From contig NZ_LT629757.1 of the NCBI RefSeq assembly GCF_900104965.1, positions 62,001 to 126,000 on the forward strand: 64,000 nucleotides of DNA, in the 5' to 3' direction. This DNA is from Nocardioides scoriae. GTDB lineage: Bacteria; Actinomycetota; Actinomycetes; Propionibacteriales; Nocardioidaceae. Under the pieces are notes generated by a model. The model made no database searches, was not told the DNA's origin, and saw only the letters and a program-made list of their open reading frames with translations. A program made the translations under genes and the position numbers. Shown one piece after another: positions 1 through 64,000 of this stretch (within the stretch, counting starts at the first letter, position 1; the number at the start of each line of letters is the position of its first letter).

Positions 1-751
1 CGTCGACGCGCTCATCGCCATCGGCGGCGAGGACACCCTGGGCGTGGCCACGAAGCTGCACGACCTCGGCGTCCAGGTCGTGGGCGTGCCCAAGACGATC
101 GACAACGACCTCAACGCCACCGACTTCACCTTCGGCTTCGACACGGCCGTCAACATCGCCATGGAGGCGATCGACCGGCTCCACACCACCGCCGAGTCCC
201 ACCACCGGGTGCTCGTCGTCGAGGTGATGGGCCGCCACGCCGGCTGGATCGCGCTGCACGCCGGCATGTCCGGCGGCGCCAACGTGGTGCTGATCCCCGA
301 GAAGCCCTTCGACATCGAGCAGGTCTGCGCGCTGGTCGAGCGCCGCTTCGAGGACCACTACGCCCCGATCCTCGTCGTGTCCGAGGGCGCCGTGCCGGTG
401 GAGGGCGGCGAGATGAGCCTGGTGTCGGGGGAGAAGGACGCCTTCGGCCACGTCCGCCTCGGCGGCATCGGCGACCGGCTCGCCAGCGAGATCGAGCACC
501 GCACCGGCAAGGAGGCCCGCGCGGTCGTGCTCGGCCACGTCCAGCGCGGCGGCACCCCGACCGCCTTCGACCGCTGGCTGGCCACCCGCTTCGGCCTGCA
601 CGCCATCGACGCCGTCCACGACGGCGACTTCGGCACGATGATGGCGCTGCGCGGCACCCGCATCGAGCGCGTCCCGCTCATCGAGGGCACCGGCGAGCTC
701 AAGCTCGTCGACCCCCAGGAGTACGCCGAGGCCGAGGTCTTCTTCGGCTGA
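1..751 (+). CDS. pfkA: Phosphofructokinase, 3' part, predicted PPi-dependent
   Basis: Phosphorylates fructose 6-phosphate to the 1,6-bisphosphate in cytosolic glycolysis. The 5' end lies outside the window; the reading frame is open from base 2 and ends at TGA 749-751, leaving about 249 residues. The first visible residues contain GGEDTLG, followed by PKTIDNDL, whose TIDND aspartate is the catalytic base, and by VEVMGRHAGW of the sugar-phosphate site. The Asp after GGE and the Lys in PKTIDND sit at positions that in this family separate PPi-dependent enzymes (Asp, Lys) from the E. coli ATP enzyme (Gly, Gly). I therefore infer PPi as phosphoryl donor, as in the Amycolatopsis-type enzyme. A GTG at 44 opens a shorter reading, but the motif before it shows the gene starts upstream. 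Confidence 0.93.
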   Translation, partial: VDALIAIGGEDTLGVATKLHDLGVQVVGVPKTIDNDLNATDFTFGFDTAVNIAMEAIDRLHTTAESHHRVLVVEVMGRHAGWIALHAGMSGGANVVLIPEKPFDIEQVCALVERRFEDHYAPILVVSEGAVPVEGGEMSLVSGEKDAFGHVRLGGIGDRLASEIEHRTGKEARAVVLGHVQRGGTPTAFDRWLATRFGLHAIDAVHDGDFGTMMALRGTRIERVPLIEGTGELKLVDPQEYAEAEVFFG

Positions 752-896
752 GCCGGCGGTCGGGTCCCCCGGGGGCACGACGGTCGGTGGCGCACCAGGT
801 TTCGCCCGTGTGACGTCTCCGCGCGTCGTGCGTGCAGGTACTGGTCGTCGGGCGCGTCGTGGTCCACGATGACCAGACGTCGTCACGGAGGTCGCC

Positions 897-2348
897 ATGT
901 CCAGCACCACGTCCGAGCAGAGCACCGAGGACCAGCCCGACCTCAAGCGGGTGATGGGTCCCGGCTTGCTGCTGCTGTTCATCGTCGGCGACATCCTGGG
1001 CGCGGGCGTGTACGCCGTGACCGGCCGCCTCGCGGGCCAGGTCGGCGGCATCGCCTGGCTGCCCTTCCTGGTGGCGTTCGCGGTCGCCACGCTGACGGCG
1101 TTCTCCTACCTCGAGCTGGTGTGCAAGTACCCCCGGGCCGCCGGCGCCGCGCTCTACACGCACAAGGCCTTCGGCATCCACTTCGTGACCTTCCTGGTGG
1201 CCTTCACCGTGATGGCCTCGGGCATCACCAGCGCCTCGACGTCGTCGGGGCTGCTGTCGAGCAACCTGCTGATCGGGCTCAACGAGATCTCCGGGGCGGT
1301 GCCGACCGGTGACACCGCCACCCTGCTGGTGGCGCTGGCCTTCATGGTCGTGCTCGCGCTGATCAACCTGCGCGGCGTGGGGGAGAGCGTGAAGTTCAAC
1401 GTCGTGCTCACCCTGATCGAGATGACCGCACTGGCCATCGTCATCGCCATCGGCTTCGTGGCCATCGGCGGCGGCAACGGCGCGCTCGACCGGATCACCG
1501 TCTTCGAGAACCCCGACGACAAGGGCCTGTTCGCGGCCGTCACCGTGGCGACGGCCATCGCGTTCTTCTCGATGGTCGGCTTCGAGGACTCGGTCAACAT
1601 GGTCGAGGAGACCAAGGACCCGGCCCGGATCTTCCCGCGGATGATGTTCACCGGGCTCGGCATCGCGGTGCTGATCTACATGCTGGTGGCCGTCTCGGTC
1701 GTCGCCGTGATCCCCGCCGGCGACATCGCCAACCCGCAGAACCCCGAGGCCGGCATCCTGCTCGACGTCGTCCGGGTGGGCGCCCCCAACCTGCCGATCG
1801 ACAGCATCTTCCCGTTCCTCACGGTCTTCGCGGTCGCCAACACCGCCCTCATCAACATGCTCATGGCCAGCCGGCTGGTCTACGGCATGGCCAGCCAGCA
1901 GGTGCTGCCCAAGGCGCTGGGCAAGGTCTCCAAGCGCAGCCGGGCGCCCTGGGCCGCGATCGCCTTCACCACGACGCTCGCGCTCGTGCTGATCGTGGTG
2001 GTCCGGCTGCAGGCGGAGAACACCGTCGTGGCCGCCCTGTCGGGCACCACCGCGCTGCTGCTGCTCGCGGTGTTCACCATCGTCAACGTGACCGTGCTGG
2101 TGCTGCGCCGCGACCCCACCCCGGAGGGCCACTTCCGCGCCCCCACGGTCGTGCCGGTCATCGGTGCCCTCTCGTGCGCCTACCTGCTCGGCCCGTGGGC
2201 GCGGCTGGAGGCCGACATGATCCAGTACCAGATCGCCGGCGGCCTGCTGGCGCTCGGCGTCGCGCTCTGGGCGGTCACCGTCGTGGTCAACAAGCTGACC
2301 GGCACCGACCCGACCCAGTTCGAGGACGTCAGCCAGCTCGGCGGCTGA
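897..2348 (+). CDS. APC-family amino acid permease
   Basis: Predicted 483-aa integral membrane transporter of the amino acid-polyamine-organocation superfamily. The N-terminus has the family's first helix with the unwound glycine segment (GDILGAGVYAVTGR, near residues 32-45), and about twelve hydrophobic segments follow, with a conserved FFSMVGFEDSVNMVEE segment near residue 225. ATG 897 is preceded by GGAGG at 887-891, which fixes the start. It stands alone between pfkA and the DAHP synthase gene, with 145 bp upstream. Substrate cannot be told from sequence; amino acids or amines are likely. No partner binding protein is nearby, as expected for this secondary-transporter family. Confidence 0.9.
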   Translation: MSSTTSEQSTEDQPDLKRVMGPGLLLLFIVGDILGAGVYAVTGRLAGQVGGIAWLPFLVAFAVATLTAFSYLELVCKYPRAAGAALYTHKAFGIHFVTFLVAFTVMASGITSASTSSGLLSSNLLIGLNEISGAVPTGDTATLLVALAFMVVLALINLRGVGESVKFNVVLTLIEMTALAIVIAIGFVAIGGGNGALDRITVFENPDDKGLFAAVTVATAIAFFSMVGFEDSVNMVEETKDPARIFPRMMFTGLGIAVLIYMLVAVSVVAVIPAGDIANPQNPEAGILLDVVRVGAPNLPIDSIFPFLTVFAVANTALINMLMASRLVYGMASQQVLPKALGKVSKRSRAPWAAIAFTTTLALVLIVVVRLQAENTVVAALSGTTALLLLAVFTIVNVTVLVLRRDPTPEGHFRAPTVVPVIGALSCAYLLGPWARLEADMIQYQIAGGLLALGVALWAVTVVVNKLTGTDPTQFEDVSQLGG

Positions 2349-2400
2349 CCCGGGGAGGTCCACCGGACGACGCCGGTTCGGCCGGGCGGTCGGCGCGCCG

Positions 2401-2406
2401 TACCCT
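2401..2406 (+). promoter_or_regulatory. Probable -10 hexamer of a leaderless aroG mRNA
   Basis: TACCCT fits TANNNT and ends 6 nt before GTG 2413, so transcription would begin at or next to the start codon. No Shine-Dalgarno lies in between. No convincing -35 is visible. Confidence 0.5.
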
Positions 2407-2412
2407 TGTGCG

Positions 2413-3756
2413 GTGTCTGGTCAGTCCGTCCCCACGCTCGCCGAGCTCCACGCGCTGGGCCCCGCCCAGCAGCCCACCTACCCCGACCGCGCGTCCGTCG
2501 ACGCGGCGGTGGCCAAGCTGCGCAAGATGCCGCCGCTGGTCTTCGCCGGCGAGTGCGACGACCTCAAGGCCAAGCTGGCCGCGGTCACGCGCGGGGAGGC
2601 GTTCCTGCTCCAGGGCGGTGACTGCGCGGAGACCTTCGACGGCGTGACGGCCGACAACGTGCGCAACAAGCTGCGCGTGCTGCTCCAGATGGCCGTCGTG
2701 CTGACGTACGCCGCCTCGGTGCCGGTCGTGAAGCTGGGCCGCCTGGCCGGGCAGTACGCCAAGCCGCGGTCCTCGGACCTGGAGACCCGCGACGGCGTCA
2801 CGCTGCCGGCCTACCGCGGCGACGCGGTCAACGGGTTCGAGTTCACCGAGGCGTCGCGGGTCCCCGACCCGCAGCGGCTGGTCGACGTCTACAACTCCTC
2901 GGCCGCCACCCTCAACCTGGTGCGCGCCTTCGTCACCGGCGGCTACGCCGACCTGCGCCAGGTGCACACCTGGAACACCGACTTCGTCCTCGGGTCCGAG
3001 GTGGGCCGCCGCTACGAGCAGCTCGCCGCCGAGATCGACAAGGCGATGTCCTTCATGGAGGCCATCGGCGTCGACGTCGAGGAGCTGCGCCGGGTCGACT
3101 TCCACTCCAGCCACGAGGCGCTGGTGCTGGAGTACGAGCACGCCCTGACCCGCATCGACAGCCGCACCCAGCTGCCCTACGACGTCTCGGGCCACTTCGT
3201 GTGGATCGGCGAGCGCACCCGCCAGCTCGACGGCGCGCACGTCGAGATGATGAGCCGCATCGCCAACCCGATCGGCGTCAAGCTCGGGCCCACCACGAGC
3301 GCCGACGACGCGATCGCGCTGGCCGCCAAGCTCAACCCGACCAACGAGCAGGGCCGGCTCACCTTCATCACCCGCATGGGCGCGGGCAAGATCCGCGAGC
3401 ACCTGCCGCCGCTGCTGGAGAAGGTGCACGCCGCGGGCGTCGAGGTCGCGTGGGTCTGCGACCCGATGCACGGCAACACCTTCGAGGCCTCCTCGGGCTA
3501 CAAGACCCGTCGCTTCGAGGACGTCATCGAGGAGGTCCAGGGCTTCTTCGACGTGCACCGCTCCGTCGGCACCTGGCCCGGCGGCCTCCACGTCGAGCTG
3601 ACCGGTGACGACGTCACCGAGTGCGTCGGCGGCGGCGAGGACGTCCTCGAGTCGGACCTGTCCGACCGCTACGAGTCGGTCTGCGACCCGCGGCTCAACC
3701 GGGTGCAGAGCCTCGAGCTGGCGTTCCTGGTCGCGGAGATGCTCCGGAAGGCCTGA
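2413..3756 (+). CDS. aroG: Class II DAHP synthase
   Basis: Condenses phosphoenolpyruvate and erythrose 4-phosphate to DAHP, the first step of the shikimate pathway. The 447 residues match the plant-like class II (AroA-II) family along their length. Predicted metal ligands are visible: C71 in QGGDCAETF, H353 in CDPMHGNT, E395 in HVELTG and D425 in SVCDPRLN. Phosphate-binding arginines occur in GQYAKPRSS. The mycobacterial homologue Rv2178c is allosterically inhibited by aromatic amino acids and partners a small AroQ chorismate mutase; whether that holds here is unknown. GTG 2413 gives the normal family N-terminus. A second, unrelated DAHP synthase lies at 11597-12622 on the other strand. Confidence 0.96.
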   Translation: MSGQSVPTLAELHALGPAQQPTYPDRASVDAAVAKLRKMPPLVFAGECDDLKAKLAAVTRGEAFLLQGGDCAETFDGVTADNVRNKLRVLLQMAVVLTYAASVPVVKLGRLAGQYAKPRSSDLETRDGVTLPAYRGDAVNGFEFTEASRVPDPQRLVDVYNSSAATLNLVRAFVTGGYADLRQVHTWNTDFVLGSEVGRRYEQLAAEIDKAMSFMEAIGVDVEELRRVDFHSSHEALVLEYEHALTRIDSRTQLPYDVSGHFVWIGERTRQLDGAHVEMMSRIANPIGVKLGPTTSADDAIALAAKLNPTNEQGRLTFITRMGAGKIREHLPPLLEKVHAAGVEVAWVCDPMHGNTFEASSGYKTRRFEDVIEEVQGFFDVHRSVGTWPGGLHVELTGDDVTECVGGGEDVLESDLSDRYESVCDPRLNRVQSLELAFLVAEMLRKA

Positions 3757-3757
3757 G

Positions 3758-4162
3758 GTGCCCCGCACCTACGCCCTGGTGGGCGACCACCTGGAGTTCT
3801 GGCGCGAGCGCCACCTGTGCACCGTGACCACGCTGCGGCGCGACGGCTCGCCCCACGTGGTCCCGATGGGGATCGCGGTCGACCCCTCCTCCGACGGCGC
3901 GGGCGGCTTCGCCTGGGGCATCACCTCGGCCACCTCGCAGAAGGTCGCCAACCTGCGCGCCGGCGGCGACCCGCGGGTGGCGGTGTGCCAGGTCGACCGG
4001 GGCCGCTGGTCCACGGTCGAGGGCGTGGCCGAGGTCCTCGACGACCCGGACGCCGTGGCCGAGGCCTGCCGCCGCTACGCCGAGCGCTACCGCCAGCCGC
4101 GCGAGAACCCCACCCGGGTGGCGCTGCGGATCGCGATCACCTCGGTCATCGGCAACGTGTGA
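3758..4162 (+). CDS. PPOX-fold flavin/F420-type oxidoreductase
   Basis: A 134-aa protein of the pyridoxamine-phosphate-oxidase-like split beta-barrel fold (Rv1155-type). Visible family features are ERHLCTVTTLRRDGSPHVVPM, the strand pair that forms the cofactor cradle, then TSQKVANLRAGGDPRVAVCQVD, and a C-terminal helical segment rich in Arg. Members bind FMN or F420; which one cannot be decided here. GTG 3758 starts one base after the aroG stop, with GGAAGG at 3745-3750 as a plausible ribosome site, so it is probably cotranscribed with aroG. Its stop overlaps the next gene's start by 4 nt. Substrate unknown. Confidence 0.8.
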   Translation: MPRTYALVGDHLEFWRERHLCTVTTLRRDGSPHVVPMGIAVDPSSDGAGGFAWGITSATSQKVANLRAGGDPRVAVCQVDRGRWSTVEGVAEVLDDPDAVAEACRRYAERYRQPRENPTRVALRIAITSVIGNV

Positions 4163-4974
4163 GCGTGGCCCCGCCCGCCGGTGCCTTCGACCTCACCGGT
4201 CGGGTCGCCCTGGTGACCGGCGCCGGGTCGCCCACCGGCATCGGCCTGGCCACCGCCCGGCTGCTCGGCTCGATGGGCGCGGCCGTCGCGGTCGCCGCGA
4301 CCACCGACCGGGTGCACCAGCGCGCCGAGGAGCTGCGGCGCGCGGGCGTGCGGTCGGTCGGCGTCGTGGCCGACCTGACCGACGAGCAGGCGGTGGCGGC
4401 GGCCGTCGCCGAGGTGACCGACGCGCTGGGCGCCCCCACCGTGCTCGTCGCCAACGCGGGCATGACCAGCGTCGCCGTCCCCGCCCTGGACACCGGTGCG
4501 GAGTCCGGCACCACCACCGAGGTGTCGCTCGCCGCGTGGCACGCGTCGCTGGCCCGCAACCTCGACACCGCGTTCCTCACCACCCGCGCCGTGCTCCCCG
4601 GCATGCGTCGTGCGGGCTGGGGCCGGGTGGTCGTGGTGGCCTCGGTGACCGGGCCGGTCATGGCGATGCGCGGCGAGGCGGCGTACGCCGCGGCGAAGGC
4701 CGGCCTGGTCGGCCTGGCCCGCGCGGTCGCGGTCGACGAGGCGGCCGCCGGCGTGACGGCCAACGCCGTCGCCCCGGGCTGGATCGCGACCGGCAGCCAG
4801 ACCCCGCACGAGGCCGACCAGGCCCGCCGCACGCCCGTGGGACGCGGGGCGCACCCCGACGAGGTGGCCGCCGCGGTGGCGTTCCTGTGCTCGCCGGGGG
4901 CGTCGTACGTCACGGGGCAGTGCCTGGTCGTCGACGGCGGCAACGCGGTCGCCGAGGAGCGCGCCCGGCCCTGA
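4159..4974 (+). CDS. Short-chain dehydrogenase/reductase
   Basis: A 271-aa classical SDR. It has the glycine-rich cofactor loop ([11 protein letters not shown], residues ~18-28), the NAG motif (VANAGM, ~99), a serine strand (VVVVASVTG) and the catalytic YxxxK as YAAAKAG near residue 177, then the APGWIATG loop. The ending [11 protein letters not shown] is typical of FabG-like members. The start is GTG 4159, overlapping the preceding stop as GTGA; GTG 4165 is an alternative. It is translationally coupled to the PPOX-fold gene. Substrate is not inferable; it could reduce a beta-keto group or oxidise an alcohol. It is not in a fatty-acid gene neighbourhood. Confidence 0.85.
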
Positions 4975-5035
4975 GCGCGGTCCCGCGCCCGTGTGACGGG
5001 CGTAACTCCTCGCGCTCCCACCCGTTGGTCCCTCC

Positions 5036-5938
5036 ATGCGTCGTCGACTCCTCGCCCTGTCCCTGACCGCCGCGTCGGTGCTCACCGCCGGCCTGGTCAC
5101 CGCCGCCCCCTCCTCGGCCACCGGCTCGACCGCGGGCTCGGGCGCCAGCTCGACCACGGGCACCCCCGGGACGGCGTACGTCGCGCTGGGCGACTCCTAC
5201 AGCGCCGCCTCCGGCGTGCTGCCGCTCGACCCCACGGCCCCGCCGTCGTGCCTGCGCTCGACGCGCAACTACCCCCACGTCATCGCCGCCCGGACCGGCG
5301 CGGTGCTGCGCGACGTGACCTGCGGGGCGGCCGAGACCAAGGACTACCGCGAGTCGCAGGGCCCGGGCATCGCGCCCCAGCTCGACGCCCTCGGCGCCGG
5401 CACCGAGCTGGTGACGATGACGATCGGCGGCAACGACAGCGGCGTGTTCATCGGCGCCATCACCAAGTGCGGCGCCGCCGGCACCACGACGCTCGGCCGC
5501 GGCAACCCGTGCGAGCGGCGCTACGGCAGCTCCTTCGAGGACACCATCCGCACCACGACCTACCCCGCGCTGGTGCAGGCGCTGCAGGACGTGCGGGCCA
5601 AGGCCCCCAACGCCCGCGTCGCGATCCTCGGCTACCCCTGGATCGTCCCGACCAGCGGCCGCTGCTACCCGCAGCTGCCCGTCGCCGACGGCGACGTGCC
5701 CTACCTGCGCAGCCTCCAGGCCACCCTCAACGACGCCGTCGCCCGGGCCGCGGCGGCCACCGGCTCGACGTACGTCGACCTCGACGGCGTCTCCGAGGGC
5801 CACGACGCCTGCAAGCCCCTCGGCACCCGCTGGATCGAGCCCGTCGTGGGCACCACCAACCCGGTGATCGTGCACCCCAACGCCCTGGGCGAGCGCAAGA
5901 TGGCCGACCGGGCGATGGCGGTGCTGGGGCTCGGCTGA
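5036..5938 (+). CDS. Secreted SGNH/GDSL esterase
   Basis: A 300-aa exported hydrolase. The N-terminus (MRRRLLALSLTAASVLTAG, then an Ala/Ser-rich region) is a Sec signal peptide, with cleavage likely near residue 28. The GDSL block reads ALGDSYSAASG with nucleophile S54; the oxyanion block is TIGGNDSGV; the last block is VIVHPNALG with catalytic H280. Six cysteines in the mature part suggest disulfides, as in the Streptomyces SGNH lipase/esterase type. Substrate is probably a lipid or acyl ester outside the cell. It is monocistronic, with lon starting 118 bp downstream. ATG 5036 gives an immediate signal peptide, supporting the start, although no clear ribosome site is visible. Confidence 0.88.
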   Translation: MRRRLLALSLTAASVLTAGLVTAAPSSATGSTAGSGASSTTGTPGTAYVALGDSYSAASGVLPLDPTAPPSCLRSTRNYPHVIAARTGAVLRDVTCGAAETKDYRESQGPGIAPQLDALGAGTELVTMTIGGNDSGVFIGAITKCGAAGTTTLGRGNPCERRYGSSFEDTIRTTTYPALVQALQDVRAKAPNARVAILGYPWIVPTSGRCYPQLPVADGDVPYLRSLQATLNDAVARAAAATGSTYVDLDGVSEGHDACKPLGTRWIEPVVGTTNPVIVHPNALGERKMADRAMAVLGLG

Positions 5939-6019
5939 CCGCTGCCGGTCGGTCGGGGGACCCCGGTCCCGTTCGCTCTGGGCGGACGCGCCGGCGGGAA
6001 CACCGCTTCGATCCTCGAA

Positions 6020-6040
6020 GTTGAGCACATCAGACTCAAG
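6020..6040 (+). promoter_or_regulatory. HAIR-type operator (HspR) upstream of lon
   Basis: GTTGAGC - 7 nt - ACTCAAG matches the HspR inverted repeat CTTGAGT-N7-ACTCAAG: the right arm is exact and the left matches 5 of 7. It lies 16 bp before the Lon start. A wider inverted repeat, TCCTCGA (6012-6018) and TCGAGGA (6043-6049), flanks it. HspR control of lon is known in Streptomyces; here it is inferred. Confidence 0.8.
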
Positions 6041-6056
6041 AATCGAGGACCCTCGC

Positions 6057-8417
6057 ATGACCGATGTGCAGACCCTTCCGCTCCTGTCCCTGGCCGACAC
6101 CGTGGTGCTGCCCGGGATGGTCGTCCCGGTCGAGCTCGACGCCGACACCCGTCCGGTGGTCGACGCCGCGCGGGCCGCGGCCGACGGTGACACCCCGGCT
6201 ACGCTGCTGCTCGCGCCGCGGCTGGCCGACCGCTACCCGACGTACGGCGTCATCGCCACCGTCGAGCAGATCGGTCGCCTGCCCGGCGGCGCGCCGGTGG
6301 CCGTGCTGCGGGCCGGCGACCGCGCCCGGATCGGGTCGGGCGTGCCCGGTCCCGGTGCCGCGCTGTGGGTCGAGGCCGAGCCGGTCGAGCAGGCCGCCGC
6401 CGACGAGGCCGCGACGGCGCTGGCCGAGGACTACCGCAAGGTCGTGATCGCGATCCTGCAGCGCCGCAACGCGTGGCAGGTCATCGACAACGTCCAGCGC
6501 ATCACCGACCCCTCCGAGCTGGCCGACCTGGCCGGCTGGGCGCCGTACCTCTCCGACGAGCAGAAGCGCGAGCTGCTCGAGACGCCCGACGTCGAGGAGC
6601 GCCTGACCCGGGTGCTGGCCTGGGCGCGCGAGCACTTCGCCGAGCTCGAGGTGACCGAGAAGATCAGCGAGGACGTCCGCGAGGGCATGGACAAGCGGCA
6701 GCGCGAGTTCCTGCTGCGCGAGCAGCTGGCCGCGATCCGCAAGGAGCTGGGCGAGGACGAGCCCGAGGGGGCCGACGACTACCGCGGCCGCGTCGAGGCC
6801 GCGGACCTGCCCGACGACGTGCGGGCCGCCGCGCTGCGCGAGGTCGGCAAGCTCGAGCGCGCCAGCGACCAGGGCCCCGAGGCCGGGTGGATCCGCACCT
6901 GGCTCGACACCGTCCTGGAGCTGCCGTGGTCGGTGCGCACCACCGACACGACCGACGTCGTGGCCGCCCGCAGCGTGCTCGACGCCGACCACCACGGGCT
7001 CGACGACGTCAAGGACCGGATCACCGAGTTCCTGGCCGTCCGCGCCCGCCGCGCCGAGCGCGGCCTCGAGGTCGTCGGCGGTCGCGGCTCGGGGGCGGTG
7101 CTCGCCCTGGTCGGTCCTCCCGGCGTCGGCAAGACCTCGCTCGGCGAGTCCGTGGCGCACGCCCTGGGCCGCAGGTTCGTCCGCGTGGCGCTGGGTGGCG
7201 TCCGCGACGAGGCGGAGGTCCGCGGCCACCGGCGCACCTACGTCGGTGCGCTGCCCGGCCGCATCGTCCGCGCGATCTCCGAGGCCGGCTCGATGAACCC
7301 CGTGGTGCTGCTCGACGAGATCGACAAGGTCGGCTCGGACTACCGCGGCGACCCGGCCGCGGCGCTGCTCGAGGTCCTCGACCCCGCGCAGAACCACACC
7401 TTCCGCGACCACTACCTCGAGGTCGACCTCGACCTGTCCGACGTGGTGTTCCTGGCGACCGCCAACGTCCTGGAGTCGATCCCCGACGCGCTGCTCGACC
7501 GCATGGAGGTCGTCACGCTGGACGGCTACACCGAGGACGACAAGGTCGCGATCGCGCGCACCCACCTGCTGCCGCGCCAGCTCGAGCGCGCTGCGCTGTC
7601 CGAGGACGAGGTCGTGCTGAGCGGCGAGGCGCTGCGCTCGATCGCGGGCCAGTACACCCGCGAGGCGGGCGTGCGACAGCTGGAGCGCGGCCTGGCGCGG
7701 GTGCTGCGCAAGGTGGCGACGCGGCTGGCGTCCGGCACCGAGGCCCCCGTGGCCGTCGGCGACGCGGAGCTGCGCGACTACCTCGGCCGCCCGCGGTTCC
7801 TGCCCGAGACCGCCGAGCGCACCTCGGTGCCCGGCGTCGCCACCGGCCTCGCCGTCACCGGTGCGGGCGGTGACGTGCTCTTCATCGAGGCCTCGGCCAT
7901 GGACGGCGAGCGCGGCCTGCACCTGACCGGCCAGCTCGGCGAGGTGATGAAGGAGTCGGCGACGATCGCGCTGTCCTACCTGCGCGCCCACGGCAGCGAG
8001 CACGACATCGACGTGGCACCGCTCGACCGCAGCCTGCACCTGCACGTGCCCGCCGGGGCGGTGCCCAAGGACGGGCCGTCCGCCGGCGTCACCATGGTGA
8101 CGGCGCTGGCCTCGCTCGCCACCGGACGACCGGTCCGGGCGGAGGTGGCCATGACCGGCGAGGTCACCCTCAACGGCCGGGTGCTGCCGATCGGCGGGGT
8201 CAAGCAGAAGCTGCTCGCCGCGCAGCGGGCCGGGGCCACCACGGTCTTCATCCCGCAGCGCAACGAGGCCGACCTCGACGACGTCCCGTCCGAGGTGCTC
8301 GAGGCGCTGGACGTGCGACCGGTCGCCGACGTGGGGGAGATCCTCGCGCTCGCCCTGGAGCCGGTCGCGCCGGCCGTGCCCGACACCCACCGGGCCGCGG
8401 GGTTCACCGCGGCCTGA
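6057..8417 (+). CDS. lon: ATP-dependent Lon protease
   Basis: A 786-aa cytosolic protease of the LonA type that degrades misfolded and some regulatory proteins. The N-terminal LON substrate domain occupies about residues 1-200, followed by the helical segment, the AAA+ module with Walker A GPPGVGKTS (K359) and Walker B VVLLDEIDKV, and the C-terminal Ser-Lys protease domain. The catalytic dyad is S675 in KDGPSAGVT and K716 in IGGVKQKLL, 41 residues apart (43 in E. coli). ATG 6057 follows GAGGA at 6045-6049; an in-frame GTG or TTG further upstream would run through the HAIR operator and is less likely. Heat-shock control by HspR is suggested by that operator. Confidence 0.97.
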   Translation: MTDVQTLPLLSLADTVVLPGMVVPVELDADTRPVVDAARAAADGDTPATLLLAPRLADRYPTYGVIATVEQIGRLPGGAPVAVLRAGDRARIGSGVPGPGAALWVEAEPVEQAAADEAATALAEDYRKVVIAILQRRNAWQVIDNVQRITDPSELADLAGWAPYLSDEQKRELLETPDVEERLTRVLAWAREHFAELEVTEKISEDVREGMDKRQREFLLREQLAAIRKELGEDEPEGADDYRGRVEAADLPDDVRAAALREVGKLERASDQGPEAGWIRTWLDTVLELPWSVRTTDTTDVVAARSVLDADHHGLDDVKDRITEFLAVRARRAERGLEVVGGRGSGAVLALVGPPGVGKTSLGESVAHALGRRFVRVALGGVRDEAEVRGHRRTYVGALPGRIVRAISEAGSMNPVVLLDEIDKVGSDYRGDPAAALLEVLDPAQNHTFRDHYLEVDLDLSDVVFLATANVLESIPDALLDRMEVVTLDGYTEDDKVAIARTHLLPRQLERAALSEDEVVLSGEALRSIAGQYTREAGVRQLERGLARVLRKVATRLASGTEAPVAVGDAELRDYLGRPRFLPETAERTSVPGVATGLAVTGAGGDVLFIEASAMDGERGLHLTGQLGEVMKESATIALSYLRAHGSEHDIDVAPLDRSLHLHVPAGAVPKDGPSAGVTMVTALASLATGRPVRAEVAMTGEVTLNGRVLPIGGVKQKLLAAQRAGATTVFIPQRNEADLDDVPSEVLEALDVRPVADVGEILALALEPVAPAVPDTHRAAGFTAA

Positions 8418-8429
8418 GCGGAGCTCGCG

Positions 8430-8446
8430 CCCGACCGGCGGTCGGG
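8430..8446 (+). terminator. Candidate hairpin terminator after lon
   Basis: CCCGACC, a 3-nt loop, then GGTCGGG, starting 13 nt after the lon stop. There is no U-run, which is common in actinobacteria; strength is uncertain. Confidence 0.4.
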
Positions 8447-8467
8447 GGTGCGTGATAGGCATTTCGG

Positions 8468-10555
8468 GTGACTCCCTCGGATCCCACGCCCCCCGACCGC
8501 CCGTCCGACGAGACGACCGCCGACCCGCTGCACGACCTCGACGCCTACGTCGCGCTGCCGCGGGTCGGTGGTCTCGCGCTGTCCCCCGCGGGTGACCGCC
8601 TCGTCACCTCCGTCCAGTCGCTCGACCCCCAGCGCACCCGCTGGGTGAGCGCGCTGTGGGAGGTCGACCCGACGGGGGAGCGGCCGGCGCGCCGGCTGAC
8701 GCGCAGCGCCAAGGGCGAGGGCGGCGCGACCTTCGCCCCCGACGGCTCGGTGCTGTTCGTCTCAGGCCGTCCCGACCCCGCCTCCGACGACGACGACGAC
8801 GAGCAGGCGCTGCTGTGGCAGCTGCCCGCCGGCGGCGGCGAGGCGCGCGTGGTCGGCTCCCGGCCCGGGGGCATCGGCGGCGTCCGCGTCGCCCGCACCA
8901 CCGCTGGCCTCGTGACGCTGTCCTCGACCTTCCCGTCCTCGACCGACGAGGAGTCCGAGGCGGCCACCCGCAAGGCCCGCAAGGAGGGCAAGGTCTCGGC
9001 GATCCTGCACGAGAGCGCCCCCGTCCGCTACTGGGACCACGACCTGGGGCCGGCGACGCCGCGCCTGTTCGGCGGCACGCTGCCGGACGCCGGCGACGAC
9101 GCCCGCGTCGAGCTGCGCGACCTCACCCCGGCGGTCGGCCGGGCGCTGGAGAGCGCCGGCGCGGAGGGGTCCTGGGACCTGAGCCCCGACGGCTCCTTCG
9201 TGCTGACGTCGTGGGACGTCCGCGAGCGCGGCGGCTTCCGCCAGGGCCTGGCCCGGGTCGACGTCGCCACCGGCGAGCAGCGGCTGCTGCTCGACGACCC
9301 CGAGTCCGAGTACGCCTCGCCCTCGATCAGCCCCGACGGCCAGCGCGCCGCCCTGGTCCGCTACGTCCGCTCCACCCCGACCGACCCGGGCGACCAGCGG
9401 CTGGTCCTGCTCGACCTCGACAGCGGCGAGCTGCGCGACCTGAGCGGCGACTGGGACCACTGGCCCGCCGGGGAGCTGCGCTGGACCCCCGACGGCACGG
9501 CGCTGCTGCTCCACGCCGACGAGGACGGCCGCTCGCCGGTCTTCCGCTGCGAGGTGGCCACGGGGGAGTTCACCCGCCTGACCCACGACGACTTCGCCTA
9601 CTCCGACGTCCAGGTCAGCCCCGACGGTGCGGTCGTCTACGCCCTGCGCACGTCGTACGCCGAGCCCGCCCGGCCGGTCCGCCTCGACGCCACCACCCCC
9701 GACCAGGAGTCGGTGCCGCTGCGCGGACCCGCCGAGCCGCCGGCGCTGCCCGGCCGGCTGGTCGACGTCGAGACCACCGCCGAGGACGGCACCCGGGTGC
9801 GCTCGTGGCTGTGCCTGCCCGAGGGTGCCTCGGCCGACGCGCCTGCCCCGCTGCTGCTGTGGATCCACGGCGGCCCGCTCGGCTCGTGGAACGCCTGGTC
9901 CTGGCGGTGGAACCCCTGGCTGGCCGTGTCGCGCGGCTACGCCGTGCTGCTGCCCGACCCCGCGCTCTCGACCGGCTACGGCCTGGACTTCGTGGCCCGC
10001 GGCTGGGGCGCGTGGGGCGCGGCGCCCTACACCGACCTGATGGCGGCGACCGACGCGGCCGTGGCCCGCGACGACGTCGACGAGACCCGCACCGCGGCGA
10101 TGGGCGGCTCCTTCGGCGGCTACATGGCCAACTGGGTGGCCGGGCACACCGACCGCTTCGACGCGATCGTCACCCACGCCAGCCTGTGGGCGCTCGACCA
10201 GTTCGGCCCCACCACCGACATGCCGTCCTACTGGGCGCGCGAGATGACCGAGCAGATGGCGCTGGAGAACTCCCCGCACCGCTTCGTCGACGACGTCGTG
10301 TCGCCGGTCCTGGTCATCCACGGCGACAAGGACTACCGCGTGCCGATCGGGGAGGGCCTGCGGCTGTGGGCCGAGCTGGCCGCGCGCGCCGAGGCCGAGG
10401 ACGGCTCGATGCCCCACAAGTTCCTCTACTTCCCCGACGAGAACCACTGGGTGCTCACGCCCAACCACGCGAAGCTCTGGTACGCCACCGTCTTCGCCTT
10501 CCTCGACCACCACGTCCTCGGCGGCGCGTGGGTCACCCCGGAGCTGCTGCGATGA
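8468..10555 (+). CDS. S9 family prolyl-oligopeptidase-like peptidase
   Basis: A 695-aa serine peptidase of clan SC, close to acylaminoacyl- and dipeptidyl-peptidases. The first ~420 residues show repeated SPDG/APDG strands of a beta-propeller that limits access to short peptides; the remainder is an alpha/beta-hydrolase domain. The triad is S548 in GGSFGGYM, D622 in HGDKDYRVP and H660 in PDENHWV. No signal peptide is visible, so it is probably cytosolic. An acidic run DDDDDDE lies in the propeller near residue 108. GTG 8468 is the only start giving the whole N-terminal segment. Its stop overlaps the next start as ATGA, so it is coupled to the threonine aldolase gene. Natural substrates unknown. 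Confidence 0.92.
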   Translation: MTPSDPTPPDRPSDETTADPLHDLDAYVALPRVGGLALSPAGDRLVTSVQSLDPQRTRWVSALWEVDPTGERPARRLTRSAKGEGGATFAPDGSVLFVSGRPDPASDDDDDEQALLWQLPAGGGEARVVGSRPGGIGGVRVARTTAGLVTLSSTFPSSTDEESEAATRKARKEGKVSAILHESAPVRYWDHDLGPATPRLFGGTLPDAGDDARVELRDLTPAVGRALESAGAEGSWDLSPDGSFVLTSWDVRERGGFRQGLARVDVATGEQRLLLDDPESEYASPSISPDGQRAALVRYVRSTPTDPGDQRLVLLDLDSGELRDLSGDWDHWPAGELRWTPDGTALLLHADEDGRSPVFRCEVATGEFTRLTHDDFAYSDVQVSPDGAVVYALRTSYAEPARPVRLDATTPDQESVPLRGPAEPPALPGRLVDVETTAEDGTRVRSWLCLPEGASADAPAPLLLWIHGGPLGSWNAWSWRWNPWLAVSRGYAVLLPDPALSTGYGLDFVARGWGAWGAAPYTDLMAATDAAVARDDVDETRTAAMGGSFGGYMANWVAGHTDRFDAIVTHASLWALDQFGPTTDMPSYWAREMTEQMALENSPHRFVDDVVSPVLVIHGDKDYRVPIGEGLRLWAELAARAEAEDGSMPHKFLYFPDENHWVLTPNHAKLWYATVFAFLDHHVLGGAWVTPELLR

Positions 10556-11568
10556 ACGACCCCACCGGCCTGGTCGACCTGCGCTCGGACACCGTGACCC
10601 GGCCCACGGCGGCGATGCGCCGCGCCATGGCCGAGGCCGAGGTCGGCGACGACGTCTACGACGAGGACCCCACGGTCCGCCTGCTCCAGGAGCGGGTGGC
10701 CGACCTGTTCGGCTTCGAGGCGGCGCTGTTCACGCCGACCGGCTCGATGGCCAACGTGCTCGCCGTGGCGGCCCTGGTCGGCCCCGGCGAGGAGGTGCTG
10801 TGCGAGTCGCGCTCGCACGTGCTGCGGGCCGAGCTGGGCGCCCACGGCGCGCTGACCGGCCTCACCAGCCGCACCTGGATCCACGAGCGCGGCCAGCTCG
10901 ACCTGGCCGCGGTGCAGCAGATGTACGCCCCCGACATGGGGCCGTTCTTCGTGCGGACCACCGCGATCGCGATCGAGAACACCCACAACTTCGCCGGGGG
11001 CACGGTGATCCCGATCGAGGACGTCCGGGCGCTGCGCACCTGGGCCGACGAGGTCGGGGTGGGCGTCCACGTCGACGGGGCCCGGATCTGGAACGCCCAC
11101 GTCGCCACCGGCACGCCGCTGCGCGCCTACGGCGCGGCCGCCGACGTGATGGCCGTGTGCCTGTCCAAGGGCCTCGGCGCCCCGATCGGGTCGCTGCTGC
11201 TGGCCTCGCGCGAGCAGGTCGAGGTCGCGCGGGTGCGCCGCAAGCGGATGGGCGGCGGGATGCGCCAGGTCGGCGTCCTCGCCGCCGCCGGGCTCCACGC
11301 GCTCGACCACCACCTCGAGCGGCTGGCCGAGGACCACGAGCACGCGCGGTTGCTCGCCGAGGCGTGCGGCCAGGACCCGGCGCTCACCGAGACCAACATC
11401 GTGGTCGCCGACGTGCCCGACGCCCCGGCGGTCGTCGCCGCGGCCCGCGAGGAGGGCGTGCTGGTCGGTGCGGTCGGCCCGACCAAGCTGCGGATGCTGA
11501 CCCACCTCGACGTCGGCCGGCCCGAGGTCGAGCGGGCGGCGAAGGTGCTGGGGCGGTTGCTGTCCTGA
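10552..11568 (+). CDS. ltaE: Low-specificity L-threonine aldolase
   Basis: A 338-aa PLP enzyme (fold type I) that splits L-threonine or allo-threonine into glycine and acetaldehyde. The N-terminal DLRSDTVTRPT and GDDVYDEDPTV are diagnostic of the family. The PLP-binding lysine is K206 in CLSKGLGAPIGS, and HVDGARIWNAHVATG contains the aspartate that pairs with the pyridine nitrogen. GGGMRQVG near residue 235 is also conserved. ATG 10552 overlaps the peptidase stop by 4 nt. Pairing with a peptidase suggests amino-acid salvage, which is only an inference. It converges with the second DAHP synthase gene, 28 bp away. Confidence 0.93.
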   Translation: MNDPTGLVDLRSDTVTRPTAAMRRAMAEAEVGDDVYDEDPTVRLLQERVADLFGFEAALFTPTGSMANVLAVAALVGPGEEVLCESRSHVLRAELGAHGALTGLTSRTWIHERGQLDLAAVQQMYAPDMGPFFVRTTAIAIENTHNFAGGTVIPIEDVRALRTWADEVGVGVHVDGARIWNAHVATGTPLRAYGAAADVMAVCLSKGLGAPIGSLLLASREQVEVARVRRKRMGGGMRQVGVLAAAGLHALDHHLERLAEDHEHARLLAEACGQDPALTETNIVVADVPDAPAVVAAAREEGVLVGAVGPTKLRMLTHLDVGRPEVERAAKVLGRLLS

Positions 11569-11596
11569 GGCGCGGCGTCCTGGCCGTGGACCCGGG

Positions 11597-12622
11597 TCAG
11601 ACCCGGCGGCCCACGACCGGGGGCAGCTTGCGGCACGCCGTGGCCAGCTCGCGCAGCTCCTGGCCGTGCAGCGCCTGCGGGCCGTCGCACAGCGCCTGCT
11701 CGGGGTCGGGGTGCACGTCGACGACGATGCCGTCGGCCCCCACGGCGATGGCGGCCCGCGAGAGCGGGACCACCAGGTCACGCCGCCCGCCGGCGTGCGA
11801 GGGGTCGACGATCACCGGCAGGTGGCTGGTGGCCTGGACGACCGGGACGGCGGAGATGTCCAGGGTGGTGCTCGTCGACGGCTCGAAGGTGCGGATGCCG
11901 CGCTCGCACAGCACGACGTCGAGGTTGCCGCGCTGGGCGACGTACTCCGCGGCCATCAGCCACTCCTCGACGGTGGCGTTGACGCCGCGCTCCAGCAGCA
12001 CGGGCAGCCCGGCGTCTCCCACGGCCTGGAGCAGCCCGAAGTTGCCCATGTTGCGGCTGCCGACCTGGAGCATGTGGGCGTGCTCGGCGACCGCGTCCAG
12101 GTCGCGGGCGTCGACCACCTCGGTCACGATCGGCAGGCCCGTGGCGGTGCCGACGTCGGCCAGGATCTCGAGGCCCTTGAGGCCCAGGCCCTGGAAGGCG
12201 TACGGCGAGGTGCGCGGCTTGAAGGCACCCCCGCGGAGCAGCTTGGCGCCGGCCGCCTTGGCCATCTCGGCCGCCTGCAGGGTCTGCTGGGCCGACTCGA
12301 CGGCGCACGGCCCGGCCAGCAGCGTGAACGTGCCCGGCCCGATCGCCACCTCGGCGCCCGCGGGCCCGACGTGCACCGTCGACCGCTCCGGGTGGTGCTG
12401 GCGGCTGACCAGCTTGTAGGGGTCGGAGATCCGGTAGACCTCCTGCACGCCGGGCATGCTGCGCAGGTTGAGGCCGTGGAAGGAGTCGATGTCACCGACG
12501 AGGCCGATGATCGTGCGCACCACGCCCCGGCTGACGAACGCCTGCCCACCGGTCTCCTCGACCCGCGCGGTGACGCGCGCGATCTGCTCCTCCGTGGCGT
12601 CCGGGGACATGACGACGACCAT
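11597..12622 (-). CDS. aroF: Type I-beta DAHP synthase
   Basis: A 341-aa 3-deoxy-7-phosphoheptulonate synthase of the KDO8P-synthase-like (I-beta) family, unrelated in sequence to the class II enzyme at 2413-3756. Residues 1-~75 form the ferredoxin-like regulatory domain seen in the Thermotoga enzyme (VVVMSPDATEEQIARV). The barrel follows with GPCAVES (~104), LLRGGAFKPRTSPYAFQG, LQVGSRNMGNF and the metal-binding IVDPSHAGGRRDLV. It could supply shikimate flux with different feedback control (tyrosine in Thermotoga). ATG 12622 is preceded by TAGCCT at 12634-12629 with a 6-nt gap, so the mRNA is probably leaderless. It is monocistronic. Confidence 0.95.
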   Translation of the reverse strand: MVVVMSPDATEEQIARVTARVEETGGQAFVSRGVVRTIIGLVGDIDSFHGLNLRSMPGVQEVYRISDPYKLVSRQHHPERSTVHVGPAGAEVAIGPGTFTLLAGPCAVESAQQTLQAAEMAKAAGAKLLRGGAFKPRTSPYAFQGLGLKGLEILADVGTATGLPIVTEVVDARDLDAVAEHAHMLQVGSRNMGNFGLLQAVGDAGLPVLLERGVNATVEEWLMAAEYVAQRGNLDVVLCERGIRTFEPSTSTTLDISAVPVVQATSHLPVIVDPSHAGGRRDLVVPLSRAAIAVGADGIVVDVHPDPEQALCDGPQALHGQELRELATACRKLPPVVGRRV

Positions 12623-12628
12623 GATCCG

Positions 12629-12634
12629 AGGCTA
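12629..12634 (-). promoter_or_regulatory. Probable -10 of leaderless aroF mRNA
   Basis: TAGCCT on the minus strand, 6 nt before ATG 12622, fits the TANNNT leaderless pattern repeated across the window. Confidence 0.5.
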
Positions 12635-12722
12635 GGACGGTCCGTCCCGCATGACGGACGGTGATATCGACATCCGGACGGTCGAGTCCCGATCGTGACC
12701 TGCCCCGGGGGGCGTGGTCGGA

Positions 12723-14846
12723 TCAGACGATGCTGATGACGATGGTGCTGCCGCGGGGGGCGCTGCTCCCGGCGCCGGGGTCGGTCGACACGACGTACTG
12801 CACGCCGATGTAGAGGCTGGCGCGCTGCACCTCGACCTCGAAGCCGGCCCGCTCCAGGGTCGCCTGGGCGGCGTCGACGCCGGCGCCGACGACGTCGGGC
12901 ACCTGCACCATGACCGGGCCCTCGGAGACGACCAGCGCGACCTCGTCGCCCTTGACCAGCGTGCCGGAGTCGGGGGACTGGCGGATGACGTCGCCCGCCG
13001 CGACGGTGTCGTCGTTCTCCTCGGTGCGGGTGACCTCGAAGCCCTTGGAGGTCAGCGACTTCTCGGCCGTGTCGGCGTCCTTGCCGGTCCAGTCGACGAC
13101 CTTGATCGGGCGGGGTCCCCGGCTCACCACGAGGTCGACCGCGGCGTCGCGGCGCAGCGCCGTGCCGGCCACCGGGTCGGAGGCGATCACCTGGCCCTCC
13201 GGCACGTCGTCGCTGTAGCGCTCGACCGCGTCGCCGTAGCCGAGCTTCGCGTCGAGCAGCTGCTGCTGCGCGGCGTCCAGGGTGCTCCCGCGCAGGCCGG
13301 GCACGTCGTGGCGCTCAGGGCCGAGCGAGAGGGTGGCGCCGACCGTGCCCTCCTTGCGCACCCGGCCGCCGGGCTCGGGATCGGTCGAGACGACCATCCC
13401 CCGGGGCACGGTCTCGGAGTAGACCCGGTCGGCGATCCGCAGGCTGAGCCCGGCGTCGTCGAGCCGGGCGTCGGCGGCGGCGCGGCTCAGGCCGAGGACC
13501 GCGGGGGCGTCGGTGTAGCGGGCGATCCCGAACCACCAGCCGCCGGCCGCGGCGGCCACGGCCAGCACCAGCACGAGCAGCAGCGCGACCGGTCCGCGCC
13601 GGGAGCGGGTCGGCGTGGTGCGCGAGGGCGGCAGGTCGGGACGGCCGCCGTCGACGGGGTGGCGCTGGCGGGGCGGCAGCAGCGGGGCGGCCGGGCCGGT
13701 CGCGACGACGGTGTCGCGCTCCTGGTCGTAGACACCCGCCTCGTCGCGCGCCGGTCCCGGCGCGTGTCCCCCGAGGGGCTCCCAGCTGGTGCGGGTGTGC
13801 TCGCGGTCGTCGACGGCGCCCGCGGCGCTCCCGGCACCGACCAGCTCGGCGATGCCGACGAGCTCGGCGGGCTCCAGGATCTCGGGCAGCTCGTCGGTGG
13901 TGGAGGCGTCGAGGTCCTCGGTCGGGGAGGAGCCGCGGCCGGCGTAGGAGCGCGGCAGCAGGTCGGCGGTCAGCTCGGCGTCCTCGGTGACGCCGTCCTC
14001 GACGGCGAGCCGGACGCGACGCACCTGCTGGAGGAGCACCTGCGCGTCGGCGGGACGCAGCGCGGCGTCGCGGGCGGTGGCGCGGGCGACCAGCGCGTCG
14101 ACGTACGCCGGGATGCCGGGGGTGCGCGACGAGGGGGCCGGGATGTCCTCGTGGACGTGCTTGTAGGCGACCTGGATCGGGTTGTCGGCCTGGTGGGGCT
14201 TGCTGCCGGTCAGCAGCTCGAACAGCACGACGCCGGCCGCGTAGACGTCGGTGCGGGCGTCGGCGGTGCCGTCGACGACCAGCTCGGGGGCGAGGTAGGA
14301 CACGGTGCCGATGAGCACGCCGCCGGTCGCGGTGTGCTGGGTCTCGGCGTTGATGGCCCGTGAGAGCCCGAAGTCGGCGACCTTGACCCGTCCGTCCTCG
14401 GCGAGCAGGACGTTCTCGGGCTTGACGTCGCGGTGCACGATGCCCGCCGCGTGGGCGGCCGCCAGGGCCGAGAGCACCGGCTCGACCAGGGCCAGCGCCC
14501 GCGCCGGGGTGGCGGGCGTCTCGGAGCGGATCAGGTCGCGCAGGGTGCGGCCGTCGACCAGCTCCATGACGAGGAACAGGGTGCCGTCGTCGTCGCCGGT
14601 GTCGAACACGGCCACGGCGTGGGGGTGCGACAGCCGGGCGGCCGAGCGCGCCTCGCGCTGGAAGCGGCGCACGAACTCCTGGTCGTCGGCCAGCCCCTCG
14701 TGCATCACCTTGACGGCCACGGGGCGGTCCAGCCGCAGGTCGGTGGCCTCGTAGACCATCGCCATGCCGCCGCGCGCGATGGTGCGGCCCACCCGGTAGC
14801 GCCCGTCGAGGACACGGCCGGTCAGGCGCGAGTCTGTGCGGTCCAC
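12723..14846 (-). CDS. pknL: PASTA Ser/Thr protein kinase, PknL-type
   Basis: A 707-aa membrane receptor kinase. The Hanks-type kinase domain (about residues 17-280) has the ATP lysine K46 (VAVKVM), catalytic D140 (HRDVKPEN) and DFGLSRA. A disordered linker precedes one transmembrane segment near 420-442 (GPVALLLVLVLAVAAAAGG), followed by four extracellular PASTA domains up to the C-terminus, which in this family sense muropeptides or lipid II. GTG 14846 has GGAGG four bases upstream; longer readings of the frame lack kinase homology. It is divergent from an Rv2175c homologue, as pknL is in M. tuberculosis; the mycobacterial PknL lacks PASTA repeats, whereas corynebacterial PknL has them. Likely role: coupling wall state to growth control. 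Confidence 0.93.
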   Translation of the reverse strand: MDRTDSRLTGRVLDGRYRVGRTIARGGMAMVYEATDLRLDRPVAVKVMHEGLADDQEFVRRFQREARSAARLSHPHAVAVFDTGDDDGTLFLVMELVDGRTLRDLIRSETPATPARALALVEPVLSALAAAHAAGIVHRDVKPENVLLAEDGRVKVADFGLSRAINAETQHTATGGVLIGTVSYLAPELVVDGTADARTDVYAAGVVLFELLTGSKPHQADNPIQVAYKHVHEDIPAPSSRTPGIPAYVDALVARATARDAALRPADAQVLLQQVRRVRLAVEDGVTEDAELTADLLPRSYAGRGSSPTEDLDASTTDELPEILEPAELVGIAELVGAGSAAGAVDDREHTRTSWEPLGGHAPGPARDEAGVYDQERDTVVATGPAAPLLPPRQRHPVDGGRPDLPPSRTTPTRSRRGPVALLLVLVLAVAAAAGGWWFGIARYTDAPAVLGLSRAAADARLDDAGLSLRIADRVYSETVPRGMVVSTDPEPGGRVRKEGTVGATLSLGPERHDVPGLRGSTLDAAQQQLLDAKLGYGDAVERYSDDVPEGQVIASDPVAGTALRRDAAVDLVVSRGPRPIKVVDWTGKDADTAEKSLTSKGFEVTRTEENDDTVAAGDVIRQSPDSGTLVKGDEVALVVSEGPVMVQVPDVVGAGVDAAQATLERAGFEVEVQRASLYIGVQYVVSTDPGAGSSAPRGSTIVISIV

Positions 14847-14990
14847 GTGTCCTCCGGCGCGGGTGGGGAAGAGAGCCCGACTGACCAGCCACTTTACGGG
14901 TCGCAGGGCCCGGGGCCCGGGAGGCGCCGCCCGCGCACGTCGGATTCGCCGGGTGTGGGGTCCGGCGCGGGGAGGTGCGACCATGGGGTC

Positions 14991-15413
14991 GTGAGTGACG
15001 ACACCCTCCACCCGACCACCGACAGCCCGGACGACGAGACCACCCGGGAGGCGGAGCAGCAGGCTGCCCTCGACGCCCTGGTGGGCGACTGGCTGGACTG
15101 GAAGCAGGCCGCCGCCGAGCTCGGCGTCAGCGTGAGCAAGGTCCGCCAGCTGATCCGCGAGCGGCAGCTGTGCGCGGCCGTGCCGCGGCCGCGCGCCGGC
15201 CAGCAGGTGCCGGCGGCCCTGCTCATGGACGGCGAGATCGTCAAGGGCGTGCCCGGCCTGCTGACGGTGCTCGGCGACGGCGGCTACACCGACCGCGAGG
15301 TCATGGAGTACCTCTTCACGCCCGACGACTCGCTGCCGGGCCGACCCATCGACGCGCTGCGGGAGAACCGCGGCTCGGAGGTCAAGCGCCGCGCGCAGGC
15401 GATGTCGCTCTAG
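14991..15413 (+). CDS. Rv2175c-like winged-helix DNA-binding protein
   Basis: A 140-aa protein like M. tuberculosis Rv2175c, a DNA-binding substrate of PknL. The helix-turn-helix is DWKQAAAELGVSVSKVRQLI at about residues 38-57; the C-terminal half (PAALLMDGEIVKGVPGLLTV, then YTDREVMEYLF) is conserved in the family. The N-terminal ~25 residues are Thr/Asp/Glu-rich (VSDDTLHPTTDSPDDETT) and are the likely phosphoacceptor region. GTG 14991 lies 144 bp from the divergent pknL start, so the two probably share a promoter region. The stop is only 4 bp from the convergent polyprenyl synthase stop. DNA target unknown. Confidence 0.88.
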   Translation: MSDDTLHPTTDSPDDETTREAEQQAALDALVGDWLDWKQAAAELGVSVSKVRQLIRERQLCAAVPRPRAGQQVPAALLMDGEIVKGVPGLLTVLGDGGYTDREVMEYLFTPDDSLPGRPIDALRENRGSEVKRRAQAMSL

Positions 15414-15417
15414 CGCC

Positions 15418-16500
15418 TCACACGGTGCGCTGGGTCGCCTCGTCGGCGAGCCGGGCGAGCGCAACGCGGGCCTCGGGGTCCAGGTCGGACTCCTCCAGGG
15501 CGGCCAGCGCGGTGCCGGTCAGGTGCTCGATCACGGACTCGAGCTGGTCGAGCGCGCCGCTGGAGCGGATCAGCTCGCGCAGCCGGTCGACCGCGGCGCC
15601 GTCGAGGGGGGTGCCCAGCGCCTCGTCGAGCACCCGCGCGGGTGCGGCCGGCAGCGCGTCCAGGGCGAGGGCGACCAGCACGGTGCGCTTGCCCTCCACG
15701 AGGTCGTCGCCGGCGGGCTTGCCCGTGGCCCCGGGATCGCCGAAGACGCCGAGGACGTCGTCGCGCAGCTGGAACGCCTCGCCCAGCGGCAGCCCGAAGC
15801 GGGTCAGCGCCCGGACCTGGTCGGCATCGGCCCCGCCGAGGGCCGCCCCGACGTGCAGGGGCCGCTCGACGGAGTACTTCGCCGACTTGTAGCGCAGCAC
15901 GGTCATCGCGGTGTCGACGTCGGCCCGGCCGCGGGCCTGGGCGGACACGTCGAGGAACTGGCCCGTGACGACCTCGCTGCGGGTGAGGTCGAAGAACCGC
16001 AGCGCGTCCAGCACCCGCTCGGCGGGCAGGCCACAGGTGCGGAGCAGCTCGTCGGACCAGCTGAGCAGCAGGTCGCCGAGCAGGATCGCGGCGGCGGAGC
16101 CGTACTCCTGCGCGCTGCCGGTCCAGCCGTCGGCGCGGTGCTGCTGCTCGAACGCGCGGTGCGTCGAGGGGTGGCCCCGGCGGGTGTCGGAGGCGTCCAT
16201 GAGGTCGTCGTGGACCAGGGCGCTGGCGTGGAGCAGCTCGAGTGCCCCGCACGCCCGGACCAGGGCCTCGCGGTCCTCGTCGGCGGGCGCGCCGGCGACG
16301 GCGTGGTGTCCCCACCAGCCGAAGGCCGCCCGGAGGCGCTTGCCGCCGGTGACGCTGGTGCGGGCGTGGCCCACGAGGCGGTCCGCGTCGGGCCCCAGCT
16401 CGGTCAACCACGAGGCCTGCTCGTCGACGAACCCGATGAGCGTGGACTCCAGGTCCGACCGGAAGGCGGCGGCGTCCCACCGTGCGTGCAGCGCGCTCAT
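15418..16500 (-). CDS. idsA: Polyprenyl diphosphate synthase (GGPP-type)
   Basis: A 360-aa trans-isoprenyl diphosphate synthase that elongates IPP/DMAPP to a C15-C25 chain. The first Asp-rich motif is LVHDDLMDASDTRRG (~115-129) with the two arginines after it; the second is QLRDDVLGVFGD (~250). GGKRLRA near residue 52 binds diphosphate. Small residues before the first motif suggest a C20 or longer product, but chain length is an inference. M. tuberculosis has idsA2 (Rv2173) at the same place beside Rv2175c. ATG 16500 is preceded by TAGGGT with a 6-nt gap, implying a leaderless transcript. The nearby FAD desaturase-like gene (17423-18727) raises the possibility of carotenoid or quinone use. 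Confidence 0.92.
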   Translation of the reverse strand: MSALHARWDAAAFRSDLESTLIGFVDEQASWLTELGPDADRLVGHARTSVTGGKRLRAAFGWWGHHAVAGAPADEDREALVRACGALELLHASALVHDDLMDASDTRRGHPSTHRAFEQQHRADGWTGSAQEYGSAAAILLGDLLLSWSDELLRTCGLPAERVLDALRFFDLTRSEVVTGQFLDVSAQARGRADVDTAMTVLRYKSAKYSVERPLHVGAALGGADADQVRALTRFGLPLGEAFQLRDDVLGVFGDPGATGKPAGDDLVEGKRTVLVALALDALPAAPARVLDEALGTPLDGAAVDRLRELIRSSGALDQLESVIEHLTGTALAALEESDLDPEARVALARLADEATQRTV

Positions 16501-16506
16501 CGGGCG

Positions 16507-16524
16507 ACCCTAGCCCCGTATCCT
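16507..16524. promoter_or_regulatory. Back-to-back leaderless promoters of idsA and metF
   Basis: The whole intergenic space is 30 bp. ACCCTA at 16507-16512 reads TAGGGT on the minus strand, 6 nt before the idsA ATG. TATCCT at 16519-16524 is 6 nt before the metF ATG. The two -10 elements are 6 bp apart, so any -35 elements lie inside the opposite gene. Confidence 0.6.
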
Positions 16525-16530
16525 CGAGAC

Positions 16531-17418
16531 ATGCCCGGCACCCCTGTGCGCATCGGCGATCTGCTCGCGAGCGGCGACCGGTCCTTCTCCTTCGAGTTCT
16601 TCCCGCCGAAGGACGCCGCCGGCGAGGAGGTCCTGTGGCGCTCCATCAGCGAGCTCGAGCCGCTGCGGCCGACCTTCGTCTCGGTGACCTACGGCGCCGG
16701 TGGCACCACCCGTGACCGCACCCTGGCCATCACCGGCCGGATCGCGCGGGAGACCACGCTCCTGCCGATGGCCCACCTGACCTGCATCGGGCACACCACC
16801 ACCGAGCTCGAGCGCATCCTCGGCTCGCTCGAGGACGCCGGTGTGCGCAACGTGCTGGCGCTGCGCGGCGACCCGCCGGGCGGGCCGGGCACCCCGTGGG
16901 AGCGCACCGAGGGCGGGGTCGACCACGCCTCCGACCTGGTGTCCCTGGTCCGGGCCCGCAGCGAGCTGTGCGTCGGTGTCGCGGCCTTCCCCGAGGGCCA
17001 CCGCGACGCGGCGTCGCTCGACGACGACGTCGCCGTGCTCAAGGCCAAGCAGGACGCCGGGGCGGAGTTCGCCGTCACCGAGATGGTGCTGCGGGCCTCC
17101 GACTACCTCGGGCTCGTCGAGCGGGCCCGGGACGCCGGCGTCACCTTCCCGATCGTGCCCGGCATCATGCCCATCCTCGGCCTGACCTCGATGGCCAAGA
17201 TGGTCGAGCTCTCGGGCCGTGACATCCCGGCCGAGGTCGAGGCCCGGATCCGGCCCCACGCCGACGACCCCGCCGCGGTGCGCGCCGAGGGCATCGCGAT
17301 CGCCACCGAGCTGTGCGACGACCTGCTCGCCGGCGGCGCCCCCGGCCTGCACTTCTACACGCTCAACCGCTCCCGGGCCACGCGCGAGATCTGGGCCGCG
17401 CTGTCGCTCAGCGCCTGA
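16531..17418 (+). CDS. metF: Methylenetetrahydrofolate reductase
   Basis: A 295-aa FAD barrel enzyme reducing 5,10-methylene-THF to 5-methyl-THF for methionine synthesis. Family motifs in order: FSFEFFPPKD (~20-29; the first Glu is the catalytic acid), VSVTYGAGGTTRD, HLTCIGHT, VLALRGDPPGG, AAFPEGH, KQDAGAEFAVTEMV and HFYTLNRS at the end. It is similar in length to the E. coli enzyme and to mycobacterial Rv2172c, found in the same neighbourhood. The ATG at 16531 is supported by TATCCT spaced for a leaderless mRNA. It shares a 30-bp divergent promoter region with idsA, a puzzling pairing because the pathways are distinct. Confidence 0.95.
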   Translation: MPGTPVRIGDLLASGDRSFSFEFFPPKDAAGEEVLWRSISELEPLRPTFVSVTYGAGGTTRDRTLAITGRIARETTLLPMAHLTCIGHTTTELERILGSLEDAGVRNVLALRGDPPGGPGTPWERTEGGVDHASDLVSLVRARSELCVGVAAFPEGHRDAASLDDDVAVLKAKQDAGAEFAVTEMVLRASDYLGLVERARDAGVTFPIVPGIMPILGLTSMAKMVELSGRDIPAEVEARIRPHADDPAAVRAEGIAIATELCDDLLAGGAPGLHFYTLNRSRATREIWAALSLSA

Positions 17419-17428
17419 CCGGTCAGGC
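17413..17428. terminator. 16-bp palindrome spanning two convergent stops
   Basis: GCCTGACCGGTCAGGC is a perfect palindrome that contains the metF stop (17416-17418) and the stop of the minus-strand flavoprotein (17423-17425). It may act as a weak bidirectional terminator. Confidence 0.35.
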
Positions 17429-18727
17429 CGGACCGACGACCTGGGCGACCAGGGCGGCCGAGAGGCCGACGCTGGGCAGTCCGGCGCCGGGGGTCGCGCT
17501 GGCGCCTGCGACGTACACGCCCGGCACCGGGGTGCGCGGGCCCAGGCGACGGGCGACCGTGCTGCGGCCCTGCCACAGCACGCCGTACGGCGACCCGCCC
17601 CACGTGGTGACCTGCTCCAGGGGCGAGCGGTCGACGCGGACCTCGACCTGGTCGCGCACGCGCACCCCGGCCCGGGCGAGCGCCGTGACGACGTCCTCGC
17701 TGAGCGCACCGCGTCCCAGCACGGTCCAGGCGTGGGCGCCGTCGGGCGCGGTGCCGCCGGTGGTCCGCAGCACCAGCAGGGGGTCGCCGTGCAGGACGAC
17801 CTCGTGGGGCAGGTCGGGGACCGGGCCCACCACGCCGAGGTGGGCCAGGACCGGTGGGATGGCCGGCATCGTGCGCCGGACGTGGGTGGCCAGGGTCGGC
17901 AGCTGCCGGGGGTCCGCGGCGACCACGACCACGTCGGCGTCCACGGTGCCGGAGGTGGTGCGCACCCCCGCGACCCGACCCTCGCGCACCTCGAGGTCGA
18001 CCACCGGGGTGGACAGCTCGACGGCCACGCGCCGGGTGCGGAGCCGGGCGACGAGCGCGTCGGCGACGTCGGCCATGCCGCCCGGGGAGGTCCAGAGCCC
18101 GAAGTTCTGCTCGACGTAGCTCCACAGCCCCACCCAGGCCGGCACGTTGCGCAGGTCGTGCCCCTCGAGGGTGGCGCCGAAGCCCGCCACCAGGCGCAGC
18201 CGCTCGTCCTTGAAGGAGCGCCGCAGCACCTTGTGCAGCGTCAGCCGCGTGCCGAGCAGGGCCCGGGCGTGCTCGCCGGCGAGCTCGGGCGACCAGGGCC
18301 GCTCGAACCAGTCGCGGCGCAGCGCGTCCCAGTCGTCGGCGAAGGCGTCGACGTACGCCGACCATGCAGCGCCGGAGCCCGACCCGAGGGCGGCGTCGAG
18401 CGCCGCCATCTGGTCGCCCCGGCCGGTGGGCAGGTCGACCTGCGAGCCGTCGCCGAAGACGTGGCGGCGCAGCGGTGTCACCGGCACGAGGTCGAGCTCG
18501 CGCTCCAGCGGTCGGCCGGACTTGCGGAACAGGTCGCGCACCACCGCGGGCAGCATCGTGTGGGTGGGCCCGGCGTCCCAGGTGAAGCCCTCGCGCTCGA
18601 CCCGGCCGAGGGCGCCGCCGAGCCGGTCGCCGGCCTCGAGCAGGGTGACGTCGTGGCCGAGCTTGGCCAGGCGGACGGCGCTCGCGAGCCCGGCGTACCC
18701 GCCCCCGACCACCACCACCCGCGCCAT
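17423..18727 (-). CDS. Phytoene-desaturase-like FAD oxidoreductase
   Basis: A 434-aa flavoprotein. The N-terminal dinucleotide fold is ARVVVVGGGYAGLASAVRLA with LLEAGDRLGG, and the WDAGPTHTML segment is typical of CrtI/amine-oxidase-like desaturases and isomerases. The C-terminal FAD region reads VPGVYVAGASATPGAGLPSVGLSAA, again CrtI-like. At 434 aa it is shorter than CrtI (about 500). Proximity to a polyprenyl synthase suggests an isoprenoid substrate, but no phytoene synthase is in the window. ATG 18727 is chosen over GTG 18736 because TAGGGT lies 7 nt before it (18740-18735). Downstream is metF, convergent. Confidence 0.82.
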   Translation of the reverse strand: MARVVVVGGGYAGLASAVRLAKLGHDVTLLEAGDRLGGALGRVEREGFTWDAGPTHTMLPAVVRDLFRKSGRPLERELDLVPVTPLRRHVFGDGSQVDLPTGRGDQMAALDAALGSGSGAAWSAYVDAFADDWDALRRDWFERPWSPELAGEHARALLGTRLTLHKVLRRSFKDERLRLVAGFGATLEGHDLRNVPAWVGLWSYVEQNFGLWTSPGGMADVADALVARLRTRRVAVELSTPVVDLEVREGRVAGVRTTSGTVDADVVVVAADPRQLPTLATHVRRTMPAIPPVLAHLGVVGPVPDLPHEVVLHGDPLLVLRTTGGTAPDGAHAWTVLGRGALSEDVVTALARAGVRVRDQVEVRVDRSPLEQVTTWGGSPYGVLWQGRSTVARRLGPRTPVPGVYVAGASATPGAGLPSVGLSAALVAQVVGPA

Positions 18728-18734
18728 GGCGGTC

Positions 18735-18740
18735 ACCCTA
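18735..18740 (-). promoter_or_regulatory. Probable -10 of the leaderless flavoprotein mRNA
   Basis: TAGGGT on the minus strand, 7 nt before ATG 18727; it also argues against the GTG at 18736 as the start. Confidence 0.45.
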
Positions 18741-18766
18741 GGGGCCGCGTGGTGGTGCCCAGGCGC

Positions 18767-19288
18767 CTAGGTGGCCGGCTCCACGTCGACCTCGACGGCT
18801 CCCGTCATCCGCTGCAGCTCCTCGACCGTGGTGCTGAAGACCGCGGCGGGGTGGCCGGCCGCGGCCCAGACCACGGGGTGCCGCCGCAGCCAGGGGTCGA
18901 GGTACGTCGGCACCGGCGCCGGGTGGGCGATCGGGGAGACACCGCCGATCACCTGGCCGGTGTGGCGCCGCACGAACTCGGGGGAGGCGCGGCGCAGCGC
19001 CGGCACCCCGATCCGCCGGGCGACCGCGGCGGTGTCGACCCGGTGCGCGCCGCTGGTGAGCAGCAGCAGCGGGGTGTCCGCGGTGCCGTCGGGGTCCCCG
19101 GTCGTGCGGGGGTCCTGGGCGGGGACCGCGAACAGCAGGCTGTTGGCGATCGCCCCGACCTCGCAGCCCAGGGCCTCGGCGGCGAGCGCGGCGGTGTGGA
19201 CCGACTCGGGCAGCACGCGGACCTCGCCGGTGCCGCCCCGGGCCTCGAGCTCGGCGCGGAAGCGGGCGATGGAGGGGTGGTCGCTCAT
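18767..19288 (-). CDS. YbaK/EbsC-type aminoacyl-tRNA deacylase
   Basis: A 173-aa single-domain protein of the YbaK/ProX editing family. Visible family features are SVHTAALAAEALGCEVGAIANSLLF, with the lysine-poor N-terminal strand, LLLLTSGAHRVDTAAVA, GQVIGGVSPIAHP (the conserved GGVSP loop of the active site) and VVWAAAGHPAAVFSTTVEELQRMTG. Members hydrolyse mischarged Cys- or Ala-tRNA(Pro) in trans. Which tRNA is corrected cannot be told. ATG 19288 has TACGGT 8 nt before it. The gene is divergent from the SOS block, whose promoter lies in the 207-bp gap. It precedes the flavoprotein gene by 39 bp. Confidence 0.85.
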   Translation of the reverse strand: MSDHPSIARFRAELEARGGTGEVRVLPESVHTAALAAEALGCEVGAIANSLLFAVPAQDPRTTGDPDGTADTPLLLLTSGAHRVDTAAVARRIGVPALRRASPEFVRRHTGQVIGGVSPIAHPAPVPTYLDPWLRRHPVVWAAAGHPAAVFSTTVEELQRMTGAVEVDVEPAT

Positions 19289-19345
19289 GCGACGGCACCG
19301 TACCGGGCGGTGCGGGAGCAGGTCCCGGCCTCGCCGCGCAGAGGC

Positions 19346-19376
19346 TTGACGGGCTGTCGGAGGGGAGGTGTACCTT
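19346..19376 (+). promoter_or_regulatory. Candidate promoter of the mutagenesis operon
   Basis: TTGACG (19346-19351) and TACCTT (19371-19376) are separated by 19 bp, slightly long. The predicted transcription start falls at the LexA box just downstream. Confidence 0.5.
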
Positions 19377-19381
19377 GAAGG

Positions 19382-19403
19382 TGTTCGAACACGTGTTCGA
19401 ACA
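19382..19403 (+). promoter_or_regulatory. LexA (SOS) box
   Basis: A perfect 22-bp palindrome with the core TCGAAC-ACGT-GTTCGA (19385-19400), an exact match to the actinobacterial SOS box TCGAAC-N4-GTTCGA. It overlaps the predicted transcription start of the DUF6504-HEPN-dnaE2 genes, so LexA would block initiation until DNA damage. Confidence 0.92.
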
Positions 19404-19495
19404 ACTGCCCCGGTGGGGGGTGACCTCGACCCCCATCCTCCACCGGGGCACCGACAGCGGGTCGAACGGCTGCGAGACGACACGAGGAGCACGAC

Positions 19496-19834
19496 GTGCG
19501 GCGTTACGACGACCCGGTGGAGGTGCGCAAGGGCGCGACCGAGGACCCCGAGCAGTTCCTGTGGAGGGGACGGCTCTGGCAGGTGCGCGAGGTGGTGGCC
19601 CACTGGGTCGAGACCGGGGCCTGGTGGTCCCGGCCGGCCGCGCGGGACGAGGGCGGCGCGGTGGCGCTGGCCGGATCCGACCTGCTGCGCGAGCAGGAGG
19701 TGTGGCGGGTGACCGCGGCCCGGGGCCGCGTCGCCGCCGCCCGCACCGCCGGGTCCGACCCGGGGTTCGGGGTGTTCGACCTGGTCTTCAGCTGGGCCGA
19801 CGGCAGCTGGCAGCTCGTCCGGGCGATGGACTGA
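19496..19834 (+). CDS. DUF6504 family protein, first gene of the SOS block
   Basis: A 112-aa protein of unknown function resembling the DUF6504 proteins that accompany translesion polymerase genes in actinobacteria. RRYDDPVEVRKG, FLWRGRLWQVREVVAHWVE and WWSRPA are the recognisable stretch; the C-terminal FDLVFSWADGSWQLVRAMD completes a small beta-rich fold. No catalytic motif is seen. GTG 19496 lies about 93 bp after the LexA box, with GAGG at 19484-19487. The next gene starts 12 bp after its stop, so one damage-induced transcript is likely. Partnership with DnaE2 is inferred from position only. Confidence 0.75.
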   Translation: MRRYDDPVEVRKGATEDPEQFLWRGRLWQVREVVAHWVETGAWWSRPAARDEGGAVALAGSDLLREQEVWRVTAARGRVAAARTAGSDPGFGVFDLVFSWADGSWQLVRAMD

Positions 19835-19846
19835 GGGGGACCGGAG

Positions 19847-20269
19847 ATGACGACGTTCGCCACCCCGGCCTTCCTGCCGGCCGCCACGCACGCCTACCTC
19901 GACCGGGCGGCGACCTCGCTGCGCGAGGCGATCACCAGCACCGACGTCCCCGAGCGCTACGCCCAGGCCCACGTCTCGGCGCTGCGGGCGACCGCTGCCC
20001 TGCTCGCCGCCCGGGCCCGCCCGACCGCGACGGGACGACGTCCCCAGAAGAACGCCTGGGTGCTGCTCGCCGAGGTGGCCCCCGAGCTCAGCGAGTGGGC
20101 CAGCTTCTTCGCCGCGGGGGCCGCCAAGCGCGCCGCCGCCGAGGCGGGGTCGCGGCGGGCCGTGACCGAGCGCGAGGCCGACGACCTGGTCCGCGACGCC
20201 GACCGGTTCCTGGCCCTGGTGGAGACCGCGCTCGGGCTCACCGAGCACGCCCCGATCCGCGTCGCCTGA
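19847..20269 (+). CDS. SAV_6107-type HEPN domain protein
   Basis: A 140-aa all-helical protein like the SAV_6107 family (HEPN fold) found next to actinobacterial dnaE2. The first helices are FLPAATHAYLDRAATSLREA and YAQAHVSALRATAALLA; the segment KNAWVLLAEVAPELSEWASF is strongly conserved in the family. The RNase-type RxxxxH motif of HEPN toxins is not evident, so a binding or scaffold role is more likely than nuclease activity. It sits 12 bp after the DUF6504 gene and 14 bp before dnaE2. Function unknown; its position implies a role in induced mutagenesis. Confidence 0.78.
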   Translation: MTTFATPAFLPAATHAYLDRAATSLREAITSTDVPERYAQAHVSALRATAALLAARARPTATGRRPQKNAWVLLAEVAPELSEWASFFAAGAAKRAAAEAGSRRAVTEREADDLVRDADRFLALVETALGLTEHAPIRVA

Positions 20270-20283
20270 GACGCGAGGCTCGC

Positions 20284-23200
20284 GTGCCCGACCCCTTCGT
20301 GCACCTGCACGTCGCCTCCGGCTTCTCCCTGCGCTACGGCGCCTCGCACCCCCACGTCCTGGTGGAGCGCGCGGCGGAGCAGGAGATGGACGCCCTGGCC
20401 CTGACCGACCGCGACGGCACCTACGGCGCGGTCCGGTTCGCCAAGGCGGCGATGGCGGCGCAGGTGCGCCCGATCCTCGGGGTGGACCTGGCCGTGGCCC
20501 CGTCCGGGGTGCTGCTGCGGCCGGGCACCCGCGAGGAGCGGCCCGTGCGGCCCCGCACGCCGGTGCGCGGCGGCGCCACCCGCGACGCCCGGCTGCCCCG
20601 GGTGACGCTGCTGGCCTCCGGCCGGGCGGGCTGGGCGGCGGTGTGCCGGCTGGTCTCGGCGGCCCACGCCGCCCAGGAGCGGGGGACCCCGGTGTGCACC
20701 CCGGCGCTGCTCGCCGCGCACGTCGCCGGACGTCCGGTCCGGGTGCTGCTGGGGCCGACCTCCGAGCTCGGCGTGGCCGCCACCCGGCGCCGCGACGACC
20801 TCGGTGTCCTGGTGCTGCGCCACTGGCTCGACCTCGTCGGTCCCGAGCAGCTGGTCGTCGAGCTGGTCTCCCACCGGCTGCGCGGCGACGGCCCCGGCAC
20901 CTCCTCCCACGCCGCCCGGATGCTGGGACTGGCGTCCGGTCGGGGGGCCGCCCGCGGGGTCGGTGCCGCCCCCGGCACGGCGACCGGGCGGGTGCCGGTG
21001 GTGCTGACCAACGCGGTCCGCTTCGCCGACCGGCTCGACGCCCCGACCGTCGACGTGCTCGACGCGACCCGTCGCCTGGTGCCGATGGACCTGCGCCACC
21101 TCGACCGCCGCAACGCCGAGGGCTTCGTGAAGTCGGGCAAGCAGATGCACGAGGTGGCCGAGGAGATCTGCCGCCACGCAGGCCTCGAAGGCGCGGCGCG
21201 CGGCGCCTCCGGGCTGCTCGCGGCCACCCGGGCGGTGGCCGACCAGTGCGTCCTGGACCCGCGCTCCGACCTCGGCCTGGGGGAGGTGCACTTCCCCGAG
21301 CTCGAGCTCTCGACCACCGACGTCCCGGCCCGGGTGGGGGCCGAGGCGCCGGCCGACGCCGTGCTGCGGCGCCGCTGCGAGGGAGCCATCGGGTGGCGCT
21401 TCGCGGACGCACCCCGGCAGCGGATCTGGAAGCGGCTCGACGACGAGCTCGAGGTCGTGCGACGGCTCGGCTACGCCTCCTACTTCCTCGCCGTCGGCGA
21501 CGTCAGCGAGATGGTCCGCGACCTCGGCATCCGCAGCGCGGCCCGGGGCTCGGGCGCGGGCAGCCTGGTCAACTACCTGCTCGGCATCTCCGGCGTCGAC
21601 CCCATCCGCCACGGCCTGCTGATGGAGCGCTTCCTCTCCCCGCTGCGACGCTCGCTGCCCGACATCGACGTCGACGTGGAGTCGGCCCGCCGGCTCGAGG
21701 TCTACGACGCGATCCTCGAGCGCTACGGCAGCGAGCGCTGCGCCACCGTCTCGATGATGGACACCTACAAGGTGCGCCACGCGATCCGTGACGTCGGGGC
21801 GGCGCTCGGCATGCCGCCCGGCGAGATCGGTGCCCTGGCCACGTCGTTCCCCCACGTCCGCTCCCGGGACGCACGGATGGCGCTGCGCGACCTGCCCGAG
21901 CTGCGTGCCACCGGGCTGGCGCGGGAGGCGGCCGCCGGCGACTGGGGCAGCTTCGACCAGTTCTTCGCGCTGGTGGAGAGCCTCGACGGGCTGCCGCGCC
22001 ACATCGCGATGCACCCGTGCGGCGTGCTGCTGTCCGACCGCACCCTGCTCGACCGCACCCCGGTCGAGCGCAGCTCCCTCGGCTACCCGATGAGCCAGTT
22101 CGACAAGGACGACGTCGAGGACCTGGGGCTGCTCAAGCTCGACGTGCTCGGCATCCGGATGCAGTCCTCGATGGCCCACGCGGTCACCGAGATCGAGCGG
22201 GTCGAGGGCCACCACGTCGACCTCGACGACGAGGCGCAGGTGCCCTTCGACGACCCGACGACCTACACCATGATCTCCAGCGCCAAGACCCTCGGCATCT
22301 TCCAGATCGAGTCGCCGGGCCAGCGCGAGCTGGTCGGCAAGACGGGCATCGACGACTTCGCCGACATCATCACCGACATCTCGCTGTTCCGGCCCGGGCC
22401 GGTGAAGAGCGACATGATCACGCCCTACCTGGAGGCCAAGCAGGGCTGGCGGATGCCCCACTACCTCCACGACGACCTGCGTCCCATCCTCGGCGGCACC
22501 CGGGGGGTGGTGGTCTTCCACGAGCAGGTGATCGAGATCATCGCCTGCTTCGCCGGGTGCAGCTACGCCGAGGGCGACGAGCGGCGCCGCTCGCTCGGCG
22601 ACCGCGACGGCGTGGCCGCCACCCGGGCGTGGTTCGTGCCACGGGCGCTGGGCCGGGGCTACGAGCCCGCGGTCGTCGAGCGGATCTGGGCGGTCGTGGA
22701 GGCCTTCGCCTCCTTCGGCTTCTGCAAGGCCCACGCGGCCGCCTTCGCGCTGCCCACCTTCCAGTCGGCCTGGCTCAAGGCCCACTACCCGGCCCACTTC
22801 ATCGCCGGGCTGCTCACCCACGACCCGGGGATGTACCCCAAGCGCCTGATCCTCGACGACGCCCGCCACCTCGGCATCGCGGTGCTGGGGCTCGACGTCA
22901 ACGCCAGCGCCGCGGCGTACACCGTGGAGAAGGGGGTCGAGACCGGCAGCAGCGGCTACGGCATCCGCATCGCCCTGGGCGAGGTGCGCGGGATCGACGA
23001 CGCGGAGGTGCAGCGGGTCACGGCCGGGCGGCTGGGCGCGCCGTACGCCTCGCTCACCGACTTCTGGCAGCGCACCCGGGTCTCGCGCCCGGTCGTGGAG
23101 CGGCTGGTGCAGGCGGGGGGCTTCGACAGCGTCTACGGCCTCGGCGCCGCCGACGGCACCGGCCGGCGCGACCGGGTGACCCGGCGCGACCTGCTGCTCG

Positions 23201-24030
23201 AGGTCGGGGACCTCGACCGGCTGCAGCGGGCGGCGTCGCGCGGTCCTCAGCGGCGCGCCCGCGGGCTGTCGCGTCCCCGGTCGCGGCAGGGCCCGGAGGA
23301 GTCCACCGGGGCCGGTCCCGGGTCGGTGCAGCTGACCCTCGACCTGGGCGGGCCCGTCCGGCAGCAGGTGAGCGGGCTGCCCGAGATGACCGGGGCGGAC
23401 CGGGTGCGCGCCGAGCTCGACGTCCTGGGGCTCGACGCCAGCCGCCACGTGGTCGACTTCCACGCCGACTTCCTGTCGGCCCTCGGCACCACCCGCTCGG
23501 CCGACCTGCTGGGCGCCCGCAGCGGTCGCGAGCTGCTGGTCGCCGGGGTCAAGGTCGCCACCCAGACCCCACCGATCCGCTCCGGCCGATGGGTCGTCTT
23601 CCTCACCCTCGACGACTCCACCGGCCCGGTCGACGCGACCTTCTTCGAGGACGCCCAGGGGCCCTACGCCGCGACCGTCTTCGGCTGCTGGCTGGTCGTG
23701 GTGCGCGGCGTGCTGCGCCGCACCGGCCGTCGTGGGGTCTCGCTGCGCGCGACCGGGGCCTGGGACCTCGGCGCCCTGCACGACCTGTGGACGGCCGAGG
23801 GGATGGCCGCGGTCCACGCCGAGATGCTCCGGGTGCCGCGCGGCTTCGGGCCGGCCGGCGTCGCGGACCCCGCACGGGCCGACACCGGACCCAGCCGGGT
23901 GGTGGTGCACACCAGCGGCTTCCGGATGTCGCCGTACGCCGACGTCCGGCCCGCCGGCGAGAGCGCCGCCGTGGTGACGGGCACGGTGGCGCGCAAGCTG
24001 TGGCACCGCAGCCCCGGGAGCGCCGGATGA
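20284..24030 (+). CDS. dnaE2: Error-prone DNA polymerase DnaE2 (ImuC)
   Basis: A 1248-aa C-family polymerase alpha subunit for translesion synthesis. The PHP domain opens it (HLHVASGFSLRYGASHP, then ALTDRDGTYGAVRFAK). The palm has catalytic D460 and D462 in PDIDVD and D620 in LKLDVLG. The fingers, with FGFCKAHAAAFA, follow near residue 815, and a C-terminal OB fold lies near 1100-1150 (VFLTLDDSTGPVDATFF). A linker around 990-1020 contains QLTLDL (from Q1016), resembling a beta-clamp-binding peptide. GTG 20284 gives the conserved N-terminus; upstream in-frame sequence is unrelated. Induced through the LexA box at 19382. The usual partner gene imuB is absent from this window. Confidence 0.93.
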   Translation: MPDPFVHLHVASGFSLRYGASHPHVLVERAAEQEMDALALTDRDGTYGAVRFAKAAMAAQVRPILGVDLAVAPSGVLLRPGTREERPVRPRTPVRGGATRDARLPRVTLLASGRAGWAAVCRLVSAAHAAQERGTPVCTPALLAAHVAGRPVRVLLGPTSELGVAATRRRDDLGVLVLRHWLDLVGPEQLVVELVSHRLRGDGPGTSSHAARMLGLASGRGAARGVGAAPGTATGRVPVVLTNAVRFADRLDAPTVDVLDATRRLVPMDLRHLDRRNAEGFVKSGKQMHEVAEEICRHAGLEGAARGASGLLAATRAVADQCVLDPRSDLGLGEVHFPELELSTTDVPARVGAEAPADAVLRRRCEGAIGWRFADAPRQRIWKRLDDELEVVRRLGYASYFLAVGDVSEMVRDLGIRSAARGSGAGSLVNYLLGISGVDPIRHGLLMERFLSPLRRSLPDIDVDVESARRLEVYDAILERYGSERCATVSMMDTYKVRHAIRDVGAALGMPPGEIGALATSFPHVRSRDARMALRDLPELRATGLAREAAAGDWGSFDQFFALVESLDGLPRHIAMHPCGVLLSDRTLLDRTPVERSSLGYPMSQFDKDDVEDLGLLKLDVLGIRMQSSMAHAVTEIERVEGHHVDLDDEAQVPFDDPTTYTMISSAKTLGIFQIESPGQRELVGKTGIDDFADIITDISLFRPGPVKSDMITPYLEAKQGWRMPHYLHDDLRPILGGTRGVVVFHEQVIEIIACFAGCSYAEGDERRRSLGDRDGVAATRAWFVPRALGRGYEPAVVERIWAVVEAFASFGFCKAHAAAFALPTFQSAWLKAHYPAHFIAGLLTHDPGMYPKRLILDDARHLGIAVLGLDVNASAAAYTVEKGVETGSSGYGIRIALGEVRGIDDAEVQRVTAGRLGAPYASLTDFWQRTRVSRPVVERLVQAGGFDSVYGLGAADGTGRRDRVTRRDLLLEVGDLDRLQRAASRGPQRRARGLSRPRSRQGPEESTGAGPGSVQLTLDLGGPVRQQVSGLPEMTGADRVRAELDVLGLDASRHVVDFHADFLSALGTTRSADLLGARSGRELLVAGVKVATQTPPIRSGRWVVFLTLDDSTGPVDATFFEDAQGPYAATVFGCWLVVVRGVLRRTGRRGVSLRATGAWDLGALHDLWTAEGMAAVHAEMLRVPRGFGPAGVADPARADTGPSRVVVHTSGFRMSPYADVRPAGESAAVVTGTVARKLWHRSPGSAG

Positions 24031-24058
24031 GCCACCCGCACCCCCTAGGGTGGGCGCC

Positions 24059-24784
24059 ATGGAACGCCCCCTCGAACGCCGCAACGCCGTCCGCACCGCC
24101 GTGGTGTGGGACGCCGTGCAGTCGGTCCTCGAGGGAGGCGAGCGCCAGGTCCTCGACATCGGCGGCGGCACCGGCGGGTTCGCCGTGCGGGTGGCCCGGC
24201 TCGGCCACCAGGTCACCGTCGTGGACCCCAGCCCCGACGCCCTCGCCGCCGCTGCCCGTCGCGCCCACGACGAGGGCGTCTCGGCCCGGGTCACCGGTGT
24301 CCAGGGAGACCTCGGCACCCTCGCCGAGGCGGTCCCCGAGGGCGGGGTCGACCTGGTGCTGTGCCACGGGGTGCTCGGCCTCGTCGAGGACCCGGCCGCC
24401 GCGCTCGCCGCGATCGCCGCGGTGCTGCGCCCCGGCGCGACCCTCTCCCTGCAGGTCGGCCAGCGCCACGCCGCCGTGCTCGCCCGGGCCATGGCCGGCC
24501 ACTTCACCCAGGCCCTGCAGCTGCTCACCTCGACCGACGACGGCACCCCCCACCCCGGCGAGCGGCGCTTCACCCACGACGAGCTGCGCGACCTGCTCGT
24601 CGCGGGCGGCTTCACCCCGACGGCCTTCCACGGCGTCCGGGTCTTCACCGACCTGGTGCCCTCCTCGCTGCTGGACCTCGAGCCCGGTGCCAGCGCCGCG
24701 CTGCTCGAGCTCGAGCGGGCCGCCGCCCAGCGGCCCGAGTACCTCACCGTGGCCAGCCAGCTGCACGTGCTCGCCACCCGCTGA
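24059..24784 (+). CDS. Class I SAM-dependent methyltransferase
   Basis: A 241-aa Rossmann methyltransferase. The SAM motif is VLDIGGGTGGFAVRVA (~32-47), the acidic end of strand 2 is VVDPSPDAL, and strand 4 reads VDLVLCHGVLGLVEDP with later LRPGATLSLQV. It resembles ubiquinone/menaquinone- or CmoA-type methyltransferases, but the substrate is unknown. ATG 24059 is preceded by TAGGGT (24046-24051) with a 7-nt gap, indicating its own leaderless promoter in addition to any readthrough from dnaE2, 28 bp upstream. GTG 24050 is excluded by that promoter. It lies between two translesion polymerase genes, but a repair role is not supported by the sequence itself. Confidence 0.85.
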   Translation: MERPLERRNAVRTAVVWDAVQSVLEGGERQVLDIGGGTGGFAVRVARLGHQVTVVDPSPDALAAAARRAHDEGVSARVTGVQGDLGTLAEAVPEGGVDLVLCHGVLGLVEDPAAALAAIAAVLRPGATLSLQVGQRHAAVLARAMAGHFTQALQLLTSTDDGTPHPGERRFTHDELRDLLVAGGFTPTAFHGVRVFTDLVPSSLLDLEPGASAALLELERAAAQRPEYLTVASQLHVLATR

Positions 24785-24817
24785 CCGGCTCGCCGGTCCT
24801 CCCGCGGGCCGGCTCCG

Positions 24818-26029
24818 GTGAGCCCGGACCGCGCGCAGGACCGCTCGCACGACTGCCCGATCCTGCACGTCGACATGGACGCCTTCTACGCCTCCGTGGC
24901 GATCCGCGACCGCCCCGAGCTCCACGACGTCCCGGTGATCGTGGGGGGAGGACACCGCGGGGTGGTGCTGGCGGCCAACTACCCGGCCCGCCGCCACGGC
25001 GTCCGCTCGGCGCTGCCGATGACCCGGGCCAGGAGGATGTGTCCCGAGGCCGTGGTGCTGCCACCGGACTACGACGAGGTCGAGTCGGTCTCCTCCTCGG
25101 TGATGGAGATCTTCCGCCAGGTCACCCCGGTCGTGGAGGCGGTCTCGCTCGACGAGGCGTTCCTCGACGTCTCGGGGTCCTGGCGTCGCCTCGGCACCTC
25201 GCGCGAGATCGCCGAGCACGTCCGGGCACGGGTGTCCGACGAGCAGCGCGTCACCTGCTCGGTGGGGGTCGCCGGCTCGGTCTCGGTGGCCAAGCTGGCC
25301 AGCCGTCGGGCCAAGCCCGACGGCGTGGTGGTGGTCCCGCCCCGGGAGGTGACCGCCTTCCTGCACCCCCTCGACGTCGGTGAGCTCTACGGCGTGGGGG
25401 AGAAGACCCGCGAGCAGCTGCACCGCCTCGGTCTCCGCACGGTCGGCCAGGTCGCCCACACGCCGGTGGCCACGCTCCAGCGGGGGATCGGCGCCGCAGC
25501 CGGGGCCCACCTGCACCACCTCGCCTGGGGCACCGACCGGCGCACGCTGACACCTCGGCGGCCCACCCACGAGCCCGACCGGAGCATGGGGGCCGACGAG
25601 ACCTTCGGTCGCGACACCGACGACCGGGCCGTGGTGGTGCGCGAGCTGCTCCGGCTCACCGCCAAGGTCACCCACCGGATGCGCACCGCGGGGGTCGCCG
25701 GCCGCACGGTCACGATCCGGGTGCGGTTCTCCGACTTCACCACGATCACCCGCTCCCGGACCCTGCCCGACGCCACCGACGTGACCGGGGAGGTGCACGC
25801 CACCGCGGTGGGCCTCTTCGACGCGCTGGGGCTGCAGCGGGCCCGGATCCGGCTGGTCGGCGTGCGCGTGGAGGGGCTGGTGCCCCGGGGCTCGGTCCAG
25901 CGCCAGCTCGTCCTCGGCGCGCGGGAGCGGGGCTGGGAGGACGCCGACCGGGCGGTCGACGCCGCGGCGTCCCGGTTCGGCGGCGGCGCCGTACGTCGCG
26001 CCACGCTGCTGCTGGGCGACCGGCCGTGA
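24818..26029 (+). CDS. dinB: DNA polymerase IV (Y family)
   Basis: A 403-aa lesion-bypass polymerase. Catalytic residues are visible: D19 in HVDMDAFYAS and D112-E113 in SLDEAFLDVS. The YPARRHGVRSAMP-like segment reads YPARRHGVRSALPM. A helix-hairpin-helix thumb (VGEKTREQLHRLGLRTVGQVA) and the little-finger domain (SMGADETFGRDTDD onward) follow. Near the C-terminus, QRQLVLG is a weak candidate for the clamp-binding peptide. GTG 24818 begins 34 bp after the methyltransferase. No second SOS box is seen directly upstream, so SOS induction would depend on readthrough from 19382. Confidence 0.94.
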   Translation: MSPDRAQDRSHDCPILHVDMDAFYASVAIRDRPELHDVPVIVGGGHRGVVLAANYPARRHGVRSALPMTRARRMCPEAVVLPPDYDEVESVSSSVMEIFRQVTPVVEAVSLDEAFLDVSGSWRRLGTSREIAEHVRARVSDEQRVTCSVGVAGSVSVAKLASRRAKPDGVVVVPPREVTAFLHPLDVGELYGVGEKTREQLHRLGLRTVGQVAHTPVATLQRGIGAAAGAHLHHLAWGTDRRTLTPRRPTHEPDRSMGADETFGRDTDDRAVVVRELLRLTAKVTHRMRTAGVAGRTVTIRVRFSDFTTITRSRTLPDATDVTGEVHATAVGLFDALGLQRARIRLVGVRVEGLVPRGSVQRQLVLGARERGWEDADRAVDAAASRFGGGAVRRATLLLGDRP

Positions 26030-26174
26030 GCACCCGCGACCGGCTCCGCGCACCACGCCGCGCCGGGGCGGAGGTCCTTTCTGGTCACGATTTCCGATCT
26101 CGGCTACCGCCGCGCCCACGGCCTGCCTAGACTTCCAGGAGAGTCACCCAGGGCCAGTCACGCGGGAGGATGCC

Positions 26175-26678
26175 GTGCCACTCTCCGAAGAGGAGCTTCG
26201 TCTGCTCGAGCAGATGGAGCACGCGCTTGCCCAGGAGGACCCGAAGTTCGCCTCCACGCTCCGGGGCAGCGCGATGGAGCGCACCGCCAAGATGCGCACC
26301 ATCGGTGCCGCGGCCGTGTTCGTCGTCGGCATCTTCATGCTGATGGGCGGAGCCGTGGCCCAGGCCATCTGGCTCGCCGTGCTCGGCTTCGTCGTGATGC
26401 TCGGCTCGGCCACCCTCGGGCTGGCCGCCTGGCGCGGCCGGCACGCCCCGGCGCCGACGCAGCAGCGCAGCGAGGACCAGCTCTTCGACTTCGACGACCA
26501 CCCCCACCGCTTCGGCGTGGTGGACGGGGGCCGCTCCGACCGGTCCCGTCGTCGCACCCGCGGCGCGAAGGGCAAGCTCCCCAAGCGGTCGCGTGCCGCC
26601 GGTGGCGCCCAGTCGCAGGGCAGCTTCATGCAGCGCCTCGAGCAGCGCTGGGAGCGCCGCCGCCAGCAGGGCTACTGA
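26175..26678 (+). CDS. DUF3040 membrane protein
   Basis: A 167-aa actinobacterial protein of the DUF3040 family. The cytosolic N-terminus PLSEEELRLLEQMEHALAQEDPKFAST is the family signature; two transmembrane helices follow at about residues 43-63 and 66-87. The C-terminal tail is highly basic (RSRRRTRGAKGKLPKRSR) and ends in an Arg-rich helix. GTG 26175 has GGGAGGA at 26162-26168 and a -10-like TAGACT at 26128-26133. In mycobacteria and streptomycetes such genes lie near the dcw cluster, as here, though the link to division is unproven. Function unknown. Confidence 0.85.
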   Translation: MPLSEEELRLLEQMEHALAQEDPKFASTLRGSAMERTAKMRTIGAAAVFVVGIFMLMGGAVAQAIWLAVLGFVVMLGSATLGLAAWRGRHAPAPTQQRSEDQLFDFDDHPHRFGVVDGGRSDRSRRRTRGAKGKLPKRSRAAGGAQSQGSFMQRLEQRWERRRQQGY

Positions 26679-26709
26679 CCCCGTCGTCCCACCGCAGCAC
26701 CTCACCTCA

Positions 26710-26733
26710 CGACCCGGCCCCCGCGCCGGGTCG
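26710..26733. terminator. Hairpin between convergent genes
   Basis: Nine-bp perfect stem CGACCCGGC / GCCGGGTCG with a 6-nt loop, between the DUF3040 stop and the end of the leftward transglutaminase operon. Probably a bidirectional terminator. Confidence 0.6.
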
Positions 26734-26768
26734 CGGTGCGTCCGGACCCGGTGCGGCGGCAGGCCCGC

Positions 26769-29144
26769 TCAGCGGGCCGGTCGGGTGAGGGAGCGCGGCC
26801 ACCACCGCCGCACCCACGTCGTACGCCGCGACGCCGGGCGGGCCCGGTCGGCCAGCAGCCGCCGCCAGGCCTCGACGGTGCGGGTGGTGCGCAGCCGCCC
26901 GGCCTCCTCGTCGCCCGCCCGGGCGGTGCCGGGCAGCGTGGCCACCCCGCCGGACCCGCCGGCGTCCACGCCGACGGCACCGGTCGCGCCCACCGTGCCG
27001 GACGTGCCGGACGAGGTCGCGCGGCCGTAGCGGGAGCGCTCGACCGCGGCCAGCAGGTCCTCCAGCGCCCGCACGTCGTCGGGCTCCAGGGGGGAGGTGC
27101 GCGAGCCCACCTGGTCGATCACCCGGCGGGCCTGCTCGCGCGGCGACCGGTCGTCGGGCCAGGCCAGCCCCACGTCGAGGACACTGGCACGGAGCTCGGC
27201 CCACGCTCCCTCGGGCAGGTGCTCGGCGTCCAGCGAGAGCCGGCGCCGACGCTGGGCCCGGCGTGCGGCCGAGGGGACCACGGCGATCCCGACCGCGCCG
27301 AGCAGCGCCAGCAGCGGCCACCACGGGACGCCGCTCCCGCCGTCGCTGCCGGCCTGGTCCTCGGGGGTCTGCTGGTCCTCGGGGGTGGCCTCGGCGGACG
27401 GCTGGGCGCTGGGGGCCTGGGTCGGGGCCGGCTCGTCGACGGACTGACGGGTGTAGGCCGGCGTCTCACCGGTGCGCTGCGAGGGGGTCGGCTCGAAGCG
27501 GACCCAGCCGCGGCCGGAGAAGTACATCTCCGGCCAGGCGTGGCGGGCGTCCGAGGTGTAGAGCAGCCGACCGTCTGGCTGCCGCTCGGGACGCAGGAAG
27601 CCCACGGCCACCCGCGAGGGGATGCCCAGGGTGCGACCCATCGCGGCCATCGCGGAGGCGAACTGCTCGCAGTAGCCGACGCGGTCCACGGTGATGAAGT
27701 CGGCGAGCAGGTCCATGCCCGACCCGGGCCGCTGCTCCAGGGAGTAGGTGAAGCCACCGCCGCTGCGGAACCAGTCCTGCAGCGCGACGGCCCGCTCGAA
27801 GTCGGTGTCGGCCCCGGCGGTCACCTCGCGGGCGGTCTGCTCGATGACCGGCGGCAGGTCCTCGGGGACCTCCGTGCCGGCCTCGCGCACGCTGGCGGGC
27901 GGCCGCACCGCGTCGGCCAGGTCGGCGGCGGTGACGGTGGGATCGAAGGAGGTCGCGCTGTACTCCAGCCCGGCGGGCGGGTCGCCCGAGACCAGCGCGA
28001 CGTCGAGGGTGCGCTCGTCGAAGCGCCAGTTGCCCTCCACCGAGACCTCCCGCACGGGGTAGGGCAGCGGCAGCCAGGTGGTGCTGTAGTCGCGGGTCAG
28101 CTGGAAGCGCCAGTCCGACTCCAGGCCGCTGGCGCCGGGGGCCAGGCCGGGCGGACCGGGGAAGACGGCGTCGGCGGAGTTGTCGCCGGGCAGGTCGCGC
28201 TGCGAGGGCCGCCACGAGTCCTGGCTGAACAGGTCGAGCACCGTGGTCCGCAGGTAGCCCGGGTCGGCGGCGTCGGTCTCGGCGTACACCAGCGGGGTGT
28301 TGGTCTGCTCGACGAGCTCGCGGCGCAGCCGGATGAAGGGGTTGACGGTGGTCAGCCGCACGTCGCTGCCGGTGCCGGGGCCCTCGCCCTGGCCGTCGCC
28401 GCGGGGGAGCAGGTCGCTGACCGGCACCAGCGGCGCCGCCACCAGGGCGACCAGCACGCTGGCCACCGAGACCTGCCACAGCAGGGCGCCGCCGGGTCGC
28501 GACAGCCGACCCGACCCGGGCGCCGCGCCGCCGCCGGCGCGGGGCACGCCCGACCAGCGGTCGAGCCGGTCGCTGGCCAGCAGCCGCAGGAAGAGCAGCG
28601 CGACCACCACGAAGACCGGCAGCGCGAGCGCGTCGGTGAGGATCGAGACCGGGACGCTGAGCGTGACCAGGAGCGGCAGCGCCGCCAGGGGCGGTCGCCG
28701 CAGCCCGACGGCCAGCACGTCGACCGAGAGCAGGACGAGCAGCCCGCACGCCGCGAGCAGGGTGGCGGTCGAGGTGCCGAAGGCGACCACCGGAGCGCCG
28801 TAGTAGTTGAGGGCGCGGGCGCCGTTCTCGGCCAGCAGCAGCACCCGCTCCACCGAGGTGCTGGTGGGGACCACTCCGCCGATCGACTGGGCGCCGGCGA
28901 AGGTCGCGTTGAGGACGAGCAGCCCGACCACGACCTGCGCGGCCGCCACGGCGTACGACGCGACCCGGAGCACTCGCAGCCCGCTGCCGACCAGCGCCAT
29001 CAGCAGCCCGCCGACCGCGCAGGGCAGCAGGAACCCCGACGGGGCGTCGACCATGCCGGACCAGGCAGTCAGCGCCACCCAGCCGGCGAGGGCGCCGAGC
29101 AGGGGCGGGCCGGGCCGCCAGGGCTCGCGGGGCGTGGGGCTCAC
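26769..29144 (-). CDS. TgpA-like membrane transglutaminase-domain protein
   Basis: A 791-aa membrane protein. The N-terminal ~215 residues carry about six transmembrane helices (DUF3488 region). The outward-facing transglutaminase-like domain has the Cys-His-Asp triad: cysteine near residue 490 in RVGYCEQFASAMAAMGR, histidine near 535 in DARHAWPEMYF, and aspartate replaced by the usual WVRFEPTP segment. A Pro/Ser/Thr-rich linker leads to a final helix near 600 (WWPLLALLGAVGIAVVPSA) and a cytosolic tail with DUF4129-like LEDLLAAVERSRYG. GTG 29144 overlaps the DUF58 stop (GTGA). It is the last gene of a moxR-DUF58-transglutaminase operon, a widespread arrangement of unknown purpose, possibly envelope protein processing. 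Confidence 0.9.
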   Translation of the reverse strand: MSPTPREPWRPGPPLLGALAGWVALTAWSGMVDAPSGFLLPCAVGGLLMALVGSGLRVLRVASYAVAAAQVVVGLLVLNATFAGAQSIGGVVPTSTSVERVLLLAENGARALNYYGAPVVAFGTSTATLLAACGLLVLLSVDVLAVGLRRPPLAALPLLVTLSVPVSILTDALALPVFVVVALLFLRLLASDRLDRWSGVPRAGGGAAPGSGRLSRPGGALLWQVSVASVLVALVAAPLVPVSDLLPRGDGQGEGPGTGSDVRLTTVNPFIRLRRELVEQTNTPLVYAETDAADPGYLRTTVLDLFSQDSWRPSQRDLPGDNSADAVFPGPPGLAPGASGLESDWRFQLTRDYSTTWLPLPYPVREVSVEGNWRFDERTLDVALVSGDPPAGLEYSATSFDPTVTAADLADAVRPPASVREAGTEVPEDLPPVIEQTAREVTAGADTDFERAVALQDWFRSGGGFTYSLEQRPGSGMDLLADFITVDRVGYCEQFASAMAAMGRTLGIPSRVAVGFLRPERQPDGRLLYTSDARHAWPEMYFSGRGWVRFEPTPSQRTGETPAYTRQSVDEPAPTQAPSAQPSAEATPEDQQTPEDQAGSDGGSGVPWWPLLALLGAVGIAVVPSAARRAQRRRRLSLDAEHLPEGAWAELRASVLDVGLAWPDDRSPREQARRVIDQVGSRTSPLEPDDVRALEDLLAAVERSRYGRATSSGTSGTVGATGAVGVDAGGSGGVATLPGTARAGDEEAGRLRTTRTVEAWRRLLADRARPASRRTTWVRRWWPRSLTRPAR

Positions 29145-30385
29145 CGGCCCAGCTCCTGCCAGGCGGCGGGCAGGGAGCCGTCGCGGGTCAGCGTCGCGGC
29201 CTTCCAGCCGCCCAGCCGGAGGTCGGTGGTGGCGGGGCCGGCCGAGGCGTGGTGGTGGGTCAGGCCGGCGCCGTGGGTCGGGGCGTGGCGCTCCCAGCCG
29301 GCGACGTCCAGCACCACGGCGTACGCCGCGTCCCCGGCACTCGCGAGCCCGGCCAGCGTGCGGCGGTCGCCGTCGTCGAGGTGGCCGAGGACCGCGACGA
29401 GCATGCCGCCGTGCTGGGTCTCGTCGACCCAGTCGGTCGCCAGCTGCTCCTCGGTGCCGGCACCGAGCACGGCCAGCCGCTCCAGCTGCTGCTGCAGGCC
29501 CACCCCGCGATCGCCCTGGTGCCACCCGGGGGAGCCGGCACGGCCCGCGGCGGTGACCAGGCGGACCTCGAAGCCCTGTGCGGTGAGGTGGCGCAGCACC
29601 GACGCGGCAGCGCTCACGGCGGCCTCCAGCGAGGAGGCGGCGCCGCGACCGCGGTGGCTGCGGCGCCGGTGGTCGAGCAGCAGGGTGCACCGCAGCTGCC
29701 ACTCCTGCTCCTCGCGCCGGACCATCAGCTCGCTGGTGCGGGCGCTGGTGGGCCAGTGGATGCGGCGCAGGTCGTCGCCGAGGCGGTACTCCCGGATGGT
29801 GGTGTCGGGGCTGCCCCCGCCCAGCAGCTCGCGGGCGCGGTTCTCGCCGGCGCCCGCCCAGCGGCCGGTGAGCGCGATCCGGGGCAGCGCCTCGGTGCGC
29901 GGCGTGACCAGCAGGGTGGCGCTGGAGTCGAGCTCCTCGTCGAGGTCGGCCATGCCGAGCGGGTCGCTCACGTGGAGGTGGAGGGGGCCCACGGGGTAGC
30001 GGCCCCGCTGGCGCGCGTGCAGCGCGTAGTGGAGCGTGGTGCGGCCGCCCGCCTCGAGCGGGTCGACCAGGAACTGGTGACCGGCGCCCAGTGCCTCGGG
30101 CAGCGTCTCCTCCACCAGCAGCACGCCGGTGCGGCGGCGGCCCTGCGGACCGAGCTCGACCTGCACCTGCGCGGTGTCACCGGCCTCCACCCGCAGCGAG
30201 CTGAGGTCACGACGCACCCAGACGCGGCGCTCGGAGCGGCGCACCAGCACCCAGGCCACGAGCGGGACGGCGAGGGCCAGCAGCCCGATGCGCACGAAGT
30301 CGCGCTCGCCGATCTGCACGCCGCAGATCACGGCGGCGAGGCCGGCCGCGAGGAAGCACCGGCCGCGGACGGTCAGGTCACGCAC
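29141..30385 (-). CDS. DUF58 domain protein
   Basis: A 414-aa protein with two N-terminal transmembrane helices (residues ~10-50) and the DUF58 core, REYRLGDDLRRIHWPTSARTSELMVRREEQE, around residues 197-227. This core is a von Willebrand A-like fold. The region between the helices and the core is beta-rich. DUF58 proteins nearly always follow a moxR ATPase gene and are thought to be its clients. GTG 30385 overlaps the moxR stop by 8 nt, and its own stop overlaps the transglutaminase start, so the three are translated together. No enzyme activity is known. Confidence 0.9.
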   Translation of the reverse strand: MRDLTVRGRCFLAAGLAAVICGVQIGERDFVRIGLLALAVPLVAWVLVRRSERRVWVRRDLSSLRVEAGDTAQVQVELGPQGRRRTGVLLVEETLPEALGAGHQFLVDPLEAGGRTTLHYALHARQRGRYPVGPLHLHVSDPLGMADLDEELDSSATLLVTPRTEALPRIALTGRWAGAGENRARELLGGGSPDTTIREYRLGDDLRRIHWPTSARTSELMVRREEQEWQLRCTLLLDHRRRSHRGRGAASSLEAAVSAAASVLRHLTAQGFEVRLVTAAGRAGSPGWHQGDRGVGLQQQLERLAVLGAGTEEQLATDWVDETQHGGMLVAVLGHLDDGDRRTLAGLASAGDAAYAVVLDVAGWERHAPTHGAGLTHHHASAGPATTDLRLGGWKAATLTRDGSLPAAWQELGR

Positions 30386-31397
30386 GCCTGCTGCCCGAGG
30401 TGGGGGCCGGCACCGGCACCTGCGCGACGACCTGCTCGACGACGTCGACGGGGCGACGACCGTTCATCTGGGCCTCCATGGTGGGCAGCAGCCGGTGGGG
30501 CAGCACCTGCGGGGCGAGGTCGCGGACGTCGTCGGGCAGCACGAAGTCGCGGCCCTGCATGGCCGCCCAGGTGCGGGCGGCACGGACCAGCTGCAGCGTC
30601 GAGCGCGGCGAGGCGCCCAGGCGCAGGTCGGGGGAGCGGCGGGTCGCGGTGACCAGCGCCACGGCGTACTGCTGGACGGGGTGGCTCACGTGCACCCGCC
30701 CGGTGACCTCGATCAGCTTGCGGACCTCGGCGGCGTCGGTGACGGGCTCGAGGTCGTCCAGCGGGCTGATGCCCTCGCGGGCCGAGAGCATCGCGATCTC
30801 GGCCGACTCCACGGGGTAGCCCATGGACAGGCGCACCATGAAGCGGTCGCGCTGCGCCTCGGGCAGGGCGTAGGTGCCCTCCATCTCGATGGGGTTCTGG
30901 GTGGCGATGACCATGAACGGCGACTCCAGCTCGTACGTCGTCCCGTCGACCGTCACCTGGCCCTCCTCCATGCACTCGAGCATCGCCGACTGCGTCTTGG
31001 GGCTGGCCCGGTTGATCTCGTCGCCGACCACGATGTTGGCGAAGATGCCGCCCGGCCGGAACTCGAAGGCCCGGCTGTCCTGGTTGAAGATCGAGACGCC
31101 GGTGACGTCGGAGGGCAGCAGGTCGGGCGTGAACTGGATCCGGCGCACCGAGCAGTCGATCGAGCGGGCCAGCGCCTTGGACAGCATCGTCTTGCCCACG
31201 CCGGGGACGTCCTCGATGAGCAGGTGACCCCCGGAGAGCAGCACCACCAGTGCGGTGCGCGCGATCTCGGGCTTGCCCTCGATGACGGTGGCGACGTTGG
31301 CGTGGATCCGGTCGGCGACCGCCCGGACCTCCTCGACGCCTGCCGCGGGTGCGGTCCGGTCGCTCGTCCGGGTCCGTGCCTGGGTCGATCCCTGCAT
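30378..31397 (-). CDS. moxR: MoxR-type AAA+ ATPase
   Basis: A 339-aa cytosolic AAA+ chaperone. Walker A is EDVPGVGKTMLSKALA (~residue 60), Walker B GDEINRASPKTQSAML, sensor 1 FMVIATQNPIEMEGTYALPEAQRDRF; the C-terminal lid ends near ARTWAAMQGRDFVLPDDVRDLAP. MoxR proteins are believed to remodel or insert cofactors into vWA/DUF58 partners. ATG 31397 is preferred, with AGGAA just upstream; GTG 31412 would add five residues. It heads the leftward three-gene operon and is divergent from mraZ, with a 318-bp shared upstream region. The N-terminal ~15 residues are Thr/Arg-rich and probably disordered. Confidence 0.92.
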   Translation of the reverse strand: MQGSTQARTRTSDRTAPAAGVEEVRAVADRIHANVATVIEGKPEIARTALVVLLSGGHLLIEDVPGVGKTMLSKALARSIDCSVRRIQFTPDLLPSDVTGVSIFNQDSRAFEFRPGGIFANIVVGDEINRASPKTQSAMLECMEEGQVTVDGTTYELESPFMVIATQNPIEMEGTYALPEAQRDRFMVRLSMGYPVESAEIAMLSAREGISPLDDLEPVTDAAEVRKLIEVTGRVHVSHPVQQYAVALVTATRRSPDLRLGASPRSTLQLVRAARTWAAMQGRDFVLPDDVRDLAPQVLPHRLLPTMEAQMNGRRPVDVVEQVVAQVPVPAPTSGSRRA

Positions 31398-31635
31398 GGA
31401 TTCCTGGGTCACTGCTCCCTGCCCCTCCGCCGTGCTCCACGTCGCTCCACCGACGGCCACTTCCGGCCTGCTCGCACCCCACGTGCGGTCGGCTGGCCAC
31501 CAGTCAAGCGCACGGACCCACATCCGGCGCCGGGTCGACGACGCGCAGGTCACCACGGCGCGCTGGTCCCTCGCTGCCCCCGGGGTGCGCCCACCGGGGC
31601 AGACGGGTGCAAAAGGGGGGTGAAGGGGGTCGAAT

Positions 31636-31679
31636 GTGGTTGACGGTGGAGCGGAGTGGAGTAAAGTGGTGCGTAGTGG
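31636..31679 (+). promoter_or_regulatory. MraZ operator: five GTGG repeats, 10-bp period
   Basis: GTGG starts at 31636, 31646, 31656, 31666 and 31676, exactly one helical turn apart and all in the same orientation. Several are extended (AGTGGA or AAGTGGT). Direct repeats of this kind with 10-bp spacing upstream of mraZ are the known binding sites of the MraZ autorepressor in other phyla. Confidence 0.85.
31640..31667 (+). promoter_or_regulatory. Promoter of the dcw cluster (Pmra)
   Basis: TTGACG (31640-31645), a 16-bp spacer and TAAAGT (31662-31667). The MraZ repeats cover both hexamers and the predicted start near 31674, so MraZ binding would exclude RNA polymerase. Confidence 0.75.
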
Positions 31680-31715
31680 AGGAGCCAGGCGGTTCCGGGG
31701 TGGAGGGGAGAGCCG

Positions 31716-32144
31716 ATGTTCTCCGGCACCTACACCCCGAAGGTCGACGAGAAGGGCCGCCTGTTCCTCCCGGCGAAGTTCCGCGAGGAGATGAAGGAGG
31801 GGCTCGTGATCACCCGTGGTCAGGACCGCTCCCTCGACCTCCGCACCGCTGCGGACTTCGCCGACTTCACCGAGAAGTTCAAGAACGCGTCGCAGACCGA
31901 TGCCCGCCTGCGGGCCTACGGCCGGATGCTGTTCGCGCTCGCCTCGGAGCAGGTGCCGGACAAGCAGGGGCGGGTCTCGCTGACCCCCGAGCTGCGGTCC
32001 TACGCCGGTCTCGAGCGCGAGGCGGTCGTCATCGGCATCTACGACCGCGTCGAGATCTGGGAGCCCAGCGCCTGGGCCCGCTACACCGCCGACCAGGAGC
32101 AGGCGTTCGCCAACCTCTCCGAGGAAGTCTTCCCCGGCTTCTAG
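31716..32144 (+). CDS. mraZ: Transcriptional regulator MraZ
   Basis: A 142-aa DNA-binding protein with two AbrB-like half-domains, each with the DxxxR signature: DEKGR at residues 11-15 and DKQGR at about 87-91. MraZ forms a ring of eight to twelve subunits that binds consecutive direct repeats and represses its own dcw operon. The repeats at 31636-31679 fit a ring reading one repeat per helical turn. ATG 31716 follows GGAGG at 31702-31706. It is the first gene of the dcw cluster; rsmH follows after a structured leader and a small gene, a 393-bp gap. Confidence 0.96.
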   Translation: MFSGTYTPKVDEKGRLFLPAKFREEMKEGLVITRGQDRSLDLRTAADFADFTEKFKNASQTDARLRAYGRMLFALASEQVPDKQGRVSLTPELRSYAGLEREAVVIGIYDRVEIWEPSAWARYTADQEQAFANLSEEVFPGF

Positions 32145-32182
32145 TCCCACCGCCCCACCCGGCTCCACCACAACTCCACAGC

Positions 32183-32313
32183 GGCGATCGCAGGACGAGG
32201 CTCACGTCCGCTCTGCCCCCGGTCATCTGACGCACCTTCCCCGGCGCCAGAGGACCTCCCTCTCCTCCAGAGGTCGGGGAGGAGCGGACGGAGAACCTGG
32301 CCCTGCGATCGCC
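32183..32313 (+). other. Long-range stems enclosing the mraW RNA
   Basis: Twelve-bp arms GGCGATCGCAGG (32183-32194) and CCTGCGATCGCC (32302-32313), with inner arms GTCCGCTC (32206-32213) and GAGCGGAC (32282-32289), enclose the mraW-type hairpin and a second small hairpin (GACCTC 32253-32258 / GAGGTC 32270-32275). All arms are perfect, so a folded multi-branched leader is likely. Confidence 0.65.
32221..32256 (+). ncRNA. mraW-motif cis-regulatory RNA
   Basis: A hairpin built from GGUC/GACC, UCUG/CAGA and CGC/GCG pairs separated by single mismatches, with the terminal loop ACCUUCCCCG. The loop holds CUUCCCC, which I recall as the conserved element of the actinobacterial mraW RNA motif found before mraW (rsmH) genes. 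It lies between mraZ and rsmH as expected. Its ligand or mechanism is unknown; it could control expression of the downstream small gene and rsmH. Confidence 0.72.
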
Positions 32314-32363
32314 CACCACACGCACCAGCCACGCACGCACACCAGGACGGGGGGTCGAGCCCG

Positions 32364-32525
32364 ATGAGCACCACCACGACGACGGGCACCCGCGACCTCG
32401 CGGCCCGTCCCACCCGCCGGGTGCGGCACGAGGCCCGCGACTCGGTGGCCCTGATGGCCTTCTCGGCCCTCGCCTCGACCGGTGTCGCCGCGCTCCTGAT
32501 GCTGCTCGTCCGGCTCGGCGGCTAG
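32364..32525 (+). CDS. 53-aa single-span membrane protein
   Basis: A small gene between the mraW-type RNA and rsmH. It encodes 53 residues: a Thr-rich, then Arg-rich cytosolic N-terminus (RPTRRVRHEARDS) followed by one transmembrane helix at about residues 28-50 (VALMAFSALASTGVAALLML). The charge pattern predicts an N-in topology. ATG 32364 is preceded by a purine-rich GGACGGGGGG at 32346-32355; the TAG ends 12 bp before rsmH. Codon use is like the neighbours (G/C at nearly every third position). It is unrecognised by family. Its position in the dcw cluster suggests an envelope or division accessory role, by inference only. Confidence 0.65.
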   Translation: MSTTTTTGTRDLAARPTRRVRHEARDSVALMAFSALASTGVAALLMLLVRLGG

Positions 32526-32537
32526 GCGCCCGACACC

Positions 32538-33506
32538 ATGCCGACCCCCTCCCACGTCCCGGTGCTCCTCGACCGGGTCGTCACCTTGCTGGCGCCCGCG
32601 CTGCAGCGCCCCGGCGCGGTCTTCCTCGACGCGACCCTGGGCCTGGGCGGCCACACCGAGGCCGTCCTGGAGCGCTGCCCCGAGGCCCGCGCCATCGGGG
32701 TCGACCGCGACCAGCACGCGCTCGAGCTCGCCGGACGCCGGCTCGCGCCGCACGCCGACCGGTTCACGCCGGTGCACGCGGTGTACGACGAGATCCCCGA
32801 CGTCCTCGAGGAGCTCGGGCTCACCCACGTCGACGCCGTCCTGTTCGACCTCGGGGTCTCCTCGATGCAGCTCGACGTCCGCGAGCGGGGGTTCGCCTAC
32901 GCGGAGGACGCCCCGCTCGACATGCGGATGGACGACACCACCGGCCCCACCGCGGCCGACGTGCTCAACACCTACGCCTTCGGCGACCTGGCCCGGGTGC
33001 TCAGCACCTACGGCGAAGAGAAGTTCGCCCGGGCCATCGCCCGAGCGGTGCTCAAGGCCCGCGAGACCGAGCCGTTCACCACCTCGGCCCGCCTGGTCGA
33101 GCTGCTCTACGACACCATCCCGGCGCCGGCCCGCCGCACCGGCGGCCACCCCGCCAAGCGCACCTTCCAGGCGCTGCGCATCGAGGTCAACGACGAGCTC
33201 GGCGTGCTGCGCCGGGCGGTGCCGAGCGCCGTCGAGGCGATCGGGGTCGGCGGCCGCGTCGTGGTGATGAGCTACCAGTCGCTCGAGGACCGCCTCGTCA
33301 AGCGCGTCTTCACCGCCGGCAGCACCTCGCAGCTGCCGCCCGACCTCCCGGTCGTCCCGGAGGGCCACGAGCCGCCGCTGCGCCTGCTGACGCGCAGCTC
33401 GGAGAAGGCCACCGCCGAGGAGATCGCCCAGAACCCGCGCGCCGCCTCCGTCCGGCTGCGCGCCGTCGAACGTGTCAACACCAACCGGGGAGACCACGCA
33501 GCATGA
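32538..33506 (+). CDS. rsmH: 16S rRNA m4C1402 methyltransferase RsmH
   Basis: A 322-aa SAM-dependent enzyme (MraW) that methylates N4 of C1402 in 16S rRNA, tuning decoding. Motifs: [10 protein letters not shown] at the start, [16 protein letters not shown] (SAM site, ~30-45), [29 protein letters not shown], and [18 protein letters not shown], ending in [17 protein letters not shown] 32538 follows the small membrane gene by 12 bp. Its 3' end overlaps ftsL by 4 nt (ATGA). In the dcw cluster it is mainly a passenger, but cotranscription ties ribosome modification to wall synthesis. Confidence 0.97.
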
Positions 33507-34093
33507 GCCACTCACAGGCCACCACCACGGGCCGCTCGCGCCTGCCCCGCTTCGCCGAGGCCGCCGTCGAGCGGGCCCGCCTGACCGTCGTCCCGCCGCG
33601 CGCCCTCGGCCGCAGCCAGGCCGCGCGCACCCCCTTCGCGGTGCTGGTGCTGCTCCTGCTCGCCGGCGGCGTCGTCGGGCTCCTGATGTTCAACACCCAC
33701 ATGCAGCAGACCTCCTTCACCGCCACGCGGCTGCAGGACGAGGTCGACACCCTCACCGCCCAGAAGCAGTCGCTGGCCCTGGAGCTCGACGGGCTCCGCG
33801 ACCCCCAGCACCTCGGTGCCGCCGCCCAGGCGCTCGGCATGGTGGCGCCCCCCGAGCCGGCGTTCGTCCGCCTCAGCGACGGCGCGGTGCTCGGCAACCC
33901 GACCCCGGCCACCTCGGCCGACAGCGTCCAGATCACCCCCGGCCCCTCGGTCAAGCCGCCGTCGATCGAGCGCCGCACGGTCATCGTCGAGGCGACCCCG
34001 GAGGACCAGGCCGTGCGCAGCAAGCGCGGCCAGGACGCCGCCCAGGGTTCGACCGCCGACACCCCGGCGACCTCCACCGACGGCGACCGCTGA
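33503..34093 (+). CDS. ftsL: FtsL-like divisome protein
   Basis: A 196-aa bitopic protein in the normal FtsL position between rsmH and ftsI. A basic cytosolic region (1-~42) leads to one transmembrane helix ([20 protein letters not shown], ~42-61), then a short coiled coil ([20 protein letters not shown]) of the FtsL/DivIC type. The C-terminal ~95 residues are low-complexity Pro/Ala/Thr/Ser. FtsL, with FtsB/DivIC and FtsQ, activates FtsW-FtsI at the septum. Assignment rests on position and architecture, since FtsL sequences diverge quickly. ATG 33503 overlaps the rsmH stop. Confidence 0.85.
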
Positions 34094-34141
34094 ACCGGTA
34101 GACCTGAGCCACCGCCCGCGACGACCGACGGAGTCCTTGAG

Positions 34142-36025
34142 TTGAGCCAGCCCCGACGCTCCCTGCGGGGGACCTCCCACGTCCGCCTGCGCATCGGGCT
34201 GATCGCCATCACGATGCTGCTCTCGCTCTTCGGGGCCCGGCTGTTCCAGATCCAGGGGATCGACGCCCGGTCCTACACCTCGCGGGCCGAGGCGGCCGGC
34301 GCGATCACCATCGACCTCCCCGCCAAGCGCGGCCGCATCCTCGACCGCGACGGCCAGCCCCTGGCCGAGTCCGTCGCCGGGCTGATGCTCGTCGCCGACC
34401 CCGCGACGACCCGGCCCCACGCGGAGGCCATCGCCAAGGTCATGGCCGAGCGGCTCGACCTCGACTACTTCGACCTGCTGACCAAGCTGACCAAGCAGGG
34501 CACCAACTTCGTCTACCTCGCCCGCCGGGTGCCCTCCACCCTGGCCACGAGCGTCATCGAGGAGCTGCGCACCCGCGAGCTGCCCGGTGTCGACACCCGC
34601 TCGGACCCGCTGCGCCACTACCCCGACGGCGACGTCGCGGCCAACCTGCTCGGCTTCATCAACGACGCGGGGGAGCCCGGCGCCGGCCTCGAGCTCGCCT
34701 TCGACCGGCTGCTCGCGGGCAAGGACGGCAAGGAGACCTACGAGGTCGGGGGCGGCAACCGGATCCCGCTCGGCGAGAACAGCACGGTCGAGCCCGTGGA
34801 CGGCCAGGACCTCAGGCTCACCATCGACCGCGACGTGCAGTGGTTCAGCCAGCGCGTGCTCTGCTCGGCCGTGCAGCAGGTCCAGGCCGAGTCCGGCTCG
34901 GCCGTGGTGATGGACACCCGCACCGGGGAGCTGATCGCCCTGGCCGACTGCCCGACCTTCAACCCCAACCGGGCGACCGAGTCGCCGGAGGAGCTGCTCG
35001 GCAGCCGCGCCGTCTCCGACGTCTACGAGCCGGGCTCGGTCGAGAAGGTGCTCACCTTCGCCTCCCTGCTCGACGCCAACAAGGTGACGCCCTCGACGCG
35101 CTACACCGTGCCGGGCGAGCTGCCCGTGCTCGACCGGGTGATCGGCGACTGGTTCGACCACGGCACGCTCCAGCTCACCTCGGCCGGCATCCTGGCCCAG
35201 TCGAGCAACATCGGCACGACGCTGGCCGCCTCGCAGTTCAGCGCGACCCAGCTGCACGACTACCTCACCCGCTTCGGCCTGGGCGAGCGCACCGACATCG
35301 GGCTGCCCGGCGAGAGCCGCGGCCTGCTGCCCGGGGCCTCCGACTGGTCGACCCTGAGCCGCGCCCAGATCTCCTTCGGCCAGGGCCTGTCGGTCAACGC
35401 GGTCCAGATGGCGGCCGCGGTCAACGCCGTCGGCAACGCCGGCGAGCTCGTCGAGCCCAGCCTCGTCGAGGGCGAGGAGCGCACCGACGACGGCCTCGAG
35501 GTCGGCACCGCCACCGCGACCAAGCGCCGGGCCGTCAGCGCCAAGGCCGCCGCCGAGGTCAGCCAGATGATGGAGCTGGTGACCACGCCCGACGTCGGCA
35601 CCGCCCCCGGCGCCGGCATCGAGGGCTACCGCGTCGCCGGCAAGACCGGCACCGCGCAGCAGGCCGGTGGCGACTGCAGCTGCTACGCCGACGGTGGCGT
35701 CGCGGTGTCCTTCGGTGGCTTCGCCCCGGCCGACGACGCCCGCTTCACCGTCTACGTCGTGGTCAACAAGCCCGCGGCGGGCGGCTCGGGCGCCGGCACC
35801 GCCGGCCCGGTCTTCCGCAAGATCCTGTCCTACGTCCTGCAGAAGTACGCCGTGGCGCCCACCGGCACCGCGCCGTCCACGCTGCCGACGACGTGGGCCG
35901 ACGACCCGTCCTCGGTCGGCCAGCCGTCCGCGCGGATGGTGCGCCCCGGCGCGACCTCGGAGGCCGACGACACTGCGGCTGACACCGGGTCCGGCACCGG
36001 GTCCGACACCGGCAGCGGCCGGTAG
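34142..36025 (+). CDS. ftsI: Septal transpeptidase FtsI (PBP2/PBP3 class B)
   Basis: A 627-aa class B penicillin-binding protein that cross-links septal peptidoglycan. A short cytosolic tail and one membrane helix (LRIGLIAITMLLSLFGARLF, ~17-36) precede the dimerisation domain (AKRGRILDRDGQPLAES). The transpeptidase domain has SxxK near residue 299 (PGSVEKVLTF), SxN in AQSSNIGTT and KTG in AGKTGTAQQ (~500). The C-terminal ~35 residues are Thr/Gly/Ser-rich; no PASTA domain is present. Initiation is at TTG 34142 with GGAG 8 nt upstream (34130-34133); no better start fits the helix. It corresponds to mycobacterial PbpB and works with FtsW. Confidence 0.95.
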   Translation: MSQPRRSLRGTSHVRLRIGLIAITMLLSLFGARLFQIQGIDARSYTSRAEAAGAITIDLPAKRGRILDRDGQPLAESVAGLMLVADPATTRPHAEAIAKVMAERLDLDYFDLLTKLTKQGTNFVYLARRVPSTLATSVIEELRTRELPGVDTRSDPLRHYPDGDVAANLLGFINDAGEPGAGLELAFDRLLAGKDGKETYEVGGGNRIPLGENSTVEPVDGQDLRLTIDRDVQWFSQRVLCSAVQQVQAESGSAVVMDTRTGELIALADCPTFNPNRATESPEELLGSRAVSDVYEPGSVEKVLTFASLLDANKVTPSTRYTVPGELPVLDRVIGDWFDHGTLQLTSAGILAQSSNIGTTLAASQFSATQLHDYLTRFGLGERTDIGLPGESRGLLPGASDWSTLSRAQISFGQGLSVNAVQMAAAVNAVGNAGELVEPSLVEGEERTDDGLEVGTATATKRRAVSAKAAAEVSQMMELVTTPDVGTAPGAGIEGYRVAGKTGTAQQAGGDCSCYADGGVAVSFGGFAPADDARFTVYVVVNKPAAGGSGAGTAGPVFRKILSYVLQKYAVAPTGTAPSTLPTTWADDPSSVGQPSARMVRPGATSEADDTAADTGSGTGSDTGSGR

Positions 36026-36028
36026 CCT
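36023..36028 (+). promoter_or_regulatory. Probable internal leaderless promoter of murE
   Basis: TAGCCT overlaps the ftsI stop codon (TAG 36023-36025) and ends 6 nt before GTG 36035. It may supply extra murE transcription inside the dcw cluster. Confidence 0.45.
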
Positions 36029-36034
36029 CGACCG

Positions 36035-37597
36035 GTGCCCGAGCCCGCCGAGACCCCTCCCACCCGCCCCCGCTCGACGTCGCCCGTCCCGCTCACCGAG
36101 GTCGCCGCCCTCACCGGTGCGCGGCTGCGCCCGCCCTCGGCCGGGGCCGTCGAGGCCACCGGCATCACCCTCAGCTCGCGACGCGTGTGCCCCGGCGACG
36201 TCTACGCCGCGCTGCCCGGAGCACGGGCCCACGGGGCGGCGTACGTCGCCGAGGCCGTGGCCGCCGGCGCGGTCGCCGTGCTGACCGACGCCGCCGGCGC
36301 CGAGGTCGTCGACCGGGCGCTGGACGAGCGGGCCGAGGGGCTCGAGGTGCCCCTGCTGGTGGTCGAGGAGCCGCGCTCGGTGCTCGGTCGCCTCGCCGCC
36401 CACGTGTACGCCGAGCCGGCCCGCGCCCTGACCCTGGTGGCCGTCACCGGCACCCAGGGCAAGACCACCACCACCCGCCTGCTCGAGGGCGGCCTCACCG
36501 CCGCCGGCGTGACCGCCGGGGTGGTCGGCACCGTCGGCACCCGGATCGCCGGCGAGGACGTCCGGTCCACGCTGACCACGCCCGAGGCGCCCGACCTGCA
36601 CGCGCTGTTCGCCGTGATGGTCGAGCGCGGGGTCGAGGCCTGCGCGATGGAGGTCTCCAGCCACGCCCTGGTGATGGGCCGCGTCGACGGGGTGGTCTTC
36701 GACGCCGCCGCGTTCCTCAACCTCGGCCGCGACCACCTCGACTTCCACCGCGACGTCGAGGACTACTTCGCCGCCAAGGCCTCGCTGTTCACCCCCGAGC
36801 GCACCCAGCGCGGCCTCACCAACGTCGACGACGAGCACGGCCGCCGGCTGCTGCGCGTGGCGACCGTGCCGATGTCCACCTTCTCGGCCACCGGCGCCGA
36901 GGCCGACTGGCGCGCGGTCGACGTCGTCGCCGAGCCGGAGGGGTCGACGTTCTCCGTGGTGACGCCCACGGGGGAGCGGCTCCCCGCCCGGGTGCCGATC
37001 ACCGGCTCCTTCAACGTCACCAACGCGCTGTGCGCGATCGCGCTGGCCGGCGAGGCGGGGCTCGACCCGCGCCGGGTCGCCGACGGCATCGCCGCCTCGG
37101 GCGGGGTGCCCGGCCGCCTCGAGCGCATCGACGGGGGCCAGGACTTCCTGGCCGTCGTCGACTACGCCCACAAGCCCGACGCGGTCCAGGCCGCCCTCGA
37201 CGCGCTGCGCCCGCTGACCGCCGGTCGGCTCGTGCTGGTCATCGGCGCCGGCGGCGACCGCGACCGCGGCAAGCGACCGGTGATGGGCGAGATCGGGGCG
37301 CGCCTGGCCGACGTCCTGGTCGTGACCGACGACAACCCCCGCACCGAGGACCCCGCGACCATCCGTGCCGCCGTGCTCGCCGGGACGTCGGTCGTGGCCG
37401 ACGGCGAGCGGGCCGAGGTGGTCGAGGTCGGCGACCGCCGCGAGGCGATCCGGCGGGCCGTCGCGCTCGCCGGTCCGGGCGACACCGTGGTGGTGGCCGG
37501 CAAGGGACACGAGACCGGCCAGGAGGTCGACGGCGAGGTGCACCCGTTCGACGACCGCGACGAGCTGCGCGTGGCCCTCGAGGGAGTGCGCCGGTGA
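36035..37597 (+). CDS. murE: UDP-MurNAc-L-Ala-D-Glu:DAP ligase MurE
   Basis: A 520-aa Mur ligase adding the third residue, diaminopimelate, to the peptidoglycan stem. The N-terminal domain binds the UDP-precursor; the ATPase loop is VTGTQGKTTTTRLLEGG (~133-149); SSHALVMGRVDG and NLGRDHLDFHRDVEDYF follow with the carbamylated-lysine region. The C-terminal motif DNPRTEDP (~431) selects DAP rather than lysine. The enzyme cannot by itself tell LL- from meso-DAP. GTG 36035 begins 9 bp after ftsI and 7 nt after TAGCCT. Its stop overlaps murF by 4 nt. Confidence 0.97.
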   Translation: MPEPAETPPTRPRSTSPVPLTEVAALTGARLRPPSAGAVEATGITLSSRRVCPGDVYAALPGARAHGAAYVAEAVAAGAVAVLTDAAGAEVVDRALDERAEGLEVPLLVVEEPRSVLGRLAAHVYAEPARALTLVAVTGTQGKTTTTRLLEGGLTAAGVTAGVVGTVGTRIAGEDVRSTLTTPEAPDLHALFAVMVERGVEACAMEVSSHALVMGRVDGVVFDAAAFLNLGRDHLDFHRDVEDYFAAKASLFTPERTQRGLTNVDDEHGRRLLRVATVPMSTFSATGAEADWRAVDVVAEPEGSTFSVVTPTGERLPARVPITGSFNVTNALCAIALAGEAGLDPRRVADGIAASGGVPGRLERIDGGQDFLAVVDYAHKPDAVQAALDALRPLTAGRLVLVIGAGGDRDRGKRPVMGEIGARLADVLVVTDDNPRTEDPATIRAAVLAGTSVVADGERAEVVEVGDRREAIRRAVALAGPGDTVVVAGKGHETGQEVDGEVHPFDDRDELRVALEGVRR

Positions 37598-39075
37598 TCC
37601 CCCGCACGCTGGCGCAGGTCGCCGACCTCGTGGGTGGGCGGCTGCACGACGCCGACCCGGACCTGCTCGTCACCGGTCCCGCCTTCCTCGACAGCCGCAG
37701 CCCGGAGCCCGGCGGCCTGTTCGTCGCCTTCGCCGGCGAGCACGTCGACGGGCACCGCTTCGCCGCGGGGGCCGTCGAGGGCGGTGCCGCGGCGGTGCTC
37801 GGCACCCGCCCCACCGGGGTGCCGACGGTCGTGGTCGACGACGCCCAGGTGGCGCTGCAGCGCCTGGCGCAGGGGGTGCTCCGGCGTCGTCGCCGCGACG
37901 ACCGCGAGGCCGGCCGCGCCCCGCTCGAGGACCCCGAGGCGCTGGTGGTGGTCGCGATCACCGGGTCGCAGGGCAAGACCAGCGCCAAGGACATGCTCGC
38001 CCGGGTGCTGGCCGACGCCGGGCCGACGGTCGCGACGGCCGGGTCGTTCAACAACGAGCTCGGGCTGCCGCTGACCGTGCTCCGGCTCACCGGGGAGACC
38101 CGCTTCCTCGTCCTCGAGATGGGGGCGCGGGGCATCGGCCACCTCACCGAGCTGTGCGCGATCGCCCCGCCCGACGTGGCGCTGGTGCTCAACGTCGGCA
38201 AGGCCCACCTCGGCGAGTTCGGCTCCCAGGCCAACATCGCCCAGGCCAAGGGCGAGATCGTCGAGGCGCTGCGACCCGGGTACGGCGTCGCGGTGCTCAA
38301 CGCCGACGACCCCCTGGTCACCGGCATGGACGCCCGGGTGACGGCCGAGGAAGGCGTCGAGGCGGTCCGCTTCGGGGCGGGTGCCGACGCCGACGTGCGC
38401 GTGTCCGGCCCGGTCCTCGACGACCTGGGCCGGCCGTCGTTCGACCTGCTCCACGCCGGCGCCTCGGAGCACGTCGACCTGCGGCTGCTCGGCGCCCACC
38501 AGGCCACCAACGCCGCTGCGGCGGCCGCGGTCGGCACGGCGGTGGGGATCCCGCTCGACCGCGTCGCGGCCAGCCTGCGCGCCATCGAGGCACTCTCGCG
38601 CTGGCGCATGGAGCTGAGCGAGCGGGCGGACGGCCTGGTCGTGGTCAACGACGCCTACAACGCCAACCCCGACTCGATGCGCTCGGCCGTGGAGACCCTG
38701 GCCGGGATCGGCGCCCGCTCGGGCCGGCGCACCGTCGCGGTGCTGGGCGAGATGCGCGAGCTCGGGCCCACGGCCGTCGAGGAGCACCGGGCGGTCGGGT
38801 CGCTGACCCACGAGCTCGGCGTCGACGAGGTCGTGGTGGTGGGGCCGGGCGCCGCCGGCATCGCCGAGGCCCGGCAGGACGCGGGAGTGTCGTCCTCGAC
38901 ACACCACGTCTCCGGCGTGGACGAGGCCACGGCCTGGTTGCGCGAGAATGTCCGGGGCCCGGACGTGGTGCTGGTGAAGGCATCGCGGTCCGGAGGCCTC
39001 GAGCGAGTGGCCCGGACACTCGTCGACGACCCCGCGCCGACCGACGGCGCGGCGGGAGAGGAGCCCCACGCGTGA
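37594..39075 (+). CDS. murF: UDP-MurNAc-tripeptide:D-Ala-D-Ala ligase MurF
   Basis: A 493-aa Mur ligase attaching D-Ala-D-Ala to complete the pentapeptide. ATP loop AITGSQGKTSAKDMLARVL (~126-144); SFNNELGLPLTVL, with the typical NNE of MurF; LEMGARGIGHL; NVGKAHLGEFGS; and VVNDAYNANPDSMRSAVETL in the C-terminal domain. GTG 37594 overlaps the murE stop (GTGA). The stop overlaps mraY in the same way. No ddl gene is in the window, so D-Ala-D-Ala comes from elsewhere, as usual in actinobacteria. Confidence 0.97.
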   Translation: MIPRTLAQVADLVGGRLHDADPDLLVTGPAFLDSRSPEPGGLFVAFAGEHVDGHRFAAGAVEGGAAAVLGTRPTGVPTVVVDDAQVALQRLAQGVLRRRRRDDREAGRAPLEDPEALVVVAITGSQGKTSAKDMLARVLADAGPTVATAGSFNNELGLPLTVLRLTGETRFLVLEMGARGIGHLTELCAIAPPDVALVLNVGKAHLGEFGSQANIAQAKGEIVEALRPGYGVAVLNADDPLVTGMDARVTAEEGVEAVRFGAGADADVRVSGPVLDDLGRPSFDLLHAGASEHVDLRLLGAHQATNAAAAAAVGTAVGIPLDRVAASLRAIEALSRWRMELSERADGLVVVNDAYNANPDSMRSAVETLAGIGARSGRRTVAVLGEMRELGPTAVEEHRAVGSLTHELGVDEVVVVGPGAAGIAEARQDAGVSSSTHHVSGVDEATAWLRENVRGPDVVLVKASRSGGLERVARTLVDDPAPTDGAAGEEPHA

Positions 39076-40139
39076 GAGCCATCCTGCTGGCCGGCGGGCT
39101 GTCGCTGGTGCTGACCCTGGTCGGCACCCGCTACGCCATCATCGTGCTCGCCCGGCGCGGCTACGGACAGCTGATCCGCGACGACGGGCCGACCACCCAC
39201 CACACCAAGCGCGGCACGCCCACCATGGGCGGGCTGGTCATCGTGCTGGCGTCGGTCGTGTCGTACTTCCTCGCCTGCCTGGTCGTCGGTCGCACCCCGA
39301 GCGCCTCCGCGCTGCTGCTGCTGTTCCTCTTCGTGGGCCTGGGCACCGTGGGCTTCCTCGACGACTACATCAAGATCTCGCGGCAGCGCAGCCTGGGGCT
39401 GCGGAGCCGGGCCAAGTTCATCGGGCAGACGCTGGTGGCGCTCGCCTTCGGCGGCCTGGCGCTCTCGCCCTGGCTCGAGGACGACCGCGGCCGCACGCCG
39501 GCCGGGCAGTCGATCTCCTTCATCCGCGACGCCAGCTTCACGCTCCCGGTCATCGTGGTCGTGCTGTTCGTGTGGCTGCTCATCGCCGGCACGAGCAACG
39601 CGGTCAACCTCACCGACGGCCTCGACGGCCTGGCCGCGGGCGCCTCGGTGATGGTCTTCGGCGCCTACACGCTGGTCAACATCTGGCAGAACAACCAGTG
39701 GTGCGGCCGTGAGCCCGGCCCCTCCTGCTACGAGGTCCGCGACCCGCTCGACCTGGCCATCGTGGCCGCCGCGATCACCGGCGCCTGCTTCGGCTTCCTG
39801 TGGTGGAACGCCTCGCCGGCCAAGATCTTCATGGGCGACACCGGCTCGCTGGCCCTCGGCGGCGCCCTCGCGGGCTTCGCGGTGCTGACCCGCACCGAGT
39901 TCCTGCTGGCGCTGCTCGGCGGCCTGTTCGTCATCCAGACCCTCTCGGTGATCCTGCAGGTCGGCTTCTTCAAGGCCACCCACGGGCGCCGGCTGTTCCG
40001 GATGGCGCCCCTGCACCACCACTTCGAGATGCTGGGCTGGGAGGAGATCACCGTGGTGATCCGGTTCTGGCTGATCGCCGGCATCTTCGTGGCCGCCGGC
40101 CTCGGGGTGTTCTACGCCGAGTGGGTGGCGGGCGCGTGA
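39072..40139 (+). CDS. mraY: Phospho-MurNAc-pentapeptide translocase MraY
   Basis: A 355-aa polytopic enzyme making lipid I from UDP-MurNAc-pentapeptide and undecaprenyl phosphate. It has about ten transmembrane helices. Signature segments are THHTKRGTPTMGG (~43-55), VGFLDDYIK with the Asp pair for Mg, SNAVNLTDGLDGLAAG, IFMGDTGSLALGG and PLHHHFE of the HHH loop. GTG 39072 overlaps the murF stop. An extra polar loop with two cysteines (NNQWCGREPGPSCYEVRDPL) lies between helices near residue 215-234; it would face outward and might form a disulfide. Confidence 0.97.
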   Translation: MRAILLAGGLSLVLTLVGTRYAIIVLARRGYGQLIRDDGPTTHHTKRGTPTMGGLVIVLASVVSYFLACLVVGRTPSASALLLLFLFVGLGTVGFLDDYIKISRQRSLGLRSRAKFIGQTLVALAFGGLALSPWLEDDRGRTPAGQSISFIRDASFTLPVIVVVLFVWLLIAGTSNAVNLTDGLDGLAAGASVMVFGAYTLVNIWQNNQWCGREPGPSCYEVRDPLDLAIVAAAITGACFGFLWWNASPAKIFMGDTGSLALGGALAGFAVLTRTEFLLALLGGLFVIQTLSVILQVGFFKATHGRRLFRMAPLHHHFEMLGWEEITVVIRFWLIAGIFVAAGLGVFYAEWVAGA

Positions 40140-41617
40140 CGGGCCTGGACCCCGCCGCGCTGGCCGCCCTGGGCCGCACCTCCGACTGGAGCTCGATCCG
40201 GGTCGTGGTCGCCGGGTTCGGCGTCTCGGGGTACGCCGCGGCCGACAACCTCACCTTCCTCGGCGCCCGGGTGACCGCCCTCGACGAGTCCGAGGCCGGT
40301 GACCGCCGCGAGCGGGCCGACCTGCTCGAGAGCCTCGGCGCCACGGTGCGGCTCGGGCCCGGCAGCACGACGACCCTGCCCGACGACGTCGACCTGGTCG
40401 TCACCTCGCCCGGCTGGTCGCCCCGCGCGCCGCTGCTCGCGCAGGCCGTGGGGCGCGGCGTACCCGTGTGGGGCGAGGTGGAGCTGGCCTGGCGGCTGCG
40501 CGACCCCGAGCGCCCCGTGCCGTGGCTGGCCGTGACCGGCACCAACGGCAAGACCACCACGGTGCAGATGCTCGAGGCCATGCTGCGGGCCGGCGGCCTG
40601 CGCACGGTCGCGGCCGGCAACGTCGGGCTGCCCCTCGTCGAGGCGGTCATGGACCCCGACCCGTACGACGTGCTGGCCGTCGAGCTCTCGAGCTTCCAGC
40701 TGCACTGGACCTCCACGGTGGCCGCCCGGTCCGCGGCGGTCCTCAACGTCGCCGAGGACCACCTCGACTGGTACCCCGGCCCCTCGGGGATGACCGACTA
40801 CGCCGCCGACAAGGGCCGCATCTACGAGCGCGTCCGGTCGGCCTGCGTCTACAACGTCGCCGACCCCGTCACCGAGGAGCTGGTCCGCGAGGCCGACGTC
40901 ACCGAGGGGGCGCGCGCCATCGGGTTCACCCTGGGCACCCCCGCGGTCGGCATGGTCGGGCTGGTCGACGACGTCCTCGCCGACCGGGCCTTCGTCGAGG
41001 ACCGGCGCAGCAGCGCCGCCGAGCTGTGCACCCTGGGCGACCTGGCCAGCCAGGCGCCCCACTACGTCGCCAACGCGCTCGCCGCGGCCGCGCTGGCCCG
41101 CTCCTTCGACGTGACCCCGGCGGCGGTGCAGCAGGCGCTGCGCGACTTCCGCCCCGACGGCCACCGCATCGCCGAGGTCGCGACCGTCGACGGCGTCACC
41201 TGGGTCGACGACTCCAAGGCCACCAACCCGCACGCCGCGCGGGCCTCGCTGCAGGCCTACGACCCGGTCGTGTGGGTCGCCGGAGGCCTCGCCAAGGGCG
41301 CCCGCTTCGACGACCTGGTGCAGGCCGTGCGGGACCGGCTGCGCGGGGTGGTGCTGCTCGGTCGCGACGCCCCGGTGATCCGGGAGTCGCTGCGGCGACA
41401 CGCACCCGATGTGCCCGTGATCGACGTGGCCGCCGGGGAGGATGACGGGGTAGGACCGATGGACCGCGTCGTGGCGGGCGCAGCGTCCCTGGCGCGACCG
41501 GGGGACACCGTGCTGCTGGCGCCGGGGTGCGCGTCCATGGACATGTTCGCCAACTACGGCGCACGCGGCGACGCCTTCGCCGAGGCCGTGCACCGCAGGC
41601 GGCGGGGAGACAGCTGA
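40136..41617 (+). CDS. murD: UDP-MurNAc-L-Ala:D-Glu ligase MurD
   Basis: A 493-aa Mur ligase adding D-glutamate. The N-terminal Rossmann domain VVVAGFGVSGYAAADNL is typical; the ATP loop is VTGTNGKTTTVQMLEAML (~136-153); LSSFQLHW is MurD-specific, followed by NVAEDHLDWY, GHRIAEVATVDGVTWVDDSKATN and LLAPGCASMDMFANYGARG near the end. GTG 40136 overlaps the mraY stop as GTGA. A 36-bp gap then separates it from ftsW, the largest gap between murE and murC. Confidence 0.97.
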   Translation: MTGLDPAALAALGRTSDWSSIRVVVAGFGVSGYAAADNLTFLGARVTALDESEAGDRRERADLLESLGATVRLGPGSTTTLPDDVDLVVTSPGWSPRAPLLAQAVGRGVPVWGEVELAWRLRDPERPVPWLAVTGTNGKTTTVQMLEAMLRAGGLRTVAAGNVGLPLVEAVMDPDPYDVLAVELSSFQLHWTSTVAARSAAVLNVAEDHLDWYPGPSGMTDYAADKGRIYERVRSACVYNVADPVTEELVREADVTEGARAIGFTLGTPAVGMVGLVDDVLADRAFVEDRRSSAAELCTLGDLASQAPHYVANALAAAALARSFDVTPAAVQQALRDFRPDGHRIAEVATVDGVTWVDDSKATNPHAARASLQAYDPVVWVAGGLAKGARFDDLVQAVRDRLRGVVLLGRDAPVIRESLRRHAPDVPVIDVAAGEDDGVGPMDRVVAGAASLARPGDTVLLAPGCASMDMFANYGARGDAFAEAVHRRRRGDS

Positions 41618-41653
41618 ACTGTCGGCGACCACGTCGGCGACGAGGAGGACCCG

Positions 41654-43027
41654 GTGAGCGTCACCAGCCAGACCAGGCAGGCACCGGCGACCTCACGGAC
41701 GTCGGTCGGCACCCGCCCGCAGGGCCGCCTCGCCGGCTCGCTCGCCCCCCTCGGTGACGCGCTGCGCGGTCGCGCCCGCACGGTGCGTCACGCGCTGGAG
41801 CGTCCCCTGACGTCCTACTACCTGCTCCTGGGCGGCACCACGATGCTGCTCGCGATCGGCCTGATGATGGTGCTGAGCGCCTCGAGCGTCTACTCCTTCA
41901 AGGCCCACGACAGCAGCTACTACATCTTCCTCAAGCAGCTGACCTGGGTGGCGATCGGACTGCCGGCCGCCTTCGTCGCGAGCCGGTTCAACCGGCGGCT
42001 GCTGCGGCTGCTCGCCTGGCCCGCCGTGATCATCGCCGTGGTGCTGCTGGCGCTGACCCAGACCAGCCTCGGCTTCGCGGTCAACGGCAACCGCAACTGG
42101 CTCGACCTCGGTGGCCTGACCCTGCAGCCGTCGGAGATCGCCAAGCTCGCGATCGTGCTGTGGACCGCCGACGTCTACGCCACCAAGGAGAAGCTGCTCG
42201 GCAACCCGGTCCAGGCGCTGGTGCCCGTCGCACCCGTGATCGTGATGATCTCGGCGCTGGTGGTCTTCCAGCACGACCTCGGCACGGCGCTGGTGCTGTT
42301 CGCGCTGCTGCTCGGGATGCTGTGGGTGGTCGGCGTGCCCGCGCGGCTGTTCGGGTTCGCTTTCTCGGTGGTCGGCGTCCTGGCCTTCTACCTGGCCGCC
42401 AGCAACTCCGAGCGCCGCGAGCGCCTGACCAGCTTCATGGACCCCTTCAAGGACTTCCAGGGCTCGGGCTGGCAGGCCGGCCACGGCCTGCTCGGCATGG
42501 CCAGCGGCGGCATCTTCGGCAAGGGCCTCTCGGCGAGCCAGCAGAAGTGGGGCAGCCTGCCCGAGGCCCACACCGACTTCATCTTCGCGGTGCTCGGCGA
42601 GGAGCTCGGCCTGGTCGGCACGCTGCTGGTGCTCGTGCTCTTCGGTGCGGTGGCGTACGCCGCGGTCCGCCTGGCCATCACCACCGCCGACCCCTTCGTG
42701 CGCTACGCGACCGCCGGCGTCACCATCTGGCTGATGTCGCAGATGCTCATCAACATCGGGATGGTGCTGGCGCTGCTGCCGGTCATCGGCATCCCGCTGC
42801 CACTGGTCTCCTACGGCGGCTCGGCGCTGGTGCCCTCGCTCGTCGCGCTGGGCCTGCTCGTCGGGTTCGCCCGCAACGAGCCCGAGGCCAGGGCTGCGCT
42901 GCAGGCGCGGCGTCGCGACCGCGGCCAGGGCGGGACGGGCGGCCAGGGCGGCCGGACCCGTCGCCCCGGCACCGCCGTGCCCGCGGTCCTCGCCGGCAGC
43001 CTGCGCTCGCGCTCGAGGCGCCAGTGA
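41654..43027 (+). CDS. ftsW: Septal glycosyltransferase FtsW
   Basis: A 457-aa SEDS-family polymerase that extends glycan strands from lipid II at the septum. A ~50-residue cytosolic N-terminus rich in Arg/Thr precedes about ten helices. Characteristic pieces are [49 protein letters not shown] and [16 protein letters not shown], ending with [13 protein letters not shown]. The C-terminus is a basic tail (RRRDRGQGG...). GTG 41654 has GAGGAGG at 41642-41648. It partners FtsI at 34142. The stop overlaps murG by 4 nt. Confidence 0.96.
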
Positions 43028-44145
43028 GCACGGCCCCCGGTCCGCGCCGGGTCCTGCTCGCGGGCGGCGGCAGCGCCGGCCACACCTCCCCGCTGCTCGC
43101 CACCGCCGACGCGTTGCGCCGCCTCGACCCGACCGTCGAGATCACCGCGCTCGGCACCGCCCGCGGCCTCGAGACCCGCGTCGTGCCGGAGGCGGGCTAC
43201 CCGCTCGAGCTGGTGCCCGCGGTGCCGTTGCCGCGCCGCCCCGACGCCGACCTGCTGCGCACGCCCGGCCGGGTCCGGGCCGCGCTCGCCGCCACGCTGG
43301 AGGTCCTCGACCGGGTGCGCCCCGACGTCGTGGTCGGCTTCGGCGGCTACGTCTCGGTGCCGGCCTACCTCGCCGCCCGCCGTCGCCACCTCCCGCTGGT
43401 GGTCCACGAGGGCAACGCGCTCCCGGGGATCGCCAACCGGCTCGGCGCCCGGCTGACGCCGTACGTCGCCACCTCCTTCCCCGACACCGACCTGCGCCAC
43501 GCCCGCTACCTCGGGCTGCCGGTGCGCCGGATGGTGAGCACGCTCGACCGGGCCGCGCTCCGGGCCGAGGCGCGCCAGCACTTCGGCCTCGACGCCGAGC
43601 GGCCGGTGCTGCTCGTCACCGGGGGCTCGCAGGGCGCCCGCCGGCTCAACCAGTCGGTCGCCGCGGCGGCGGGGGCCTTCGCCGCCGCCGGCGTGCAGGT
43701 GCTCCACGTGGTGGGTCCGAAGGGCGAGGCCTCCCCGGAGACCACGCCCGGCGGACCGGCGTACGTCGTGGTGCCGTTCGTCAGCCGCATGGACCTGGCG
43801 TACGCCGCCGCCGACGCGGTGCTGTGCCGCGCGGGCAGCAACACCGTCACCGAGGTGTCGGGGGTGGGGCTGCCGGCCGTCTACGTCCCGCTCCCCATCG
43901 GCAACGGCGAGCAGGCGCTCAACGCCCGCCCGGTGGTCGACGCCGGCGGGGGGCTGCTGGTCTCCGACGCGGCGCTCACCCCCGAGTGGGTGCGCAGCGC
44001 GATGCCCGACCTGCTGACCGACCCCGAGCGGCTCGCGACCATGTCCGCCGCGGCCTCCCACGTGGTGCCGCTCGACGCCGACGACCAGCTCGCCGCCCTC
44101 GTGGTGGAGGCGTGGCGCACCACCCAGGAGGCGGCAGCCCGATGA
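43024..44145 (+). CDS. murG: UDP-GlcNAc transferase MurG
   Basis: A 373-aa GT-B glycosyltransferase that adds GlcNAc to lipid I to give lipid II at the inner membrane face. It has the glycine-rich [21 protein letters not shown] (G-loop 1), [32 protein letters not shown], then [15 protein letters not shown] in the C-terminal domain and the donor-site [21 protein letters not shown] with [11 protein letters not shown] (GNxQ is GEQ). GTG 43024 overlaps the ftsW stop, and its own stop overlaps murC. All cluster genes from ftsW to ftsQ are overlapped, suggesting coupled translation. Confidence 0.97.
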
Positions 44146-45557
44146 AGGTCCCCGTCCCCGACGAGCTGCTGGCGGCCGACCGGCTCGGCACCGTCCACTT
44201 CGTCGGCATCGGCGGTGCCGGCCTGTCCGGCATCGCGCGCATCATGCTGGCGCGCGGAATCCCCGTCTCGGGCAGCGACGCCAAGGAGTCGCGCACCCTC
44301 GACGCGCTGCGCACCCTCGGCGCCACCTGCCACGTGGGCCACGACGCCGCCCACGTCGGGGCGGCCGACACCGTGGTCGTCTCGACCGCCGTGCGCGAGA
44401 GCAACCCCGAGGTGGTCGAGGCCCGGGCCCGCGGCCTGCGGCTGCTGCCGCGCTCGGCGGCGCTGGAGTCGGTGATGCAGGGCCGCCGCGTCGTCGCCGT
44501 CGCCGGCACCCACGGCAAGACCACCACCACCTCGCTGCTCACGGTCGCCCTGCAGCACTGCGGCGCCGACCCGTCGTTCGCCATCGGCGGCGAGCTCAAC
44601 GAGACCGGCTCCAACGCCCACGACGGCACCGGCGAGCTGTTCGTCGCCGAGGCCGACGAGAGCGACGGCGCCTTCCTCGTCTACTCGCCCCACGCCGCCC
44701 TGGTCACCAACGTCGAGGCCGACCACCTCGACAACTACGGCACGGAGGAGGCCTACCGCGCCGCCTTCGACGAGTTCGTCGACCGGGTCGACCCCGACGG
44801 CTTCCTCGTGGTCGTCTCCGACGACCCGGGGGCCGACCACCTCGGCGACGTGGCCACCTCGCGCGGCCGCGCCGTGGTGCGCGTGGGGGAGGGCCCCGGG
44901 GCCGATGTCCGCGCCGAGGACCTGCGCTTCGTCGGCGCCACCTCGACCTTCACGGTCGTCGACGGCGGCGAGCGCCTGGGCGAGGTGCGGCTCCAGATCC
45001 CCGGGCGCCACTACGTCCTCGACGCCGTCGCGGCCCTGGCCTGCGGGCTGCGGCTCGGGTTCGGTTTCGCCGAGCTCGCGGCGGGGCTCGGCTCCTTCAG
45101 CGGCACCCGGCGCCGGATGGAGCTCAAGGGCGAGGTCGGGCAGGTCCGGGTCTACGACTCCTACGCCCACCACCCCAACGAGATCCGCGGCGACCTCCAG
45201 GCCGCCCGCTCGCTCGCCGGCGACGGCCGCGTCGTGGTGGCCTTCCAGCCCCACATGGTCTCGCGCACCCGCATCTTCGGGCACGACATGGGCGTGGCCC
45301 TCGGTGCCGCCGACGAGGTCGTCGTGATGGACGTCTACGTCGCCCGCGAGGAGCCCGAGCCCGGTGTCAGCGGCGCCCTGGTCGCGGACGCCGTGCCGCT
45401 GGCCGCCGAGCACGTCGTCTTCGAGCCGTCCTGGTCCGCGGTGGCCGCCCACCTCGTCGAGCGGGCCCGCCCCGGCGACGTGGTGCTCACCCTCGGCGCG
45501 GGTGACGTCACGCTGCTCGGGCCCGAGGTGCTCGACCTGCTGGGGGAGGACTCCTGA
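44142..45557 (+). CDS. murC: UDP-MurNAc:L-alanine ligase MurC
   Basis: A 471-aa Mur ligase adding L-Ala, the first stem residue. The N-terminal domain [18 protein letters not shown] binds UDP-MurNAc; the ATP loop is [19 protein letters not shown] (~119-137); [26 protein letters not shown] and [10 protein letters not shown] (C-terminal) are MurC-specific. ATG 44142 overlaps the murG stop, and its TGA shares one base with the ATG of ftsQ (TGATG). The order murG-murC-ftsQ is standard for actinobacteria, which keep murB elsewhere. Confidence 0.97.
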
Positions 45558-46345
45558 TGGGCTGGCGCGACCGCTTCCGGCGTACGCCGCGGGTGCCGTC
45601 GTCCACCGGCCCCGACGAGCCCACCGTCCGCCTGGCCCGCTACGACTTCGCCCGCCGCCGACACCAGGGGCGCCGGCGGCTGCTGCGCCACGTCGCGCTG
45701 GTCGTCGTGGTCGCGCTCGTCGTCGGCCTGGGCGCCTGGGCGGTGCTGTTCTCCTCGCTGCTCACCGCCCGCGGCGCCGAGGTCGTCGGCGCCGGCGACC
45801 TCAGCCCGTCCCGGGTCGAGAGCGCCGCCGACGTGCCGACCGGCACCCCGCTGGCCCGCGTCGACGTCGGGGCGATCCGCACCCGTGTCGAGGCCATCCC
45901 CGGCGTGCGCAGCGCCGACGTGTCGCGCAGCTGGCCCCACACCGTGCACATCGAGGTCACCCCCCGCACCCCGGTCGCGGTCCTGGAGCGCGGCGACACG
46001 CTGCGGGCGCTCGACGCCGACGGGGTCGTGTTCGGCAGCTATGCCAAGCGCCCCCGCGGCCTGCCGCTGGTCGAGGCCGCGGCCTCCGCCGACGACGAGG
46101 CCCTGGTCGAGGCCGCCGGCGTCGTCGCCTCCCTGCCCGAGGACGTCGCCGCCCGCACCGCCACCGTCGAGGTCGGCAGCGTCGACGAGATCAGCCTCGT
46201 GCTCACCAGTGGCCGCCGCGTCGTGTGGGGCAGCGCCGAGCAGTCCGCCACCAAGGCCGACGTGCTCGCCGTCGTGCTCCCGAAGCTGCCCAAGGACGTC
46301 GAGGAGATCGACGTCTCCGTCCCCGGTCGGCTCACCACCCGCTGA
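45557..46345 (+). CDS. ftsQ: Divisome protein FtsQ (DivIB)
   Basis: A 262-aa bitopic protein. A basic cytosolic N-terminus of ~48 residues precedes one helix (HVALVVVVALVVGLGAWAVL, ~47-66), then the extracytoplasmic POTRA domain (VVGAGDLSPSRVESAADV) and the FtsQ beta domain (GVRSADVSRSWPHTVHIEVT, then PRTPVAVLERGD). FtsQ links early and late division proteins via FtsB/FtsL. The first base of ATG 45557 is the last base of the murC stop. It ends the tight block; ftsA is absent as in other actinobacteria, and a 416-bp region leads to ftsZ. Confidence 0.94.
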   Translation: MGWRDRFRRTPRVPSSTGPDEPTVRLARYDFARRRHQGRRRLLRHVALVVVVALVVGLGAWAVLFSSLLTARGAEVVGAGDLSPSRVESAADVPTGTPLARVDVGAIRTRVEAIPGVRSADVSRSWPHTVHIEVTPRTPVAVLERGDTLRALDADGVVFGSYAKRPRGLPLVEAAASADDEALVEAAGVVASLPEDVAARTATVEVGSVDEISLVLTSGRRVVWGSAEQSATKADVLAVVLPKLPKDVEEIDVSVPGRLTTR

Positions 46346-46384
46346 GGTCGGCCGGTCCTGGGGGGCCGGCGTCGTGCGGTGGAC

Positions 46385-46412
46385 CGGTTTCCCAGGGGCC
46401 CCTGGGAAACCG
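46385..46412. repeat. 28-bp perfect palindrome after ftsQ
   Basis: Arms CGGTTTCCCAGGGG and its complement abut at a GGCC centre. It starts 40 bp after the ftsQ stop. As RNA it forms a very stable hairpin, so partial termination or mRNA 3'-end protection is plausible. Confidence 0.75.
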
Positions 46413-46414
46413 CC

Positions 46415-46444
46415 GCTTCCCCGGGTCTGCTTCGCCCGGGAAGC
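46415..46444. repeat. Second hairpin next to the ftsQ palindrome
   Basis: GCTTCCCCGGG and CCCGGGAAGC (one bulged C) around a 9-nt loop, two bases after the first palindrome. Together they look like a tandem terminator/attenuator pair separating murC-ftsQ from ftsZ. Confidence 0.65.
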
Positions 46445-46602
46445 AGAGGATCGGGCCGGGGAGCGCGCCGCCCGCGCGTCGGTCGCGACGCGCCGCGACG
46501 GTGTCCGGCGTCACGTCGAGAAAATCTGAATTGATGCGGCGCGTCCGCGTGTTGCCGGGGGTGTCGCGGTCCCGTCGCCTAACTTCGTCTCACCACCACA
46601 GG

Positions 46603-46640
46603 TTGACATAACTATAACCCTCCACTTGAAGGTTAGAGTT
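46603..46640 (+). promoter_or_regulatory. ftsZ promoter region with inverted repeat
   Basis: Consensus TTGACA (46603-46608) lies beside TATAAC (46613-46618) and TAGAGT (46634-46639); spacing to either is non-standard, so the exact promoter is unresolved. AACTATAACC (46610-46619) and GGTTAGAGTT (46631-46640) form an inverted repeat matching at 9 of 10 positions, with an 11-bp spacer: a candidate operator. Confidence 0.5.
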
Positions 46641-46761
46641 TTCGGCCGATCTGGGTGGTCTTCCCCGAGCAGGACCCGGACCCGTCCGGGCAACACCCCA
46701 GAAGCATCCGAGCGTCGCCGACAACCGTCGGACGGCAACCAGAAGAGTGAGAGGCACCGCC

Positions 46762-48036
46762 GTGGCAGCACCCCAGAACTACCTCGCCGTCATCAAGGTC
46801 GTGGGTATTGGTGGAGGTGGAGTCAACGCCGTCAACCGGATGATCGAGGTCGGGCTGAAGGGCGTCGAGTTCATCGCCATCAACACAGATGCACAGGCCC
46901 TGTTGATGAGCGACGCCGATGTCAAGCTCGACATCGGGCGCGAGCTGACCCGTGGCCTCGGTGCCGGTGCGAACCCCAGCGTGGGTGCGCAGGCGGCCGA
47001 GGACCACGCCGAGGAGATCGAGGAGGTCCTCAAGGGGGCCGACATGGTCTTCGTCACCGCCGGCGAGGGTGGTGGCACCGGCACCGGTGGCGCCCCCGTC
47101 GTCGCCAAGATCGCGCGCTCCCTCGGGGCGCTGACGATCGGTGTGGTCACCCGCCCGTTCGCCTTCGAGGGTCGCCGCCGCGCGACCTCCGCGGAGGAGG
47201 GCATCGAGGGTCTCCGCGAGGAGGTCGACACCCTCATCGTGATCCCCAACGACAAGCTGCTGATGATCAGCGACCGCAACGTGAGCATGCTCGACGCCTT
47301 CAAGCAGGCCGACCAGGTCCTGCTGCAGGGTGTCTCCGGCATCACCGACCTGATCACCACCCCGGGCCTGATCAACCTCGACTTCGCCGACGTCAAGTCG
47401 GTCATGTCCAACGCGGGCTCCGCCCTCATGGGCATCGGCTCGGCGCGCGGCGAGAACCGCGCCGTCGAGGCCGCCGAGCTGGCCGTGTCGAGCCCGCTGC
47501 TCGAGGAGTCGATCGACGGCGCCCAGGGCGTGCTGCTCTCGATCGCCGGTGGCTCCGACCTCGGCCTGTTCGAGATCAACGAGGCGGCCGCCATGGTGGC
47601 CGACGCGGTGCACGTCGAGGCCAACATCATCTTCGGCGCGACCATCGACGACGCGCTCGGCGACGAGGTCCGCGTGACCGTCATCGCCGCCGGCTTCGAG
47701 GGCGGGCGGCCCAAGCGTCGCGACGAGGGCCAGTCCCTGCGTCCCCGGGCGCAGGCGCCGGCCCAGAGCCAGGAGGAGACCCGGGCCGCCGCCCGGGCCT
47801 TGGCCGAGCAGCGTCGGGCCGACGCGGCCCCGCGTCGTGAGCCGGTCACGGTCGGGGCGCAGCAGCGTCCCGCCGCCGCCCCCCAGTCGGCGCCCGCGCC
47901 GGCCCGGTCCACGTCCGGGTGGGGCAGCCAGCCCGCGCAGGAGTCCACGTCCGGCTCCGCGCCGGCCGGGGGCCAGCGCGGCCAGCAGGGCGACTTCGGG
48001 GACGACGACCTCGACGTGCCCGACTTCTTGAAGTAG
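46762..48036 (+). CDS. ftsZ: Tubulin-like cell division GTPase FtsZ
   Basis: A 424-aa protein that polymerises into the Z-ring. GTP-binding parts are [15 protein letters not shown] (~11-25) and the tubulin signature [12 protein letters not shown] (~102-113). The synergy loop [11 protein letters not shown] supplies catalytic residues. A variable Pro/Gln/Ala-rich linker (~320-412) precedes the C-terminal peptide [11 protein letters not shown], which binds SepF and FtsW in actinobacteria. GTG 46762 is chosen over GTG 46747 because GAGAGG (46749-46754) sits 7 nt before it. Own promoters lie in the 416-bp upstream region. The next gene follows after 10 bp. Confidence 0.98.
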
Positions 48037-48046
48037 GCCGCACCGG

Positions 48047-48766
48047 GTGTACTCCCACCGCAGCAGCACCGGCCCCGTCGACTGTGCCTTCACGGACAGG
48101 CTCGGCGGGGTCAGTGCCGCGCCCCACGACTCCCTCGACCTGGCCCTGGTCGGCGAGGGCGACCCGGACGCGCGACGGCGCAACGTCGAGAAGCTCCTGG
48201 CCGACTTCGCCCCCGGCGCGCGGCTCGTCGACATGGCCCAGGTGCACGGCACCCGGGTCGTCGACGCCGCCACGACGGCGCCGGGAGCGCCTGAGCAGTG
48301 CGACGCCCTGGTCACCGACCGGGCCGACGTCGTGCTGATGGTGCGCGTGGCCGACTGCGTGCCGGTCCTGCTCGCCGACCCGGTCGCCGGGGTGGTCGGG
48401 GCGGCCCACGCGGGGCGCCAGGGCATGGCCGACGGCGTCGTCCCGGCGGCGGTGAGCCGGATGCGCGACCTCGGTGCCACCCGGATCCAGGCCTGGGTGG
48501 GGCCGCACGTGTGTGGCCGCTGCTACGAGGTGCCGGCCGCGCTGCGCGAGCAGGTCGCCGCGGTGGAGCCCGAGGCCGCCTCGACCACGTCGTGGGGCAC
48601 CCCGGCCCTCGACGTCGGCGCCGGCGTCCGGGCCCAGCTGCGGCGCGACGGCGTCGAGGTCACCGACGTCTCCCGCTGCACGCTGGAGTCGCCCGACCTC
48701 TTCTCCCACCGCCGCGACGGCGTCCGTGCGGGGCGGCTGGCCGGCCTGGTCAGGAGGCGCGCATGA
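48047..48766 (+). CDS. pgeF: PgeF/YfiH-type laccase-domain protein
   Basis: A 239-aa member of the DUF152 (polyphenol-oxidase-like) family; the E. coli member PgeF edits peptidoglycan precursors by releasing L-Ser wrongly attached to UDP-MurNAc. Zinc and active-site residues lie in MAQVHGTRVVD, VRVADCVPVLLAD and AAHAGRQGMADGVV. The last motif is usually AHAGWRG; the Trp is replaced by Arg-Gln here. DVSRCTLESPDLFSHRRDG ends the fold. GTG 48047 is 10 bp after ftsZ. The neighbouring yggS-type, sepF, yggT and divIVA genes form the usual downstream arm of the dcw cluster. Confidence 0.88.
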   Translation: MYSHRSSTGPVDCAFTDRLGGVSAAPHDSLDLALVGEGDPDARRRNVEKLLADFAPGARLVDMAQVHGTRVVDAATTAPGAPEQCDALVTDRADVVLMVRVADCVPVLLADPVAGVVGAAHAGRQGMADGVVPAAVSRMRDLGATRIQAWVGPHVCGRCYEVPAALREQVAAVEPEAASTTSWGTPALDVGAGVRAQLRRDGVEVTDVSRCTLESPDLFSHRRDGVRAGRLAGLVRRRA

Positions 48767-49470
48767 CCTCCGAGGAGCGGCGCGAGGAGCTCGCCACCCG
48801 CCTCGACGACGTGCGCCGGCGGATCGCGGAGGCCTGCGCCGCCGCGGACCGCGACGTCGAGGAGGTCATGCTCGTGGTGGTCACCAAGTTCTTCCCCGCC
48901 TCCGACGTCCGGCTGCTCGCCGGGCTGGGCGTGCGCGACGTGGGGGAGAACCGCCACCAGGAGGCCCAGGCCAAGGCCGAGGAGCTCGCCGACCTCGACC
49001 TGTCCTGGCACTTCATCGGCGGCCTGCAGAGCAACAAGGCCGCCGCCGTCGCGACGTACGCCGACGCCGTCCACTCCCTCGACCGGCCCAAGCTGGTCAC
49101 GGGTCTGGGCCGGGGCGCCACCGAGCGCGGCCGGGACCTCGACGTGCTGGTCCAGGTCAGCCTGGACCCGCCGGGCGCCGAGGGGCGCGCCGGTGCGGAC
49201 GAGGCCGACGTGGCCGCCCTGGCGGAGCGCGTGGCGCAGGCCGACGGTCTGGTGCTGCGCGGCGTCATGGGCGTGGCGCCGCTGGGCGGGGACGCGGGGC
49301 AGGCCTTCGAGGGCCTGGCCCGGATCGCCGCCGACGTGCGCCGCGAGCACCCGTCCGCCACCTGGATCTCCGCCGGCATGAGCGGTGATCTCGACCAGGC
49401 GATCCGCCACGGTGCGACACACCTGCGGATCGGCTCCGCGGTCCTCGGTCCGAGGCCCACGGTCAAGTAG
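48763..49470 (+). CDS. YggS/PLPBP family PLP-homeostasis protein
   Basis: A 235-aa single-domain PLP-binding barrel protein. The PLP lysine is in VVVTKFFPASDV (~residue 37), followed by VGENRHQEAQAKAEEL, WHFIGGLQSNKAAAV, VMGVAPLGGD and WISAGMSGDLDQAIRHGATHLRIGSAVLG, which binds the phosphate. It has no known catalytic activity and maintains PLP supply and amino-acid balance. ATG 48763 overlaps the pgeF stop by 4 nt, so the two are coupled. Its location beside sepF and yggT is conserved in Gram-positive bacteria and cyanobacteria, though its division link is unknown. Confidence 0.93.
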   Translation: MTSEERREELATRLDDVRRRIAEACAAADRDVEEVMLVVVTKFFPASDVRLLAGLGVRDVGENRHQEAQAKAEELADLDLSWHFIGGLQSNKAAAVATYADAVHSLDRPKLVTGLGRGATERGRDLDVLVQVSLDPPGAEGRAGADEADVAALAERVAQADGLVLRGVMGVAPLGGDAGQAFEGLARIAADVRREHPSATWISAGMSGDLDQAIRHGATHLRIGSAVLGPRPTVK

Positions 49471-49540
49471 TGTCCGAAACGCCGCCCGCCAGCATGTCGG
49501 TCGCGGCAGATGAGCGCCACGAGAGCAGAGGAAACAAGCA

Positions 49541-50086
49541 ATGAGCGCGATGCGGAAGATGGGCGTCTACCTCGGACTGCTCGAGGACGCCGACGGGGCG
49601 TACGCCGAGCCCGGGAACGACTACGACGAGCCCGCCCGCCGCACCCCGGCCGGCGCGTCCGCGGTCCGCCCGCAGGCAGCCCCCCAGCCGGCCCAGCAGG
49701 TGGCGCAGCACGACGACGTGGAGATGTCGGCCCCCGTGGCCCGCCTCGACGAGCGTCGCCGCCCCGCCGCCGCGGCCCCGCGCCCGGCCGCCCAGACGGT
49801 GGCGCCGATGTCGCGGATCACCACGCTGCACCCCCGCACCTACAACGAGGCGCGCGTGATCGGCGAGAACTTCCGCGACGGCGTCCCGGTGATCATGAAC
49901 CTCTCCGAGATGGACGACACCGACGCCAAGCGCCTGGTCGACTTCGCCGCCGGTCTCGTCTTCTCGGTCCGCGGCTCCATCGAGCGGGTCACCAACAAGG
50001 TCTTCCTGCTCTCCCCGCCCAACGTCTCGGTCGCGGCCGAGGACAAGCAGCGGATCGCGGAGAACGGGTTCTTCAACCAGAGCTGA
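49541..50086 (+). CDS. sepF: FtsZ-anchoring protein SepF
   Basis: A 181-aa protein that tethers FtsZ to the membrane, taking the place of FtsA in actinobacteria. Residues 1-~14 ([14 protein letters not shown]) form the amphipathic membrane-binding helix. A Pro/Ala-rich linker with acidic DDADGAY follows, and the SepF core starts near residue 90: [20 protein letters not shown], then [19 protein letters not shown] and [27 protein letters not shown] at 49468-49473 may be its -10; AGAGGAAA precedes ATG 49541. It binds the FtsZ C-terminal peptide seen at the end of ftsZ. Confidence 0.95.
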
Positions 50087-50116
50087 GCCCGGCTCACCCT
50101 GGTTGTCGGCACCCCC

Positions 50117-50122
50117 TAGGCT
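50117..50122 (+). promoter_or_regulatory. Probable -10 of leaderless yggT mRNA
   Basis: TAGGCT lies 6 nt before GTG 50129, with no Shine-Dalgarno between: the leaderless pattern again. Confidence 0.45.
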
Positions 50123-50128
50123 CATCAC

Positions 50129-50419
50129 GTGCAACTCGTCGGCTCGATCATCGACCTGGTGCTGACCACGTTCATCGTGCTGCTGTTCATCCGGCTCATC
50201 GTGGACTGGGTGCAGTTCTTCGCCCGCTCGTGGATCCCCCGTGGTCCGGCGCTGGTGGTGCTCGAGGGCGTCTACAGCGTCACCGACCCGCCCGTGAAGG
50301 CATTGCGCAAGGTGCTGCCGCCGCTGCGGCTCGGCGGCGCGGCGATCGACCTGAGCTTCATCGCGCTGCTCATCATCTGCTACGTCCTGCGCGGCCTGAA
50401 CGCCGCGATCTTCTTCTGA
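50129..50419 (+). CDS. YggT family membrane protein
   Basis: A 96-aa protein with two transmembrane helices (about residues 4-24 and 70-93), the whole being a YggT/YlmG repeat: LTTFIVLLFIRLIVDWVQFF, then YSVTDPPVKALRKVLPPLRLGGAAIDLSFIALLI. In plastids and cyanobacteria YlmG affects nucleoid and division-ring distribution; in actinobacteria the role is not settled. It sits between sepF and divIVA as expected. GTG 50129 is supported by TAGGCT just upstream for a leaderless mRNA. A 117-bp gap with a separate promoter-like TAGGGT leads to divIVA. Confidence 0.92.
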   Translation: MQLVGSIIDLVLTTFIVLLFIRLIVDWVQFFARSWIPRGPALVVLEGVYSVTDPPVKALRKVLPPLRLGGAAIDLSFIALLIICYVLRGLNAAIFF

Positions 50420-50488
50420 CCCCGCGGGTCGAATGCGCCCTCCTGGGTCGCGTGTGACGCGTGGGTCGAGGTGGGACCGGCGAACCGA

Positions 50489-50494
50489 TAGGGT
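50489..50494 (+). promoter_or_regulatory. Candidate divIVA -10
   Basis: TAGGGT about 42 bp upstream of ATG 50537, leaving a leader that contains an AGGACAC-AGGTGA ribosome-site region. No clear -35 is seen. Confidence 0.4.
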
Positions 50495-50536
50495 TCTCGG
50501 CGCCCCACCCCCGACGAACAGGACACAGGTGACGTC

Positions 50537-51331
50537 ATGCCGCTGACGCCCGAGGACGTGAGCAACAAGCGATTCACCCCAGTGCGGCTCCGCGAGGGCT
50601 ACGACATGGGTGAGGTCGACCAGTTCCTCGACGAGATCGAGTCCGAGCTGAGCCGGCTGCTCAAGGAGAACGACGACCTGCGCTCCAAGGCGGGCCTGTC
50701 CGGTGCTCCGGCTGCTGCGGCGGGCGAGAAGGTCGCCCCCGCTGCCGAGGAGCCGGCCGCCCCGGCGCCCGCGAAGGCCGAGCAGCCCGCTGCGGCCCCG
50801 ACGCCGGCCGCGACCCCTGCCGAGGCCCCCAGCAGCTCGGGCCACAAGCCGTCGCCGCACGAGCAGATCACCGTCACCACCTCCGCCGAGGCCGGCGCGG
50901 CCGCCTCCCGGCTGCTCGAGCTCGCCACCCGCAACGCCGACGAGGTCGTCGCCGAGGCCCGCCAGCAGGCCGACGGGATCCTGACCCAGGCCCGCACCGA
51001 GGCCGAGCAGCTGGAGACCCAGTCGCGCGAGCGTGCCGACCAGGTCGACCGCGAGACCAAGGACCGCGCCGACAAGCTCGACGCCGACGCGCGCACGCGG
51101 GCGCAGAACCTCGACGCCGAGACCCAGGCCAAGCGCAGCGAGGCCCTCACCTCCATCGAGCAGGAGAAGGAGCGCCTCGACCACGAGGTGGAGAACCTGC
51201 GCGCGTTCGAGCGGGAGTACCGCAGCCGTCTCAAGAGCTACTTCACCCAGCAGCTCGAGGCGCTCGACGGTCGCGGCGAGGGTGGCGAGCTGCCGGCCGG
51301 CCACGGCCACCCGCAGGACCCCGCCGAGTAG
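50537..51331 (+). CDS. divIVA: Polar growth protein DivIVA (Wag31)
   Basis: A 264-aa coiled-coil protein marking growing poles and septa and directing new wall there. The conserved N-terminal lipid-binding domain is LTPEDVSNKRFTPVRLREGY-DMGEVDQFLDEIESEL (~3-38) and is followed by a coiled coil. A Pro/Ala/Glu-rich linker (~55-105) precedes a long second coiled coil (~115-235) with many Ala, Glu, Arg heptads. The tail DGRGEGGELPAGHGHPQDPAE is disordered. It is the last gene of the dcw cluster and is followed by a strong terminator at 51354. In mycobacteria it is phosphorylated by PknA/B; whether the kinase at 12723 acts on it is unknown. Confidence 0.95.
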   Translation: MPLTPEDVSNKRFTPVRLREGYDMGEVDQFLDEIESELSRLLKENDDLRSKAGLSGAPAAAAGEKVAPAAEEPAAPAPAKAEQPAAAPTPAATPAEAPSSSGHKPSPHEQITVTTSAEAGAAASRLLELATRNADEVVAEARQQADGILTQARTEAEQLETQSRERADQVDRETKDRADKLDADARTRAQNLDAETQAKRSEALTSIEQEKERLDHEVENLRAFEREYRSRLKSYFTQQLEALDGRGEGGELPAGHGHPQDPAE

Positions 51332-51353
51332 CACCGCCACGGCGCACGACGCG

Positions 51354-51389
51354 ACGAGGGGCCCGCACCGACCGGTGCGGGCCCCTCGT
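51354..51389. terminator. Strong bidirectional terminator, divIVA/ileS
   Basis: A 17-bp perfect stem (left arm 51354-51370, right arm 51373-51389) closed by two bases lies between the convergent stops of divIVA and ileS. It marks the end of the dcw cluster. Confidence 0.8.
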
Positions 51390-51421
51390 GCGTGCGGGAG
51401 CGGGTCCCGGGGCGAGGTGGG

Positions 51422-54616
<3,195 letters not shown>

Positions 54617-54843
54617 GAGGGGTCCTTGCTCCGGCTGGTCGTGCTGTCAACCGGAGGGACGAGCCCGGCTGTCGGCCGGTCCCGCGGTACCACCCTCCTT
54701 GGCCGGCCCAGGTGCTGCCGACCCACTCGTGGGTGACCCGGTGAGGGGTCCACCGCAGCCGGTTCTAGTCCACGACGGAGGTCTCCCTCCGCGGTGTTTC
54801 TTCCGGCAGCTCCGGGGTGATGGCCCCATCCATGCCATGCGGT
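54617..54843 (-). promoter_or_regulatory. ileS T-box riboswitch, ultrashort stem I
   Basis: The T-box sequence AGGGTGGTACCGCG is complete on the minus strand (54696-54683). The upstream hairpin GGGG-CCAUCA-CCCC (54827-54814) carries AUC, an Ile codon, in its loop (54821-54819): the ultrashort stem I of actinobacterial translational T-boxes. Before the start codon, GUCC-CUCCGG can pair with CCGGAG-CAA-GGAC, hiding the ribosome site AAGGA. Uncharged tRNA-Ile should open it. A -10-like TAGTCT lies at 54855-54850. Confidence 0.93.
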
Positions 54844-54890
54844 GCGAGAAGACTACCGCCGACGTGGGAGAGTTCTCCCTCGGTGGTGGG

Positions 54891-54919
54891 TTGAAGGCGC
54901 TCGGCCCGCCGCCTATCCT
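54891..54919 (+). promoter_or_regulatory. Promoter of the DksA/TraR-type gene
   Basis: TTGAAG (54891-54896), 17-bp spacer, TATCCT (54914-54919): a good housekeeping promoter, transcribed away from the ileS leader. Confidence 0.7.
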
Positions 54920-54973
54920 CGCCGCCTCGCGTGCCTCGGGGCACACACCACAACCCGTGAGGGGTAACCGCCC

Positions 54974-55411
54974 ATGGCCTCTGCCGCCGACAAGACTCCC
55001 GCCGGTACCGCCGACGCCGCCGACCTCGTCGTCCTCGACCGCGAGGACCCCTGGACCCCGGCGGAGCTCGACGAGGTCCGCACCCAGCTCGTCGACGACG
55101 TCCAGCGACTGACCGGCGAGCTCGCCGTCGTCGAGGGCGACCTCGCCGGCATGATCGAGAACTCCGGCGAGGGCTCGGGCCACGACCAGGCCGACGTCGG
55201 CTCGGCGTCGTTCGAGCGCGACCAGGAGCGCCAGATCGTCAACAACGCCCGTGACATGCTCGAGCAGAGCGAGCACGCTCTGGAGCGCATCGCGGACGGG
55301 AGCTACGGGCAGTGCGAGATCTGCGGCAACGCCATCGGCAAGAACCGGCTGATGGCCTTCCCCCGGGCCACGATGTGCCTGACCTGCAAGCAGCGCGAGG
55401 AGCGTCGCTGA
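54974..55411 (+). CDS. DksA/TraR-type zinc-finger protein
   Basis: A 145-aa protein. The N-terminal half is a helical hairpin rich in Asp/Glu ([20 protein letters not shown]), and the C-terminus has the four-cysteine zinc finger [28 protein letters not shown]. The DksA hairpin tip aspartates (DxxDxA) are not clearly present, though [17 protein letters not shown] resembles that region. DksA-type proteins bind the RNA polymerase secondary channel; actinobacterial members may not work with ppGpp. ATG 54974 has GAGGGG at 54959-54964. It is followed by lspA with 4-nt overlap, so transcription continues into lspA-rluD. Confidence 0.85.
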
Positions 55412-55905
55412 CCTCGCGCCGCTCGACGAGGCTGGCCCTCGTCGTGGGCGTGGTCGGCCTGGCCGTCGACCAGCTGACCAAGGTGCTCGCCGTGCGCGAG
55501 CTCACCGGCCGCGAGCCGGTCGAGCTCGTCGGCAGCTGGTTCCGGCTGCTGCTGGTGCGCAACCCCGGCGCCGCGTTCAGCGCGGGCGCCTCGGTGACGC
55601 CGGTCATCTCGGTGGTGGCGATCGTGGCCACCGTGGTGGTCGTGTGGCAGGTGCTCAAGGTGCGCCACACCGCCTGGGCGGTGGCCCTGGGCCTGCTGCT
55701 CGCGGGCGTCACCGGCAACCTCGTCGACCGGCTGCTGCGTCCCCCCGGCCCGCTGCGGGGCCACGTGGTCGACTTCTTCGCCCTGCCCAACTGGCCGGTC
55801 TTCAACGTCGCCGACATCTGCATCAACGTCGCGGGCGTGCTGCTGGTCGTGCTGCTCTTCCGCGGCATCAACCCCGACGGCACCCGACACGAGGCCCACC
55901 GATGA
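55408..55905 (+). CDS. lspA: Lipoprotein signal peptidase LspA, probable CTG start
   Basis: A 165-aa aspartyl protease that cleaves prolipoprotein signal peptides. It has four transmembrane helices; conserved segments are [20 protein letters not shown] (first catalytic Asp) and [18 protein letters not shown] (second Asp). No ATG or suitable GTG begins the first helix: GTG 55444 cuts it and GTG 55375 overlaps the previous gene by 37 nt. CTG 55408 overlaps the upstream stop as CTGA and has GAGGAG five bases before it (55397-55402), so CTG initiation is favoured. It is followed by rluD with 4-nt overlap. Confidence 0.93.
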
Positions 55906-56840
55906 GCGAGTCCTCCGACGAACGCACCCTCGAGGTCCCCGAGGGGCTCGGCGGCGAGCGGGTCGACGTCGGCCTGGGCCGGATGTTCGGGCTCTCGCGC
56001 AGCAAGGCGGCCGACCTGGTCACCGCCGGACGGGTGCTGCTCGACGGCCAGACCGCGGCCAAGTCCGACCGGCTGCTCCCCGGCACCCGTCTCGAGGTCA
56101 GCTTCCCCGTCGAGACCGACCCCCTCGAGGTGGTCGAGGAGCTCGTCGACGGCCTCGGCATCCTCCACGACGACGACGACATCATCGTGGTCGACAAGCC
56201 CGTCGGCGTCGCCGTGCACCCCTCCATGGGCTGGACCGGACCCACCGTCGTCGGCCACCTGCGCGGCGCCGGCTACCGGATCGCCACCAGCGGCGCCACC
56301 GAGCGGCAGGGCATCGTGCAGCGGCTCGACGTCGGCACCTCGGGGGTGATGGTCATCGCCAAGAGCGAGGTGGCCTACTCCCGGCTCAAGGACGCCTTCC
56401 GGCACCGCACGGTCGACAAGATCTACCACGCGATGGTCCAGGGCCACCCCGACCCGCTGGCCGGCACCGTGGACGCCCCGATCGGGCGCCACACCAGCTC
56501 GGACTGGCGCTTCGCGGTGCGCGAGGACGGCAAGCCGAGCGTCACCCACTACGAGACCCTCGAGGCCCACCGCTTCGCCAGCCTGCTCGAGGTCCACCTC
56601 GAGACCGGCCGCACCCACCAGATCCGGGTCCACATGGCCGCGCTCAAGCACCCCTGCGTCGGCGACCTGATGTACGGCGCCGACCCGACCCTCGCGCGGC
56701 GCCTCAAGCTGGAGCGCCAGTGGCTGCACGCCGTGCGGCTCGGCTTCGAGCACCCCGGGACGGGGGAGCACGTCGAGTTCGAGTCGCACTACCCCGACGA
56801 CCTGGCCCACGCCCTCGAGGTCATCCGTGACGGGTCCTGA
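55902..56840 (+). CDS. rluD: 23S rRNA pseudouridine synthase RluD
   Basis: A 312-aa enzyme of the RluA family. The N-terminal S4 RNA-binding domain is [20 protein letters not shown] (~18-37). The catalytic core contains [19 protein letters not shown] and the active-site D143 in [12 protein letters not shown], then [25 protein letters not shown] and GDLMYGAD. The homologue isomerises uridines in helix 69 of 23S rRNA. ATG 55902 overlaps the lspA stop. lspA-rluD is a conserved pair, also in M. tuberculosis (Rv1539-Rv1540). Its 3' end overlaps the next gene by 14 nt. Confidence 0.94.
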
Positions 56841-57597
56841 CGAGGAGCTCCCCGAGGAGGTGACCGACCTCGTCGTCCGGCCGGGCACGCCCGAGGACGT
56901 CGACGCGGTCCACGCCGTCCTCCTCGCGGCCGGCTCCGGTCCGGGGCACCCGCCGGAGCGGCGTACCCCCGAGGAGTCGCGGGCGTGGCTGGCCGAGCGG
57001 GTCTCCGGCACCGGGTCGGGCGAGCACCAGGAGCTGTGGGTCGCCGAGCGCGACGGCCGGGTGCTGGGCTTCGTGACGATGGCCGACGCCTGGGTGCCGC
57101 TGCTGTTCGTCGACCCCGACCACCAGGGCGAGGGCGTCGGCCACGGACTGGTCGAGCTGGTCAAGGCGCTGCGGCCCGACGGCTTCGGGCTGCGGGTGCA
57201 CCAGGACAACACCGGGGCGCGGGCGTTCTACCGCCGGCAGGGCCTCGTGGAGCTCGAGAGCACCGACGGGTCGGCGTACGACGACGGCTGGCCCGACACC
57301 CGGCTGGCCTGGCCCGGGCACGACCCGCTGGCGTGGTGGCGCTCCTCGATCGACGACGTGGACGACGAGCTCGCGGTGCTGCTGGCGCGGCGTACGGCCC
57401 TGACGGCGGCGGTGCAGGACCTCAAGGCCGCCGGCGGGGGCGACGGGGGCCGGCGCGGTCGCGACCCGGAGCGGGAGGCCGAGATCGTGCGCCGGATGTC
57501 GGCGCACGCGCCCGGCCTCGGCACCGAGCGGCTGGCGCGGGTGATGGACGCCCTCATCACCGAGAGCCTCGCCGCGTGGGAGGACCGCCAGCGGTGA
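56827..57597 (+). CDS. GNAT acetyltransferase fused to AroQ chorismate mutase
   Basis: A 256-aa two-domain protein. Residues ~15-165 are a GNAT N-acetyltransferase: [17 protein letters not shown], the CoA-binding [20 protein letters not shown] and [18 protein letters not shown]. From R172 on it matches the all-helical AroQ chorismate mutase: [37 protein letters not shown], then [13 protein letters not shown]. The residues aligning with E. coli R11, R28, K39, R51, E52 and Q88 (as Glu) are present, so the mutase should be active. GTG 56827 lies inside rluD (14-nt overlap). Acetylation substrate unknown. Which activity the cell uses is open. Confidence 0.8.
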
Positions 57598-58787
57598 CGG
57601 CTGCTCCCGCGGCCGACGTGCTGCACCGCCCGGGGTCGCCGGGCTACCGCCGGCTCAACGTCGCGATGGTGCTCGCCGGGCTGGCCGCCTTCGGGCTGCT
57701 GTACGCCGCCCAGCCCGTGCTGCCCCAGCTCGCCGACGAGTTCGGCGTGCGCGCCAGCCTGGCCAGCCTCGCCGTCTCGGCCACGACGGGTGCGCTGGCG
57801 ATCGCCGTGCTGCCCGCCGCCGTGGTCGCCCGCCGGTGGGGGCGGGCCCGCACGATGCGGTGGGGCCTGGTCGCCTCGGTCGTGCTCACCCTGGGCGTCG
57901 CGGTGGCGCCGACCTTCGGGTCCCTGGTGGTGCTGCGCGCGCTGTCGGGCCTGACCCTGGCCGCGGTCGCGGGCGTCGCGATGGCCCACGTCGGCGCGGA
58001 GGTGCACCCCGCGGGCCTCGGCTCGGCCATGGGCCTCTACGTCGCGGGCAACTCGCTCGGCGGGGTCGGCGGGCGCCTGGTCACCTCCTTCGTCTCCGAC
58101 GGCACCTCGTGGCGCTGGGGCGTGGCCGCGGTCGCGCTCGCGGGGGCCGCGGCGACGGCCGCCTTCTGGCGCACCCTGCCGGCCACCGTGGCCCGCCCGC
58201 CGGTGGCCGCCTCCGAGCGCGAGCGGGTGCGCCCGCCGTGGCCGCTGCTCGTGCTCGTGCTGGTGCCGTTCACGCTGATGGGCGGCTTCGTCGCGGTCTA
58301 CAACTACCTGGGCTTCCGGCTCTCCCACGCGCCCTTCGACCTCGCGCCGGCCGTGCTCGGCCTGGTGTTCCTGGCCTACCTCGCCGGCACCTTCTCCTCG
58401 GCCGTCGCCGGCCGCGCGGCCGACCGCCTCGGCCGGCCCCGGGTGCTCACCGCCTCGGTGCTGGTGATGGCCGGCGGCCTGGCCCTGACGCTGCCCGACG
58501 TGCTGTGGCTGGTGGTCGCCGGCCTGGTCGTGCTGACCGCCGGCTTCTTCGCCGCCCACGCCGTCGCCAGCGGCTGGGCCCCCGTCGTCGCCGGCGCGGC
58601 GTCCTCGCTGGGCAGCGCGCTCTACGTCACGGCGTACTACGCCGGCTCCAGCGTCTTCGGCCTGTGGATCGGCGAGGCCTGGACCGGCGCCGGCTGGCCC
58701 GGCGTGGTCGTCTCCGTGGCCCTGCTCTGCGCCGCCGGGCTGGTGGCTGGGGTGGTGGTGGCGGTGGGGCGCCGGTCGGCGCGCTGA
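57594..58787 (+). CDS. MFS efflux transporter
   Basis: A 397-aa major-facilitator protein with twelve predicted helices. The loop between helices 2 and 3, AVVARRWGRARTMRWGL, is the MFS motif A variant; LRALSGLTLAAVAGVAMAHV resembles motif B in the fourth helix. It belongs with the Bcr/Ynfm-type (AraJ/YnfM) transporters, which export drugs or sugars. Substrate unknown. GTG 57594 overlaps the GNAT-chorismate mutase stop by 4 nt, so it is the last gene of the dksA-type-lspA-rluD run. Its stop lies inside a 30-bp palindrome. Confidence 0.88.
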   Translation: MTAAPAADVLHRPGSPGYRRLNVAMVLAGLAAFGLLYAAQPVLPQLADEFGVRASLASLAVSATTGALAIAVLPAAVVARRWGRARTMRWGLVASVVLTLGVAVAPTFGSLVVLRALSGLTLAAVAGVAMAHVGAEVHPAGLGSAMGLYVAGNSLGGVGGRLVTSFVSDGTSWRWGVAAVALAGAAATAAFWRTLPATVARPPVAASERERVRPPWPLLVLVLVPFTLMGGFVAVYNYLGFRLSHAPFDLAPAVLGLVFLAYLAGTFSSAVAGRAADRLGRPRVLTASVLVMAGGLALTLPDVLWLVVAGLVVLTAGFFAAHAVASGWAPVVAGAASSLGSALYVTAYYAGSSVFGLWIGEAWTGAGWPGVVVSVALLCAAGLVAGVVVAVGRRSAR

Positions 58788-58812
58788 TTACCCGGACGTC
58801 CGGGTAATCAGC
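58783..58812. terminator. 30-bp perfect palindrome at the MFS stop
   Basis: Left arm GCTGATTACCCGG, centre ACGT, right arm its complement. The TGA of the MFS gene (58785-58787) is inside the left arm. As RNA it is a strong hairpin that would form only after the stop is cleared by the ribosome; probably a terminator. Confidence 0.65.
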
Positions 58813-58985
58813 CACTTGGCGGGTGTTGCAACAGACGTCAAGTAGCTGAAAAGGACGTCCAGTCGGCCATGTCCGGCCCGCATCCGGACCAGCCCACCTG
58901 ACCTCGGCGGTATCGTCCTCCGTCCCACCGACCTCCTCCTCGCGAGTGCCGTCCGACCGGGACGGCCGCACCGGAGGAGCGGGTC

Positions 58986-59519
58986 ATGGCGGAGACGACG
59001 AGCACGATGGGGGTCGGGGTCGCGGACGTGCAGCACGCGGCGCTGGTGGAGGCGCGGCGGCTGATGAAGGAGGCCAAGGGCGACCGCGACGTCGCGGCGA
59101 CGCTTCTGGTGGGGCGCCTGTGCGACCTGGGCTGGGTCTCGGAGGCCGAGCGCGACGTGCTGCAGCAGATGCACGAGATCGGGGTCGAGGCGGCGCGGCG
59201 GCAGAAGTCGGGGGCGGCGCGCCCGGCGGCGACGGCGGCGTACCTCCGCGTGCGGGGGCTGTACGACGACCTGCTCGCCGCCGGCCACACCGGACCCGTG
59301 GCCCTCGCGCTGGCCGGCGGCCACGTGGGGTCCTACGAGCCGGTGGTCGGCGAGGACGGGACGACGGTCGTCTACGCCAAGAGCAACCGCAGCTACGCCT
59401 CCACCCTCGGTGCCGCCGGGGCGGCCATCGGGGGCGCCCTCGGTGGGGGAGCCGGCGCGGCGATCGGCGGTGCCGTCGGGACCGTGGTCGGCACGATCGT
59501 CGACGACTGCAAGGACTGA
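58986..59519 (+). CDS. Glycine-zipper protein, unknown family
   Basis: A 177-aa protein I do not recognise. Residues ~10-95 are helical and charged (QHAALVEARRLMKEAKGDRD, VLQQMHEIGVEAARR) and look soluble. The C-terminal ~40 residues are a glycine zipper with AxxxG/GxxxG spacing (STLGAAGAAIGGALGGGAGA onward), ending in TIVDDCKD. Such segments insert into or cross membranes as helical hairpins. No signal peptide is present. ATG 58986 has GGAGGAG at 58974-58980; TATCGT at 58911-58916 is a possible -10. It is an orphan between two large palindromic elements, upstream of the tad locus; a pilus link is only positional. Confidence 0.75.
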   Translation: MAETTSTMGVGVADVQHAALVEARRLMKEAKGDRDVAATLLVGRLCDLGWVSEAERDVLQQMHEIGVEAARRQKSGAARPAATAAYLRVRGLYDDLLAAGHTGPVALALAGGHVGSYEPVVGEDGTTVVYAKSNRSYASTLGAAGAAIGGALGGGAGAAIGGAVGTVVGTIVDDCKD

Positions 59520-59553
59520 CCTGTCGTTCCCGGGGGATCAAGAGCCCAGGAGG

Positions 59554-59616
59554 GGTAGTCCGCGACGTTCGGCACCTCGGAACGGTCGAATCGGCAGCCG
59601 AACGTCGCGGACTACC
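59554..59616. repeat. Perfect 20-bp inverted repeat with 23-nt loop
   Basis: Left arm GGTAGTCCGCGACGTTCGGC (59554-59573), right arm its exact complement (59597-59616). It lies 35 bp after the glycine-zipper gene and 155 bp before tadA. It could terminate transcription in both directions, or be a binding site or a short repeat-element remnant. Confidence 0.8.
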
Positions 59617-59770
59617 GTCCTCCCTGCAGCGAGACCCGGCCCCGCCCACCGGTTCCGGAAGGCGGGTCGGGTGGGGCGCCTGCGACCTGTGGGGACGGCT
59701 GTGACCGCGTCGTCCACAGGCTGGGAAGTGGTGGTTTCGCCGACGTCACCAGACGGGTAACCCTGCTGCC

Positions 59771-61054
59771 ATGTCAGTGGATGTCTCGGGCGCTGGCCGT
59801 CTCGGCGCGACGCTCCCCCCGCTCGACCAGGACCTCGTGGGGTCGCTGGACGAGCAGGTGAGGGCTGCCGTGCGCCGCGAGGGTGTCGACCCGCAGCTCG
59901 ACGTCCACCGGGTCCGACGCCTCGCCGAGCAGGCGGTGCGCGAGCACGACGAGCGCAGCCTGACGGGGGTCGTGACGCCGGTGCCCGACCCGGCCGGGAC
60001 GGTCGACGAGCTGGTGGCGCGGGTGTCGGGGTTCGGGCCGCTGCAGCGGTTCCTCGACGACCCGACGGTCGAGGAGATCTGGATCAACGAGCCGTCGCGG
60101 GTGTTCGTCGCGCGGGCGGGTCGCCACGAGCTGACCAACGTCATCCTGACCCGGGCCGAGGTGCAGGAGCTGGTCGAGCGGATGCTCAAGTCGAGCGGTC
60201 GCCGGATCGACCTGTCGCAGCCGTTCGTCGACGCGATGCTGCCGCAGGGCCACCGCCTGCACGTCGTCCTGGAGGGCATCAGCCGGCAGTTCGCGGCCGT
60301 CAACATCCGCAAGTTCGTGCTGCGTGCCGCGCGGCTGGGTGACCTGGTGCGGCTCGGGTCGATGCCGGCCGCGGCGGCCCAGCTGCTCGAGGGCGCGGTG
60401 CTGGCCGGGCAGAACATCATCGTCGCGGGGGCCACCCAGGCGGGCAAGACGACCATGCTCAACTGCCTCGCCTCGGCCATCCCCGGTGGCGACCGGATCG
60501 TCTCGGCCGAGGAGGTCTTCGAGCTCCGCTTCAGCCACCCCGACTGGGTGGCGATGCAGACCCGGCAGGCGGGTCTGGAGGGGACCGGCCAGGTCACGCT
60601 GCGCGACCTGGTGCGCGAGACGCTGCGGATGCGGCCCACCCGCATCGTCGTCGGCGAGGTCCGCTCGGCGGAGAGCCTCGACCTGCTGCTCGCGCTCAAC
60701 TCCGGGCTGCCCGGGATGGCCACGCTGCACGCCAACAGCGCCCGCGAGGCCCTGGTCAAGCTGTGCACGCTGCCGCTGCTGGCGGGGGAGAACATCTCCT
60801 CGCGGTTCGTGGTGCCCACCGTGGCCAGCTCGGTCGACCTGGTGGTCCACCTCGGCATCGACCACGGCGGCACCCGCCGGGTCAACGAGGTCGTGGCGGT
60901 GCCCGGCCGGGTCGAGCACGACATCGTCGAGACCGAGCCGATCTTCGTGCGCCAGGGCGGCGAGCTCGTCCACACCGGCGGGATGCCGACACGGCTCGAC
61001 ACCTTCGAGCGGGCGGGTGTCGACGTCCACCGGATCCTGAGGGGAGCCGACTGA
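59771..61054 (+). CDS. tadA: Type IV pilus/secretion ATPase TadA (CpaF)
   Basis: A 427-aa hexameric ATPase that powers Flp (tight-adherence) pilus assembly. The N-terminal helical domain includes PTVEEIWINEPSRVFV; Walker A is VAGATQAGKTTMLN with K226; RMRPTRIVVGEVRSAE (Asp box/Walker B) and ATLHANSAREAL (His box) follow. ATG 59771 is the first good start after the 20-bp inverted repeat; TAACCC lies just upstream, but no ribosome site is evident. The next genes overlap or adjoin (tadB, tadC, flp, tadE), so this heads the tad operon. No tadZ/cpaE partition-like gene precedes it. Confidence 0.93.
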   Translation: MSVDVSGAGRLGATLPPLDQDLVGSLDEQVRAAVRREGVDPQLDVHRVRRLAEQAVREHDERSLTGVVTPVPDPAGTVDELVARVSGFGPLQRFLDDPTVEEIWINEPSRVFVARAGRHELTNVILTRAEVQELVERMLKSSGRRIDLSQPFVDAMLPQGHRLHVVLEGISRQFAAVNIRKFVLRAARLGDLVRLGSMPAAAAQLLEGAVLAGQNIIVAGATQAGKTTMLNCLASAIPGGDRIVSAEEVFELRFSHPDWVAMQTRQAGLEGTGQVTLRDLVRETLRMRPTRIVVGEVRSAESLDLLLALNSGLPGMATLHANSAREALVKLCTLPLLAGENISSRFVVPTVASSVDLVVHLGIDHGGTRRVNEVVAVPGRVEHDIVETEPIFVRQGGELVHTGGMPTRLDTFERAGVDVHRILRGAD

Positions 61055-61902
61055 TGGGCGCCGTCCTCGGCCTGGTGCTCGGCCTCGGGCTGCTGCTCGT
61101 GTGGTCGTCGACGTGGCCGCCCACCGCCCCGGCGCGGCGGCGTACGCCCCGGTTGCGGCCGCTGCTCGCCTCCGCAGGCCTGCCCGACGTGAGCACTGCG
61201 GGGTTCGTGGTGGTCTGCGCGGTCACGGGCGTGGTGTCGGCGACCGCGGTGCTGCTGGCGTCGCGCACCGTGCCGGTGGCGCTGGTGTTCGGGACGATGG
61301 GCGCCTACGCGCCGGTCGCGCTGCTGCGGGGCCGGGCCGAGCGGCGGCAGCGGGAGTTCGCCGAGGTGTGGCCGGAAGCCGTGGACAACCTGGCCTCGGC
61401 GGTGCGCGCCGGCCTGTCGCTGCCCGAGGCGCTGGCCGGGCTGTCGGAGCGGGGACCCGAGCCGCTGCGCCCGGCGTTCCACGCGTTCGCGCTCGACTAC
61501 CAGGTCGGAGGCCGCTTCTCCGACGCGCTCGACCGGCTCAAGGAACGCCTCTCCGACCCCGTCGGCGACCGGGTCGTCGAGAGCCTGCGGGTGGCGCGCG
61601 AGGTCGGGGGCGGTGACCTCGGTCGGCTGCTGCGGAGCCTGTCGGGCTTCCTGCGCGACGACGCCCGCACCCGCTCGGAGCTGCAGTCGCGCCAGGCCTG
61701 GACCGTCAACGGCGCCCGCCTCGCGGTCGCGGCCCCGTGGCTGGTGCTGCTGATGCTCTGCTTCCAGCCCGAGGTGATCCAGCGCTACTCCACGGGCGCC
61801 GGCATCGTCGTGCTCGTCACCGGGGCGGCGCTGTGCGCGGTGGCGTACCGCGTCATGGTCCGCATCGGTCGGCTCCCGGTCGAGAGGCGGATCCTGTCGT
61901 GA
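61054..61902 (+). CDS. tadB: Pilus platform protein TadB
   Basis: A 282-aa inner-membrane platform protein (type II secretion F domain). It has two helices near the N-terminus (MGAVLGLVLGLGLLLVWSS and a second at ~50-80), a cytosolic T2SF core (LPEALAGLSERGPEPLRPAF, FSDALDRLKERLSDP, then LRVAREVGGGDLGRLLRSLS) and C-terminal helices near 225-270. TadB and TadC form the platform driven by TadA. ATG 61054 shares its first base with the tadA stop (TGATG). The stop overlaps tadC. Confidence 0.88.
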   Translation: MGAVLGLVLGLGLLLVWSSTWPPTAPARRRTPRLRPLLASAGLPDVSTAGFVVVCAVTGVVSATAVLLASRTVPVALVFGTMGAYAPVALLRGRAERRQREFAEVWPEAVDNLASAVRAGLSLPEALAGLSERGPEPLRPAFHAFALDYQVGGRFSDALDRLKERLSDPVGDRVVESLRVAREVGGGDLGRLLRSLSGFLRDDARTRSELQSRQAWTVNGARLAVAAPWLVLLMLCFQPEVIQRYSTGAGIVVLVTGAALCAVAYRVMVRIGRLPVERRILS

Positions 61903-62825
61903 CGCTCTTCCTCGGCGCCGTGCTCGGCGCCGCTCTCGGCGGCGGCCTGTGGCTGGCGGTGGTCGCGGTGCTCGACGCGCGTCGCACGCCGATCGCGGTG
62001 CGGGTGCTGCCCTACGTCCGGGACCTGCCGCGGCCCGCCTCGCTGCCGGCGCCGCCCTCGTCGAGCAACGCGTTCAGCGGCGTCTTCGGGCCGCCGCTGC
62101 AGGCCGCCGGCCGGGCGGTCGAGAAGGTGCTCGGTGGCTCGGCGTCCGTGCGCCGCCGCCTGCAGCGCGCCGGCCTGGACGCCGACGTGCAGGCCTTCCG
62201 CGTCGAGCAGGTGCTGTGGGGGCTGTCGGCGTTCACCCTGGCTGCCGTGCCCTCGGCCCTGGTCGCGCTGACCTCGCCCGACCGATCGGTGCCGCTGCTG
62301 GTGTTCTGCGGCATCGCGTTCGTGATCGGGGTGCTGCTGCGCGAGAACCGGCTGACCGCCCAGGTCGCGCACCGCGAGCGGTCGATCCTCCAGGAGTTCC
62401 CGACCGTGGCCGAGCTGCTGGCGCTGTCGGTGGCGGCGGGGGAGAGCCCGCTGTCGGCGCTCGACCGCGTCGTACGACGCACCAGCGGCGAGCTCTCGGC
62501 CGAGCTCGCCCGCGTCCTGGCCGAGGTCCGCACCGGCACCCCCCTCACCCGCGCCTTCGACCAGATGGCCGCCCGCTCGGGGCTGGCCGTGGTGTCGCGC
62601 TTCGCCGAGGGAATCGCGATCGCCGTCGAGCGCGGCACGCCCCTGTCCGACGTCCTGCACGCCCAGGCCGGCGACGTCCGCGAGGCCTCGCGCCGCGCCC
62701 TCATCGAGACCGGCGCCCGTCGCGAGGTCCTGATGATGGTGCCGGTCGTGTTCCTCGTGCTGCCGGTCGTCGTGGTCTTCGCGTTCTGGCCCGGGCTGGT
62801 CGGCCTGCGGCTGGTCGTGCCGTGA
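61899..62825 (+). CDS. tadC: Pilus platform protein TadC
   Basis: A 308-aa paralogue of TadB. One N-terminal helix (LFLGAVLGAALGGGLWLAVV) is followed by a helical pair at ~105-145 and the T2SF domain (EFPTVAELLALSVAAGESPL, TPLTRAFDQMAARSGLAVVS, FAEGIAIAVERGTPLSDVL), and a final helix pair (VLMMVPVVFLVLPVVVVFAF). GTG 61899 overlaps tadB by 4 nt. It pairs with TadB in the membrane platform of the Flp pilus. Confidence 0.88.
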   Translation: MTLFLGAVLGAALGGGLWLAVVAVLDARRTPIAVRVLPYVRDLPRPASLPAPPSSSNAFSGVFGPPLQAAGRAVEKVLGGSASVRRRLQRAGLDADVQAFRVEQVLWGLSAFTLAAVPSALVALTSPDRSVPLLVFCGIAFVIGVLLRENRLTAQVAHRERSILQEFPTVAELLALSVAAGESPLSALDRVVRRTSGELSAELARVLAEVRTGTPLTRAFDQMAARSGLAVVSRFAEGIAIAVERGTPLSDVLHAQAGDVREASRRALIETGARREVLMMVPVVFLVLPVVVVFAFWPGLVGLRLVVP

Positions 62826-62872
62826 CCGCCCCGATCCCCGTCCCCACCGTCGCACCCACCCTGGAGGAACCC

Positions 62873-63052
62873 ATGCGACCGCTCCCGACCCTCATCACCC
62901 GCCTGCGCGGCCCGCGCGACGAGCGCGGCGACGTGCCCGGCTGGGTCCTCATCACCGTGATGACCGCCGGTCTCGTGGCCGGTCTGTGGGCCATCGCCGG
63001 GTCCCAGCTGGGGGCGATGCTGCGTGAAGCGCTGGCCTCGGTCGCGGGCTGA
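62873..63052 (+). CDS. Small Flp-like pilin candidate
   Basis: A 59-aa protein with a basic N-terminus (RLRGPRDERGD) and a hydrophobic helix (VPGWVLITVMTAGLVAGLWA, ~21-40), as in Flp pilins and their minor relatives. Flp pilins are cleaved by TadV-type peptidase after a Gly; here GDVPGWV could contain that Gly, but the usual E at +5 is not seen, so pilin assignment is tentative. ATG 62873 is preferred over GTG 62822 because GGAGG lies at 62863-62867, five bases before. It ends 29 nt inside the next gene. Confidence 0.65.
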   Translation: MRPLPTLITRLRGPRDERGDVPGWVLITVMTAGLVAGLWAIAGSQLGAMLREALASVAG

Positions 63053-63455
63053 CGGCCCGCCGACAGGCGCGGAGGACGGCGCGGCGGTCGTCGACTTCGT
63101 GCTGGTCAGCCTGCTGCTGGTGCCGCTCGTGCTGGGGCTGGTCCAGGTCGGCCTGGTGCTGCACGTGCGCAACACGCTGACCGCGGCGGCGACCGAGGGG
63201 GCCCGCTACGGCGCCACCGTCGACCGCACGCCGGCCGACGGGGTGGCCCGGACGCGTGCCCAGGTCCGGGGCGCGATCGCCGACCGGTTCGCCCGCGACG
63301 TCTCGGCGCGACGCACGACCACCGACGGCGTGCCGACCGTCGAGGTCCGGGTGCGGGCCGTCGTCCCGCCTCTCGGGCTGTGGGGCCCCGGCGTCGCCCT
63401 CGACGTCGAGGGCCACGGCGTGCAGGAGCCGCTGGTGACGGAGCCGGCCCCGTGA
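63024..63455 (+). CDS. TadE-like pseudopilin, first copy
   Basis: A 143-aa protein with the TadE pattern: a short polar leader, then a single hydrophobic helix (DFVLVSLLLVPLVLGLVQVG, ~24-43) followed by LHVRNTLTAAATEGARYGA. The exported C-terminal domain is beta-rich. TadE/TadF are minor pilin-like parts of the Flp pilus. GTG 63024 overlaps the small pilin gene by 29 nt; no better start is in frame before the helix. The stop overlaps the next TadE-like gene by 4 nt. Confidence 0.82.
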   Translation: MKRWPRSRADGPPTGAEDGAAVVDFVLVSLLLVPLVLGLVQVGLVLHVRNTLTAAATEGARYGATVDRTPADGVARTRAQVRGAIADRFARDVSARRTTTDGVPTVEVRVRAVVPPLGLWGPGVALDVEGHGVQEPLVTEPAP

Positions 63456-63895
63456 GGCGCGACCGGCGTGAGGAGTCGGGGACGGCGATCATCGAGTTCG
63501 TCTGGTTGGCGATCCTGCTCCTGGTGCCGCTGCTGTACGTCGTGCTGGCGGCCTTCGACACCCAGCGCGCGGCGTACGCCGCCTCGGCCGCCGCCCGCTC
63601 CGCCGGCCGGGCCTTCGTGACCGCGCCCGACACCGGGTCGGCGTACGCCCGGGCGCAGGCGGCCGCCCGTCTCGCCTACGCCGACCAGGGCCTGGACGAC
63701 GCGCCGCGGCTCACCATCTCGTGCCGGCCGCTGCCGCGGGCCTGCCTGACGCCCGGCTCGGTCGTCCGTGCCCAGGTCAGCTCCTCGGTCGACCTGCCGC
63801 TGGTGCCGCCGGTCTTCGGCACCCAGACCCCGCACCTCGACGTCGACGCGGAGCACCAGGCGCCGTACGGCACCTTCCGGGAGGCGCGACCGTGA
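63452..63895 (+). CDS. TadE-like pseudopilin, second copy
   Basis: A 147-aa protein with the same plan: short leader RRDRREESGTAIIEFVW, a hydrophobic helix (~16-36, VWLAILLLVPLLYVVLAAFD) and AAYAASAAARSAGRAFVT, then an exported domain with two cysteines (CRPLPRAC). The Glu in AIIEFVW matches the pilin +5 Glu and the Gly before it could be the processing site, so it is a better pseudopilin match than the previous copy. GTG 63452 overlaps that gene by 4 nt and the stop overlaps the next start. Confidence 0.85.
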   Translation: MRRDRREESGTAIIEFVWLAILLLVPLLYVVLAAFDTQRAAYAASAAARSAGRAFVTAPDTGSAYARAQAAARLAYADQGLDDAPRLTISCRPLPRACLTPGSVVRAQVSSSVDLPLVPPVFGTQTPHLDVDAEHQAPYGTFREARP

Positions 63896-64000
63896 GCGGC
63901 CGTCGGCGGGTCCGGTCACGACCTCGCGACGAGCAGGGCTCGATCGTGCCCCTCGTCGTCGGCCTCGCGGTGGTGGTCGCGCTCCTGGTGGCCGTCGTGG
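63892..64000 (+). CDS. Pilus-locus protein, 5' part only (TadE/TadG-like)
   Basis: The window ends inside this gene. The visible 36 residues run RPRDEQGSIVPLVVGLAVVV and on into a hydrophobic helix, as in the third TadE/TadG-type member of actinobacterial tad loci (helicase/secretion-neighbourhood TadE-like). GTG 63892 overlaps the preceding stop (GTGA). Confidence 0.6.
   Translation, partial: MSGRRRVRSRPRDEQGSIVPLVVGLAVVVALLVAVV

Follow-up and report, generated by a model that had tools for sequence, protein, structure and literature searches.

The regulator MraZ is widespread among bacteria and is found on the central operon of cell division, and the operator at the mraZ promoter of E. coli K-12 is said to have been described by Eraso et al. 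in 2014. Read from the sequence, that promoter carries three direct GTGG repeats at an exact 10-bp period, at -44, -34 and -24 from the start codon and downstream of TTGACA (-81) and TAAACT (-57); the 434 bp upstream hold one lone opposite-strand GTGG, so there is no inverted array. According to the accessible part of one report, E. coli MraZ represses its own cluster through upstream boxes (PMC8475190). For Burkholderia cenocepacia, the accessible sections of PMC7761207 describe a fragment bound by MraZ in EMSA that carries four 7-nt repeats separated by 3 nt, overlapping the start site and downstream of the -10. The Mollicutes site is given in the available passages as (AAAGTGKN3)3, three repeats in the stated consensus, with an octamer as its reader (PMC5282649, PMC8475190). 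Two PDB entries, 9sz7 and 9r4j, are by their titles M. genitalium MraZ with promoter DNA, the former with a four-box promoter; no paper describing 9sz7 was found in a literature search. To judge from that title, the way in which a ring built of identical subunits recognises direct repeats along linear DNA is being worked out only now, on four boxes.

In the window analysed here (the whole stretch, 64,000 nucleotides), mraZ is preceded by five GTGG boxes. They share with E. coli direct repetition at the mraZ promoter with a period of exactly 10 bp, with B. cenocepacia the period (7 + 3 nt) and the position over the start site (here a predicted one), and with Mollicutes the GTG core and the period. 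They differ from all of these, and from the DNA of 9sz7, in number; from E. coli and B. cenocepacia in their placement relative to the promoter; from Mollicutes in their flanks; and from E. coli in the presence of a second, inverted array further upstream.

The mraZ locus and its promoter array

The product of mraZ (31716-32144, + strand), the presumed reader of the boxes, scored 123.9 bits with TIGR00242 (cut-off 98.35), which places it in the MraZ family, and also exceeded the cut-off of PF02381 (114.2 bits, two stretches). An AF2 monomer model (mean pLDDT 86.6) gave 16 PDB matches at E <=0.001, all of them MraZ entries (1n0e and 1n0f among them are titled UPF0040 and named mraZ elsewhere), which points to an MraZ fold for the modelled protein. 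This is the fold found in 9sz7 and 9r4j, the TM score (by query) being 0.82 for chain A and 0.83 for chain H of 9sz7; none of the PDB matches to the model is a five-box complex. On the same strand follow rsmH/mraW (32538-33506; TIGR00006, 295 bits), the second gene of the cluster, ftsL (33503-34093; NF053549 FtsL_Actino, 85.2 bits, cut-off 55) and a gene for an ftsI-like penicillin-binding protein (34142-36025), named by its position and by PF00905 and PF03717, both over cut-off. Divergent from these on the - strand is a gene for a moxR-like AAA ATPase (30378-31412; PF07726, 213 bits) that has a Walker A motif and candidate starts at GTG 31412 or ATG 31397.

The five GTGG boxes lie on the + strand at 31636-31639, 31646-31649, 31656-31659, 31666-31669 and 31676-31679, at an exact 10-bp period as the earlier note had read them; their spacers differ from one another and the cores alone repeat. 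As 10 bp is about one helical turn, the boxes share one face of the DNA. A scan of 31380-31760 returned TTGACG-16-TAAAGT at 31640-31667 (+ strand) as the sole promoter-like site, with 0.0 expected in shuffles. Box 1 stands directly 5' of the -35 hexamer (31640-31645), which lies inside the spacer of boxes 1 and 2, and the -10 hexamer (31662-31667) occupies the spacer of boxes 3 and 4 and runs into box 4, whose first two bases are its end. Deduced from the position of the -10, transcription would start at about 31674-31676, i.e. at box 5; 36 bp separate the end of the array from the mraZ start codon. The earlier description of boxes covering the -35, the -10 and the predicted start is borne out in that the promoter is threaded through the array, and is refined in that the -35 falls between two boxes and the -10 ends in one.

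The window holds the pattern GTGGN6GTGGN6GTGG four times, where dinucleotide shuffles predict 0.04; the promoter array accounts for three of these matches and the inverted array ~200 bp upstream for the fourth. Across the genome (4.06 Mb) it was found five times, against three for the reversed-pattern control; three boxes alone are therefore not rare and no case is built on them. The five-box pattern was found once genome-wide (control 0), and the weight of the evidence lies in the five boxes and their conservation.

Box number and conservation among relatives

Upstream regions of mraZ were compared over 250 bp in three samples. The genus sample comprised 23 of 24 genomes, with L047 (G023) left out and a second, incomplete copy in G003 not counted; adding 15 genomes from elsewhere in the order and another 66 named loci, for the most part of Nocardioides and Kribbella, gave 104 unique order loci. 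The phylum sample comprised 110 loci, from 115 genomes with a match among 119 searched, after leaving out our own genome and the four lowest-scoring (G115, G107, G050 and G069). The loci come from related species and hence are not independent. The uncounted copy in G003 (L050, L312; contig C153), an additional mraZ match that is partial and has consensus boxes of its own, was seen in this one genus genome and could be assembly contamination.

Five exact boxes formed the longest chain in 16 of the 23 genus loci, four in four loci, and three, six and one in a single locus each, the last being L048 (G022), whose start codon is uncertain. Four was the usual number elsewhere in the order, both in the 15 other members (three boxes in one, four in 12, five in two) and in the 66 named loci (three in two, four in 60, five in four). 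Across the phylum three was commonest (one box in 19 loci, two in 38, three in 44 and four in nine) and none of the 110 mraZ promoters had five exact boxes; these counts use GTGG only, so that lineages with other cores are undercounted. When one mismatch was allowed outside the TG core, at least five positions were reached in 20/23 genus and 66/81 other order loci and in 6/110 phylum loci, where the arrays ran to five or six positions. The 10-bp register itself was general: at least two GTGG stood 10 bp apart in 91 of the 110 phylum loci, whereas a spacing of 11 bp gave 16 loci, 13 bp gave 11 and each of 7, 8, 9, 12 and 14 bp gave 0-3. Searched as a pattern, five exact boxes were found in 7/396 phylum genomes, five of which show plain tandem repeats by eye; the other two are our own genome and G387, with the array before mraZ. 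Six exact boxes were found in 5/196 order genomes, three being tandem repeats by eye, and in G013 and G553 the arrays stand before mraZ. The G387 locus (L261), from another family, has GTGG and TTGG in register upstream of its five exact boxes, which makes seven positions.

The earlier note had taken five boxes to be more than usual and had asked for a comparison with upstream regions of relatives. The first point stands when the array is set against the described cases considered here, with three or four boxes, and against the phylum, but not within the genus, where five is typical. Since most genus loci have five boxes and five-position arrays occur in most of the order, the array is not peculiar to this genome. 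Judged on its sequence, it is an ordinary MraZ operator for the genus and a long one by phylum standards; the type of operator is already known and the five-box form is a long variant of it.

Conservation was followed box by box in an alignment anchored on boxes 3 and 4, which took in 101 of the 104 order loci (21 genus, 80 other; L048, L049 and L033 could not be anchored) and in which boxes 3 and 4 are present in 21/21 and 80/80 by construction. Box 2 was exact in 20/21 genus and 79/80 other loci and box 5 in 21/21 and 78/80 (each 99/101 together), and GTGG one period beyond the array was found in 0/101 loci upstream and 1/101 downstream. Box 1 was exact in 16/21 genus and in 6/80 other loci; read as nTGG, it was kept in 20/21 and 66/80, its first base carrying almost no information outside the genus. 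The fifth box is thus largely one base sharpened: these alignments show that five-position arrays are widespread across the order, the genus having kept or regained the first G of box 1. Constraint on the TGG of box 1 could also come from its belonging to an extended -35. TTGAC occupied the -35 place in 68 of 76 four-box loci, and the -10 was conserved, with T at 0.97 and A at 0.99 in spacer positions 3 and 4 (n=103). Of 39 relative genomes, 13 had matches to a strict three-box consensus, 14 sites altogether against none in the control; all of these lie, by coordinates, just upstream of an mraZ match, and our own genome had no match.

How many boxes are engaged at once can be read in more than one way. 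Five subunits of one MraZ ring might touch the five boxes simultaneously, a reading that we hold tentatively, at somewhat less than an even chance. The exact 10-bp register across five positions, the retention of the first as nTGG, and the two genomes in which six exact boxes precede mraZ, with seven positions readable in a third, are in its favour; the MraZ complex in 9sz7 has four boxes by its title, however, and the freedom of the first base of box 1 outside the genus means that this box may be weakly bound or constrained merely as part of the promoter. The alternative is redundancy, in which the ring takes three or four boxes at once with several registers possible, or a second oligomer adds to the first. 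This could also be so, though we would not quite give it an even chance: the longest exact chains range from two to six among relatives and the TTGAC/TA promoter is kept in the order, but so is the 10-bp register across all five positions. Natural arrays of two to six boxes are ready substrates for counting engaged MraZ subunits. Very improbable is a mere tandem repeat or effect of composition in which MraZ has no part; the plain repeats in five of the seven phylum genomes with a five-box match show that such sequences occur, but in the window the spacers differ and the cores alone recur, and the cores are conserved across aligned loci and eroded where mraZ is absent.

Genomes without mraZ and the proposed operator

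A PF02381 match was lacking in 13 genomes, 11 of which (one genus, 6-10 Mb) have retained rsmH, with moxR upstream of it in opposite orientation. These 11 genomes, two from the phylum search and nine more of the same genus (L283-L293), served as a natural control. No 10-bp GTGG pair was found in them on either strand up to moxR (12,171 bp), and no two neighbouring exact boxes in any of the 11; TTGAC and TAAAGT remained upstream of rsmH at unchanged spacing in 10. Boxes 1 and 2 were lost in all 11. For boxes 3-4-5, seven loci have GTGG-GTGA-GCGG and two have GTGG-GTGA-GTGG, the deviant loci being L290 (TTGC-GTGG-CCGG) and L292 (GTGG-GTAA-GTCA). Ten loci still matched the promoter-array template at 20-23 of 26 positions, compared with a mean of 13.9 and a maximum of 18 in shuffles; L292, at 14/26, was no better than the shuffles. 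Eroded boxes beside a kept promoter should be the pattern expected after loss of a repressor. The boxes go with MraZ in these 11 genomes, all of one genus and so probably reflecting a single evolutionary loss, and their erosion is independent evidence on which bases MraZ reads.

GTG-core direct repeats at 10 bp upstream of mraZ, overlapping its promoter, with conserved cores that erode where mraZ is gone, agree with the earlier suggestion of an MraZ-type operator and are good evolutionary evidence for operator function. The five boxes are very probably the MraZ operator of the division cluster, from which MraZ would repress its own operon. A ring-shaped MraZ oligomer would read the boxes with successive subunits on consecutive turns of one helix face and, lying over the -35, the -10 and the start, would keep RNA polymerase off and in this way repress the operon that encodes it; box 1, a full GTGG mainly in the genus, would most likely strengthen binding over the -35. 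According to the available text of a study of Dietzia, MtrA binds the mraZ promoter (PMC9602371), so MraZ need not be the sole reader and the region may be shared.

Inverted arrays upstream

A second array in the window, three GTGG on the - strand at an exact 10-bp period (31437-31460), lies ~25-63 bp before the candidate moxR starts. Inverted boxes were sought in the order from 110 bp upstream of mraZ to a point 50 codons short of the Walker A motif of moxR, a region available in 99 of 104 loci, with no Walker A motif found upstream in L015, L009, L032, L121 and L132. Inverted 10-bp GTGG pairs numbered 95, compared with 3.2 expected from dinucleotide shuffling (maximum 8 in 100 shuffles), and were present in 59 of the 99 loci; in the genus just 5/22 loci had one. 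The longest exact inverted chain was three boxes in seven loci and two in 52. Pairs at spacings of 11, 12, 13, 22 and 23 were likewise enriched, the inverted arrays therefore being less regular than the promoter array. The spacers of inverted pairs average R, G, C/G, R, A, A, like promoter spacer 2-3 and unlike coding GTGGN6GTGG in composition (n=58). Across the phylum, opposite-strand 10-bp pairs between -450 and -120 numbered 30 where 1.1 were expected and came from 19 of 110 loci; on the mraZ strand there were 23 (1.0 expected), some of which will belong to promoter arrays whose leaders are long. From -700 to -450 there was one pair per strand (108 loci).

The placement of these arrays raises the possibility that they are the operator of the divergent moxR operon and not an auxiliary operator of mraZ. 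An opposite-strand moxR-type Walker A motif lies upstream in 99/104 order loci, inverted arrays face moxR as the promoter array faces mraZ, and that of the window stands close before the moxR starts. However, an inverted pair beyond -110 was present in 20 phylum loci, and by coordinates moxR lies within ~3 kb in nine of these and not in the other 11; the inverted arrays are thus not tied to moxR. Eight of the co-directional upstream ORFs were scanned and all have Pfam matches (DUF3040 in four, and TetR, integrase, enoyl-CoA hydratase and HNH), while the two divergent upstream ORFs scanned had none. On the loci without moxR and the domains of the co-directional ORFs, moxR was dropped as exclusive owner of the inverted array, and we consider the moxR-operator reading less likely than not.

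Its distribution suggests that the inverted array is part of the control region of mraZ rather than of moxR. It would most likely be an auxiliary MraZ site of that region and, where moxR is the divergent neighbour, might also place moxR under MraZ. We tentatively suggest, as a possibility that falls a little short of an even chance, that the MraZ region of Actinomycetota is bipartite, with the promoter array joined by a second, opposite array of the same boxes 120-450 bp upstream, that two rings facing each other or a single bridging ring would act on both, and that in Propionibacteriales the divergent moxR operon would thereby also come under MraZ. Inverted arrays point to regulation not seen at the E. 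coli promoter and are the feature worth pursuing; literature searches on MraZ with MoxR and on MraZ boxes, confined to papers outside subscription, found no prior mention of them.

At the inverted sites of the 39 relative genomes the strict three-box consensus had no match. A box-pair consensus matched the promoter array alone in our own genome, and the array at 31437-31460 does not match it, although its three cores are exact; as it is without the flank consensus, its function here is less certain than that of its counterparts in relatives.

Helical phasing between inverted and promoter arrays was considered (81 loci, 49 distinct distances) and set aside, as no phasing was specific: on distinct distances, periods of 9.5, 10.5, 11 and 12 bp all gave a Rayleigh p of 0.04-0.06 and a period of 10.0 gave 0.40, the lower values on all 81 loci arising because distances repeat among related species. 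A GCAGGTCAG element near the inverted arrays was also discarded as too weak, its 8-mer CAGGTCAG occurring in 12/104 order and 4/110 phylum loci. In moxR leaders such as those of L094, L097 and L106, a TATGTTGCGCGCACCACATAC-like element recurs between the inverted array and moxR, and TATGTTGC was found in 29 of the 104 order loci.
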